A DNA stretch of 50,508 bases, taken from Bacteroidetes bacterium GWA2_32_17. GTDB taxonomy: Bacteria > Bacteroidota > Bacteroidia > Bacteroidales > GWA2-32-17. Numbering within the stretch: position 1 is the first letter of the stretch; the number at the start of each line of letters is the position of its first letter. Below are positions 1 through 50,508 of this stretch, in pieces. Position numbers and translations under genes: made by a program. Below the pieces are notes generated by a model. It searched no databases. It saw only the letters and a list, made by a program, of their open reading frames with translations, and was not told the origin of the DNA. The stretch lies in contig MENF01000145.1 in the NCBI GenBank assembly GCA_001769035.1, positions 1-50,508 on the forward strand. The letters are read 5' to 3'.

Positions 1-126
1 TTAACAAGTTTACTAATATTTCTTGCAAATAAAAATGGATTATTATTAACTTAAATACTTGATAATTAATGCGTTTAATACTTTTTAAGGGACGACTATT
101 TATATCTAACACATCAAAATATTATT

Positions 127-996
127 TAGTATTTGTCTATAATGTCAGTGTCTGATTCATAATGTTCGAGTTTGAGGCATGCTTCAAACTCGAACATTAT
201 AGTGATCCCCAGAAAATTAACCTGACCCGAATAAGAAATGACGGTTAATTGCTTATACCATATACCCTTATACCTTATACCCATAAGTTCAGAATTATAA
301 ATATGACATAAATTTACATTTTTCTCGACTTTATAAACAGACACTATTTAGTGTTTGTCCATAATGTCCGATTTACTCACATTTATATTTATTTTTAAAG
401 GTGTTCGTGATACCGATAGCTATCGGCACGCTTCGATAAGTTCACGAATGAAAACAACGAAGTGGTTCGTGGGGACACGAACCACGGAGGAAAAAAATTA
501 GTGTAATTCGTGGCATATTTCTGACTTTATAGACAGACACTATTTAGTGTATGTCCATAAAGTCAGTGTCTGAACTATAATGTTCGAGTTTGAGGCATGC
601 GAAGTTTTGAAAACCAAGGAGTTTACTATAGTAAATGACAACAGACACTATTTAGTGTTTGTCCATAATGTCCGATTTACTCACATTTATATTTATTTTT
701 AAAGGTGTTCGTGATACCGATAGCTATCGGCACGCTTCGATAAGTTCACGAATGAAAACAACGAAGTGGTTCGTGGGGACACGAACCACGGAGGAAAAAA
801 ATTAGTGTAATTCGTGGCATATTTCTGACTTTATAGACAGACACTATTTAGTGTATGTCCATAAAGTCAGTGTCTGAACTATAATGTTCGAGTTTGAGGC
901 ATGCGAAGTTTTGAAAACCAAGGAGTTTACTATAGTAAATGACTGTTTTCAAAACGAGTATAACGAAAAAATCGGACATTATGGACAGACACTATT
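127..996. repeat. Array of five MITE-like TIR units in alternating orientation, each separated by TT (units 127-346, 349-542, 545-650, 653-846, 849-994)
   Basis: Each unit begins TAGT(G/A)T and ends CACTA; junctions all read CACTA-TT-TAGTG. Confidence 0.85.
337..943 (+). repeat. Perfect tandem duplication, period 304 bp
   Basis: 337-639 and 641-943 read identical by eye. Confidence 0.93.
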
Positions 997-1005
997 TAGT
1001 GCACG

Positions 1006-3801
1006 TTACTTATTATTTATCGCATCTCTACCTTTTTCCATCCATTCAGGCGCAGGCGAATCTTTTAAATAATGGTCGAAAAATTCTTGCATTCTAATTG
1101 ATAAATCGAGCATATTTGGACGTTTAGAAAGATTATGTTCGTCGCCATTATAATTCAGTAACCATGCTGGTTTCTCTAATCTTCGTAATGCCATATAAAA
1201 TTCAATTCCTTGGTACCAAGGAACTGCTCCATCGCCGTCATTAGCCATAATTAGTAATGGGGTTTTAATTTTATTTGCTCTAAAAATTGGCGAATTTTCG
1301 ATATAAAGCGATAAGCTATCCCAAATATTATAGCCAATTCTGCTTTGTCCTTTTTCGTACTGAAACATTCGGCTTTGCCCCGATTCCCAACGTATGCCAC
1401 CATAAGCACTTGTCATGTTACTTACAGGTGCACCTGCCATTGCCGCTGCAAATATGGTATCTGTGCGGGTTATTAAATATGCTATCTGATAACCACCCCA
1501 ACTTTGCCCTTGTAAACCTAAATGTTTTTTATCAATCCAATTATTTTTACTTATTTCTTTTACTCCCGAAATTATACAATTATAGGCATCGTTTCCAGGA
1601 TGACCTTTGCCATATTTAACATCAGGCACAAAAATAATGTATCCATTACTTGTGTAATAAGTAAAATTAATGACCGACCTGCTTGGGCTAACTGAATAAT
1701 GACGAAATAATTCGTTTGAATGTAGTTCGTAAAAATATGTTATCATTGGGTATGTTTTTGTTGAATCGAAATTCTCGGGTTTATATAGCAACCCTTCAAG
1801 TTCTTTTCCATCAAAAGCTTTCCATTTTATTAACTCAACATTTCCCCATAAATATTCCTTTTGTTGCGGATTAACATTTGAAACTATATTAATGTTTTTG
1901 AAATTATTTTTTGTAAATCGCAAATCGGGATACATATTATATGTACTTTGTGTCCAAATATATGAATCCGATTTTTGTGCTTTTATGCTAAAATTATAAT
2001 TATTTCCTGCCTCGGTTAAAAGTTTAATGTTATTGGATTTAATATTTAGTAAAAAATAACCTTCGTGTTTGTTGTTTTCTTTAAAACAATGCAATAAAAT
2101 ATTCTCGTTTTTTGGAATGAGATTTATTTCATGATTAGTTTTCTCGTATCTATATTGTGTTTTAAACATTCGTCCACTTATAATTATAGATGGTTTCTCT
2201 TTGTTTAATGGATTGAATTTCCAAATATCGTAGCGGTCATAAATTAAAAAATTTTCATCATTTTCAGTCCATCCCATATACCCATAAGCATCTGGTGGGT
2301 TTGGAGTATCATCATCTTCGTTGTAAAATGGAAACTTTAGGTTGCACGTTAAACAAATAGATATTTTTTCATTAATAGGTTGCGAATACCATGCACTATC
2401 GGCATAATCGAACCAAAACAAATATTTTTCTGATGGTGATAGCATTATATTATATTTCACTTTTTTTGCAATATGTTTTTTTTCGCCGGTAATTAAATTT
2501 ATAAGTAAATAATCTTTGTAAACGGGATAATCCCACGATGACATTTGCTCGTATCCTTTTTGTGACATTGCAATTGAATAATTTCCATTTCCATGAAAGG
2601 GTGTAGTTGCAGTTTTAAAAATTGTGTCGGCAACTTGAACAATATTATTTGTTTGTGTGTGATAAACTGCCAGATAGGTTCTTTTCTTTTCTTTATCAAG
2701 GTTTTTTAATTGTTGTGGTTGAATTTGTTCATCGTTCCACGACCAAATATCTAAATTACATTTTTCGTCATCTAAAAGTGTGTCTTTTTGAAGATTAACA
2801 GGTTTTGGTGCGGTTCCAAAAAACAGCTTCGATTCATCGTCCGAAAAAAACATGCTGTAATTTTCAGAAGGTGACCATCCTTTTGATATTGATGAGGTTG
2901 TGCTATCGCAAATGGTTACTGTTTTAGTTGTTTTTTTTGTCCAAAGTTTAAGTTTAAAACTTTTCTTTTCGCATGTGTCAGTTGTGTGCAAAAATGCAAT
3001 TTGATTATCGCTACAAGCTATGTTTTTAGCAATTCCAACAGAAGAAAAAATCGTGTTAATTTTTTTAGTTTTTGTGTTAAATATTTTCACAAAAGAAGAA
3101 TCAACTGTGTCGGTATTTGCTTGAATAATTGCAATTAATCCTCCAAATTTAGAAAAATTATATTCGCTTATATTATTAAACGATAACGTGTCTAAATTAA
3201 CCGTATTTAATATTAAAAGTTTAGAAACATCTATTTTCTTTTCTTTAGATGATTTGTCTTTTTTATCTGAATTTTTTTTAATTGTTTTTATTGTTGTGTC
3301 ATTTGTTGAAGTTGTGTCTTTTTTTGCTTTTTTAATCTCTTTTTCGAAGTAAACAGCAATGTAATTAAGGTTTTCTTTAGGAATCGAAAACGATTTAACA
3401 TTGGCAAAAGCTAACGAAGTATCTTTGTTTAAAAACAAGATTTTAAGCGAATCCTTCGGTAATTCGTCTTTCTTTTTTTTGTCTTTTTTTGCTTTACGAA
3501 TGGCTTCTTCGGTAGGTTTAATTTTAAAAATTAGAAAATCGGAATTTGGCGAAAATGTTGCTTTATATCCTCTTGCAAACGAGTCAGTTTTGTTTGTAGA
3601 TGAATTCCACAATAATAATTTCCCGTTACCTTTTTGAGGGTTTACTTCGTAAGCAACAAAAGTCCCATTATTGCAAATTGTTTCGCCATTTAAACTTTTC
3701 CAACTGTCGTATAAATCATGAGTGAGTGGTTTTTTTATTGCTTGACCAAAACCAAAAACAAAGTTCACAAATACTAACAAAAATGTAATAATAAATTTCA
3801 T
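1006..3801 (-). CDS. S9 family prolyl oligopeptidase-like peptidase (secreted)
   Basis: 931 aa; N-terminal signal-like hydrophobic stretch; C-terminal alpha/beta-hydrolase region with GQSWGGYQIAYL nucleophile motif and late DGDGAVPWYQG and GDEHNL motifs. Confidence 0.88.
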   Translation of the reverse strand: MKFIITFLLVFVNFVFGFGQAIKKPLTHDLYDSWKSLNGETICNNGTFVAYEVNPQKGNGKLLLWNSSTNKTDSFARGYKATFSPNSDFLIFKIKPTEEAIRKAKKDKKKKDELPKDSLKILFLNKDTSLAFANVKSFSIPKENLNYIAVYFEKEIKKAKKDTTSTNDTTIKTIKKNSDKKDKSSKEKKIDVSKLLILNTVNLDTLSFNNISEYNFSKFGGLIAIIQANTDTVDSSFVKIFNTKTKKINTIFSSVGIAKNIACSDNQIAFLHTTDTCEKKSFKLKLWTKKTTKTVTICDSTTSSISKGWSPSENYSMFFSDDESKLFFGTAPKPVNLQKDTLLDDEKCNLDIWSWNDEQIQPQQLKNLDKEKKRTYLAVYHTQTNNIVQVADTIFKTATTPFHGNGNYSIAMSQKGYEQMSSWDYPVYKDYLLINLITGEKKHIAKKVKYNIMLSPSEKYLFWFDYADSAWYSQPINEKISICLTCNLKFPFYNEDDDTPNPPDAYGYMGWTENDENFLIYDRYDIWKFNPLNKEKPSIIISGRMFKTQYRYEKTNHEINLIPKNENILLHCFKENNKHEGYFLLNIKSNNIKLLTEAGNNYNFSIKAQKSDSYIWTQSTYNMYPDLRFTKNNFKNINIVSNVNPQQKEYLWGNVELIKWKAFDGKELEGLLYKPENFDSTKTYPMITYFYELHSNELFRHYSVSPSRSVINFTYYTSNGYIIFVPDVKYGKGHPGNDAYNCIISGVKEISKNNWIDKKHLGLQGQSWGGYQIAYLITRTDTIFAAAMAGAPVSNMTSAYGGIRWESGQSRMFQYEKGQSRIGYNIWDSLSLYIENSPIFRANKIKTPLLIMANDGDGAVPWYQGIEFYMALRRLEKPAWLLNYNGDEHNLSKRPNMLDLSIRMQEFFDHYLKDSPAPEWMEKGRDAINNK

Positions 3802-3822
3802 CTGTTTATATTTTGATAGTTT

Positions 3823-4077
3823 ATTGTTTAAAAAAGTTCATTGTTCTATGTTTAAAAAAGTTCATTGTTCTATGTTCAAAAAAGTTCAAAAATGTTCTAT
3901 GTTCTATGTTCAAAAAAGTTCATTATTTAATGTTTCTCTCAATCTTGTCTTCCCAATCTACTCAATCTTGCTTTCCCAATCTATTCAATCTTGTTTTTTC
4001 AATCCTTTCAATCTTGTTTTTTCAATCCTTTCAATCTTTCATCAATCTTGTTTTTTTAATCTTCTCAATCTTTTTTC
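3823..4077. repeat. Two adjacent low-complexity minisatellites: 'gttc(a)ttgttctatgttyaaaaaa' (about 3823-3930) and 'caatctt(g)ttttttcaatccttt' (about 3938-4077)
   Basis: Visible degenerate tandem units filling the intergenic region. Confidence 0.85.
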
Positions 4078-4086
4078 TATTTTGTT

Positions 4087-5181
4087 CTAAACAAATGCAC
4101 AATCACCGTCACCATCTTGAATATTATTTTGATTTACATTAAATCCGATAGCTATCGGATTCATAGTTGTTAAATATGTTCTATTAATACTTTTTCTGAA
4201 TATAAAAGACAAATTTTTGTTATTAATAATTGTATTTTGGTACGTTGTTAAAATATCAATATTGTAATCCATCATTATATTATTAATTATGAAAACTAAA
4301 GTGTTTTCAACCCCTTTTTCAATAAAGACATAAGGAGTTTTTAAATGTTTATCGCGAATTGTAAGTAAGACAAAACCCACAATTAAATTATTATCAATTA
4401 TTTTTATACAAATATTTTTAAATTGTTTTGCCTCCGAAGTAAATTGATATTTAATGCTTTCTGGCGAGATTGAGTGAGTTTCTTTTACCCATGGAAATTT
4501 TAACATCCAATTTATTTCTGATTTGTTACGGTTAAATAAGTTTGAATATTGATGCTTTTTAATAAAATTAAAAATGTTGTCATCAATATTTGTAATATTC
4601 TCAATTTTAATGTTTTGATTAATAAGGTTGTGTTTCTTTTTTATAAATAAATCGTTAACTATATTTATAGTAAAGTCGAAAGTTGCTAAAATTGGTTTTA
4701 TATATTTTGCTTTGTTATATCGTGAGGTTAAAACATGTTTTGTACACGAACGTCTGTATATACGAAGTCCATCTTTAATTGTTAAAATATTAAATTTTTT
4801 TAATTTTTGATATAAATTGTAAGCAACTGGTGTAAATTCAGTTGCAATTATTTTATTATCCCACAGCTCAATAGCTTTGTTTGTTAGAGTTTTGGCAAGC
4901 CCTTTTCCCCTTGCATTTTGATGAACCCAAATGCAACTCATCCATCCAACTTTTTCGGGTTTATCATTCTTAAATATTAAATCAGAAACAATGCCTAAAT
5001 ACCCGGCAAGTCCAAAATCAAGATAAACTAAAATAAGTAAAATATCATTTTCGTTTGTACGAGGATTGTTTATATGCGAAATGGCTCTGATATAAGATAT
5101 TGGAACATGAGGTATATTTTTAAATTCATCAGAATTAATGAATTGTAATAATTCAGACTTATTTAGTGTAACAATGTTCAT
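4087..5181 (-). CDS. GNAT-family N-acetyltransferase-like protein
   Basis: 364 aa; N-terminal 'CIWVHQNARGKGLAKTLTNKAIEL' resembles the GNAT acetyl-CoA binding motif. Confidence 0.65.
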   Translation of the reverse strand: MNIVTLNKSELLQFINSDEFKNIPHVPISYIRAISHINNPRTNENDILLILVYLDFGLAGYLGIVSDLIFKNDKPEKVGWMSCIWVHQNARGKGLAKTLTNKAIELWDNKIIATEFTPVAYNLYQKLKKFNILTIKDGLRIYRRSCTKHVLTSRYNKAKYIKPILATFDFTINIVNDLFIKKKHNLINQNIKIENITNIDDNIFNFIKKHQYSNLFNRNKSEINWMLKFPWVKETHSISPESIKYQFTSEAKQFKNICIKIIDNNLIVGFVLLTIRDKHLKTPYVFIEKGVENTLVFIINNIMMDYNIDILTTYQNTIINNKNLSFIFRKSINRTYLTTMNPIAIGFNVNQNNIQDGDGDCAFV

Positions 5182-5249
5182 TAATAATTTTTTATCTTCT
5201 GGTTTATCTTACTGTAAGCTGGATATTTGTGGTAGTTGTAAGTTAGAAA

Positions 5250-5597
5250 CTACTCAATAATAAGTTTATTTATAGTTTGTTTTACAAATATTAAATCAGT
5301 TACAGTTAAATTTCCTAAGGTTTTATCAATTTTATTTTTTTGAATGGTTGCAATTTTATGTAATCGTATCCACGAAGGAGAGAGCAATCCGCAATGTGTC
5401 CAATTTGAAATTGTAATATCATATTTTGAGTTACATATCTGGCTTGTAATACGACAAGTAATTATATCATCATCTTTGCTGTCAAGAAGCACTAATGCGG
5501 GACGTTTTTTTGCTTTTGTTAAATTAGTGAACGGAAAAGCAACTAACACCACATCTCCGAATTTATAATTTGTCATATATCTCATCGCTTTTAGCAT
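5250..5597 (-). CDS. Type II toxin-antitoxin system PemK/MazF-family toxin (start probably the internal Met at about 5576)
   Basis: YKFGDVVLVAFPFTNLTKAKKRPALVLL and later CRITSQ are typical of the PemK/MazF fold; overlaps the upstream small ORF. Confidence 0.82.
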   Translation of the reverse strand: MLKAMRYMTNYKFGDVVLVAFPFTNLTKAKKRPALVLLDSKDDDIITCRITSQICNSKYDITISNWTHCGLLSPSWIRLHKIATIQKNKIDKTLGNLTVTDLIFVKQTINKLIIE

Positions 5598-5772
5598 ATC
5601 CCTTCAAAAATTCCTGAAATGTAAACTTCTGCCATTCTTCTTCTTCCGAAATCTTTTTAATATGCCTTCGATTTTTATTTTTCTTGAAATATTGCAAATA
5701 ACGATATAGTTGTTCAAGTGCCACTTCTGGTAATTTGTCAATTTCCCTTGTAAGTTTTTGCTTAACTGTCAT
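5563..5772 (-). CDS. Putative antitoxin partner of the MazF-like toxin
   Basis: 69 aa ORF immediately upstream of and overlapping the toxin; 'KLTREIDKLPEVALEQLYRYLQYF' resembles small DUF2281-like antitoxins. Confidence 0.6.
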   Translation of the reverse strand: MTVKQKLTREIDKLPEVALEQLYRYLQYFKKNKNRRHIKKISEEEEWQKFTFQEFLKGYAKSDEIYDKL

Positions 5773-5940
5773 ATTAATATTTTTATTTTGTTCAATATTC
5801 TTTGTTCTTGCTGAATTCTAATCACAAATACAGCTTTTCAATTAAACAAATTTAGTAATAAAAATTCAATTGGTGTTAAAAAAATAATTTTTCCCCAATC
5901 CGATAGCTCATATCTGTAATATGTTTTTCTAAACCCAGTT

Positions 5941-7185
5941 TTACGGTTTAGGAGCTATTTTAAATTCGGTATTTTTTTCTTTTTTATCAATAATTTTTCC
6001 TGGATAAACTTTTAAAGCTTCTGCAAGAACCTGCATTGCGTTTCGTAAATCGTCAATTTTTAAGACATAAGCGAGTCGGCATTCGTTTGCTCCCAATAAA
6101 GGATTTGAATAAAATCCGCTTGCAGGAGCCATCATTAATGTTTGATTATTATAATTAAAACTTGTTAATAACCATTCGCAAAATTTATCGGCATTATCAA
6201 CAGGAAACGAAGCAACAGCATAAAAAGCACCTTTTGGCATAGGACAATAAACGCCATGCATTTTATTTAATTCGTTAACCATAAAGTTACGACGTTCAAT
6301 ATATTCGTTGTAAACCTCTGTAAAGTATTCTTTTGAAGTATCAATTGCGGCTTCTGAAGCAATTTGTCCAAAGGTTGGCGGACAAAGTCGTGCTTGTGCA
6401 AATCGCATTGCTGTATTTATAACATCGCAATTATGACTGATAACCACTCCGATTCTAACACCACACATACTATATCGTTTCGAGACACTGTCCAATAAAA
6501 TAACATTTTGCTCTAATCCTTTTAAATTCATTGCAGAAAAATGTTTTTCGCCATCGTAACAAAATTCGCGATAAACCTCGTCGGCAAATAAATATAAATC
6601 GTATTTTTTTATTAAAATAGCGAGTTTTTCAAGCTCTTCTTTTGAATATAAATATCCGGTTGGATTATTAGGATTGCAAATCATTATACCTCTGGTTTTT
6701 GGGGTAATAATTTTTTCAAATTCCTCAATAGCGGGTAATGCAAAATCATTTTTTATTGATGAAACAATTGGCTTAACAACCACTCCTGTTTGAATAGCAA
6801 ACCCATTATAATTAGCATAATATGGTTCGGGAATTATTACTTCTTCGCCAGGATTTATACAAGATAAAAATGCAAAAAGAACAGCCTCGCTACCACCGGT
6901 GGTAATTATCATTTCGTTTTCGTTAACTTCTATTCCAACGCTTTTGTAATAAGAAGCTAATTTTTGACGATACGATAAAAATCCGTTTGACGGACTATAT
7001 TCAATTACTTTTAGTTTAGTGTTTTGTATTGCCTCAATTGCAATTTCCGGAGTTTTTATATCGGGTTGACCAATATTTAAATGATAAACTTTAACTCCAC
7101 GTTTTTTTGCAGCATCGGCAAATGGTACTAATTTACGTATAGGAGAAGCAGGTATTTTCTTTCCCCTTTCGGAAATAAAAGGCAT
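5941..7185 (-). CDS. Pyridoxal-phosphate-dependent class I/II aminotransferase (aspartate aminotransferase-like)
   Basis: 414 aa; NPNNPTGYLYSKEEL, FADEVYREF and SVSKRYSMCGVRIG motifs. Confidence 0.92.
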   Translation of the reverse strand: MPFISERGKKIPASPIRKLVPFADAAKKRGVKVYHLNIGQPDIKTPEIAIEAIQNTKLKVIEYSPSNGFLSYRQKLASYYKSVGIEVNENEMIITTGGSEAVLFAFLSCINPGEEVIIPEPYYANYNGFAIQTGVVVKPIVSSIKNDFALPAIEEFEKIITPKTRGIMICNPNNPTGYLYSKEELEKLAILIKKYDLYLFADEVYREFCYDGEKHFSAMNLKGLEQNVILLDSVSKRYSMCGVRIGVVISHNCDVINTAMRFAQARLCPPTFGQIASEAAIDTSKEYFTEVYNEYIERRNFMVNELNKMHGVYCPMPKGAFYAVASFPVDNADKFCEWLLTSFNYNNQTLMMAPASGFYSNPLLGANECRLAYVLKIDDLRNAMQVLAEALKVYPGKIIDKKEKNTEFKIAPKP

Positions 7186-7190
7186 GAAAT

Positions 7191-7664
7191 CTAATTAGTT
7201 TTATTGATACTTGGTACTGTTTCGTCTTTTACAGGAACAGTTTTTTCTTCAGGAGCTTTTTCAACAGTTCCTTTAATATTTAATATCACAGGCGAATTAA
7301 AAGAGTTAGAAGTAACAGTAATGGTTTTTTGAATTAGACCAACGCGTGTGGTGGCATATTTTACTTTAATAACTGCCGATTCACCTTTTTGAATAGGTTC
7401 TTTTGGCCAAGCGGGAACAGTGCAACCACATGAAGATTTACAGTCACTAATAATTAAAGGTGATTTTCCAGTGTTTTTAAGTTTGAATTCGCACATTCCA
7501 TCACCATTGTAAGGAACTGTTCCGTAGTCGTGAGTTGTGTTTTCAAAAAGCATAAACGGTGCATTTTTAGCAGCTTTTATGCTGTCTTTTGCCGACATGG
7601 CTTGCGAAAATGCTATTGAAGTTGTAAATAAAACAACAAACAATGATAACATAATTGATTTCAT
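7191..7664 (-). CDS. DUF1573 domain-containing secreted protein
   Basis: Signal peptide; 'FKLKNTGKSPLIISDCKSSCGCTVPAWPKEPIQKGESAVIKVKY' is typical of DUF1573. Confidence 0.88.
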   Translation of the reverse strand: MKSIMLSLFVVLFTTSIAFSQAMSAKDSIKAAKNAPFMLFENTTHDYGTVPYNGDGMCEFKLKNTGKSPLIISDCKSSCGCTVPAWPKEPIQKGESAVIKVKYATTRVGLIQKTITVTSNSFNSPVILNIKGTVEKAPEEKTVPVKDETVPSINKTN

Positions 7665-7801
7665 AAAAATTAATTTTAATTATTATTTAATATGCAAAAT
7701 TAAGTATTTAAAATGTAAAAATGATTTTTTTTATGTTTTTCTTTTTAACGCAAAAAACGTACCTTAACAGTATTATATTAAATATCAACAGTATGTGTAA
7801 T

Positions 7802-8431
7802 TTAACTAAAATACACAAAAGAAAAAACTACCGATAACCCCAAAACAAATCCTGCAACAACTTGCAAATAATTATGAGCATTGAGTCTTAATCGTGCAGT
7901 TGCTACAAAACCAGCTAAAATTAAACTGAACATTATATAATATTGAATATCGGCATCGAGCCGTAACGATAAAGCAATTAATGCACCGATAATTCCACCT
8001 ATTGCTAAAGTATGAAAGCTAATTTTCCACCATATTGTAATTAATAATGCCAGCGATGCAATGGCAACAACCGATGAAATATAAGCCAAAAGAATATTTG
8101 GCATTGGAATATTTTTTAATAAGTAATAACCTAAAAAATAAAATAACAAAGCGAAAATTGCGGGAATTATTCTTTCGTTACGAACATCCATTTCAATGTT
8201 TTTAATTAGTCGTCGGTAAATAAATACAGGCAATGAAAGTATGGGTAATATACAAGTACTAAAACCTACAATTAAATATAAAAAGTTTTTTGCTTCGTTG
8301 TTTATTGTTTCGAGGTATGTGCCCGAATTAAAAAAAAGATAAAGACCAATTGTTGGCATTAACAATGGATGAAAAAGATATGAAACAACTTTTGCTGAAA
8401 GGTTTTCGATTTTAGTAGGATTTTTGTTCAT
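7802..8431 (-). CDS. Integral membrane protein, PAP2-like; ORF extends to 8461 but MNKNPTK at 8431 is the likely start
   Basis: Multiple hydrophobic segments; C-terminal 'LRLNAHNYLQVVAGFVLGLSVVF' resembles the PAP2-like C-terminus in Bacteroidetes. Confidence 0.6.
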   Translation of the reverse strand: MNKNPTKIENLSAKVVSYLFHPLLMPTIGLYLFFNSGTYLETINNEAKNFLYLIVGFSTCILPILSLPVFIYRRLIKNIEMDVRNERIIPAIFALLFYFLGYYLLKNIPMPNILLAYISSVVAIASLALLITIWWKISFHTLAIGGIIGALIALSLRLDADIQYYIMFSLILAGFVATARLRLNAHNYLQVVAGFVLGLSVVFSFVYFS

Positions 8432-8709
8432 TATAAATATTTTTTTACCGCGTAGGATCATAGGAACATAGGTTTAACATAGGAACTGTTAAGAAATAAC
8501 TCATACAATTTTTAAATTTCAATGATGAATATTCAATGCTGGATGTAAAATTTCCAAGTAAAGAAAATGCAGGGTTTTCATTTCTACTTTCTACATTGGG
8601 CGTTGGACATGGGATATTTTTAATTGATAAAATTTTTTCAATACAGTTCATTATTCCTTTTTAAAATGTACAAATATTTCGTAACAAGTACTATGTGGTA
8701 AATGTTAAA

Positions 8710-10206
8710 TTATAATTCTTTACGAAGTCTGCCTACCGGAATATTAAGTTGTTCGCGATATTTTGCAATAGTACGTCGTGCAATAGGATAGCCCCGTGTT
8801 AATAATACTTCGGTAAGTTCTTCGTCGGTAAGTGGGTTCGATTTATTTTCTTTGCCAATTTCGTCTTGTAATATTTGTTTTATTTCGCGGGTTGAAACTT
8901 CCTCACCTGCATCGTTTTGCATTGATTCAGAAAAAAAATATTTTAAAGAATAAATTCCAAATTGTGTTTGAACATATTTGCTGTTTGCGACTCTTGAAAT
9001 AGTGCTGATATCTAAACCTGTTATATCGGCAATATCTTTCAGAATCATAGGTTTAATAAATGTTTCGTCGCCATGTTTAAAAAACTCGTACTGATAATTA
9101 GCAATAGCATTCATAGTTAAAATAAGTGTATTCTGACGTTGCTGAAGTGCATCAATAAACCATTTTGCAGAGTCAACTTTTTGACGTGCAAATGATATAG
9201 CTTCTTTTTCGCGTTTTTCTTTTTTCTTTTTGTTACTTTGATAATCCTGAATCATACTAGCATACGCAGGGCTAACTTTAAGTTGTGTTGCATTTGGAGA
9301 GTTTAATGACACGAATAATTTGCCGTCATTATTTTCAACAATAAAATCGGGAGTAATTTGGTTAGGGTTTTTTGTTTGAGAATCAGAAAAAGTATTGCCA
9401 GGCTTTGGGCTTAAATGAATAATTTCATCTACAGCCTTTTTTAATTCATCTTCGGTAATTGAGAGTTTTTTTAATATTTGAGTGTAATGTTTTTTTGTAA
9501 ATTCTTCAAAATAATCGTTGAGAATTGTTATTGCTATTTTTACAGATGGGTTTTTTTCGTCTTTTCTTAAAATTTGAAACAGTAAACATTCCTGTAAATT
9601 TCGAGCTCCAATGCCTGGTGGGTCTAACTGTTGAATAGTTTTTAGTACTTCTTCAAGTTCATCTTTGCGGGTTTCGATGTTTTGTAAAAAAGCTAAGTCA
9701 TCAACTATAGCCATTAAATCGCGGCGTAAATAACCATCTTCATCAATATTGCCAATAATGTACTCGGCTATTTTTGTTTGTTTAGGCGATAAAAACCTTA
9801 ATTGAATTTGTGATAATAAACTTTCGTGAAATGTTTGTCCGTTTGCAAAAATCACTTCTTTAACCTCATCGTTTTTCGAGTAGTTATTTACAGTTAAATT
9901 ATAGTAAGGAGTTTCGCTGTCATCGTCTTCGATATAATCTTCAAATGAAAATTCGTCTTCTTTTTTTAAATTCTCGTCTTCTTGCGAAATTTCTTCTTCG
10001 TCATTATTTTCAGGTTCTGTTTCATCATTATCCAAAACTTCTGTATCGTCTTCGGTTTCACCTTCTTCGAGTGCGGGATTTTCTTCCAACTCCTTTTTAA
10101 TACGCTGTTCGAGTTCCATAGTAGGAATTTCGAGCAATTTAATAAGTTGAATTTGCTGAGGCGATAATTTTTGCAAAAGTTTTTGCTGTAATCTTTGGTC
10201 TAACAT
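8710..10206 (-). CDS. rpoN: RNA polymerase sigma-54 factor
   Basis: N-terminal Q-rich 'LQQKLLQKLSPQQIQLIKLLEIPTMELEQRIKKELEENPAL'; C-terminal RpoN-box-like 'GYPIARRTIAKYREQLNIPVGRLRKEL'. Confidence 0.97.
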   Translation of the reverse strand: MLDQRLQQKLLQKLSPQQIQLIKLLEIPTMELEQRIKKELEENPALEEGETEDDTEVLDNDETEPENNDEEEISQEDENLKKEDEFSFEDYIEDDDSETPYYNLTVNNYSKNDEVKEVIFANGQTFHESLLSQIQLRFLSPKQTKIAEYIIGNIDEDGYLRRDLMAIVDDLAFLQNIETRKDELEEVLKTIQQLDPPGIGARNLQECLLFQILRKDEKNPSVKIAITILNDYFEEFTKKHYTQILKKLSITEDELKKAVDEIIHLSPKPGNTFSDSQTKNPNQITPDFIVENNDGKLFVSLNSPNATQLKVSPAYASMIQDYQSNKKKKEKREKEAISFARQKVDSAKWFIDALQQRQNTLILTMNAIANYQYEFFKHGDETFIKPMILKDIADITGLDISTISRVANSKYVQTQFGIYSLKYFFSESMQNDAGEEVSTREIKQILQDEIGKENKSNPLTDEELTEVLLTRGYPIARRTIAKYREQLNIPVGRLRKEL

Positions 10207-10251
10207 AATCTTATTATTTTCATGTGTTTATATTTTATTAAGTAGTTTATA

Positions 10252-10378
10252 TATAGTAGTTTAAAGTTTTTGGTTTAAGGTTTTTGGTTTGAAGTTGTAA
10301 AAACTCGAAACAAGCAACCAGAAACCCGAAACTTGAAACCCGAAACCTTAAACTCGAAACTAAAAACTCGGAACTAAA
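10252..10378. repeat. Degenerate inverted/tandem repeat of 'aaacccgaaac'/'gtttttggttt' words
   Basis: Direct reading; left half GT-rich and right half AC-rich. Confidence 0.75.
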
Positions 10379-10431
10379 ATGTTTCATTTATAGTTGTAAA
10401 CGAAAAGTATTAATTAAAGTTTCAAATTGAT

Positions 10432-11820
10432 CTAAAATTCTGCATTTTTAGGGGTTCTTGGGAATGGGATAACATCGCGAATATTAGCCATGCCTGTAAC
10501 AAATAAAATTAATCTTTCGAAACCTAAACCAAAACCACTATGAGGAGCAGCACCAAACTTACGGGTATCTATATACCACCACATATCTTTTGTAGGTATA
10601 TTGAGTTCTTTAATTCTGTCGTTAAGTTTATTAAAATCTTCTTCGCGTTGCGAACCACCAATAATTTCGCCAATCTTTGGAAATAAAACATCCATAGCAC
10701 GAACAGTTTTTCCATCTGGATTTTGTTTCATGTAAAATGCTTTAATCTCTTTAGGATAATCAATAAGAATGACAGGTTTATTAAAATGTTTTTCAACTAA
10801 ATAACGTTCGTGTTCCGATTGCAAATCGGTTCCCCACGAAACCGGATATTCGAATTTTTCGCCCGATTTAACGAGAATATCAACAGCTTCGGTATATGTT
10901 AATCGTTTAAAATCGTTGTTTACTACAAATTCGAGTCGCGAAATAAGCTCTTTATCATACATATTGTTTAAAAATTCCAAATCGTCTTTGCAATTTTCAA
11001 GAGCATATTTTACAAGATATTGAACAAAATCCTGTGCTAAATTCATATTGTCTTCTAAATCGTAAAATGCCATTTCGGGTTCAATCATCCAAAATTCGGC
11101 TAAATGCCTTGGAGTATTTGAGTTTTCGGCTCTGAAAGTTGGTCCAAAAGTGTAAATTTCGGAAAGTGCCATTGCAGCTAACTCGCCTTCGAGCTGTCCT
11201 GAAACGGTTAAATTAGTTTCTTTGCCAAAAAAATCCTGCGAAAAATCAATTTTGCCGTCTTCGGTTTTTGGCAGGTTATTAAAATCTAAAGTTGAAACTC
11301 TAAACATTTGTCCGGCGCCTTCGCAATCGGAACCGGTAATTATTGGAGTATGAACATAGCAAAAACCTTTGTCGTTAAAATATTTATGAATTGCAAAAGC
11401 CATGTTATGCCTAATTCGTAAAATAGCTCCAAAAGTATTTGTACGTGGACGTAAATGTGCAATTGTTCTTAAAAATTCCAGAGTATGTCCTTTTTTTTGC
11501 AACGGAAAAGTTTCGGTGTCGGCAGTTCCATAAACTAAAATTTCTTTTGCATGAATTTCAACTGTTTGCCCTTGTCCCTGCGAATTTACCAACAAACCTT
11601 TTACTTTAACACAAGCACCGGTAGTAATGTTTTTTAACGATTCTTCGCCAAAAACAGGAACATCAACCACAACTTGCATATTATTTATTGTAGAGCCATC
11701 ATTTATTGCAATAAAATTCACGTTTTTGTTTCCACGACGAGTACGAACCCAACCCTCTATAACAAACTCTTTATTAAACTCTTTTGATTGAAGTAACTCT
11801 TTAATTTTTATACGTTTCAT
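10432..11820 (-). CDS. asnS: Asparagine--tRNA ligase (ORF reaches 11841; start likely [10 protein letters not shown] at 11820)
   Basis: Class II aaRS; '[31 protein letters not shown]' and '[34 protein letters not shown]'. Confidence 0.95.
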
Positions 11821-12054
11821 AATTAAATTTTTAACTTGCAAAACTACAACGATTTTTAAAGGTCTCCAAAAAGATATCTTTATTTCTTTACACTTTTGTT
11901 AGCATTATTCATCTGAGAGCTATCGGAATTAATTTGTATTTGCAGAGAATAATAATTTCAGAAATCCTGACCTGAAAGCCCAAAACTCCCTATAAATCGT
12001 CTTTTTTCGTAAATCTCAAATGTCTTAATTTTGCGCAAAAACAATAAATTATAT

Positions 12055-12240
12055 GCTATGAAACTTCAATTACCAATATTTCCTGAAGGGACAAAAATGA
12101 TCAATGCTTTTGTTGGTTTTTTTCAAAAGATGACACTATTTTCTATTTGCATAATGGCTCTCCCATTTTGTGTCATCAAAAAAGAGATAAAGATAATTAC
12201 AGGTATGTTCGGGTCAGGTTAATTTTCTGGGGAGCACTAT
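12055..12240 (+). pseudogene. Frameshifted N-terminal remnant of a transposase-like protein
   Basis: MKLQLPIFPEGTKMINAFVGFFQK then, after an apparent 1-nt frameshift near 12129, DDTIFYLHNGSPILCHQKRDKDNYRYVRVRLIFWGAL-stop. The two frames join into one continuous protein resembling the N-terminus of Bacteroidetes transposases. Confidence 0.45.
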
Positions 12241-12321
12241 AATTTAGGCAAATATTTTTCCCCAGTCTAAACAAGAAAAATTCCTATCGGTATAAAACAT
12301 TTTTTTTAAACTTTCAATTTA

Positions 12322-12329
12322 TATCTTTG
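12322..12329 (+). promoter_or_regulatory. Bacteroidetes-type -7 box (TATCTTTG) upstream of glyS
   Basis: Matches TAnnTTTG, 21 nt before the ATG. Confidence 0.45.
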
Positions 12330-12349
12330 CAACGGTAAAAATTAAAATT

Positions 12350-13891
12350 ATGACTCAGGAAGAATTATTTAAAAAAATTATTGCACATACTAAAGAATAT
12401 GGATTTATCTTTCCCTCAAGCGAAATATATGACGGATTAGCAGCAGTTTACGATTACGGACAACTTGGCTCATTGTTAAAAAACAATATACGCGAATATT
12501 GGTGGAAAAGCATGGTTCAACTTCACGAAAATATTATTGGAATTGATTCTGCAATATTTATGCACCCAACTATTTGGAAAGCATCTGGTCATGTTGATGC
12601 ATTTAACGACCCATTAATTGATAACAAAGATTCCAAAAAACGATACAGAGCCGATGTGCTTATAGAAGAACATCTTGCAAAAATTGAAGATAAAATTAAC
12701 AAAGAAGTAGAAAAAGCCACTAAGCGTTTTGGTGAAATTTTTAATCGCGAAATGTTTATTTCAACTAATCCAAGAGTTGTTGAGTATAGAAATAAATTTA
12801 ATGCTGTTAAAACAAGATTTTCAAAAGCTTTAAACAACAACGATTTAAACGATTTAAAAAATATTATTGAAGAAGAAGGAATAGTTTGCCCCGTTTCGGG
12901 AACACATAACTGGACTGATGTTCGCCAGTTTAACCTTATGTTCTCTACGCAAATGGGTTCGATAACCGAAGATTCCGGAACAATTTACCTTCGTCCCGAA
13001 ACAGCTCAGGGAATTTTTGTAAACTTTTTAAATGTTTACAAAACAGGAAGAATGAAAATCCCATTTGGAATTGCTCAAACAGGCAAAGCATTTAGAAATG
13101 AGATAGTTGCACGTCAGTTTATTTTTCGTATGCGCGAATTTGAACAAATGGAAATGCAGTATTTTGTTAAACCCGGCGAAGAAATGAAGTGGTTTAATTA
13201 TTGGAAAGAATTTCGAAAAAAATGGCATCTTTCACTTGGCATTCCAGAAGCAAAATTTCGTTTTCACGACCATGAGAAAATAGCACATTATGCAAATGCT
13301 GCGACTGATATAGAATTTGAATTTCCGTTTGGCTTTAAAGAACTCGAAGGCATTCATTCGCGTACTGATTTTGACCTTAGCCAACATCAGAAATTTAGCG
13401 GAAAAAAATTGCAGTATTTTGATAACGAAACAAATGAAAGTTATGTGCCTTATGTTATCGAAACGTCTATTGGATTAGACAGAATGTTTCTTGCTGTTTT
13501 AAGTTTTGCTTACAACGAAGAAAAACTTGAAGATGGCTCGGAACGTATTGTACTTCGTATTCCTCCTGTTTTAGCACCTATAAAAATTGCTGTTTTGCCG
13601 CTTGTTAAACGCGATAACATGCCCGAGAAAGCATACGAAATAATGAATGTTCTTAAATTCGATTTCATGTGCCAGTACGACGAAAAAGATACTATTGGTC
13701 GTCGTTACCGCAGGCAAGATGCAATCGGAACTCCTTACTGCATAACAATTGACCAGCAAACTTTTGAAGATAATACTGTAACAATTCGCGAAAGAGATAC
13801 TATGAAACAAGTTCGAGTTTTAATTTCAAAAATCTCTGAAATCGTGAATGAAAAGTTAAATCTAAAAAATATATTAAATTTAAATAAATAA
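12350..13891 (+). CDS. glyS: Glycine--tRNA ligase (single-chain class II type)
   Basis: 513 aa; 'FIFPSSEIYDGLAAVYDYGQLGSLLKNNIREYWW', 'YLRPETAQGIFVNF', 'PYVIETSIGLDRMFLA'. Confidence 0.96.
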   Translation: MTQEELFKKIIAHTKEYGFIFPSSEIYDGLAAVYDYGQLGSLLKNNIREYWWKSMVQLHENIIGIDSAIFMHPTIWKASGHVDAFNDPLIDNKDSKKRYRADVLIEEHLAKIEDKINKEVEKATKRFGEIFNREMFISTNPRVVEYRNKFNAVKTRFSKALNNNDLNDLKNIIEEEGIVCPVSGTHNWTDVRQFNLMFSTQMGSITEDSGTIYLRPETAQGIFVNFLNVYKTGRMKIPFGIAQTGKAFRNEIVARQFIFRMREFEQMEMQYFVKPGEEMKWFNYWKEFRKKWHLSLGIPEAKFRFHDHEKIAHYANAATDIEFEFPFGFKELEGIHSRTDFDLSQHQKFSGKKLQYFDNETNESYVPYVIETSIGLDRMFLAVLSFAYNEEKLEDGSERIVLRIPPVLAPIKIAVLPLVKRDNMPEKAYEIMNVLKFDFMCQYDEKDTIGRRYRRQDAIGTPYCITIDQQTFEDNTVTIRERDTMKQVRVLISKISEIVNEKLNLKNILNLNK

Positions 13892-13892
13892 A

Positions 13893-14918
13893 ATGCATTC
13901 TAATTTCGACCTTAACGACAAATCCATTCTTGTAACAGGTGGTACAGGCTCATTTGGAAAAAAGTTTGTTGAAACAATTTTAACCCGTTGGCCCAAAACA
14001 AAACGTTTAGTTATTTACTCCCGCGATGAACTTAAACAATTTGAGATGTCTCAAATATTTTCAAGCGAAAAATATCCTGGAATAAGATATTTTATTGGTG
14101 ATATTAGAGATGCCGAGAGGTTTCGCAGAGCTTGCGAAGGAATTGAAATAATTGTTCATGCTGCTGCCTTAAAGCAGGTTCCAACTGCCGAATACAATCC
14201 TATGGAATTTATTAAAACAAATATTATTGGAGCCGAAAATGTTATAAATGCTGCATTAGACTGCGGTGTAAGAAAAGTTGTTGCTTTATCTACCGATAAA
14301 GCTGCTTCACCTATAAATTTGTACGGAGCAACAAAACTTTGTTCCGATAAACTTTTTACATCTGCTAACAATATAAAAGGAAAACGGGATATTAGTTTTT
14401 CAGTTGTACGATATGGTAATGTTATGGGAAGTCGCGGCTCGGTAATCCCGTTTTTTATGAATAAACGAAAAGAAGGAGTTTTACCAATTACTCATACCGG
14501 AATGACTCGTTTTAACATTGTACTCGAAGAAGCTATTGAGTTGGTATTAATTGCTTTAGAACGTTCGTTAGGTGGCGAAATATTTGTTCCAAAAATTCCT
14601 TCATATAAAATCACTGATGTAGCAACTGCAATAGGACCAAATTGTAAACAAACAATAATTGGAGTTCGTCCCGGCGAAAAAATTCACGAAGAAATGATTA
14701 CCGAACATGATAGTTATAACACTTTAGATGCAAAAGATTTTTATATTATTTTGCCTATACTCCCCAAAGAAATTCTTGAAAATTATTTGAATCATTATTC
14801 GGCTGTTAATGTTCCTGTTGGTTTTAAATTTAATAGCGGAACAAATTCGCAATGGCTTTCTGTTGATGATATTAGAAAATTAATCAAAGAATACCTATAC
14901 AAAGATTTTTCAATTTGA
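13893..14918 (+). CDS. pseB: UDP-N-acetylglucosamine 4,6-dehydratase (inverting)
   Basis: 'SILVTGGTGSFGKKFVETIL', 'VHAAALKQVPTAEYNPMEFIKTNIIGAENVINAA'; SDR extended fold typical of PseB. Confidence 0.93.
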   Translation: MHSNFDLNDKSILVTGGTGSFGKKFVETILTRWPKTKRLVIYSRDELKQFEMSQIFSSEKYPGIRYFIGDIRDAERFRRACEGIEIIVHAAALKQVPTAEYNPMEFIKTNIIGAENVINAALDCGVRKVVALSTDKAASPINLYGATKLCSDKLFTSANNIKGKRDISFSVVRYGNVMGSRGSVIPFFMNKRKEGVLPITHTGMTRFNIVLEEAIELVLIALERSLGGEIFVPKIPSYKITDVATAIGPNCKQTIIGVRPGEKIHEEMITEHDSYNTLDAKDFYIILPILPKEILENYLNHYSAVNVPVGFKFNSGTNSQWLSVDDIRKLIKEYLYKDFSI

Positions 14919-15100
14919 TTAAAAATATTCCTTACGGAAGACAAACCATTGCCGATAAAGATATTGAAGCCGTTGTTGAAGTTTTAAAATCTGATTTTTT
15001 AACACAAGGTCCTAAAATAGCAGAATTTAAAAAACTATTTGCTCAATATATTCCTTATGCCTTTATACCTCGAACCTTTTTTGTATTCATTACATGTTAA
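14915..15100 (+). pseudogene. pseC: Truncated N-terminus of UDP-4-amino-4,6-dideoxy-N-acetyl-beta-L-altrosamine transaminase (PseC)
   Basis: 'IKNIPYGRQTIADKDIEAVVEVLKSDFLTQGPKIAEFKKLFAQY' matches the PseC start and overlaps the pseB stop; homology is lost after about 45 codons and the frame stops near a CCGATAGCTATCGG palindrome. Confidence 0.8.
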
Positions 15101-15288
15101 ATCCGATAGCTATCGGATTTATCCCGTTAGCAGTATACTTGATTTAAGAAAAAAATAATTTTCAGAATTTATTTGTTTTTTTATTTCCACAATAATCATT
15201 TGTTCTTTTTAAAATTATTATTAGGTTTGCTAACATTTTTAACTATTAAAATTTATTAACCTTGTACCGTTTAGAAACAAAAATTGAT

Positions 15289-16869
15289 ATGAACTCCAAA
15301 GAGTTTAAAATCAATAAAGAAGCTTATTTAAAACTCCTTAATAATTATAAAGAAGTATTAAAAACCGTAAAAAACGGAGGTTCCGAAAAAGCTGTAAAAA
15401 AACATAAGGAACGTGGCAAACTTTTAGCTCGCGAACGAATTGATTTATTAATTGACCCAAATACTCCTTTTTTAGAACTTTCGCCCCTTGCTGCTTACGA
15501 TATGTACAATAACGAATTTCCAAGTGCCGGAATAATCACAGGAATTGGTGTTATACATGGCAGAGAAACTGTTATTGTGGCAAATGATGCAACAGTTAAA
15601 GGTGGCACTTACATGAAAGAAACAATAAAAAAACATGTGCGTGCTCAGGAAATAGCCTTAGAAAATCATATTCCATGCGTTTATTTGGTTGATTCGGGAG
15701 GTGTTTTTTTACCAGACCAGGCAAATGTTTTTCCCGATAAATATCATTTTGGAAGATTCTTTTTTAATCAGGCTCGCTTATCGGCATTAGGAATTCCTCA
15801 AATATCAATTGTTATGGGTTCTTGCACAGCAGGAGGAGCATACATGCCTGCAATGAGCGATGAAACAATTATTGTAAAAAAACAAGGTACAATATTTATT
15901 GGCGGACCACCACTTGTAAAAGCAGCAACTGGCATGGTGGTTACCGCCGAAGAACTTGGAGGCGCCGATGTTCATACTGCAATATCAGGCGTTTCCGACC
16001 ATTTTGCGGAAAACGATGTTCATGCAATACAAATTTGCAGAAACATTTTTGAAACATTAAAAGCTCCCGATAAACAAATGCTTGATATTGCTCCAATTGA
16101 AGAACCTTATTACGACCCCGAAGAACTTTATGGCATTGCTCCTATTGATTTAAAAAAACCTGTTGACTCAAAAGAAATTATTATGCGTATTGTTGACGGA
16201 AGTAAATTTCACGAATTTAAAACCCGGTACGGACCAACAATTGTTACTGGTTTTGCAAGAATAATGGGATTTCCTGTTGGAATTATAGCCAATAATGGAG
16301 TATTATTTTCGGAATCGTCGCTAAAAGCTGCACATTTTGTTGAACTTTGTTGCATAAGAAAAACCCCAATAATTTTCTTACAAAACATTACCGGATTTAT
16401 TGTTGGCAAAGAGTACGAAAGAGGCGGTATTGCAAGCAACGGAGCTAAAATGGTTCATGCAGTTGCAAATGCTAACGTTCCAAAATTTACTTTGATTTTT
16501 GGCAGCTCAAACGGTGCTGGTAACTATGCTATGGCAGGCAGAGGTTACGAACCACGACTTTTAAACATGTGGCCCAACGCAAAAATTTCGGTTATGGGTG
16601 GCGAACAGGCAGCAAATGTTTTAATACAGGTAAAACAAGACCAACTTTCAGTAAAAGGTCAATCAATGTCGCAGGAAGAAATTGACAAGTTAAGAAACAG
16701 TATTTTAGAAAAATACGACCATGAAGGTTCTGCATATTACAGTACATCAAGACTTTGGGACGATGGTATTCTTGACCCTGTTGATACGCGAAAAGTTTTA
16801 GCAATGGGCATTTCTATGTCGCTTAATAATAAATTTCCCGAACCAAAATTTGGGGTATTTAGAATGTGA
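15289..16869 (+). CDS. Acyl-CoA carboxylase carboxyltransferase (beta) subunit, probably methylcrotonyl-CoA carboxylase (ORF track starts at a TTG at 15262)
   Basis: '[50 protein letters not shown]', '[19 protein letters not shown]', '[34 protein letters not shown]'; co-located with AUH-like hydratase and biotin carboxylase. Confidence 0.92.
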
Positions 16870-16976
16870 TTTTTTAAACAGGAAAATAATAATAACAAAG
16901 TAAAATATATTTATTAAAAAATACAAAATCAGGCAATATGTTATTTGATATATAGAAAGGTATTATTCAAACTAAT

Positions 16977-17519
16977 ATGCAATTACAAGTTATTCAAAAA
17001 AAGATATACGAAATAAGAGGACAAAAAGTAATGCTTGATTTTGACCTTGCCATACTGTATGAAGTTGAAACAAGGGTATTGAAACAAACTGTAAGACGTA
17101 ACTTAGATATTTTTCCTGATGACTTTATGTTTCAACTTACACGGGACGAATGGAAACTTCTAACATCACAAATTGTGATGTTTGAAAAGGGACAAGGAAA
17201 AGGCAAGTATCCAAAATTTTTACCCTTCGCTTTTACAGAACATGGAGTAACCATGCTTACCAATGTACTTAAAAGCAAAAAAGCCAGACAAACAAGCGTT
17301 GCAATTGTAAGAGCATTTATTGCACTTAAACAATTTATTTTGAACTATAAGGAACTTGACGAAAAACTAAAAGAGCTTGAAACCAAGTACAACCGACAGT
17401 TTGCCGATGTTTACGAAGCCCTCAAATACCTAATGGATGACAAACAAAGCAGAGACCACTTGAAAAAAAGAAAGCAGATAGGTTTTAAAATTAATTTAAA
17501 AAAAATAGGAGATAAATGA
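16977..17519 (+). CDS. ORF6N domain-containing DNA-binding protein
   Basis: 'IYEIRGQKVMLDFDLAILYEVETRVLKQTVRRNLDIFPDDFMFQLTRDEW...FAFTEHGVTMLTNVLKS' is diagnostic for ORF6N; stop overlaps the next ATG. Confidence 0.93.
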   Translation: MQLQVIQKKIYEIRGQKVMLDFDLAILYEVETRVLKQTVRRNLDIFPDDFMFQLTRDEWKLLTSQIVMFEKGQGKGKYPKFLPFAFTEHGVTMLTNVLKSKKARQTSVAIVRAFIALKQFILNYKELDEKLKELETKYNRQFADVYEALKYLMDDKQSRDHLKKRKQIGFKINLKKIGDK

Positions 17520-18307
17520 AAAAATACAATACTATCGAAATAACTGTCGAGAAAAAAATTACAACTGTATGGTTAAACAGACCAAGCGTACATAATGCTT
17601 TCAACAGCGAAATGATTGCTGAAATTACAGATTGTTTTAACAATATTAATAACGAACAGGATATTTCAATCGTTTTATTAAGAGGAAAAGAAAAATCTTT
17701 TTGTGCAGGTGCCGACTTAAATTGGATGAGAGATGTATCAAAACAAAGCTATGACGAAAATTTAAAAGAAAGTAAAAAATTATATGATTGTTTTTTCTCT
17801 ATTTACAAATGTCCAAAACCTACAATAGCAATTGTACACGGTGTTGCATTAGGTGGAGCAAATGGTTTGCTTTCGGCTTGTGATATAACATATTGCATTG
17901 ATAGTACAATATTTGCATTTAGCGAAGTAAAAATAGGAATTGTTCCGGCAACCATTTCTCCTTTTGTTATTAAAAGAATTGGTGAGTTTGGAGCAAAAGA
18001 ACTTATGCTCACCGGCAGAAGAATTAATGGCAAAGAAGCCGAAAATTATAAACTTGTAAACAAATCATTTAAATCAATAGAATCGCTCGAAAATTATGTG
18101 AGTATAATTATTGAGCAGTTAAAAACAAGTGGTCCAAATGCAATAACAAATTGCAAAATATTAATTTATGATGTTTGTAATGATTTAACATTCAGCGAAA
18201 CACAGAAATATACAGCCAAAATGATTGCCGATATAAGAGCATCAAAAGAAGGACAGGAGGGAATGGCTGCATTTTTAGAAAAAAGAAAACCAAACTGGAT
18301 TAAATAA
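17516..18307 (+). CDS. Enoyl-CoA hydratase/isomerase family protein (methylglutaconyl-CoA hydratase-like)
   Basis: 'VWLNRPSVHNAFNSEMI', 'SFCAGADLNWM', 'GVALGGANGLLSACDITY'; located between carboxylase subunits. Confidence 0.9.
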   Translation: MKKYNTIEITVEKKITTVWLNRPSVHNAFNSEMIAEITDCFNNINNEQDISIVLLRGKEKSFCAGADLNWMRDVSKQSYDENLKESKKLYDCFFSIYKCPKPTIAIVHGVALGGANGLLSACDITYCIDSTIFAFSEVKIGIVPATISPFVIKRIGEFGAKELMLTGRRINGKEAENYKLVNKSFKSIESLENYVSIIIEQLKTSGPNAITNCKILIYDVCNDLTFSETQKYTAKMIADIRASKEGQEGMAAFLEKRKPNWIK

Positions 18308-18477
18308 CTTATAACAAATAACACAAAAAAGGAATAAAACAGAAATAAATAGAAATAGATTGAAAAAACAGTTAACAGTCGGCAATGAGCAGTCGGCAGT
18401 GGGACTGGGGATTGAGGACTATGAACTGGGGACTGTGAACTTTGAACATAGAACTTTTTGAACAAAAAATAAATAAA

Positions 18478-20481
18478 ATGAAACTTTTTAAAAAAATATT
18501 AGTTGCAAACAGAGGCGAAATAGCCGTAAGGGTTATGAGAACTGCTAAAAAATTAGGTATAGCAACTGTAGCAATATATTCCGAAGTTGATAAAGAATCG
18601 CTACATGTTAATTATGCCGATGAAGCATATTGTATAGGTGAAGTTGAATTAAGCGATACTTATTTGAATATCAATAAAATAATTGATGTAGCAAAACAGA
18701 ATGGCTGCGATGCAATTCATCCTGGTTATGGCTTTATGGCAGAAAATTCAAAATTTGTAACAGAGTGCAATAATGCAGGAATAACTTTTATTGGTCCTAA
18801 TACCGAATCAATGCGAATTATGGGTAACAAAATTGAAGCCCGTAATTTTGTAAAAAAATTAAATGTGCCTTTAACAGAAGGAGTTACTGGCAGTATAGAA
18901 AATTTAATTTCAGCTGCAAAAAAAATCAAATTTCCAATTTTGATAAAAGCTGCAGCCGGTGGCGGTGGTAAAGGAATGAGAATTGTTTATAAGGAATCGG
19001 AACTTACCGAAGCTATTGAAGCAACAAGTCGCGAAGCAAAATCATATTTTGGTGATGAAACTGTTTATATCGAAAAGTTTATTGAAGAACCCCGTCATAT
19101 CGAAATTCAATTATTAGGTGATAATTTTGGGAATGTAATTCATTTGTTCGAACGGGAATGTTCAATTCAGCGTCGTTATCAAAAAATAATTGAAGAATCG
19201 CCATCGCCAACAATCACTCCCGAAGTAAGAAAAAAAATGGGCGAAGCTGCTGTAACAATAGGCAAGGCAATTGGTTATAATAATGCCGGGACAATAGAAT
19301 TTTTAGTTGACAAAAATTTGAATTTCTACTTTTTGGAAATGAACACAAGGATTCAAGTCGAACACCCTGTTACAGAAATGGTTACTGGAATTGATATTGT
19401 AGAAGAACAGTTTTATATTGCCATAGGAAATCCTCTTCGAATAAAACAAGAAGATGTGAAACAAAACGGACATGCAATAGAATGTAGAATTTATGCCGAA
19501 GACCCATCGAATAACTTTTTACCTTCGCCCGGTAAAATGTGTTTTTACAAAACTCCATCTTTAACAAATATCAGAATAGAAACCGGCATATCAAAAAACA
19601 CTGAAATAAAAAGTTTTTTCGACCCAATGCTCTGCAAATTAATTGTTTGGGAAAATAACCGAGAACTTGCAAATCAAAAAATGCTCAATTCATTACATGA
19701 ATTTATTATTCATGGTATAAACACAAATATCTCATACTTAATAGCTTTACTACAAAATGATGCTTTTATTAATAACACCATAAACACTAAATTTTGCGAC
19801 ACATATACTTCAAAAATCATTGAACAAATTAATATTGAAAAAGAAGGCGTACAATTTCACATTCCATTACTTGCATATTGTTTATACACTTTAAATAATA
19901 AAAATATTCAGGAACGAAAACATTATTCCGACGAACATAATGTATGGAATATAATTGGTTATTGGCGCGAAGTAATGAAAATTAAAATACTGTTTAACGA
20001 AAAAGAATATTTTATTGGCGTGGAAGTTGGTAAAAACCTGCAATTTATTTTTGAATTAAATTCTCAAATCTACAATACTCAACTTATTGAAAATATTGAA
20101 GGAAAGTTAATGTTTTCTTTAAACAATTCAATATACACTACTTATATTTCAGAAGACGAAAAAGGAAACGCTTTTATAAGTTACAACGGACACATATTTA
20201 ACATGTTAAGAAAAGATGTTCTAAAAAAAGATAACTCTACTTTTAGATTAGAAGATTTTGTTGAAGATACAAATACCATTACTTCGCCAATGCCTGGTAA
20301 GGTTATAAAAATAAATGCAAAAGAGGGTGATGAAATGAAAAAGGGCGATGTCTTTTTAATTATTGAAGCAATGAAAATGGAAAATCGCATTTTTGCAGCA
20401 AAAGACTGTAAAATAGATAAAATAAATGTAAAAACCGGCGATATGGTTGAATCGTCAACTGCATTAATTACTTTAATTTAG
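18478..20481 (+). CDS. Acyl-CoA carboxylase biotin carboxylase/BCCP (alpha) subunit, probably methylcrotonyl-CoA carboxylase
   Basis: 'KILVANRGEIAVRVMRTAKKLGIATVAIYS', ATP-grasp 'KAAAGGGGKGMRIV', C-terminal biotinyl 'IEAMKMENRI'; ORF extends upstream to 18442. Confidence 0.94.
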   Translation: MKLFKKILVANRGEIAVRVMRTAKKLGIATVAIYSEVDKESLHVNYADEAYCIGEVELSDTYLNINKIIDVAKQNGCDAIHPGYGFMAENSKFVTECNNAGITFIGPNTESMRIMGNKIEARNFVKKLNVPLTEGVTGSIENLISAAKKIKFPILIKAAAGGGGKGMRIVYKESELTEAIEATSREAKSYFGDETVYIEKFIEEPRHIEIQLLGDNFGNVIHLFERECSIQRRYQKIIEESPSPTITPEVRKKMGEAAVTIGKAIGYNNAGTIEFLVDKNLNFYFLEMNTRIQVEHPVTEMVTGIDIVEEQFYIAIGNPLRIKQEDVKQNGHAIECRIYAEDPSNNFLPSPGKMCFYKTPSLTNIRIETGISKNTEIKSFFDPMLCKLIVWENNRELANQKMLNSLHEFIIHGINTNISYLIALLQNDAFINNTINTKFCDTYTSKIIEQINIEKEGVQFHIPLLAYCLYTLNNKNIQERKHYSDEHNVWNIIGYWREVMKIKILFNEKEYFIGVEVGKNLQFIFELNSQIYNTQLIENIEGKLMFSLNNSIYTTYISEDEKGNAFISYNGHIFNMLRKDVLKKDNSTFRLEDFVEDTNTITSPMPGKVIKINAKEGDEMKKGDVFLIIEAMKMENRIFAAKDCKIDKINVKTGDMVESSTALITLI

Positions 20482-20486
20482 GTATT

Positions 20487-20570
20487 AAAAAGTTTCGAGT
20501 TTCAGGTTTTTAGTTTCGGGTTTTGAAGTTTTTAACAACCTCAAACTAAAAACCCTAAACCAATAAAAAT
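20487..20570. repeat. Repeat of the gtttcgggttt/aaacctcaaac type, copy 1
   Basis: Near-identical to 21005-21080. Confidence 0.75.
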
Positions 20571-20774
20571 ATATTAATTAACTGATGTTACGTAAAAAGT
20601 TTCTCACAATGATTATTTCTCGTACTTCCTTCGTCAGCATAAACTCCGGCGCTAAGTACGCCAAGAAAATTTTTTTTTTTTTTTAAACTTTGCGAACTTA
20701 TAAGTAATTTCAATTAATACACCAATTGCTTTTATATAGCATGACTATAATAAGCACGCAATAAAAAAATCATT

Positions 20775-20838
20775 CACCCCGTTGGATATTCCATTTTTAT
20801 TGCATAACGGCTATTCAACATAATTATCCTACGGGGTA
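20775..20838. repeat. 64-bp hairpin element (ACCCCGTTGGATA ... TATCCTACGGGGT)
   Basis: Inverted arms; homologous (reverse complement) to 47676-47739, also 64 bp. Confidence 0.75.
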
Positions 20839-21004
20839 AATGATTTTTTTTAGCCACTTTTTAACTTTGTGAACTTGGCGACTTTGCGAGACAAATTTTT
20901 TATTTGCGTAACATGAGTTAATTAATAATGAGATAATAACAAAAATATAAACAGATGAAACATCCACGACTAAAAAAGACACACAAGGGAATGATTATAA
21001 ATAA

Positions 21005-21080
21005 AAAAGTTTCAAGTTTCGGGTTTCGGGTTTTTAACAACTAAAAACCTCAAACTAAAAACCATAAACCAATAAAAATC
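21005..21080. repeat. Repeat of the gtttcgggttt/aaacctcaaac type, copy 2
   Basis: Shares 'aaaaagtttc.agtttc.ggttt...cctcaaactaaaaacc.taaaccaataaaaat' with 20487-20570. Confidence 0.75.
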
Positions 21081-21124
21081 ATAATAAATCAGTGTAAATC
21101 AGCGTCTAATAAAAATATAAACAC

Positions 21125-21796
21125 ATGAAAATTGCAGACATACTTAAAGAAATAATTGAAGGGAACAGCGAATTTGTTAATAACCACAACACTGATTATT
21201 TTGCTGGACACGCTTCACATCAAAACCCTTATATTACATTAGTAAGCTGTGCCGATTCACGCGTACCTGCAAATGCAATTATGCCCAACACAATTAATAA
21301 AATTTTTAAAATTGAAAACATTGGAAATCAAGTGCTTTCATGCGAAGGTTCGGTTGATTACGGAGTTTTGCATTTAAAAACTCCTGTTTTAATGATACTT
21401 GGACATTCCGATTGTGGTGCTATAAAAGCATATTTGAAAGGATTTAACGAAGAAACCTATAACATTAAACGCGAACTCGATTTTTTATTACCCATAATAA
21501 ATAAAACAGCTAATGAATTAAATTTCGAAAAGCAGCTTTCTACAACTATACAGCACAATATTGACTATCAGGTAAATATAGCTTATAAAAAATACCGCGA
21601 TATAGTCAAAAATAAAAAATTAACAATAATTGGAGCATATTACGACTTTAAAAATGAGTTTAATAAAGGATACGGAAGAATTATTATTACAAATGTCAAC
21701 AAAAATAAAGATAAAAATCAAATATTGGATTTGTCAGAATTTAAAGAAGTTAGAAATAATGTTAACAAGATTTATGTTGGCAGACTTATAGAATGA
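21125..21796 (+). CDS. Beta-class carbonic anhydrase
   Basis: 'SCADSRVPANAI', 'ENIGNQV', 'ILGHSDCGAIKAYL' zinc-site motifs. Confidence 0.92.
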   Translation: MKIADILKEIIEGNSEFVNNHNTDYFAGHASHQNPYITLVSCADSRVPANAIMPNTINKIFKIENIGNQVLSCEGSVDYGVLHLKTPVLMILGHSDCGAIKAYLKGFNEETYNIKRELDFLLPIINKTANELNFEKQLSTTIQHNIDYQVNIAYKKYRDIVKNKKLTIIGAYYDFKNEFNKGYGRIIITNVNKNKDKNQILDLSEFKEVRNNVNKIYVGRLIE

Positions 21797-21955
21797 GTAA
21801 ATATTGGCTAAATAATATTTTGATGTGATGGATGATTTTTTTTATGTCCCGATAGGGACAAAATACATGTATTAAGCTTGCCGAACTATTGGTAGAATTA
21901 ATTTTCACCCCAAATAATTGCCACTTCCTTCGTAAGTGTATACTCCTGTACTAAA

Positions 21956-22125
21956 TAGAGTCTGTCTATAAACTCTGTGTCTGATTTATAATGTTCGAGT
22001 TTGAGGCTTGCGAAGTTTTGAAAACCTCATTGCCATTGTTTGTGTCCTCACAAACAATGACGGAATGACCCCGTAGCGAAGCGTACTGGGGCATAACGAA
22101 AATCGGACATTCTAGACAGACACTA
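21956..22125 (-). repeat. MITE-like TIR element, single copy
   Basis: TAGAGTCTGTCTATAAACTC ... GACATTCTAGACAGACACTA, containing CCCCGTAGCGAAGCGTACTGGGG and CATTGTTTGTG-TCCT-CACAAACAATG hairpins. Confidence 0.82.
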
Positions 22126-24366
22126 TTTTGGTAATTGGTTTAAAAAATCGTTATAAACTTTTACAAAATTTTCGAGATGGAGCAGCATGTTTTTGGTTTC
22201 GTGCATAATACCAAGATAAAGTATTGTTGTGCGGGTATTAATTTCGGAATCTTTAATATTTTTAAGTTGCACTTTTCGATGACTATCAATAAACATTACA
22301 ATATTATTTATTCGCTGTTGAATTACTGATATTTCAATGGTTTTATTATTAATTTGTTCAATTACAAATGCGAAAAGTTCTTTAACTTGTTTTTTAATTA
22401 ATTTAAGTTCATCAAATTGCTCCGAAGGAATTGGGTTGTGAACATTATTAACATGAGTAAATGCAGGATTTGTTATATAATTAAGGCAGTATTCTGCTTC
22501 CCTAAGGTAATCGTAAATTTGAATAGAATGTGTTCCTGAAACAAACAGCTCTTTGCTTAAATTTTTAAATGTGTTTATAGCTCTTGTTTTAAATTTTTTA
22601 GTTTGTTTATTCATGTTTGTAACATCTTTAGAAAGTTTTTTTAGCAACTTCCTATTTTCATCTTCAAGAGCATCAATAGTTTCTGAATATATTTCAGGAA
22701 TTTTAGAAATAATTAACATTGATTGCTCATTAGTAAGTTCAGATAATTCTTTAGATGTTTGTGGTAAATAAGCTTCAACTTCTTTTTCAGTATTTTCATT
22801 TTCAATTTTTTTATGCATGATTTTGGTTCTGTACAATAAAACAACAGATAAAATAACCATTGCAATTACGCCAAAAATTCCACCAAAATAAAGAATAAAT
22901 GCAACAATTGCAGCAGCAAAAAATGCTATTAATGCAGTAAAAAACCAACCACTGATAACAGTTAAAACTCCTGTAATTCTGTAAACTGCCGATTCTCGTC
23001 CCCATGCACCATCGGCTAATGAAGTTCCCATAGCAACCATAAACGTAACATAAGTTGTTGATAATGGCAATTTTAGTGAAGTTGCAGATGCGATTAAAAT
23101 ACTTGCTACAACAAGATTTACTGATGCTCTTATTAAGTCGAAAGATGCTTGAGAATCTTCCTCGTTATTGACATTATTATAATTTGGTTTTTCAAATCTT
23201 TTTCCCATAAATGTAAAAACAGCTTTTGGTAAAAAAGCACCTAATCCTTTTTGCATTGTTACAGAACTTTGAACAATTGTTCGAGCCATTATAGATGAAC
23301 CCCAACGTTCATCGCCCTCACCTTGACGACTTAATTGAACTGTTGTTTGAACAACAGTACGAGCTTTTCGTGATAAGAAAATAGTTACAACCATTATTAA
23401 TCCAGCAATAAGTAAAAAATAAATGTCGGTTTGAACATCGCCTTTTAGTCCTATCATATTATATGTATCGGGGTTTTCACCCGATGCTTGCCAAAGTTGA
23501 TACGATTTATATCCTGCCATGGGTGCACCTATAAAATTAACTAAATCGTTTCCTGCAAAGCTCAATGCTAATCCAAAAGTACCAGCGAGCACAACAAGTT
23601 TAAACACGTTTAGTTTAAACAACCAATGAAATAGCTGTAATAATATTGATAAAATAACAAATGACGCAATAACAATTAAAATATTGTTATCAGAAATCCA
23701 GGTTTTTGCTGATTTAGCTATAAATGAAGTGTCATTTAATCCTTTTAACATTATAAATAATAAAATTGCTGTAAGTGCAACACCTCCAAAAATTCCAGAT
23801 GTGTATTTTATGTTTTTTTGATAATTAAATGTATAAATTAATCTAACAATATATTGAACAACTAAACCAACTACAAAAGCAACAACTACCGAAATTAATA
23901 TACCTGAAATAATTGCCAATGCTTTTTCGGTATTAATATAATTTCCTAATTCGCTTACCGAATGATGAGTTTTAATTATTTTAATAATTGATACAGCTAC
24001 TGCGGCACCAAGTAAATCGAAAACAATTGAAACAGTTGTTGAAGTGGGTAATCCAAAAGTATTAAAGAAATCTAATAAAAGCACATCGGCAATCATTACG
24101 GCTAAAAAAATTATTATTATTTCGGAGAATACAAATTGCTCAGGATTAAAAATACCTTTTCGTGCAACTTCCATCATACCTCCCGAAAACAACGAGCCGA
24201 TTATTACTCCAGCCGATGCAATAATAATTATTAATCGGAAAGATGCTGCCTTTGAACCAACTGCAGGACCTAAAAAATTTACTGCATCGTTAGCTACTCC
24301 AACTGTTAAATCAGTAACTGCAAGTAATCCAAGAATAATAATTATTGCTAAAAAATACCACTCCAT
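22123..24366 (-). CDS. Inorganic phosphate transporter, PiT family, with C-terminal PhoU-like helical extension
   Basis: 'TDLTVGVANDAVNFLGPAVGSKAA', 'FAGNDLVNFIGAPMAGY', 'LKLPLSTTYVTFMVAMGTSLADGAWGRESAVYRITGVL'; about 220 aa hydrophilic helical C-terminus. Confidence 0.93.
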   Translation of the reverse strand: MEWYFLAIIIILGLLAVTDLTVGVANDAVNFLGPAVGSKAASFRLIIIIASAGVIIGSLFSGGMMEVARKGIFNPEQFVFSEIIIIFLAVMIADVLLLDFFNTFGLPTSTTVSIVFDLLGAAVAVSIIKIIKTHHSVSELGNYINTEKALAIISGILISVVVAFVVGLVVQYIVRLIYTFNYQKNIKYTSGIFGGVALTAILLFIMLKGLNDTSFIAKSAKTWISDNNILIVIASFVILSILLQLFHWLFKLNVFKLVVLAGTFGLALSFAGNDLVNFIGAPMAGYKSYQLWQASGENPDTYNMIGLKGDVQTDIYFLLIAGLIMVVTIFLSRKARTVVQTTVQLSRQGEGDERWGSSIMARTIVQSSVTMQKGLGAFLPKAVFTFMGKRFEKPNYNNVNNEEDSQASFDLIRASVNLVVASILIASATSLKLPLSTTYVTFMVAMGTSLADGAWGRESAVYRITGVLTVISGWFFTALIAFFAAAIVAFILYFGGIFGVIAMVILSVVLLYRTKIMHKKIENENTEKEVEAYLPQTSKELSELTNEQSMLIISKIPEIYSETIDALEDENRKLLKKLSKDVTNMNKQTKKFKTRAINTFKNLSKELFVSGTHSIQIYDYLREAEYCLNYITNPAFTHVNNVHNPIPSEQFDELKLIKKQVKELFAFVIEQINNKTIEISVIQQRINNIVMFIDSHRKVQLKNIKDSEINTRTTILYLGIMHETKNMLLHLENFVKVYNDFLNQLPK

Positions 24367-24494
24367 AAATAAAAATTAATTATGCAAATTTATAATTAAT
24401 TAATGAAGGTAAAATAATTTGAAGTTAAGAAATTGTTAAGTTTTTTCAAAATGAAGTATGAAAGCTGAAAGAGCTAAAATCTTAAATTATTTTT

Positions 24495-24502
24495 TACCTT
24501 TG
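24495..24502 (+). promoter_or_regulatory. Bacteroidetes-type -7 box (TACCTTTG) upstream of the metal transporter
   Basis: Matches TAnnTTTG, about 20 nt before the ATG. Confidence 0.4.
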
Positions 24503-24522
24503 CTATTTGTAATCATTCTAAA

Positions 24523-25578
24523 ATGGACATTGATTTTCTTGATATTATTAAACAATCATTTTTAGTTTCGGGCTTTGTATTATTTATGATGCTCATTATT
24601 GAGTATATAAACGTTCGTACAAAAGAAAAATGGAGTAGTCCTCTTAAAAAATCAAAATGGGTTCAATTAATAATTGCAATATTCCTGGGAGTAACTCCAG
24701 GATGTGCAGGAATTTTTGCAGTAGTATCGCTTTATACTCATAACATTATAAATTTTCCTGCATTACTTAGCGGAACCATTGCCGCAGTTGGTGACGAATC
24801 ATTTATTATGTTGTCGCTTATTCCTTTAACTGCAATAAAAATATTTGTTTATGTTTCCATTATTGCTTTTGTAGCTGGAATAGTTTTTAATTTTATCATA
24901 AAAAAACAAATTAACCCTAAATTCGAAAAGCATCTTCAATTGCATGGCGACGATTGTTGTGCTAAAGGTCCACTTGAACATCACACTCATAAACACGAAA
25001 AAAAATATGGATTTACTTTTGCAAGGTCAATGTTTGTTGCAATACTCATTCTTATTATATTTAGCCAATTTGTTGAGTTTGGTAACTTACATGAAGCCGG
25101 GCACGAACATTCCGTTTTTTCGTCCGAAACAATTATTTTTTTCGGAATGGGGTTAATTTCTTTATTTGTTATTATTACAGTTCCCGAACATTTCCTGTTG
25201 GAGCATTTATGGGGGCATGTATTAAAAAAACATTTTGCAAGATTAATTATGTGGACTTTGGGAGCATTAATTTTCATAGCATTTTTGAACCAATATCTTT
25301 CGTTTGATGAGTGGACAAAAGCTAACTCTTTCTGGATTTTGTTATTGGCAATTGGAGTTGGAATTTTACCAACTTCTGGTCCTCATATTATTTTTATAAC
25401 ATTATTCATGCAAGGGGCAATTCCTTTTAGTTTTTTACTTGCTAATTCTATTGTTCAGGAAGGTCATGGCGGAATACCATTGTTAGCCGAAGATAAGTGG
25501 AGTTTTGTTAAAATAAAGTTAATTAAAATTACTATTGCACTTATAATTGGACTTTTAGGAATGTATTTCACTTTTTAA
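24523..25578 (+). CDS. Putative 10-TM metal transporter (manganese/arsenic efflux-like)
   Basis: 'GVTPGCAGIFAVVSLYTHNIINFPALLSGTIAAVGDESFIMLSLIP', His/Cys-rich loop 'LHGDDCCAKGPLEHHTHKHEKK'. Confidence 0.72.
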   Translation: MDIDFLDIIKQSFLVSGFVLFMMLIIEYINVRTKEKWSSPLKKSKWVQLIIAIFLGVTPGCAGIFAVVSLYTHNIINFPALLSGTIAAVGDESFIMLSLIPLTAIKIFVYVSIIAFVAGIVFNFIIKKQINPKFEKHLQLHGDDCCAKGPLEHHTHKHEKKYGFTFARSMFVAILILIIFSQFVEFGNLHEAGHEHSVFSSETIIFFGMGLISLFVIITVPEHFLLEHLWGHVLKKHFARLIMWTLGALIFIAFLNQYLSFDEWTKANSFWILLLAIGVGILPTSGPHIIFITLFMQGAIPFSFLLANSIVQEGHGGIPLLAEDKWSFVKIKLIKITIALIIGLLGMYFTF

Positions 25579-25794
25579 AATTATTTCTGTTTGTTGTTTA
25601 TTGTTCTTTACGAAATACGAATTATACGAATGTACGAATAAAATATTGTTCATTGTTTAAAAAAGTTTATTGTTCTATTGTTTCATTGTCATTCAATAGT
25701 CATACGATTGTCATACTTTGTATTTTTGTTTTTACAATTTATTTCTATGAATTTCTATTTATTTCTGTTTTTTATTGTTTAAATTGAGTTGCTT

Positions 25795-27228
25795 ATGAAA
25801 AATATTGTTCTAATTCTTTTACTCCTTGTTTTTCCTTACTTTGTAATTAGTCAAAACGATAAATTTACTGACGAAATTGTAATACTTCATGTAAACGATA
25901 TTCACGGTAGAATTGACCAGTTTCCTACACTTTCGGCAATGGTAAATGAAATAAGAGCGAAACATAAAAATGTGATTTTGGTTTCGGCAGGCGATATGTT
26001 TAGCGGTAATCCTATTATTGATAGATATTCTGAAAAGGGTTTTCCTATAATTGATTTAATGAATGATTTGAATTTTGACCTCTCAACTATTGGAAATCAC
26101 GAGTTTGATTTTGGCACACAAGTACTTGCAAAAAGAATAAAAGAGGCTAAATTTCCTTTTATTGTAGCTAATATGCAACCAAAAATAGAAGATTTTCCAA
26201 AATTAGAGCCATATAAAATTTATAAATTTGGTAAAGCTAAAATTGCTATACTTGGTATAACTCAAGTTTTACCAATAGGAATTCCTGATACCCGCCCCGA
26301 AAATTGCCAAGATTTTATATTTACTCAAGGAATTGAAAAAACGAAAGAATATAAATGGCTGTCAAAAAAAACAAATGCTTTAATAGCTCTTTCGCACATG
26401 GGCGTTTATAACGATTCGTTATTGGCTACACAAATGCCTGAAGTTTTGGCAATTATTGGCGGACATTCGCACACTTTGTTATTAAAACCTTTAATTGTAA
26501 ACGGCGTTAGTATTGTTCAAACTGGTTATTATCTTAAAAATTTAGGAGTTTTAACAATAAAATTAAATGGCAAAAAAATAGTTTCCGTAAGCGATACTTT
26601 ATTATTATTAAAAAACTATTCTGAAAAAGATTCACTTGTTGCAAAAAAAGTTGCACATTACAATAACAATAATGAATTTAAAGAAATTGTAGGATTTCTT
26701 GATTCCCCACTTAATGGACTTAACGAACTTGGTGGTTTTATGGCAGATGCTGCACTTAAGGCAGCAAAAACAGATTTTGCATTTCAGAACAGCGGTGGAA
26801 TAAGAGTATTGGGACTTCCTGCAGGACCAATTACTAACAAACAAATATACGAACTCGACCCTTTTGCAAACGAAATTATGGTTTGTAAAATGACTGCTAC
26901 GCAAATTCGTGAACTTATTACTTATGGTTATATTAAAGAAAAAAAAGCAGATATGATCTCATCAGGATTAAATTCTATAATTTATTTAAACAATGATAAA
27001 AGTATTGATAAAATTGAACTTAAATTGCCAAATGGAGATGCAATAGACGAAAATATAGTTTATGCAACTGCAATTAATAGTTATGTTGTTAGCTCATACA
27101 AATTTAGCAAAACAGGTAGTGTAGTGAGAACAGGTATTACAACAACTGATGCAATATTTCGTTTAATGTCTACTATTAAAGGAGTAAATTACTCTGGGAT
27201 AGAAAGTGCAAAAACAATAACAAAATAA
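25795..27228 (+). CDS. Bifunctional metallophosphatase/5'-nucleotidase family protein
   Basis: 'ILHVNDIHGRIDQFPTL', 'VSAGDMFSGNPI', 'TIGNHEFDFG', 'GGHSHTLL'; C-terminal nucleotidase domain 'QNSGGIR'. Confidence 0.92.
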   Translation: MKNIVLILLLLVFPYFVISQNDKFTDEIVILHVNDIHGRIDQFPTLSAMVNEIRAKHKNVILVSAGDMFSGNPIIDRYSEKGFPIIDLMNDLNFDLSTIGNHEFDFGTQVLAKRIKEAKFPFIVANMQPKIEDFPKLEPYKIYKFGKAKIAILGITQVLPIGIPDTRPENCQDFIFTQGIEKTKEYKWLSKKTNALIALSHMGVYNDSLLATQMPEVLAIIGGHSHTLLLKPLIVNGVSIVQTGYYLKNLGVLTIKLNGKKIVSVSDTLLLLKNYSEKDSLVAKKVAHYNNNNEFKEIVGFLDSPLNGLNELGGFMADAALKAAKTDFAFQNSGGIRVLGLPAGPITNKQIYELDPFANEIMVCKMTATQIRELITYGYIKEKKADMISSGLNSIIYLNNDKSIDKIELKLPNGDAIDENIVYATAINSYVVSSYKFSKTGSVVRTGITTTDAIFRLMSTIKGVNYSGIESAKTITK

Positions 27229-27238
27229 AAAATAATTT

Positions 27239-27700
27239 ATGAACCCCCTTTTTATTATTCTAATTTTAGTAGCTTTACTTTCATCGTGTAATATACGTGA
27301 GGTCGAAATTGGCAACATCGAAGGTGTAAGCATTAAAAATATAACAAAAGAACAAATTTCACTTGAGTTAATGGTACCTGTAAAAAATAATAATAATTTT
27401 GCTTTTACAATTTCTGATGTGAATATTGATTTAACATTGAGTAATGTAAATTTAGGAAAAGTGAAAAAATCAACTAAAATCAGAATACCGGCAAATTCAA
27501 GCGAAACACAAAATGTTGGAATAGACATTAAATATAGTAAGCTCACCGAAAACCCACTTTCGCTTATAACTGCTGCACTAAAAAACAAAATTGAACTAAA
27601 AGCAACTGGTTACATTAAAGTACGAAAATTTTTGTTTACCAAAAAATATGATATTAATGAAAATCAGCCTGTTAAATTATTTAAAAAAGGATTGCTTTAA
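27239..27700 (+). CDS. LEA type 2-like lipoprotein
   Basis: Lipobox-like LLSSC; 'LELMVPVKNNNNFAFTISDVNIDLTLSNVNLGK' resembles the LEA14/WHy fold. Confidence 0.65.
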   Translation: MNPLFIILILVALLSSCNIREVEIGNIEGVSIKNITKEQISLELMVPVKNNNNFAFTISDVNIDLTLSNVNLGKVKKSTKIRIPANSSETQNVGIDIKYSKLTENPLSLITAALKNKIELKATGYIKVRKFLFTKKYDINENQPVKLFKKGLL

Positions 27701-27768
27701 TTTCTTTATTCAAAATTTTTGAACTATGATAAATATTTGTATTTTTGAAAATTAAAAAATTTTATAAT

Positions 27769-28590
27769 ATGAAAAATATTCTTGTACCAATAGATTTTTC
27801 GGCAGATTCTATTAATGCCCTTGAACATGCAATCTTTTTTGCTAATTCCATTAATGCCGATGTTTCAATTATTCATGTTAAAAAGAATAAAAACTTTGAA
27901 ACACCTTTTTATTTCAAAGATTTTAATTTGTCAGTTGGAAAATCTTTAGACAACTTTATGGGTATTTTAGTAAACAAATTTAAAGATAAACTTAAAAATA
28001 AATTAGAATATAAAATTCGTCAAGGGAATGTGTATAAAGAAATTACCAATCAGGCAAAATATGATGATGCTTATTTAATAATAATGGGAACACACGGTGT
28101 AAGTGGCTTCGAGGAGCTTTGGATTGGTTCAAATGCTTACAGGGTTGTTTCAAATGCCCCATGTCCAATTATTACTATCAGAAACGGATTTCTGCATAAA
28201 AAATTAAGTAATGTTGTAATGCCAATTGATTTAACTAAAGAATCGCGAAAAAAAGTTCCCTTTGTAACAGAATTAGCACGTTTATTTAAGTTCACTGTAC
28301 ACATTGTTGGTGTTTCGGAAGTTAAATCTTATGACGTTTCTAAATTAAATTCTTATTGCTCACAAGTTGAAGAATACTTTAAAAATAAAGACGTAAAATA
28401 TATTAAAAAGATTATAGTAGGTTCAAATAAAACTGACATACTTATTGAATATGCAAATAAAGTAAATGCTGAACTTATTGCTATTATGACCGAGCAACCT
28501 TCAAATACTGCATTTTGGCTTGGTCCTAACGCTCAACAAATGGTCAATCACTCTCCAATACCAGTTCTTAGTATTCGCGATCAAAAATAA
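27769..28590 (+). CDS. Universal stress protein (tandem UspA domains)
   Basis: 'MKNILVPIDFSADSINALEHAIFFA', 'LIIMGTHGVSGFEELWIGSNAYRVVSNAPCPIITIR'. Confidence 0.92.
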   Translation: MKNILVPIDFSADSINALEHAIFFANSINADVSIIHVKKNKNFETPFYFKDFNLSVGKSLDNFMGILVNKFKDKLKNKLEYKIRQGNVYKEITNQAKYDDAYLIIMGTHGVSGFEELWIGSNAYRVVSNAPCPIITIRNGFLHKKLSNVVMPIDLTKESRKKVPFVTELARLFKFTVHIVGVSEVKSYDVSKLNSYCSQVEEYFKNKDVKYIKKIIVGSNKTDILIEYANKVNAELIAIMTEQPSNTAFWLGPNAQQMVNHSPIPVLSIRDQK

Positions 28591-28593
28591 TTT

Positions 28594-29031
28594 ATGCATA
28601 TTGTTATTTTAATCTGTGCTTTATTATTAACGGATAAAATTTATTCGCAACCAAAAATATTTTCACAATTAAACGAAACTAACGCAGGTTGTGGAAAAAT
28701 AACTTTAAATCAAGAACCTCGAATTGAGGCAATTGTTGCAAAGCATATCGAAATAAATCAAAAAGCAAAAGGTTTTCCCGGATACAGAGTTCAGGTTTAT
28801 TTTGGTTCTGGTTCCGATGCTAAAAGTCTTGCTAATAAAGTGCGGAATAATTTAAATAACGAATTTCCCGATTACGATTCTTATTTAATATATGAAGCTC
28901 CATATTTTAAAGTTCGGATTGGCGATTTTCGTAATCGTAACGAATCATACAAAGCATTCAAATTAATACAGTCAAATTATCCTCAGGCATTTATTGTTGA
29001 CGATTTAATTGCATTACCAAGATTGGAATAA
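28594..29031 (+). CDS. SPOR domain-containing protein
   Basis: 'GFPGYRVQVYFGSGSDAKSLANKVRNNLNNEFPDYDSYLIYEAPYFKVRIGDFRNRNESYKAFKLIQSNYPQAFIV'. Confidence 0.85.
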   Translation: MHIVILICALLLTDKIYSQPKIFSQLNETNAGCGKITLNQEPRIEAIVAKHIEINQKAKGFPGYRVQVYFGSGSDAKSLANKVRNNLNNEFPDYDSYLIYEAPYFKVRIGDFRNRNESYKAFKLIQSNYPQAFIVDDLIALPRLE

Positions 29032-29105
29032 CAAAGTGTACAAATTATAACAACATTTTACACATCACAACTTTTTATTAAGGGGAATTTTATATTCTTT
29101 GTGAT

Positions 29106-30572
29106 TTACTTTAACTTTAATTTTTGTTTTAAAAGTAGCTCCATGTATAAAACAAAAACAATGTACAAAACAAATAAAAATGAGTTGAATAGTAGCGATA
29201 TCGAAGATGAATCAATTTTAACGATTAGTGAAACAGCGTAAATTGCAAATGCAGCTAAAAAATAAATTCCTATTCGTAACAATGGGTAACTTACTTTATA
29301 ATAAACATTTCCTAAAACATAAGATACTACCATCATTAAAAAATAACAAACTAAAGTAGCCCATGCAGCTCCCATGTAACCCATAATTGGAATCAACCAG
29401 AAATTTAAACTAATTGTTATAGCAGCTCCGAATATTGCTAAAAATGCACCCCAATGGGTTTTATTAGTGAGTTTATACCAAATTGAAAGATTAAAAAATA
29501 TACCAAGAAACAGATTTGCAAGCAATAATATTGGAACTACTTTTAAGCCGGAGCGGAAATTTTCGCCAATAAAATATTTTATTATATCTAAATATAACAA
29601 TACTCCTAAAAAAATCATTAATCCAAAAATTATAAAATATTTCATAACTTGAGCATATAATTCCTTTGCATCTTTCTCTTTTGCCTGATTAAAAAAGAAT
29701 GGTTCGGCGGCATATCTAAAAGTTTGAATAAATAAAGTCATTAATACTGCAACTTTATAGTTTGCACCATATATTCCTAATTGGTCCATTGCAGTTGAAG
29801 TATCTGTTAATAATCGCTTTAACATAGCTCTATCAAAAGTTTCATTAACCATTCCTGCTAAACCGGCAATAAGTATAGGTAGAGAATAAAGGAGCATTTT
29901 TTTCCAGATAACAGTATCAAATGATAATTTAATTTTAATTGTTGGGATAAGCATTATAAAAGTAAAAACGCTTGCGAGCATATTTGAAATAAAAATATAA
30001 CCTACTCCAATATTTGGATTATAAATCCAGCTTGGTATTATTATTCCTTTTTTTATTAACAAAGGACACAACAATAAGAAAAATAAATTTAATCCAATAA
30101 ATAAAATAATGTTTGTCAGTTTAATTAAGGCAAATTTTAATGCTTTATTTTGTTGTCTTAAATAAGCAAAAGGAATTGCTGTTAACGCATCGAAACCAAT
30201 AATAATACCGAGCCATATTATATATTCGGAATGATTGTTATATTCAAGAACTGAAGCAATTGGTTTTGAAAAAACTACTACTAAAACAATGAACACAAAC
30301 GACGACACAAAAAGGGATATGAGTGAAGTTGAATAAACTTTTATGTTTCCTTTTTCACTTTCCCAAAAACGAAAGAAGCCGGTTTCCATTCCATAAGTAA
30401 GCACAATTAATAAAAAGGACAAATAAGCATAAAGTTCGGTAACTACACCATATTCTCCAGTTGAAAAAATATTTGTGTAAAGTGGTACTAATAAATAATT
30501 TAACAATCTTCCGATTATACTGCTTAAACCATAAACAGCTGTTTGTCCGGCTAATTGTTTTATTTTTCCCAA
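29106..30572 (-). CDS. Oligosaccharide flippase/polysaccharide biosynthesis protein (MOP superfamily)
   Basis: 488 aa, 12 or more TM; 'LAGQTAVYGLSSIIGRLLNYLLVPLYTNIFSTGEYGVVTELYAY'. Confidence 0.9.
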   Translation of the reverse strand: MGKIKQLAGQTAVYGLSSIIGRLLNYLLVPLYTNIFSTGEYGVVTELYAYLSFLLIVLTYGMETGFFRFWESEKGNIKVYSTSLISLFVSSFVFIVLVVVFSKPIASVLEYNNHSEYIIWLGIIIGFDALTAIPFAYLRQQNKALKFALIKLTNIILFIGLNLFFLLLCPLLIKKGIIIPSWIYNPNIGVGYIFISNMLASVFTFIMLIPTIKIKLSFDTVIWKKMLLYSLPILIAGLAGMVNETFDRAMLKRLLTDTSTAMDQLGIYGANYKVAVLMTLFIQTFRYAAEPFFFNQAKEKDAKELYAQVMKYFIIFGLMIFLGVLLYLDIIKYFIGENFRSGLKVVPILLLANLFLGIFFNLSIWYKLTNKTHWGAFLAIFGAAITISLNFWLIPIMGYMGAAWATLVCYFLMMVVSYVLGNVYYKVSYPLLRIGIYFLAAFAIYAVSLIVKIDSSSISLLFNSFLFVLYIVFVLYMELLLKQKLKLK

Positions 30573-30603
30573 AATGAATTTATTAAAGCGTAAAAATATA
30601 AAA

Positions 30604-30633
30604 AAAAAGCGTTTAAAATTTTAAACGCTTTTT
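30604..30633. terminator. 30-bp perfect palindrome AAAAAGCGTTTAAAATTTTAAACGCTTTTT, terminator-like in both directions
   Basis: Exact self-complementarity; lies between pnp and the flippase start. Confidence 0.5.
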
Positions 30634-30669
30634 AATTTATTAGTAAGTTTAATCAAAAATGTGATTTTA

Positions 30670-30721
30670 GTTTTTCAGTAATTTTTTACCCTTAATCCCT
30701 AAAGGGAAATTACTGAAAAAC
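30670..30721 (-). terminator. Large hairpin downstream of pnp
   Basis: GTTTTTCAGTAATTT / AAATTACTGAAAAAC 15-bp arms, 26 bp after the pnp stop, with inner CCCT-AA-AGGG. Confidence 0.5.
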
Positions 30722-30746
30722 AAATTTACAATATTTTAGGTCGTAC

Positions 30747-32900
30747 TTATTGATGTGTTTCTGTTTTAGATTCTTTTTTTGGTTCTTCAGGTTTTGGCAA
30801 TAAAATTTTTCGTGATAACTTCATTTTACCACGATTATCAATTTCGAGTAATTTTACCTGAATTTTTTGACCAAGTTTTAATGCATCTTCAACCTTATTT
30901 AATCTCCGCCATTCAATTTCAGAAATATGAAGTAATCCTTCTTTGCCGGGGAAAAGTTCAACAAATGCACCGTATTCCATTATAGATTTAACGGTTACAT
31001 CGAAAATTCCACCAATTTCTAAATCGCCAATAATTCCTTTAATACGTTTAATTGCCATATCAATTGCATCTGCATTAGGAGCAGCAACTTGCACAATTCC
31101 ATGGTCGTCAACTTCCTCAATAGTAATTGTAGTATTTGTTTTTGCTTGTATATCCTGAATAATTTTCCCACCAGGTCCAATAATTGCACCTATCTGGTCT
31201 TTAGGAACTATCATACTAATAATTCGTGGTGTATGTGGTTTATAATCGGCACGTGGCTCATGTAAAGTTTCTAAAATTTTACCCAATATGTGTAAACGAC
31301 CTTCGTGTGCCTGAGCTAAAGCTTTGCTTAAAACTTCATAAGAAAGTCCATCAACTTTAATATCCATTTGTGTAGCAGTAATTCCATCGCGGGTACCACA
31401 AACTTTAAAATCCATATCGCCTAAATGGTCTTCGTCGCCTAGAATATCTGATAGAATAGCAAATCTTCCGGTTTTTGTATCGGTAATTAAACCCATTGCA
31501 ATACCTGTTACAGGTTTTTTAATTTTAACTCCTGCATCCATAAGTGCCAATGTGCCGGCACATACAGTTGCCATTGATGATGAACCGTTTGATTCTAAAA
31601 TATCTGAAACAATACGAATAGTATAAGGATTAATGTTATAATCAGTTGGAATCATTCTTTTCAAAGCTCTGTGTGCAAGATTACCATGCCCAACTTCACG
31701 ACGACCAACTCCTCTGTATGGACGAGCTTCGCCGGTAGAAAAAGGAGGAAAATTATAATTCAATAAAAAGCGTTCTTTTCCTTGAAATACTGCTCCATCT
31801 ATTAATTGTTCATCGAGTTTTGTACCTAATGTTACAGAAGTTAAAGACTGAGTTTCGCCTCTTGTAAATATTGCAGAACCATGAGCCATTGGCAAATAAT
31901 CAACTTCACTCCATATTGGTCGTATTTGGTCAAATTTTCTACCATCTAAACGAACTTGTTCGGTTAAGTAATATTCGCGGATTGCTTCTTTCTCTAAATT
32001 GTGATAATAACGAACAACCATTGCCAGAATGTTTTCGTCGGGTTCTGTGAGTGTTGTTATAAATTCTTCATGAATAGCTTTTAAAGCATCGGCTCTTTTG
32101 TGTTTATCAGCAGTAGCTGTCTTTATAAAATTATATATTTTTTGATAAGCGAAATTGCGGATATTGGTTTTTATTTCTTCATCATTATGTTCATGGCAGT
32201 ATTCACGTTTTACAACGCCTAATTGTTCGGCAAGTTCGATTTGTGCTTTGCATTGTGTTTTTATTGCATCGTGTGCAAAACGAATAGCTTCTGCCATTTC
32301 TTCTTCGCTAACTTCGTTAAGTTCGCCCTCTACCATTAAAATATTATCGTAAGTAGCTCCAACCATCATATCAATATCAGCATTTTCGCGGGATGAGCGT
32401 GATGGGTTAATAACTAATTTACCATCAATTTTTGCAACACGAACTTCCGAAATTGGACCATGAAATGGAATATTACTAACAGCAATTGCTGATGAGGCAG
32501 CAAATCCAACAAGTGCATCTGGCAAATCATCGCTATCACAAGAAATAAGGTCAATGTTTACAAAAGTTTCTGCATGATAATCATCCGGAAAAAGTGGACG
32601 TAATGCCCTATCAACCAATCGGGATACCAATATCTCGTGATCAGAAGGGCGAGCTTCGCGTTTCATAAATCCGCCCGGAAAACGTCCGGTTGATGCGTAT
32701 TTTTCGCGATAATCAACAGAGAGTGGCATAAAATCAACATTCTCTTTCGCTTCCGTAGCTGATACTACTGTTGCTAAAAGCATTGTTTTCCCCATTTTTA
32801 AAACAACAGAGCCATCAGCTTGTTTTGCAAGTTTGCCGGTTTCAATTTCTATTGTTCTTCCATCGTTTAATTGGATTGTCTTTTTTAATGCGTTGTACAT
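30747..32900 (-). CDS. pnp: Polyribonucleotide nucleotidyltransferase
   Basis: '[34 protein letters not shown]', '[13 protein letters not shown]' KH and S1 domains. Confidence 0.97.
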
Positions 32901-32932
32901 AAATTATTGTTTTTTATTCTTTTTAATATAAA

Positions 32933-32958
32933 AAAAGGCAATTTTGGAATTGCCTTTT
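32933..32958 (-). terminator. Intrinsic-terminator-like hairpin between rpsO and pnp
   Basis: AAAAGGCAATT-TTGG-AATTGCCTTTT, followed by a U-tract on the minus strand. Confidence 0.75.
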
Positions 32959-32962
32959 ATTT

Positions 32963-33232
32963 TTACTTCCTGAGCTTAAGTTTTTTAATGATAGAACGAT
33001 ATCTTGCAATATCATTATCTTTAAGGTAGTTAAGCAACTTTTTGCGTTTACCTACAAGTTTTAGCAACGCCTGTTGTGTTGCAAAATCTTTTTTGTTGTC
33101 TTTTAAATGACCTGTTAAATGATCGATACGGTACGAGAACAATGCGACTTGGCTTTCTGCAGAGCCAGTGTCTCCGTTACTCTTTCCGTATTTCTCAAAA
33201 AGCTCTTGCTTTTTTTCTGCAGTTAAATACAT
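32963..33232 (-). CDS. rpsO: 30S ribosomal protein S15
   Basis: 89 aa; 'GDTGSAESQVALFSYRIDHLTGHLKDNKKDFATQQALLKLVGKRKKLLNYL'. Confidence 0.97.
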   Translation of the reverse strand: MYLTAEKKQELFEKYGKSNGDTGSAESQVALFSYRIDHLTGHLKDNKKDFATQQALLKLVGKRKKLLNYLKDNDIARYRSIIKKLKLRK

Positions 33233-33462
33233 AAATTTTAAAATTTAGTTTTTATTAAAAATGATTGCAAAGGTAGTAATAATTTTATATTTAATGACAT
33301 CTTTACATAATAAATTTCTAATTCGGTGTTTATCAATTAAATATTGGAATAGTAATTCTTTTTTATTATTGCTTTGAGTGCGTTAAAAATTTACTTTAGT
33401 TAATAAAAACACACATTTATTCTAATATTATTTAATACTGATTAAAGTTGGTTTTATATAAT

Positions 33463-33760
33463 TAGTGTCTGTCCATAATGTCCGATTTTTTCGTTATGCC
33501 CCAGTACGCTTCGCTACGGGGTAAACTTGTTTTGAAAACAGTCATTTACATTCCGCCATTGTTTGTGTCCTCACAAACAAAGCGTGCATATTATATGCTC
33601 AAAAAGAGATTGCAAATCGTTTGTGAAGACACAAACGAAGGCAGTGAGGTTTTCAAAACTTCGCATGTTTACCCTGTAGAATTCCGATTTATCGGAATAT
33701 TCAACAGGGCCTCAAACTCGAACATTATAGTTCAGATACTGACTTTATATACAGACACTA
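33463..33760 (+). repeat. MITE-like TIR element upstream of the type IIG RM gene
   Basis: TAGTGTCTGTCCATAATGTCCGA ... CTGACTTTATATACAGACACTA; flanked by TAATTA on both sides if the termini are GTGTCTG/CAGACAC. Confidence 0.85.
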
Positions 33761-33777
33761 ATTAACAAATTTTTACT

Positions 33778-33785
33778 TAATTTTG
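33778..33785 (+). promoter_or_regulatory. Bacteroidetes-type -7 box (TAATTTTG) upstream of the type IIG RM gene, just outside the repeat element
   Basis: Matches TAnnTTTG, 17 nt before the ATG; any -33 region would fall in or at the element end. Confidence 0.35.
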
Positions 33786-33802
33786 TTCTGAAATTTTTGA
33801 AT

Positions 33803-36800
33803 ATGAAAATCATAAAAATAAATCCCAAAAAATCACTGAATAAAGCATTTTTAAAGCAAAGACCTTTAAGAACTGAGATTGATTTATTCAAATCTAATCT
33901 TATCCGCCTTTTAGGTAAAGTTGATGAAATTGAGCGTGAAGAAAATCAAAAAAATCATATTCGCGATTTCTTACTCGACACATACTACAAGAATATTAAC
34001 GAAATAAATACAAAAGATTCTAAAGACCTTGTAATTCATCTTGGTAAAACCAACAAAGAAAAAGTTGGGGTAATAATTGAAGCTAAACGACCTGAAAACA
34101 AAATCGAAATGCTCTCTGAAAATAAGCCCAATTCTAAAGCATTTCAGGAACTTGTACTTTATTATTTGAGAGAACGCATTGAAGAAAACAATATTGACAT
34201 AAAATACCTTATTGTAACAAATATATATGAATGGTACATGTTTGAAGCTTCATATTTCGAAAAGTTGTTTTTTAGAAATAGCTCTTTCGTAAAACAATAT
34301 GAAGAATGGCGTGACGGGCAAAAAGTAACAACCGACACTAATCTTTTTTATAATTCAATTGCAAAACCATTTATTGCTCAAATTGAAGATGAAGTTCCTT
34401 GTATTTATTTTGACATCAGAGATTATGAAGAATTTTTAAGAAACAATAATTATGAAGACGATAAAAATTTAATCGCTCTACAAAAATTACTATCCCCATT
34501 CTTTCTTTTAAAGGTTCCTTTTGCTAATGACAGCAATTCATTAAACGAAAATTTTTATAAAGAACTATTGCACATTGTTGGATTGGAAGAAGTTAAAGAT
34601 GGCAGTAAAAATGTAATTCGCAGAAAAGAAAAAGATAAACAAGCCGGCTCTTTAATTGAAATCACAATAAGTATTTTAATTACAGAAGATTCATTAAATA
34701 AAATTAAAGATAAAACAGTATATGGCGAAACTAAAGACGAACAACTTTTTAATGTTGCTCTTGAGCTTTGTTTAATATGGATAAACCGTATTTTGTTTCT
34801 GAAATTACTCGAAGGTAAACTTATAACATATCACAAAGGGAATAAGGAATATCGTTTTTTAAATTCTGAAACACTCAATGACTTTGATGAATTATATAAA
34901 CTTTTTCATCAGGTATTAGCCAAAAATACTAATGACAGAACAATAAATATTAAACAGAAATATGCTCATATCCCTTATCTGAATAGTTCATTGTTCGAGT
35001 TTTCTGAATTAGAAAATTTAACAATAAAAATAAATTCACTTGATAATTCCGAAGCTGTTAATTTAATTAGTAATACTGTTTTAAAAGAAGAAAAAAGGAA
35101 AATTTCGAAGTTGCCTACTCTTGAGTATTTGCTTAAATTTTTAGATGCTTATGATTTTGCAAGCGAAGGTTGCGAGGATATTGCAGAAGAGAATAAATCA
35201 ATTATCAATGCTTCGGTACTTGGAAAAGTTTTTGAAAAAATTAATGGATATAAAGATGGCTCCATTTTTACACCGGGTTTTATAACAATGTACATGAGCC
35301 GTCAATCGTTACAATTGGCTGTTGTTCAAAAATTTAACGAATATTTTAAATCAAAAAAGATAACAGAAGTAAATACTTTTGAAGAACTTTATAACCGCAT
35401 CGAAAAAATTGATATTAAAACATCAAATGGAATTATTAATTCACTTAAAATTTGCGACCCCGCTGTAGGTTCAGGTCATTTTTTGGTTTCAGTGCTTAAT
35501 GAGTTAATTGTTATAAAATCGGAACTTGGAATATTGGTAGATAAAAACGGAAAGCGATTAAAAGATTATGAAATTGAGGTTGACAACGATGAATTAATAA
35601 TTTCTGACGAAAATGGCATTTTTGAATATAATTATCAAAATAAAGAGAGTCAACGAATACAGGAAACTATTTTTAACGAACGTAAAACTATAATTGAAAA
35701 CTGTTTGTTTGGAGTTGATATAAATCCCAATTCAGTTAAAATTTGCCAATTACGTTTGTGGATTGAACTTTTAAAGAGTTCGTATTACAAAACTCCCGAT
35801 TTTACTGAACTCGAAACATTACCAAATATTGATATAAATATTAAATGCGGAAATTCTTTAATAAGTCGTTTTGCTTTAGATATTGATTTAAAACAAATTG
35901 CTAAAAGTTCAAAATGGTCAATATTTTCGTATCAAAATGCAGTTGAAGCATATAAAAACAGCACCAACAAACAAGCAAAACAGGAACTTGAGAAATTTAT
36001 AACCGACATTAAAGCAAATTATATTACAGCAATTCAACAACATAATCCTAAACTACAAAAATTGTATAAATTAAAGCGGGAATACGATTATTTATTTCCC
36101 GAAAATGGTTTATTCCTTCACGAACCAGACATTGATTACGGCGGGGATAAGAAAAAAATTGAACAATCAAAACAATCAAAACAAGCAGAACTTGAAAGGT
36201 CAGAAAAAGCTGTAAATGATGAAAAAGTTTTTTATGAAAGAAATAATGCTTTTGAATGGCGTTTTGAATTTCCCGAAGTGCTTAATAATAATGGCGATTT
36301 TAAAGGATTTGATGTCGTTATTAGTAATCCTCCGTATGGAGTTTCGATAAAAGATACTTATAGAGAAATTGTTGTAAGTTTATTGGGTAAAGTGCCCGAC
36401 TTTGAGATATATTATTTTTTTATTAATCTTTCCAAAAAACTATTAAAACCAAACGGCATTAATTCTTTTATCATCCCAAATACTATTTTGTTTAACGTAT
36501 TTGCAAAAAAATATCGTGAAAATCTTTTCAATAATTGGCAAATAAACGAAATACTTGATTGTACTGAATTTAATGTATTTGAGGGCTCAGCAACTGTAAG
36601 GTGTATTATCACGCAATTTATCAACAAAAAATCAGATGATTTTGTTTATTATAGACCTACACATAATATTAATTCCTTTAAAGAATTAATAAATAGAGCA
36701 TTATCAAAAACAACAAAAGAAATTTTACTTGCTAATAATCAAAATTGGGCTTTAGTTTTTAAATTAAATGCTAATACTTTAAATTTGATTTCTAAAATTA

Positions 36801-37465
36801 AATTCAAAAAGAAAACATTAAGCGAATATTTCCCTGAAATAAGTCAAGGTTTAATCGCTTATGATAAATATCAAGGTCAAAACGAGGCTACTATTAAAAA
36901 CAGAATTTATCATAGTATAAAATCAAAAAGTGGTTGGAAAAAATGGCTATGGGGTGAAGATATAACACCATATTCTGTAATTTGGAATGGAAAAGAATAT
37001 ATAAATTATTGTGAAGGGATTGCCAATCCAAGAGAACCTATATATTTTAATAATGAAAGAATATTAGTAAGAGAGATTACTAATCCAAAAATATACGCAG
37101 GTTATACTTCAGAAGAATCATACAATGATCCTGCAATCATTAATATTCTTATAAAAAAGAATGGCATTATAAAAATAAAAGTATTATTATCAATTCTTAA
37201 TTCAAAACTTGCTACTTTTTATCATTTTAATTCATCTCCAAAAGCCACTAAAGGTGCATTTCCTAAAATTTTAGTTGAAGATCTTAAAAACTTTCCTATT
37301 CCAAGTATTTCACTACAAAAACAAAATATAATAATAGAAATTGTTGACAAAATTATTTCACAAAAACAACATGAAAAAGATACCACTAAATTAGAAAAAC
37401 AAATTGATGAATTGGTTTACAAACTTTACGAAATTACACCAGAAGAGCAGAAGCTAATTGAATGA
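33803..37465 (+). CDS. Type IIG-like restriction-modification protein (fused N-terminal nuclease-like region, N6-adenine methyltransferase, TaqI/Eco57I-like specificity region)
   Basis: N-terminal 'VGVIIEAKRPENK' (PD-(D/E)XK-like), 'CDPAVGSGHFLVSVLNEL' motif I, 'VVISNPPYGVSIKD' motif IV; ORF track starts at a TTG at 33797. Confidence 0.88.
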   Translation: MKIIKINPKKSLNKAFLKQRPLRTEIDLFKSNLIRLLGKVDEIEREENQKNHIRDFLLDTYYKNINEINTKDSKDLVIHLGKTNKEKVGVIIEAKRPENKIEMLSENKPNSKAFQELVLYYLRERIEENNIDIKYLIVTNIYEWYMFEASYFEKLFFRNSSFVKQYEEWRDGQKVTTDTNLFYNSIAKPFIAQIEDEVPCIYFDIRDYEEFLRNNNYEDDKNLIALQKLLSPFFLLKVPFANDSNSLNENFYKELLHIVGLEEVKDGSKNVIRRKEKDKQAGSLIEITISILITEDSLNKIKDKTVYGETKDEQLFNVALELCLIWINRILFLKLLEGKLITYHKGNKEYRFLNSETLNDFDELYKLFHQVLAKNTNDRTINIKQKYAHIPYLNSSLFEFSELENLTIKINSLDNSEAVNLISNTVLKEEKRKISKLPTLEYLLKFLDAYDFASEGCEDIAEENKSIINASVLGKVFEKINGYKDGSIFTPGFITMYMSRQSLQLAVVQKFNEYFKSKKITEVNTFEELYNRIEKIDIKTSNGIINSLKICDPAVGSGHFLVSVLNELIVIKSELGILVDKNGKRLKDYEIEVDNDELIISDENGIFEYNYQNKESQRIQETIFNERKTIIENCLFGVDINPNSVKICQLRLWIELLKSSYYKTPDFTELETLPNIDINIKCGNSLISRFALDIDLKQIAKSSKWSIFSYQNAVEAYKNSTNKQAKQELEKFITDIKANYITAIQQHNPKLQKLYKLKREYDYLFPENGLFLHEPDIDYGGDKKKIEQSKQSKQAELERSEKAVNDEKVFYERNNAFEWRFEFPEVLNNNGDFKGFDVVISNPPYGVSIKDTYREIVVSLLGKVPDFEIYYFFINLSKKLLKPNGINSFIIPNTILFNVFAKKYRENLFNNWQINEILDCTEFNVFEGSATVRCIITQFINKKSDDFVYYRPTHNINSFKELINRALSKTTKEILLANNQNWALVFKLNANTLNLISKIKFKKKTLSEYFPEISQGLIAYDKYQGQNEATIKNRIYHSIKSKSGWKKWLWGEDITPYSVIWNGKEYINYCEGIANPREPIYFNNERILVREITNPKIYAGYTSEESYNDPAIINILIKKNGIIKIKVLLSILNSKLATFYHFNSSPKATKGAFPKILVEDLKNFPIPSISLQKQNIIIEIVDKIISQKQHEKDTTKLEKQIDELVYKLYEITPEEQKLIE

Positions 37466-37518
37466 GAAAAATAATATCTGCTGATTTTTTTATAAATATA
37501 AGCCATTAATAACCCTTT

Positions 37519-38499
37519 ATGCAAAAACATGATTTTACTTCACTAAACTCCGATTCAGATTTTAAAACTCTCGCATTAAAAACATTTAGCTTTCAAGCAA
37601 AAAATAATTTAGTTTATAAGGAATATCTTAAACTTTTAAATGTCATTCCCGAAAAAGTTGATGATATTAAAAAAATCCCATTTTTACCTGTAACATTTTT
37701 TAAAACTCATAAAATAAAATCGTTTAAAACAAAAGAAAATATTATATTTATAAGTAGTGGAACAACGGGCAACGAAACCTCGAAACACTATGTAAAAGAT
37801 TTAGAAATTTATAAAAAAAGTTTCGAATCGGCTTTTAAATTGTTTTACGGAAACATATCCGATTACTGCATTTTGGCACTATTACCTTCTTATTTGGAAA
37901 GAAATGGTTCTTCGTTAATTTATATGGTTAACGAACTTATTAAACAAAGTGAAAATAATTTGAGCGATTTTTACATTAACAATTTCGATGAACTCAATAA
38001 CAAATTGAAAATTTTATCAAAAAATAAACAGAAAACTATTTTGCTCGGTGTTAGTTTTGCTTTAATGGATTTTTCGGAAAAGTATCCTCAAAAACTTCCT
38101 AATAATTTTATTGTGATGGAAACTGGTGGTATGAAAGGACGAAGAAAAGAAATTACCCGCAATGAATTACATAAAACACTTTGCAATAAATTAGGGGTTA
38201 CTACAATTCATAGCGAATATGGTATGACAGAGTTATTATCGCAGGCATATTCGAAAGAAAATGGGATTTATTATTGTCCCCCGTGGATGAAAGTCATTAT
38301 TCGCGATACTTATGACCCATTCAGTTGTTTGCCAAACGAAAAAACTGGTGGAATAAATATTATTGACCTTGCAAACCAATATTCATGCTCTTTTATCGAA
38401 ACTCAAGATTTAGGGAAAACATATAATGACGGAGGTTTTGAGGTTATGGGCAGGTTTGACAATAGCCAAATTCGTGGTTGTAATATACTTATAAGCTAA
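37519..38499 (+). CDS. LuxE/acyl-protein synthetase-like protein
   Basis: 'IPFLPVTFFKTHKIKSF', 'ISSGTTGNETSKHYV', 'METGGMKGRRKEITRNELH', 'SEYGMTELLSQAYS'. Confidence 0.82.
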   Translation: MQKHDFTSLNSDSDFKTLALKTFSFQAKNNLVYKEYLKLLNVIPEKVDDIKKIPFLPVTFFKTHKIKSFKTKENIIFISSGTTGNETSKHYVKDLEIYKKSFESAFKLFYGNISDYCILALLPSYLERNGSSLIYMVNELIKQSENNLSDFYINNFDELNNKLKILSKNKQKTILLGVSFALMDFSEKYPQKLPNNFIVMETGGMKGRRKEITRNELHKTLCNKLGVTTIHSEYGMTELLSQAYSKENGIYYCPPWMKVIIRDTYDPFSCLPNEKTGGINIIDLANQYSCSFIETQDLGKTYNDGGFEVMGRFDNSQIRGCNILIS

Positions 38500-38500
38500 A

Positions 38501-38822
38501 TAGTGTTTGTCCATAATGTCCGATTTTCGTTATGCCCCAGTACGCTTCGCTACGGGGTCATTCCGTCATTGTTTGTGAGGACACAAACAATGGCAGTGAG
38601 GTTTTCAAAACTTCGCAAGCCTCAAATCCGATAGCTATCGGATCGAACATTACTCACATTTATATTGTTTTTTAAGGTGTTTGCCCTGTTAGATAGTTTA
38701 AAAAAAGAGCGAACAATAAAAGAACAATTATCTAACAGGGAGAATGAGATCGCGGAGTTTACACTGATCTTTGCGAATGTTCTAAGTTCTGAATCAAACA
38801 CTGACTTTATAGACAGACTCTA
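38501..38822 (+). repeat. MITE-like TIR element downstream of the LuxE-like gene, same orientation as the 33463 copy
   Basis: TAGTGTTTGTCCATAATGTCCGATTTTCGTTATGCCCCAGTACG ... CTGACTTTATAGACAGACTCTA. Confidence 0.84.
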
Positions 38823-38823
38823 A

Positions 38824-39912
38824 CTAATACCATTTATAAATTTTTAAACCTGTAAGAAAAACAATTAGTCCACTTGTAAATAAAATAACAATTGGTACAA
38901 TTACTTCATTTAGCCCTGCACCTTCGTTAATAACACTTCGTAAACTATCAGTAAAAAGGGTTAACGGTAAATATTTTATTATTTGTATTGCAAAATCCGG
39001 AAAATGATTATAACTAAAAAAAATACCCGAAAGTAACATCATAGGCATTGTAAATAAATTAACTAGTCCATTGCCAACCTGAGTATTTGATGTTCGTGAA
39101 GCTAAAAGAATAGCCAACCCCATAAAGAAAAAACAACCACTAATTAAAATTCCTGCAAATGCGAACATACTACCCTGAATTGTAATTCCAAAAACAATAC
39201 GGGCAAAAACAAGCAATACAACTACTTCGAGTATAGAAAAAGTAAAACGTGATAAAAACATTGTAAACATAAAAAGCGATTTTTTCATTGGAGTTGCAAC
39301 AATTCTTCGTAAAAGTTTTTTTGAACGTTTGCTAATTAAACTATAACTAATTCCCCACAAGCTGGAGCTCATTATTCCCATTGCTAACAAACCTGGCACT
39401 AAAAAATCAATATAACGCATACCTTTGGCTTCTAATGGTTTAATTATAGAATTGTCAGAAATTAATTTTTTATTGTCTATTGTTCCCGAAATTAAAATGT
39501 ATGCTAATCGTGATGATGCATTTGCAGGGTCGAAATAATAATTTACTTTTTTATTTTCTTCGGATATTATTATTTCTATTTGTCCTCGCTTCATCATTAA
39601 TTCACTTTCAGTTTTTGTAACAACTTGAAAATTAGAAATAGTTTTTCCGATATTATCGTTATTATTTATTATTTGATATTTATTTTTTAGTTTAGTGCAA
39701 TTTGTTTTAAGAAAATTTTTAAGAATTGAGTTTTCATTGTTTTGGGGTAAAATAACTGCAGCATTTTGCACTATTTCGGGTTTATCGGAAAAAGCCATTC
39801 CTAATGCAAGCGACATTAATATTGGAAAAATAAATGACCAAAATAATGCTCCGGGTTCACGAAAAAACTCTTTAAACTGAATTGATAAAAGTTGTGTGAA
39901 TTGCTTAATCAT
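38824..39912 (-). CDS. ABC transporter permease (ABC-2 type)
   Basis: 'FFREPGALFWSFIFPILMSLALG' and C-terminal TM block; adjacent to ATPase gene. Confidence 0.9.
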   Translation of the reverse strand: MIKQFTQLLSIQFKEFFREPGALFWSFIFPILMSLALGMAFSDKPEIVQNAAVILPQNNENSILKNFLKTNCTKLKNKYQIINNNDNIGKTISNFQVVTKTESELMMKRGQIEIIISEENKKVNYYFDPANASSRLAYILISGTIDNKKLISDNSIIKPLEAKGMRYIDFLVPGLLAMGIMSSSLWGISYSLISKRSKKLLRRIVATPMKKSLFMFTMFLSRFTFSILEVVVLLVFARIVFGITIQGSMFAFAGILISGCFFFMGLAILLASRTSNTQVGNGLVNLFTMPMMLLSGIFFSYNHFPDFAIQIIKYLPLTLFTDSLRSVINEGAGLNEVIVPIVILFTSGLIVFLTGLKIYKWY

Positions 39913-39921
39913 TGTTTTTTG

Positions 39922-40869
39922 TTAATCAGTTAGTTTTCTGCCTGTCATTTTAATAAATAAATCGTCGAGAGTAACGTATCGGCAACGAAGTTCAGAAATT
40001 TCACAATTTGCATTGTTTAGTAAATTAATTATTTCGGGTAAAACAATTGATGTATTTACAATGTTAATTGTTACTAAATTAGTAGATTCGTCAAAGTTAA
40101 TATTTCGCACATCGTTATAGCCGGAAAAATCAGGCAATTTATTTTTGTCGCTAACTTTAAACTCAATAATTTCGCCTGAATCGGAATCAGATATTAATTC
40201 TTTTAAAGTACCTTTTGAAAGGACTTTTCCGTTGTCCAAAATAATAATTTTATCGCAAAGATTTTCGGCTTCTTCCATGTAATGGGTAGTTAAAATCATT
40301 GAGGTGCCTTGCTCTTTTTTTAATGAATGAAGAATTGACCATATTTCTCGACGAGCAGTTGGGTCAAGCCCAGTTGTAGGTTCATCAAGAATCAGCAATT
40401 TAGGGTTATTTAAAAGTGCTATACCGAGTGCCAATTTCTGACGCTGACCACCTGAAAGATTTACAACATAAGATTTACTTTTTTCTTCTAAATTAACAAT
40501 GTTCAAAATTTCATCAATTCTTTTGTTGCCCAACCCATAGAAAGAAGCAAACATTTTTAAAGTTTCTTTTGTTGTAATTTTGTCTTCGAAACGTGTTTCC
40601 TGAAACGACAAACCAATTTTATCGTATAGCTCATCTTTGTTGCCCTTCCAATGTTTCCCAAAAATTTTAATTTCGCCGCTATCTGGATTTTGAATGCCCT
40701 CAATAATTTCAACCAAAGTAGTTTTTCCGGCACCATTCGGACCAAGTAAAGCGGTGTATTCGACAGGTAAAATTTCTAAATCAACACCATTAAGAGCCTT
40801 AACAGTTTTAAAAGATTTAAAAATGTTTTTTGCACTAACAATGGGTTCAAATCCAATTTTTGCCATCAA
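39922..40869 (-). CDS. ABC transporter ATP-binding protein
   Basis: Walker A 'LGPNGAGKTTLVE', signature 'NLSGGQRQKLALGIAL', Walker B 'KLLILDEPTTGLDP'. Confidence 0.95.
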   Translation of the reverse strand: MMAKIGFEPIVSAKNIFKSFKTVKALNGVDLEILPVEYTALLGPNGAGKTTLVEIIEGIQNPDSGEIKIFGKHWKGNKDELYDKIGLSFQETRFEDKITTKETLKMFASFYGLGNKRIDEILNIVNLEEKSKSYVVNLSGGQRQKLALGIALLNNPKLLILDEPTTGLDPTARREIWSILHSLKKEQGTSMILTTHYMEEAENLCDKIIILDNGKVLSKGTLKELISDSDSGEIIEFKVSDKNKLPDFSGYNDVRNINFDESTNLVTINIVNTSIVLPEIINLLNNANCEISELRCRYVTLDDLFIKMTGRKLTD

Positions 40870-40965
40870 AAAAATATTTGCACAAAAGTAAAATTAATTT
40901 ATGAGACATCTTTCCTATTAAATTTTTATACTGATGCAGAACTAAAATGCAAAAAATCCGAGATG

Positions 40966-41022
40966 TATTGCCACGACCATCTATTGCCACGACCATCTAT
41001 TGCCACGACCTTCAGGTCGTGG
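40966..41022. repeat. Three 16-bp tandem units (tattgccacgaccatc) ending in hairpin CCACGACCT-TC-AGGTCGTGG
   Basis: Direct reading. Confidence 0.85.
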
Positions 41023-41157
41023 TTTGAATTGTGAAGAGGGAGTGGCTTTAGCCAAAATTTCTTTTACTAAATCCAAGCCATTATTGATTTATCTCCAACA
41101 TCCGATACCTATTGAGAAATTTAATTAACAAAACTTAAAATTATTCAATGTAAGCGA

Positions 41158-41883
41158 TTACAAATAGAACCTCCAAGCACAAAAATGGCTTTCGGGATGA
41201 GTATCAGGTGGACAACAAACACATTCAGTTTTTATTCGCGAGTCAATAGCTTTTACAAATTCAGTATATTCAATTATTCCTGCTGATTTACATGGATAAT
41301 CGGCTAAATTTTTACGTTTACGTGCCGATTGAACTCGGCAATCGTCCATTTGAAAAACAAAACTGTTTTCAGTTTCTGTATTTACAGATTGTTTATTTAT
41401 AATGCAATATAAACGATAATTTAATGCTTTTTTTAGTCCATCAAGTCCGGGGAACTCATGCATTTTTAAGAACTTTTTAATTGACCATGCTTCAAAAGGA
41501 GAGAATTGAGCCCAGCATGCATCATTACAATGCTTTGCATCGTTCATGCTTGTTGTGAACTCAACTTCCTGAAACCAAATTCCATCATTTGCCAACCAAT
41601 TAATAGCAATATTTTCGAGAAGTTCGATTAATTTTTCATCAGAAAGATAAATTAAATTTGAGGGCAAATTGTTATTCAAATCTACATTAAAAGTTTTTGA
41701 AAGTCGTTTTTTTTGATTGTCAAATGATTTTTCGTAAACATCAGATAGTATTTCGTAGGCTTTTGCAGTTCCTAAATGCTTCGACACTTCCTGAAACCAC
41801 ATTACATGATGAAATTCTGCACGATGTATAAAATCAAAAATTAACTGAATGTTTTCTTCTCTTGAAATATTAATGTTTTGCAT
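41158..41883 (-). CDS. Conserved Cys-rich protein of unknown function (DUF6125-like)
   Basis: 'AEFHHVMWFQEVSKHLG', 'CVCCPPDTHPESHFCAWRFYL' Cys/His cluster; family name from memory only. Confidence 0.5.
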   Translation of the reverse strand: MQNINISREENIQLIFDFIHRAEFHHVMWFQEVSKHLGTAKAYEILSDVYEKSFDNQKKRLSKTFNVDLNNNLPSNLIYLSDEKLIELLENIAINWLANDGIWFQEVEFTTSMNDAKHCNDACWAQFSPFEAWSIKKFLKMHEFPGLDGLKKALNYRLYCIINKQSVNTETENSFVFQMDDCRVQSARKRKNLADYPCKSAGIIEYTEFVKAIDSRIKTECVCCPPDTHPESHFCAWRFYL

Positions 41884-41977
41884 TTTATTGTTTAGATTTA
41901 AGATTCTTCACTAATCGTTCAGAATGACAAAAAAAGTATCAGAATGACAAGAAAAAAAGATTGATAAATTTGAATTT

Positions 41978-42886
41978 CTATTTTGCAATAAGTGCTGCTA
42001 GAGCAATAGAATAAAGCTTTGTAAGTTCACTATCGCCACGTGAGGTAAGAATGGCAGGGACTTTTGCACCAAAAACCACTGCTGCAAGTTCGCCTTTGCA
42101 AAGTTTGGTATTTGTTTTAAAAAACACATTTCCAGCTTCTATATTTGGGAACAAAATGCAATCGGCATCACCGGCAACAGTACTTTCTATTTTTTTTATT
42201 TCGCAACTTTCTTTATCTATTGCCACATCTAAAGCTAATGGTCCATCAACAAAAGCACCTTTTATTTGTCCACGGTCTGCCATTTTTGAAATTATTGCTG
42301 CATCAACACATGCTTGCATTCCCGGAAGCATTTGTTCGGTTGCTGCTAGTATTGCAACTTTTGGTTTATTAATTTGCAATGCTTTTGCAGTTCTGATAAG
42401 ATAATTTGTTATAGCAATTTTTTGTTTTAAATCGGGTAGCGGAATTATTGCAACATCGGCAACGGTTATAAGTTTATGATAATTAGGCGTTTCTATAACA
42501 GAAATATGGCTTAAAATAGAATTTGAGCTTTCCATAATTCCTTTATCTTTACTAAGAATAGCTCGCATATATTTATCGGTACTAACCAATCCTTTCATTA
42601 AAATATCGCCTTCGCCTGCTTTAATAAGTTCGACTGCTTTTTCGGTAGCTTTAATCTCATCAGCTTCCTGAATAATTCTAAACTTTGTTACATCAATTTT
42701 ATGATCTTCGCAAACTTTTTTAATTGTAGCTTCATCACCAACAAGTGTTGCATCAATTAAACCCTTTTCAACAGCATGATTTACAGCACCAATTGTATGA
42801 GCATCATTTGCATAAGCTGCAATCAATCTTTTTTTGCTTTTGCTTTTAAGCACATCAAACATTTGTGCTAATTTAGTTATTGACAT
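41978..42886 (-). CDS. ptb: Phosphate butyryl/acetyltransferase family protein
   Basis: 'AYANDAHTIGAVNHAVEKGLIDATLVGDEATI', 'DILMKGLVSTDKYMRAIL', C-terminal 'PAILTSRGDSELTKLYSIALA'. Confidence 0.87.
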   Translation of the reverse strand: MSITKLAQMFDVLKSKSKKRLIAAYANDAHTIGAVNHAVEKGLIDATLVGDEATIKKVCEDHKIDVTKFRIIQEADEIKATEKAVELIKAGEGDILMKGLVSTDKYMRAILSKDKGIMESSNSILSHISVIETPNYHKLITVADVAIIPLPDLKQKIAITNYLIRTAKALQINKPKVAILAATEQMLPGMQACVDAAIISKMADRGQIKGAFVDGPLALDVAIDKESCEIKKIESTVAGDADCILFPNIEAGNVFFKTNTKLCKGELAAVVFGAKVPAILTSRGDSELTKLYSIALAALIAK

Positions 42887-43006
42887 TTGTTTTATTTTAT
42901 AATTTTGGCTAATATATAAATTGGAAACAATATTTATGTGAGTAAAATCATAATAAAATTATATTGTTAAACATGAACACATTTAACAAATAAACATATT
43001 ACAAAA

Positions 43007-43414
43007 TTACATAAAAGTCATGTTACCCCTGCCCCTGTCTGAAGTAAAGGTAACCTGTGGTTGAACACCAGATGAAACAAATACTTCGATATATTTGCCA
43101 TCAGTAACTTTCATTAATGTTCCTTCAACTTTTTTCTCAAACGAAACAACTTTTACTGAAAATGATTTTTCGGTACTATCAGCAAAGTTAACTTTTACTT
43201 CTTGTTCGTTGTAGTCAATTGTTACGTTTACTGCATATTCATTAACAGACCCATCAGGTTGCGTAACAAATTGTTTTGTAACTTTTAAAGTTGTTTTAGG
43301 ACTTTCGCTAACATTTGTTGAATCAGTAGCATTTCCTTCATTATTACCAGAATTATTACACGAAGCAAAAATAATTGCTACAAAAAGTAATGTAAAAAAA
43401 ATTGTTTTTTTCAT
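43007..43414 (-). CDS. Small lipoprotein of unknown function
   Basis: Signal plus lipobox 'FVAIIFASCNNSG'. Confidence 0.6.
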   Translation of the reverse strand: MKKTIFFTLLFVAIIFASCNNSGNNEGNATDSTNVSESPKTTLKVTKQFVTQPDGSVNEYAVNVTIDYNEQEVKVNFADSTEKSFSVKVVSFEKKVEGTLMKVTDGKYIEVFVSSGVQPQVTFTSDRGRGNMTFM

Positions 43415-43418
43415 TTTA

Positions 43419-46064
43419 TTATTGTTTAATTGTTAATACTTGTATTTGATTTTCGAGAGATTTAATTTTTGTTTCGGCATCAGATTTTTTGACTAATTCA
43501 ACCTTTACAACTTGTTCAGGGGCATTATCAACAAATTTTTGATTAGATAATTTACTATTTACAGATGTTAAAAAACCTTTAAGGTAATTGAGTTCCTGTT
43601 GCATTTTATTAACTTCATCTTCAATATTTATTTTAGTACTAATTGGAATAAAATAATCTATTGTATTAACCCTAAAAGATGCGGCATTTTCGATTTTTTG
43701 GGATGTTTGTATAACTCCGCTCAAATTACATAATTTTGAAATAATTGGCATTAATGCAGTTTCTACATTTTCGTTATTTGAGTTAAAAAATAATTCGATA
43801 GAATCTTTAACAGCAATTCCTTTTTCGGTTCTGATAGTACGAATATTTGAAACTATTTCTTTAATTTCTTCAAAATTATTTAGAAAATTATTTTTAAACG
43901 GTTCAGTTTTGGGCATATCAGAAACCATGATGCAATCTTTTTCATCTCTATCTTTTATCAAGTGCCAGATTTCTTCGGTAATAAAAGGTATAAAAGGATG
44001 CAACAATTTCATTAGTTTTTCAAAAAACTGCAAACTGTATTCTAAAGTTTTTTTATCAATTGGTTTTTGATAAGCTGGTTTAATTATTTCGAGATACCAT
44101 GATGAAAACTCATCCCAAAATAATTTGTAAATTTCCATAAGTGCTTCCGAAATTCTGTACTTCGAAAAGTCATCATTAACATTTTCAATAGTTTTATTTA
44201 ATTTAGAAGTAAACCATTCTACAGCAATTTTCGAATGTTCGGGTTGTTCAATATTTTCGTCAATTTGCCATTGATTAACAAGTCTAAATGCATTCCAGAT
44301 TTTGTTGCCAAAATTACGTCCTTGTTCCATAAGTGCCTCATCAAATGGCAAATCGTTACCAGCAGGCGAACATAACAACATGCCAACACGAACGCCATCG
44401 GCTCCATATTTTTCTATTAATTCTATTGGGTCGGGTGAGTTGCCGAGGGATTTCGACATTTTTCGTCCTTGTTTATCTCTAACAATACCAGTAAGATAAA
44501 CATTTGAAAAAGGTTTGTCGCCAACAAATTCGTAGCCTGCAATTATCATTCGCGCAACCCAAAAAAACAAAATTTCGGGAGCAGTAATTAAATCATTTGT
44601 TGGATAATAATATTTAATTTCGGCATTGTTTGGTTTGTTTATTCCATCAAAAACAGAAATTGGCCAAAGCCACGATGAAAACCAAGTATCGAGAACATCT
44701 TCGTCTTGTTTTAAATCTGATTCAGTGATATCTGGAAACTTATTATTTGCAAGGATTAAAGCATCTGTTAAATCTTTAGCAATAACAAATTCATTTGTGT
44801 TTTTAATATACCAAGCAGGTATTCGATGCCCCCACCACAACTGCCGACTAATGCACCAATCTTTTACATTTTCTAACCAATACTTATATGTATTCTTATA
44901 CTTTGCGGGAATAATTTGGATGTTGTTATTTAAAACATTTTTTAAAGCCGGAACTGAAAGCTCCTTCATCTTAACAAACCACTGTAATGAAAGTTTTGGT
45001 TCAATTACAGAATTTGTTCTTTCTGAATAACCAATTTTATTATTATATGGCTCAATTTTTACCAAATTCCCTGCTTTTTCAAGTTCTGGAACAATTTGTT
45101 TTTTAGCAACGAAGCGATCTAGGCCAATAAACAATTGAGCTTTTTCACTTAAGGTACCATCATCATTAAAAATATCAATATTTTCGAGAAGGTGTTTTAT
45201 TCCTAATTGATAATCATTGATATCATGAGCAGGTGTGATTTTTAGAGCACCAGTTCCAAATTCACGATCAACATATTCATCAAAAATAATAGGCACGATA
45301 CGATTCACTAAAGGAACAATAACTTTTTTGCCTTTCAAATGAGCATATCTTTCATCTTCCGGGTGAACGCAAACTGCAGTATCTCCAAGTATAGTCTCCG
45401 GACGAGTTGTGGCAATTGTTATAAAATTTTCTGAATCAACAATTTTATATCTAACATAATATAAATTCGATTGTTCTTCGCGATATAAAACTTCTTCGTC
45501 GGAAACGGCAGTTTTTGCTTGCGGGTCCCAATTTACCATTCGAATACCACGATAAATTAATCCTTTTTTATATAACTTTATAAAAACGTTTATTACACTT
45601 TCCGATAATTTTTCGTCCATTGTAAAGCTTGTGCGTTCCCAATCGCACGATGCACCAAGTTTTTTAAGTTGTTCTAAAATTATACCACCATGTTTTTCTT
45701 TCCATTCCCATGCATGTTTTAAAAACTCATCGCGAGAAAGTGATTTTTTATCAATGCCTTGTTCTTTTAATTTTGCAACCACTTTTGCTTCAGTAGCAAT
45801 AGATGCATGATCGGTGCCTGGAACCCAACAAGCATTTTTTCCTAACATTCTGGCTCTGCGAATAAGCACATCTTGCAACGTGTTATTAAGCATGTGCCCC
45901 ATGTGTAAAACTCCTGTAACATTTGGTGGTGGAATTACAATTGTATATCGTAAGTCGCGAGGTTTATCATCAGGTACAGAATGGAAAAAGCCATTTTGGA
46001 GCCAGTAACTATACCATTTATCTTCAATTAAAGCAGGATTATATTTTGAAGGAATTTCTTTCAT
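43419..46064 (-). CDS. valS: Valine--tRNA ligase
   Basis: 'PPPNVTGVLHMGHMLNNTLQD', 'GTDHASIATEAKV', 'KMSKSLGNSPDP'. Confidence 0.97.
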   Translation of the reverse strand: MKEIPSKYNPALIEDKWYSYWLQNGFFHSVPDDKPRDLRYTIVIPPPNVTGVLHMGHMLNNTLQDVLIRRARMLGKNACWVPGTDHASIATEAKVVAKLKEQGIDKKSLSRDEFLKHAWEWKEKHGGIILEQLKKLGASCDWERTSFTMDEKLSESVINVFIKLYKKGLIYRGIRMVNWDPQAKTAVSDEEVLYREEQSNLYYVRYKIVDSENFITIATTRPETILGDTAVCVHPEDERYAHLKGKKVIVPLVNRIVPIIFDEYVDREFGTGALKITPAHDINDYQLGIKHLLENIDIFNDDGTLSEKAQLFIGLDRFVAKKQIVPELEKAGNLVKIEPYNNKIGYSERTNSVIEPKLSLQWFVKMKELSVPALKNVLNNNIQIIPAKYKNTYKYWLENVKDWCISRQLWWGHRIPAWYIKNTNEFVIAKDLTDALILANNKFPDITESDLKQDEDVLDTWFSSWLWPISVFDGINKPNNAEIKYYYPTNDLITAPEILFFWVARMIIAGYEFVGDKPFSNVYLTGIVRDKQGRKMSKSLGNSPDPIELIEKYGADGVRVGMLLCSPAGNDLPFDEALMEQGRNFGNKIWNAFRLVNQWQIDENIEQPEHSKIAVEWFTSKLNKTIENVNDDFSKYRISEALMEIYKLFWDEFSSWYLEIIKPAYQKPIDKKTLEYSLQFFEKLMKLLHPFIPFITEEIWHLIKDRDEKDCIMVSDMPKTEPFKNNFLNNFEEIKEIVSNIRTIRTEKGIAVKDSIELFFNSNNENVETALMPIISKLCNLSGVIQTSQKIENAASFRVNTIDYFIPISTKINIEDEVNKMQQELNYLKGFLTSVNSKLSNQKFVDNAPEQVVKVELVKKSDAETKIKSLENQIQVLTIKQ

Positions 46065-46240
46065 TAATTACATTTACAAAGATTGCAAAAATATAAATTT
46101 ATACATTAATTATCTGATTAAAATTATAAAAAGATGAAAAATTTTAATCTTACACTATAATATTGATGATTCTGTAAATACAATTTTCAAATTTTAAATA
46201 AATTCCAATTAAAAAACATTTTTCAACCTAAAATAATAAT

Positions 46241-46248
46241 TAACTTTG
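46241..46248 (+). promoter_or_regulatory. Bacteroidetes-type -7 box (TAACTTTG) upstream of the AOS-family gene
   Basis: Matches TAnnTTTG, 26 nt before the ATG. Confidence 0.45.
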
Positions 46249-46274
46249 CAGGTTATAAACTAAACCTTATAAAA

Positions 46275-47519
46275 ATGGATATTTTTGATAGAATTAAAAC
46301 ACAAAAAGGTGAACTTGGGCAATATCAGAGTGTTGCCCATGGTTATTTTACCTTCCCAAAATTAGAAGGTGAAATTGCACCTCGCATGAAATTTCGTGGT
46401 AATGAAGTATTAACATGGAGTTTAAACAATTATTTAGGATTAGCTAATCATCCTGAAGTTAGAAAAGCAGATGCTGAAGGAGCTGAAAAATGGGGTTTGG
46501 CTTATCCAATGGGAGCAAGAATGATGTCAGGACACACTTCACTTCATGAAGAATTAGAACAAAAACTTGCCAAGTTTGAAGGAAAAGAAGATGCATATTT
46601 ACTTAACTTTGGTTATCAGGGAATGGTTTCTATACTTGACTCTTTATTAACCAGAAATGATGTTGTAGTTTACGATAGTGGTGCACACGCTTGTATTATT
46701 GACGGTTTACGTATGCACATTGGTAAACGTTTTGTGTTTCCTCATAACAACATTGACAAATTACGTTTACAATTACAACATGCAACAAAAGTTGCCGAAC
46801 AAACCAAAGGAGGAATCCTTTTAATTACTGAAGGTGTTTTTGGAATGGCAGGCGATTTAGGTAAATTAAAAGAGATTGCAGATCTTAAAAAAGAATTTAA
46901 TTTTCGTTTTATGATTGATGATGCTCATGGTTTTGGCACAATGGGTGCAACTGGAGCAGGAACAGGCGAACATTTTGGGGTTCAAGACAAAATAGATATT
47001 TATTTTGCAACTTTTGCAAAATCAATGGCAGGTATCGGAGGATTTGTTGCGTCGAACGAAACAGTTGTTGACTATTTAAGATATAGTATGCGTTCGCAAG
47101 TTTACGCAAAATCGTTACCAATGCCTATGGTTTTTGGTGCATTAAAACGTTTAGAACTTTTACAAACTCATCCAGAAATTCGCGAACATCTTTGGGAAAT
47201 TGTTAGAGCTATTCAAAGCGGATTAAAAGCTGAAGGATTTGATCTTGGCAATACTCAATCGCCTGTTACACCTGTATTCTTAGATGGTGGCATACCAGAA
47301 GCTACAAATTTATCTTTCGATTTACGCGAAAATTACAAAGTATTTTGCTCAATAGTGCTTTATCCAGTTGTTCCTAAAGGTGTTATAATGTTAAGAATAA
47401 TTCCAACTGCTGCTCATTCTTTAGAAGATGTAGAATACACAATTAAAGCTTTTAAAGCAATAAAAGAAAATTTAAAAGCCGAAAAATATTCAAAAGAAAT
47501 ACTTGCAAAAGTAAGATAA
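46275..47519 (+). CDS. Alpha-oxoamine synthase family PLP enzyme (serine palmitoyltransferase/KBL/BioF-like)
   Basis: 'NNYLGLANHPEVRKA', 'GARMMSGHTSLHEELEQKLAKFEG', 'FMIDDAHGFGTMG', 'FAKSMAGIGGFVAS'; substrate not determinable from sequence alone. Confidence 0.85.
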   Translation: MDIFDRIKTQKGELGQYQSVAHGYFTFPKLEGEIAPRMKFRGNEVLTWSLNNYLGLANHPEVRKADAEGAEKWGLAYPMGARMMSGHTSLHEELEQKLAKFEGKEDAYLLNFGYQGMVSILDSLLTRNDVVVYDSGAHACIIDGLRMHIGKRFVFPHNNIDKLRLQLQHATKVAEQTKGGILLITEGVFGMAGDLGKLKEIADLKKEFNFRFMIDDAHGFGTMGATGAGTGEHFGVQDKIDIYFATFAKSMAGIGGFVASNETVVDYLRYSMRSQVYAKSLPMPMVFGALKRLELLQTHPEIREHLWEIVRAIQSGLKAEGFDLGNTQSPVTPVFLDGGIPEATNLSFDLRENYKVFCSIVLYPVVPKGVIMLRIIPTAAHSLEDVEYTIKAFKAIKENLKAEKYSKEILAKVR

Positions 47520-47614
47520 TTAAAAGCTCCACTATTCAGGCTGTCTAAAAACCTTATTTGTAACTATTCAGTATGCGTAAAAATTGTCACGCAAAGTCGC
47601 AAAGTTCGCAATTT

Positions 47615-47739
47615 ACCCCGTTAGATAATTGCTCTTTAAAATAGTTCACTCTTTTTTTAACTATCTCACGGGGTGAACCCCGTTATATAATTCCTATAGA
47701 AATGTGGTATGAAAATAAAAATTGGTATCCAACGGGGTT
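47615..47739. repeat. Two adjacent hairpin elements, 47615-47674 and 47676-47739
   Basis: ACCCCGTTAGATA...ACTATCTCACGGGGT and AACCCCGTT...AACGGGGTT. Confidence 0.75.
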
Positions 47740-48147
47740 AATATAGAAAATTATAATAAGTAAAAAGAAAAAATGACTATGAGATTTTATGGTTTGAATA
47801 GTAAACACGCTGTAAGCACGCAATGAAAAAAATCATTAATGATTTTTTTTAACTTTGCGTGCTTAAAACTTTGCGGGCATTGCGAGCTTTGCGTGACATA
47901 ATATTTGAGAGAAGAACTTGTATGTTAAATAAAAAATCAAATTAACTTTGACTCTGATTAGTTACCCTTATTTTTATCAAATATTGTTTTTGTAACATCT
48001 TATAAACATGTATATTTGAAAAATGATTTAAGGTGGGTTCTAAAAATTAATAATTTCGTCATGGCAGGCTGTCATCTTGAGCTTGTCGAAAGACTGCCGT
48101 CTCTTCACTCCAATTTTAAAGGAGATTATTCGCTATCGCATAGTAGC

Positions 48148-48180
48148 AAAAGCATTGCTTCTTTAAGAAGCAATGCTTTT
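48148..48180. terminator. 16-bp-arm perfect hairpin AAAAGCATTGCTTCTT-T-AAGAAGCAATGCTTTT
   Basis: Direct reading; A/T tracts on both ends. Confidence 0.5.
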
Positions 48181-48407
48181 ATTTGAATAGATTCCTGCTG
48201 GAGTTTACCCCGTACTTTGATACGGGGAAGGAATGACGTAAATGTAGCGTATTTTTAGAAGTCCCCTTAATAAAAAATTGAAGTTTTTAAACAGACTGCC
48301 GTTAGCAGAATACTTTAAGGTTTGTAGATTTAATTGTAATTTCATGAGATTTTTTTCAAAATATTTGCTAATTTTTGAATTATTCTCTTTGTATATACTG
48401 ATAAATC

Positions 48408-49115
48408 TCAATTTTTTGATTTGAAATCCGTTATATGTTTAATTGTAGTAACCTCATCTATAATTTTTCCATCCTGCATCACAAAAATTCTATCCGAAAC
48501 ATTGGCAAGCTCAGTATTATGTGTTACAATAACAAATGTCTGATTAAAGCGTTCACGCAACGACAATAACAAACTAAAAAATTCCTGAGTATTTGCAGAA
48601 TCTAAATTTCCTGTTGGCTCGTCGGCTAACACAACTTTCGGATTATTTATTAATGCACGGGCAATTGCAACCCGCTGATTTTCGCCACCCGATAATTGTT
48701 TTGGTTTATTATTAGAACGGTCTAAAACATTTAAAAAACCAAGTAATTCTTTTGCACGATGTTCAACTTCTAAACGTGGATTATTTGCAATAAATCCGGG
48801 AATACATATATTTTCTAATGCAGTAAATTCAGGTAATAAATGATGGAATTGAAATACGAATCCTATGTTTTTATTTCGGAACCTTGCAAGCTGACGTTCA
48901 TTTAACTGCGAAATATTTGTTTCGTTCATAATTACCGAACCTGTATCGGGACGACTTAACGTTCCAATAATTTGAAGTAACGTGGTTTTTCCGGCACCGC
49001 TTGCACCTACAATCGAAATTATTTCACCCTTTTCGATTCGCATATCAATACCTTTTAAAGCCTGAAAGTCACCAAATGATTTTGTAATTCCTTTTGCCTC
49101 AATCATAGTTTGCAA
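48408..49115 (-). CDS. ABC transporter ATP-binding protein, LolD-like
   Basis: '[26 protein letters not shown]', '[33 protein letters not shown]'. Confidence 0.92.
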
Positions 49116-49191
49116 AGATAAAAATATAAGGCAAAAGAATAAACGGAATTTTTAAAAATAAATTTATTAATGTAAATTATAAATAAAAACG

Positions 49192-49199
49192 TAAATTTG
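49192..49199 (+). promoter_or_regulatory. Bacteroidetes-type -7 box (TAAATTTG) upstream of the T9SS metallophosphoesterase
   Basis: Matches TAnnTTTG, 27 nt before the ATG. Confidence 0.4.
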
Positions 49200-49226
49200 T
49201 TTAAACAATTATTATTTGAAGAAAAA

Positions 49227-50357
49227 ATGATAAAATTTTACCTTTCCTTTTTATTAATCATTCCCTACACGTTGTTTGGACAAAAGTTTGCTATTATTGG
49301 CGATTTTAAAGGTGGCGATACAAATGCTTATCAGGTTTCGGTTTTAGTAAAAAGTTTTAACCCCGATTTTATTGTTACTACAGGCGACAATTATTCTCAA
49401 TATTTAGGAACTATTGATTATCAAATAGGACAGTTTTATCATGAGTATATTTCCCCTTATGTTGGCTCATACGGTGCAGGTGATACAGTTAACCGTTTTT
49501 TCCCAACACTTGGTAATCACGATTTGGAAGGAACCGGATTAACTGATTATCAGAATTATTTTTCTTTACCCGGAAACGAAAGATATTACGATTTTATTAA
49601 AGGTAATGTGCATTTTTTTATTCTTAACAGCGACACCTCCGAACCTGATGGAAATACCGATACCTCTGTTCAGGCAAGTTGGCTACAAAATGCATTGTTA
49701 AACTCAAACTCTTTTTATAATTTGGTTTTTTTACATCACCCGCCTTATTCTTCCGGTTTGCATGGAAGTAATATTTCTTCCCAGTGGCAATATAAAACAT
49801 GGGGTGCTACTGCTGTATTTGGCGGGCACGACCACGATTATGAAAGATTATTTATTGATAGTTTATCTTATTTTATTTGTGGTGCAAGTGGAAGCCCATT
49901 GTATAGCACTTTTAATAATTATCCGGGCACCCAAAAATTTTATTCCGATGACTTTGGAGCAATTATAGCAAATACAAATAACGACAGTATTAATTTTAAA
50001 TTTTACAATATAAAAGATTCTTTAATTGATTCGTTTTCTCTAAATAATACTCATTTGGGATTTAAAGCAGTAGATTATTATAACAAAGATAACAATTTGC
50101 AATTAAGCGTCTATCCCAATCCTTTTATAAACTCAATAAATATAAAATATTTTCTAACCAAAAGTAATGAAGTAAGTATTAATGTTTATGATGAATTTGG
50201 AAAAAGAATTAGGTTTATTCCGAAAGGAATTCAAAATATTGGTTACAATGAGCATATTTTAAATACCGAAAATTTTAATGAAGGAGTATATAGTATTGTA
50301 ATACAGCTAAATAATTATAATTTTGAAATTAGAGCAATAAAAATTAAAAAGAAATAA
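49227..50357 (+). CDS. Secreted metallophosphoesterase with C-terminal T9SS (type A) sorting domain
   Basis: 'IIGDFKGGD', 'TTGDNYS', 'TLGNHDLEG', 'FGGHDHDYERL'; C-terminus 'LSVYPNPFINSINIKY...FEIRAIKIKKK' is Por-secretion-like. Confidence 0.88.
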   Translation: MIKFYLSFLLIIPYTLFGQKFAIIGDFKGGDTNAYQVSVLVKSFNPDFIVTTGDNYSQYLGTIDYQIGQFYHEYISPYVGSYGAGDTVNRFFPTLGNHDLEGTGLTDYQNYFSLPGNERYYDFIKGNVHFFILNSDTSEPDGNTDTSVQASWLQNALLNSNSFYNLVFLHHPPYSSGLHGSNISSQWQYKTWGATAVFGGHDHDYERLFIDSLSYFICGASGSPLYSTFNNYPGTQKFYSDDFGAIIANTNNDSINFKFYNIKDSLIDSFSLNNTHLGFKAVDYYNKDNNLQLSVYPNPFINSINIKYFLTKSNEVSINVYDEFGKRIRFIPKGIQNIGYNEHILNTENFNEGVYSIVIQLNNYNFEIRAIKIKKK

Positions 50358-50383
50358 CGACTTACATATACTTAAAACGGTAA

Positions 50384-50508
50384 AAATTGGACATTATGGA
50401 CAAACACTATTTAGTGCCTGTCCATAAAGTCAAGAGTCTGAAATATAAAGTTCGATAACAAGGCTTGCGAAGTTTTGAAAACCTCACTGCCATTGTTTGT
50501 GTCCTCAC
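50384..50508 (-). repeat. Remnant plus start of further MITE-like copies, cut by the window end
   Basis: ATTGGACATTATGGACAAACACTA-TT-TAGTGCCTGTCCATAAAGTC...GCGAAGTTTTGAAAACCTCACTGCCATTGTTTGTGTCCTCAC. Confidence 0.8.

Follow-up and report, generated by a model that had tools for sequence, protein, structure and literature searches.

The end-to-end repeat units near the left end of contig C145 are very probably MITEs that were mobilised by insertion sequences (IS) of the ISNCY_1 type, and that formed arrays by re-insertion into their own TSD. The window analysed here is the entire contig (50,508 bp), which belongs to a 4.77-Mb MAG of 234 contigs (G000). It contains 17 TIR matches, compared to 0.04 expected, and its elements are 100–320 bp in length and carry no transposase gene.

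The array and other elements of the window

Five units lie end to end between nt 127 and 996, as described in the original prediction, and all of their internal junctions read CACTATTTAGTG. With TANNTA as the TSD, the edges of the units shift by two bases from those first proposed, and only three of the five are independent elements. The leftmost copy of the TSD, TATTTA (nt 123–128), is followed by unit 1 (216 bp, A end left; nt 129–344, + strand), a first TATTTA junction (nt 345–350), unit 2 (190 bp, B end left; nt 351–540, − strand) and a second TATTTA junction (nt 541–546). Unit 3 (nt 547–648, + strand) and unit 4 (nt 655–844, − strand) are separated by TATTTA at nt 649–654, and a further TATTTA (nt 845–850) leads to unit 5, a 142 bp element of the standard class (A end left; nt 851–992, + strand). 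The rightmost TSD copy, again TATTTA, occupies nt 993–998, and the flank after it has the favoured outer G at nt 999. A possible sixth element at nt 990–1001 was rejected, as this is the boundary between element and right flank, where the flank starts GTGCACG by chance and no TIR is present.

The array includes a perfect tandem duplication of 304 bp, the copies of which (nt 336–639 and 640–943, both + strand) are identical over the exact period; it is present in this assembly, a single draft. The duplicated block comprises the final nine bases of unit 1, the whole of unit 2 and most of a unit-5-type element. The junctions near nt 651 and 847 are therefore copies of those near nt 347 and 543, while unit 3 is a chimera (a unit-5-type head followed by the 9 bp that end unit 1) and unit 4 duplicates unit 2, so that neither represents an independent insertion. 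The window array consists of three independent elements with two independent internal junctions. Three insertions at one TATTTA and one 304-bp duplication explain the five alternating units, and in the sequence of events proposed here the duplication would have come after the insertions. The alternating orientation noted earlier derives in part, in the window, from the duplication. It is not a rule, as most other arrays do not alternate, and of 15 neighbour pairs that could be typed about 11 share one orientation (two-sided binomial about 0.12, not significant).

Three other elements of the window are solitary rather than arrayed. The first (nt 21958–22123, + strand) has diverged flanks, TAAATA and TATTTT, the second (nt 33465–33758, − strand) has TAATTA on both sides, and the third (nt 38503–38820, − strand) has flanks one base apart, TAAATA and TAACTA. 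At the right end of the contig (nt 50390–50508) there is a second junction, where the right end of a one-ended remnant reaches nt 50407, TATTTA occupies nt 50408–50413, and a new element begins at nt 50414 and runs off the contig. The same junction string had been predicted to recur at nt 50405–50416, and it does. The stop codons of neighbouring genes are supplied or overlapped by a MITE end or TSD at nt 22123–22125, 38497–38499 and 38824–38826; the terminal C of the element followed by TA gives TAG on the opposite strand, and TAA and TAG are found inside TAAATA and TAACTA.

Element boundaries and arrays across genomes

The 4.77-Mb genome carries 572 TIR ends, and TIR pairing over 1.27 Mb of it gave 133 paired elements, with a length mode of 142–143 bp. 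The elements are of the form GTG...CAC and are bounded by a 6-bp direct repeat, TANNTA. Of 77 elements flanked by TANNTA at left and right, 68 had identical hexamers, whereas shuffled right flanks gave a mean of 16.9 and a maximum of 29 (5000 trials). Several TSDs that depart from the consensus (TCATTA and TAATGA, as well as TAAATG in the same-order genome G060) are nonetheless duplicated exactly, and the faithful copying of hexamers that lack one TA means that the duplicated stretch spans 6 bp rather than just NN between fixed TA ends. This rules out the element boundaries of the original prediction (TAGTG...CACTA), which would imply a 2-bp NN duplication; the TA at each end of the element belongs to the target preference and not to the element. 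The description of the units as MITE-like came close; they are short, TIR-bounded, present in many copies, without a transposase gene, and have a uniform 6-bp TSD.

The 142-bp MITE is also present in other families of the order, at 90% identity in G060 and 77–79% in G013 and G055; loci in the range of 77–90% are L076 (G060), L088 (G013), L082 (G042) and L086 (G055). No TIR matches were found in two same-genus genomes, G001 and G004, and this patchy distribution suggests horizontal spread or loss. The 142-bp MITE (nt 851–992 of the window) is predicted to form a single hairpin over almost its whole length, with an energy of about −59 kcal/mol for the consensus. It is usually intergenic, and could have a role as a terminator or in RNA stability.

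Junctions of the type CAC-TANNTA-GTG (CACTANNTAGTG) occur 49 times across the genome, compared to 4 for a reversed-pattern control, and in two other TIR-bearing genomes the corresponding figures are 10 vs 0 (G002) and 14 vs 5 (G057). The TT that was reported as invariant is found in all junctions of the window, but among the 49 genome junctions the centre of TANNTA may be AT, TT/AA, AC/GT, AG/CT, TA or CA/TG, and the TT is simply the middle of the local TATTTA. The NN is constant within a locus and differs between loci (e.g. TAATTA in contig C12, TAAGTA in C70, TAGTTA in C53 and TATTTA in the window), and in every array tabulated the internal hexamer is the same as at least one outer flank. 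Array neighbours are usually unequal in length and so represent separate insertions. No nested insertions were seen. Orthologous empty sites were sought in four same-genus genomes, but flanking synteny is broken there and none could be read.

Target preference and array growth

Among 152 single-insertion ends, the base just beyond the TSD is C in 34%, compared to 9% at all TANNTA sites (p about 1e-17). Hidden neighbouring elements can be ruled out as the source of this signal, as C at position −3 is at the background level. The ends of autonomous IS (see below) show the same feature, with an outer C in 25 of 55 cases (45%), which is also far beyond chance. Sequential insertion was simulated on the sample, with its 2155 non-coding TANNTA sites as targets and with preference weights that came from the sample itself. 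A uniform choice of sites produced 7–10 junctions and a hexamer preference 8–12 (upper 95% limit 19), while hexamer and outer base together produced 47–65. The simulated sample contains 31 observed junctions, or 29 if the two copied by duplication are subtracted, which exceeds the output of all models that lack the outer base and falls short of the one that includes it. Breaks of contigs within arrays might account for the over-prediction.

These data are consistent with a mechanism in which the transposase would insert the element at TANNTA and duplicate the whole hexamer, favouring targets that have a C just 5' or a G just 3' of it. Insertion of a GTG...CAC element would leave two copies of TANNTA, each with the terminal C (or G) of the element on its inner side, and because the element ends in C, each insertion would re-create a favoured C-TANNTA target. 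Later copies would enter these TSDs, and successive insertions would build up the pattern element-TANNTA-element-TANNTA, with the hexamer of the locus at every junction. The original prediction of a defined insertion rule, in which the element inserts into its own terminus, came close, although the rule appears to be that new copies enter the TSD next to the terminus rather than the terminus itself. Growth in this way accounts for the arrays with no need of a circular or joined-end form. The target may well be self-regenerating, in the sense that the terminal C completes half of C-TANNTA-G, the local insertion rate rises, and arrays grow autocatalytically. If true, this would be a general and measurable mechanism for non-nested bacterial transposon arrays, to which an attraction by resident ends may possibly be added.

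Such an attraction, in which transposase on the end of a resident element draws in new insertions besides any effect of target sequence, similar to the preference of IS30 for its own inverted repeats, is an unlikely explanation of the arrays. The number of junctions is about 13–20 times that given by a uniform choice among all TANNTA sites, and 3–4 times that given by the non-coding sites, and the lack of nested insertions would also fit, but the outer-base preference measured at single insertions is by itself enough to yield more junctions than were observed, which makes an added attraction unnecessary. The five-unit structure of the window is quite unlikely to be an assembly artefact, produced by mis-joining of repeats at a contig end. 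The array is only 127 bp from the end of the contig, it includes the perfect 304-bp repeat, and many contigs of this MAG stop within these elements. Against this, assemblers collapse perfect repeats more often than they expand them, and arrays of the same architecture are found in the interior of contigs C12, C51, C70 and C121, as well as in other genomes, so that while the duplication could be affected by such an error, the array phenomenon could not.

An origin from the circular or joined-end intermediate of the original prediction, or from a tandem dimer, with a fixed spacer and integration as a unit, is very improbable. The exact spacing and the mild, non-significant excess of neighbour pairs in the same orientation would suit an origin of this kind; however, the junction bases follow the TSD of the locus rather than that of a donor, and vary between loci, and neighbours that are unequal in length are not dimers of one element. 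Targeting of a joined end (circle), as in IS30- or IS3-type elements, was rejected for a similar reason, the junction hexamer being the TSD of the locus.

Likely drivers and comparison with known systems

The MITEs are non-autonomous, and IS of the ISNCY_1 group (NF033593) are their likely drivers. In a genome of the same order (G031, Porphyromonadaceae bacterium PowLak16_MAG2), 66 bp separate a TIR end from the open transposase frame that follows it, and this frame gave a match to NCBIfam NF033593 (ISNCY_1). Full-length IS of about 1.62–1.9 kb (~1.65 kb), with the same TIRs and TANNTA TSDs, are present in other Bacteroidota and in other phyla, under the record labels Mariniphaga, Bacteroidales, Chitinophagaceae, Pararcticibacter, Neomarinimicrobiota and Anaerolineae. 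Those with identical TANNTA on both sides include L137, L142, L146, L147, L150 and L166, and an order-wide search added L107 and L110. Five transposases were tested, and all five scored above the NF033593 cut-off and had a DDE domain. TANNTA was found at 55 of 75 IS ends. The terminal bases of the MITE are identical to those of L139, L142, L146 and L110 at 17–18 of 18 positions, but similarity is confined to the terminal 18–32 bases, so none of the IS seen could have given rise to the interior of the MITE by simple deletion. An autonomous IS with the same TIRs, as sought by the original prediction, does exist outside the genus, while no autonomous IS or partner transposase was found in the MAG (which is incomplete and fragmented at these repeats) or in the genus. 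As no copy was found in either, it is the shared ends, TSD and target preference that point to the ISNCY_1 family, the transposase of which would have mobilised the window MITEs in trans.

Other families were considered. IS630/Tc1-mariner elements, brought to mind by the TA flanks, duplicate a 2-bp TA target, and a MITE of this type was rejected because the TSD is 6 bp; nor are the DDE_3 hits in the genome bounded by these TIRs, which excludes IS630 as the driver. Partly decayed IS630-type transposases (DDE_3), unrelated to these TIRs, occur at L053, L054 and L055 (contigs C111, C41 and C23). A pair of ends 3.8 kb apart in G048 does not delimit a full IS, as the hexamers differ (TATCTA and TAATTA) and the adjoining genes do not encode transposases. 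The ISDol1 group of ISNCY has duplications of 6–7 bp. The IS1202 family (ISAjo2 type) has a 5-bp TSD and TGT...ACA ends (PMC10132070), and membership of this family was rejected given the 6-bp TSD and GTG...CAC ends found here.

The NF033593 IS resemble the window elements in their TIR core (GTGTCTGTCYATAAAGTC or GAGTCTGTCC...), 6-bp TANNTA TSD and outer-C preference, but they are far longer, carry a transposase gene, and have only the ends in common with them. BrickBuilt and MITE293 of Porphyromonas gingivalis are likewise short, TIR-bounded, transposase-less and present in many copies, but the TIRs of BrickBuilt are of the IS5 type and its flanking duplications vary in length (PMC4596501), in contrast to the uniform TSD and frequent TSD-sharing arrays seen here. 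In the SaTar arrays of guayule and rice, small non-autonomous MULEs also lie end to end and are not nested, and the authors stated that such arrays were undescribed in eukaryotes or prokaryotes; their targets, however, are microsatellites (PMC5907723), while in the current study the target is the element's own TSD. Tandem IS insertion and CRISPR spacer integration both re-use a duplicated target to produce unit-TSD-unit arrays (PMC6977970). CRISPR arrays differ in being head-to-tail, made by a dedicated integrase and restricted to one locus, whereas here orientation is free, many loci are involved, and a one-base target preference suffices. The literature searched, which did not extend to most subscription journals or ISfinder, contained no text on the TANNTA target or these TIRs.

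Tandem IS insertion is already known, and the array is a tidy bacterial example of a familiar kind of process rather than a new kind of element; what appears to be new is a MITE/IS family in which the end of the element restores one half of the favoured target. The C-TANNTA-G target together with GTG...CAC ends provides a concrete, quantitative rule for the end-to-end alignment of these elements, and one that could be tested by a simple transposition assay. It would also connect a heavy load of MITEs in Bacteroidales with a group of IS that is poorly characterised, and can be used for the correct annotation of such repeats, which also appear to break the assembly of this MAG. Contigs of the MAG often start or stop inside these MITEs (window nt 123 and 50414–50508; C7:74, C9:75, C20:48, C21:76, and others), and the repeats are therefore probably behind much of its fragmentation into 234 contigs.

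What the first reader, a model, noticed from the sequence alone, without database searches (positions are those of the whole stretch)
20751..20852. Filled versus empty site for a 64-bp hairpin element
20751-20774 TAAGCACGCAATAAAAAAATCATT + [64 bp 20775-20838] + 20839-20852 AATGATTTTTTTTA. At 47813-47851 the same flanks are joined directly: TAAGCACGCAATGAAAAAAATCATT|AATGATTTTTTTTA. The insert lies exactly at the centre of an ATCATT/AATGAT hairpin, so a hairpin has been placed at the tip of another hairpin. A homologous 64-bp element sits at 47676-47739.
Basis: seen in the sequence. Interest (0 to 1): 0.75.

Follow-up and report, generated by a model that had tools for sequence, protein, structure and literature searches.

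The report
Mobile 64-bp hairpin nested in hairpins
The 64-base insert is real: it is one copy of a small non-coding mobile hairpin that occurs dozens to hundreds of times in some bacterial genomes across many phyla, lands between short flanks by swapping four bases for a longer hairpin, and here sits at the tip of a hairpin that itself lies inside a larger mobile element.

Summary
The insert at 20775-20838 belongs to a dispersed hairpin family ("E"): a core of about 60 bp, CCCCGTTRGATA-(about 36 nt)-TATCYAACGGGG. The window's genome has 162 half-sites against 13 for the reversed control pattern. In about 0.96 Mb of this genome, 52 of 64 E copies give a BLAST hit to an insert-free counterpart; where the match is clean, a 4-mer in the empty site becomes 4-mer+core+4-mer. 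A 60-bp core thus adds 64 bp. The two 4-mers usually differ, so there is no target duplication, and slippage between arms does not explain it.

They share a hairpin module whose tip takes E. A closer empty copy of the 20.7-kb element exists on another contig.

Hairpin tips are enriched among distinct contexts (4 of 79 versus 0.09 expected) but are a minority, so "always at loop centres" fails.

The same ends recur in Bacteroidota, Cloacimonadota, Armatimonadota, Nitrospinota, Patescibacteria and others; within the genus, two of five genomes are rich and three at background. No cognate transposase was identified. Best reading: a REP/MITE-like non-autonomous hairpin transposon of an apparently undescribed family, possibly moved as single-stranded DNA.

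The parts
20582..20917 (+). Outer mosaic MITE 'M2' (336 bp): inverted ends CTGATGTTACGT / GCGTAACATGAG; 8-bp direct repeat TTAATTAA on both sides (20574-20581, 20918-20925)
   Evidence: 16 places with related ends; four others have a perfect 8-bp repeat and several a 7-bp repeat by eye
20763..20772 (+). Left arm AAAAAAATCA of the host hairpin
   Evidence: pairs with 20841-20850
20773..20776 (+). L4 = TTCA, 4-nt left junction of the insert
   Evidence: empty relatives carry one 4-mer (TTAA or TAAA) here instead of L4+core+R4
20777..20836 (+). E core (subfamily E1), 60 bp: CCCCGTTGGATA-N36-TATCCTACGGGG
20837..20840 (+). R4 = TAAA, 4-nt right junction
   Evidence: equals the 4-mer of the nearest empty copy at C161:5834 (CA-TAAA-TG)
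20841..20850 (+). Right arm TGATTTTTTT of the host hairpin
47560..47965 (+). Outer MITE 'M' (406 bp): ends GTAACTATTCAG / CTGATTAGTTAC with 8-bp target duplication CCTTATTT (47552-47559, 47966-47973)
   Evidence: 24 copies, 18 with a perfect 8-bp duplication; a copy at C150:54551-54894 is absent from the orthologous spacer in a congener
47616..47673 (+). E copy (E5-type core, 58 bp), L4 TTTA at 47612-47615
   Evidence: empty counterparts with X4 = TTCA (9), TTTA (2), TTAA (1)
47674..47677 (+). Shared 4-mer TGAA between two abutting E cores (...GGGG-TGAA-CCCC...)
47678..47737 (-).
47813..47862 (+). Empty host hairpin TAAGCACGCAATGAAAAAAATCA-TTAA-TGATTTTTTTTAACTTTGCGTGC (X4 TTAA at 47836-47839)
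   Evidence: DNA fold z = -8.0; about 40 genome copies

Best explanation
The insert is a copy of a non-autonomous mobile hairpin ('E'). SHOWN: E is dispersed at many sites. Where an empty counterpart matches cleanly, insertion replaces one 4-mer by L4 + core (mostly 57-62 bp here) + R4, so a 60-bp core adds 64 bp. The ends CCCCGTTRGATA and the length are conserved and the roughly 36-nt interior is variable. L4 is typically TTYA and R4 typically TRAA. In several contexts exactly one of L4/R4 equals the empty 4-mer, and in no own-genome context are both equal to it. E occurs at tips of host hairpins, inside MITEs, beside or inside other E copies and inside coding ends. INFERRED: E is moved in trans by an enzyme that acts on the folded single strand, as IS200/IS605-type and REP-processing HUH/Y1 transposases do. 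It would join the hairpin next to a target tetranucleotide while carrying a second tetranucleotide with it. That would account for a hairpin flanked by 4-nt junctions, the lack of target duplication in this genome, and the over-representation of hairpin tips. The nested layout (MITE, hairpin module, E) would follow from successive insertions into spacer DNA.
For: 162 half-sites versus 13 control. 52 of 64 copies have a BLAST hit spanning an insert-free junction in the same genome; 4-mer exchange in the subset with a clean pattern match. One side equals the empty 4-mer at ATTA_CGCAAAG (TTCA), GGCG_GAACGC (CAGG) and C201:25999 (TAAA). Element length counted with its outer A and T is mostly 60-69 bp, mode 62. 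Same ends in at least 10 phyla with different interiors. Patchy: 10 of 295 genomes of the order including the window's own, and only the window's own among 398 drawn from the phylum; in the genus, two genomes with 162 and 407 half-sites and three at control level. Outer palindromes 4/79 contexts versus 0.09 expected. E interrupts the end of a reverse-transcriptase-like ORF in L225 and lies inside another E in L159. Y1 genes were found in all eight E-bearing genomes searched for them. Precedent: REP dimers inserted in palindromes (PMC3733652) and tetranucleotide-directed hairpin processing (PMC6006769).
Against: No E lies within 1.4 kb of any of the 13 Y1 matches in this genome. Elsewhere three of 30 Y1 loci have an E-like hairpin within about 500 bp, against roughly one expected from the E densities (my estimate). 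The E-rich congener has a single Y1 match, with a stop inside. The REP signature GTAG is absent. In other genomes direct 4-mers (TSD-like) exceed expectation, 19 versus 6.7, which a pure Y1 scheme does not predict. In some contexts neither L4 nor R4 equals the empty 4-mer (GGCA to TTTA..TGAA; CCAA to TTTA..CAGG). 12 of 64 copies gave no spanning hit, and some of the 52 hits are weak. Filled hairpin sites may partly be one event spread by recombination.
Confidence: 0.5

Rival explanations
1. E is a classical MITE of an unseen DDE transposon with a 4-bp target site; the unequal 4-mers arose later by palindrome correction or mutation.
For: 16-bp inverted ends, no coding capacity, and direct 4-mers (TAAA/TAAA, TGAA/TGAA, TCAA/TCAA, TTAA/TTAA, TATA/TATA) in 19 of 63 foreign contexts versus 6.7 expected, maximum 14 in 2000 shuffles. 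The ends TTYA-CCCC..AGATA recall piggyBac (TTAA-CCCTAGAAAGATA), from memory only.
Against: In this genome the two 4-mers of a site are almost never equal and the empty 4-mer matches at most one. The IS1380 DDE family PF13701, the prokaryotic relative of piggyBac by my own knowledge, gave no match in this genome, in the E-rich congener or in the E-rich Cloacimonadota genome. Pairs of lone E ends 0.3-5 kb apart were few, and the one read (L219) holds a nested repeat, not a transposase.
Confidence: 0.22
2. E moves by a tyrosine-recombinase scheme with a 4-nt coupling sequence (as Tn916): one junction comes from the donor, one from the target, with mismatch repair giving the other combinations.
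For: It covers all three junction classes: one side = target, both sides different, both sides equal.
Against: Known overlaps are 5-8 bp (own knowledge); no integrase was found or specifically sought beside E.
Confidence: 0.12
3. No dedicated transposition: E copies spread only by homologous recombination or replication template switching between the repeated flanks (TTTGCG repeats, MITE copies).
For: Host flanks are themselves repeats; hybrid arms at C136, C150:2157 and C157 suggest recombination between hairpins.
Against: E occurs in many unrelated contexts and genera, inside coding ends and inside another E, with net gain of core + 4 bp.
Confidence: 0.12
4. The short form is derived by deletion of E from the hairpin.
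For: Deletion of a hairpin is mechanistically easy.
Against: 45 empty against 13 filled hairpins in the sequence read, the same E in unrelated places, and near absence of E from three of five congeners.
Confidence: 0.04

Closest known systems
REP elements / RAYT (TnpA-REP) system, including REPs inserted in palindromes (PMC3733652) and the 'atypical secondary structures' of Bacteroidetes Y1 subclass 2.6 (PMC6006769)
   Same: Short non-coding extragenic hairpins in tens to hundreds of copies, singles and abutting pairs, a 4-nt motif at the foot, insertion into palindromes reported
   Different: No GTAG/CGTC tag, TTYA instead; long variable interior; Y1 gene not flanked by E in this genome; same ends across many phyla
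TIR repeats of TIRYT genes (PMC3733652)
   Same: Repeats linked to Y1 transposases, some self-complementary, some with a GGGGWSAS motif; E ends in GGGGTRAA
   Different: No TIRtron-like Y1 locus was demonstrated here; motif match is partial
MITEs (such as the outer elements M and M2 here)
   Same: Inverted ends, no genes, many copies
   Different: M has perfect 8-bp target duplications in 18 of 24 copies; E shows none in this genome
Double-hairpin elements / GC clusters of mitochondrial genomes (PMC7218506, PMC5910586, PMC4478555; known here from search listings and own knowledge)
   Same: Tiny palindromic mobile repeats
   Different: Organellar; no shared sequence shown

Membership tests
REP/RAYT element | GT[AG]G (or CGTC) tetranucleotide at the hairpin foot | tested here: not met
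   L4 is TTYA or variants; no GTAG
REP/RAYT element | Y1 transposase gene flanked by the element | tested here: not met
   0 of 13 Y1 matches in the own genome; 3 of 30 elsewhere, about one expected
REP/RAYT element | High-copy extragenic palindrome | tested here: met
   the window copies lie in gene spacers
MITE (DDE) | Inverted terminal repeats, non-coding, uniform length | tested here: met
MITE (DDE) | Target site duplication | tested here: inconclusive
   absent in the own genome, direct 4-mers enriched in other genomes
MITE (DDE) | Autonomous element with the same ends | tested here: inconclusive
   none identified in the loci examined; whole genomes not read
IS200/IS605-type single-strand insertion | Insertion 3' of a target tetranucleotide, second tetranucleotide carried by the element, no duplication | tested here: inconclusive
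   fits some contexts (L4 or R4 = empty 4-mer), not all
IS200/IS605-type single-strand insertion | ssDNA circle intermediate, strand bias | not testable with these tools
   needs laboratory work; the assembly is in 234 contigs
Known RNA family | Rfam match | tested here: not met
   0 matches in the window

The most novel reading that the evidence does not exclude
E is an undescribed, cross-phylum hairpin transposon family with its own insertion chemistry: a palindrome enters at a 4-nt target, the 4-mer is exchanged for two dissimilar 4-mers, hairpin tips are preferred, and the enzyme is unknown.
Probability: 0.3. Interest if true: 0.8.

Novelty: new variant of a known kind. Interest (0 to 1): 0.58.

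Why it matters
A repeat whose 12-bp ends and length are kept across Bacteroidota, Cloacimonadota, Armatimonadota, Nitrospinota and Patescibacteria while its interior varies points to one recognising enzyme or a recurrently transferred element. The many filled/empty pairs in a single genome make the junction rule of a small palindromic repeat directly readable, a question still open for REPs. The nested layers record the order of insertions.

Tried and rejected
Y1 transposase as neighbour: no clear association. IS1380/piggyBac-like DDE: no match in the E-rich genomes. Autonomous copy with the same ends: the one candidate read, L219:707-1428, holds a nested repeat and no transposase. Recurrent neighbour gene: no transposase emerged. 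Phage carriage: 0 IMG/VR contigs; plasmids: no match for E1. Rfam: none. Published sequence: no paper listed that is evidently about this repeat (only titles and abstract starts were seen). Interior captured from elsewhere in the genome: only four 16-nt matches outside E. Orthologous comparison around 21125-21796: gene not found in congeners.

Full report
OBSERVATION. The filled site (20751-20852) and the joined form (47813-47851) are exactly as described, and both fold strongly as single strands.

THE INSERT FAMILY. The insert has a core CCCCGTTGGATA-N36-TATCCTACGGGG at 20777-20836. The half-site ACCCCGTTNGATA with one mismatch occurs 162 times in the 4.77-Mb genome, against 13 for the reversed pattern. 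Subfamilies share ends and length (mode 62 bp counted from the outer A to the outer T). Of the interiors compared, E1, E4 and E7 are weakly related, as are E3 and E5; most other pairs are no better than shuffles. Two E copies abut at 47616-47673 and 47678-47737 with a single shared 4-mer.

EMPTY SITES. I read about 0.96 Mb of this genome and searched joined flanks against it. 52 of 64 E copies gave a hit spanning the junction without E. Some of these hits are weak or run between different repeats, so I looked separately for sites with 14-nt flanks matching and a short gap. Where such sites exist the gap is almost always 4 nt, so the net gain is core + 4 bp (64 for a 60-bp core; cores of 57-62 bp occur). 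The empty 4-mer may equal L4 (TTCA in ATTA_CGCAAAG), R4 (CAGG; TAAA at C201) or neither (GGCA, CCAA). For the window site the nearest empty copy, C161:5834, has TAAA, which is R4; TTAA is the commonest empty form in looser matches. In no own-genome context do both equal the empty 4-mer. In 63 distinct contexts from other genomes, equal (direct) 4-mers number 19 against 6.7 expected, so a duplication-type history is not excluded there.

HAIRPIN TIPS. In the sequence read, the host hairpin is found 45 times empty (TTAA 27, TTTA 11, TAAA 7) and 13 times filled, one mismatch per arm allowed. E1 lies in one orientation in most filled sites and in the opposite one at C227. Over 79 deduplicated contexts from all genomes, 4 have six of six outer pairs against 0.09 expected. 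L150 (CCCAGCCA/TGGCTGGG) and L162 (GCCCAA/TTGGGC) are clear cases from other genomes. So tips are favoured, or at least tolerated and retained, but most insertions are elsewhere. The filled copies are not all independent.

OUTER LAYERS. The two flanks sit in two MITEs. M (window 47560-47965) has ends GTAACTAWTCAG and a perfect 8-bp duplication in 18 of 24 copies. Its lengths cluster near 280, 344 and 407 bp, which fits none, one or two E insertions; this was checked only for some copies. M2 (20582-20917) has ends CTSATGTTACG and here an 8-bp repeat TTAATTAA. At C150:54551-54894 an M copy carrying one E and the empty hairpin lies between two ORFs; in a congener contig (L396) the same two ORFs are nearly adjacent, an orthologous empty site for the whole block.

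DISTRIBUTION. Many are MAGs, so single bins may be contaminated; abundant copies in several phyla make contamination an unlikely general answer. It was not found in IMG/VR, and E1 has no match in plasmids. In the order, 10 of 295 genomes match, the window's own included; in a phylum draw, only the window's own of 398. In the genus, two of five genomes are rich and three are at control level. G695, the rich congener, has the same counts as G295, and contig lengths agree with CG23_combo_of_CG06-09_8_20_14_all_32_9; I infer they are one genome.

MECHANISM. Shown: gain of core + 4, unequal junction 4-mers in this genome, conserved ends, nested insertions. Inferred: movement in trans on folded single-stranded DNA. 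The class of enzyme is open. Y1 genes were found in all eight E-bearing genomes searched for them, but E does not flank them in this one; PF13701 DDE is missing from the richest genomes.

KNOWN RELATIVES. REP dimers inserted in palindromes are on record (PMC3733652), so hairpin-in-hairpin nesting has precedent. Bacteroidetes Y1 subclass 2.6 is flanked by 'atypical secondary structures' whose sequences I could not compare (PMC6006769). I did not find E described, but most subscription papers are not held. Novelty is therefore provisional.

Noticed in passing
window 47560-47965 and G000:C150:54551-54894: MITE M with ends GTAACTAWTCAG and 8-bp target duplications (18 of 24 perfect); GTAA ends and 8 bp recall IS66 (own knowledge, untested).
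   Followed up: partly
window 20582-20917: Mosaic MITE M2 with ends CTSATGTTACG and 7-8 bp direct repeats, holding A/T-flanked hairpin modules.
   Followed up: partly
L145, L177 (end of ORF) and L225:3461: E hairpins inside the 3' ends of reverse-transcriptase-like ORFs; in L225 it appears to interrupt the C-terminal motif. RT type (DGR, group II) named by eye.
   Followed up: partly
L309:890-1660: Y1 transposase ORF with two tandem E-like hairpins upstream and a short CCCCGT..ACGGGG hairpin downstream (Cloacimonadota); a possible REPtron-like locus.
   Followed up: partly
L159:6869-6929: E inserted inside the interior of another E (E4 type), empty 4-mer TGAA by comparison with E4 copies.
   Followed up: partly
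window 121-1000, 21950-22140, 33458-33765, 38484-38830, 50380-50508: Another dispersed repeat family (GACAGACACTATTTAGTGTTTGTCC...) in several copies and both orientations; a 300-bp tandem duplication at 336-939.
   Followed up: no
window 4139, 15097, 38622: Short palindrome ATCCGATAGCTATCGGAT at three places.
   Followed up: no
G000:C136:6421-6661, C216:7860-8099, C28:2377-2594: Short M2 copies with the left arm of one hairpin and the right arm of the other around one E: looks like recombination between two E copies.
   Followed up: partly
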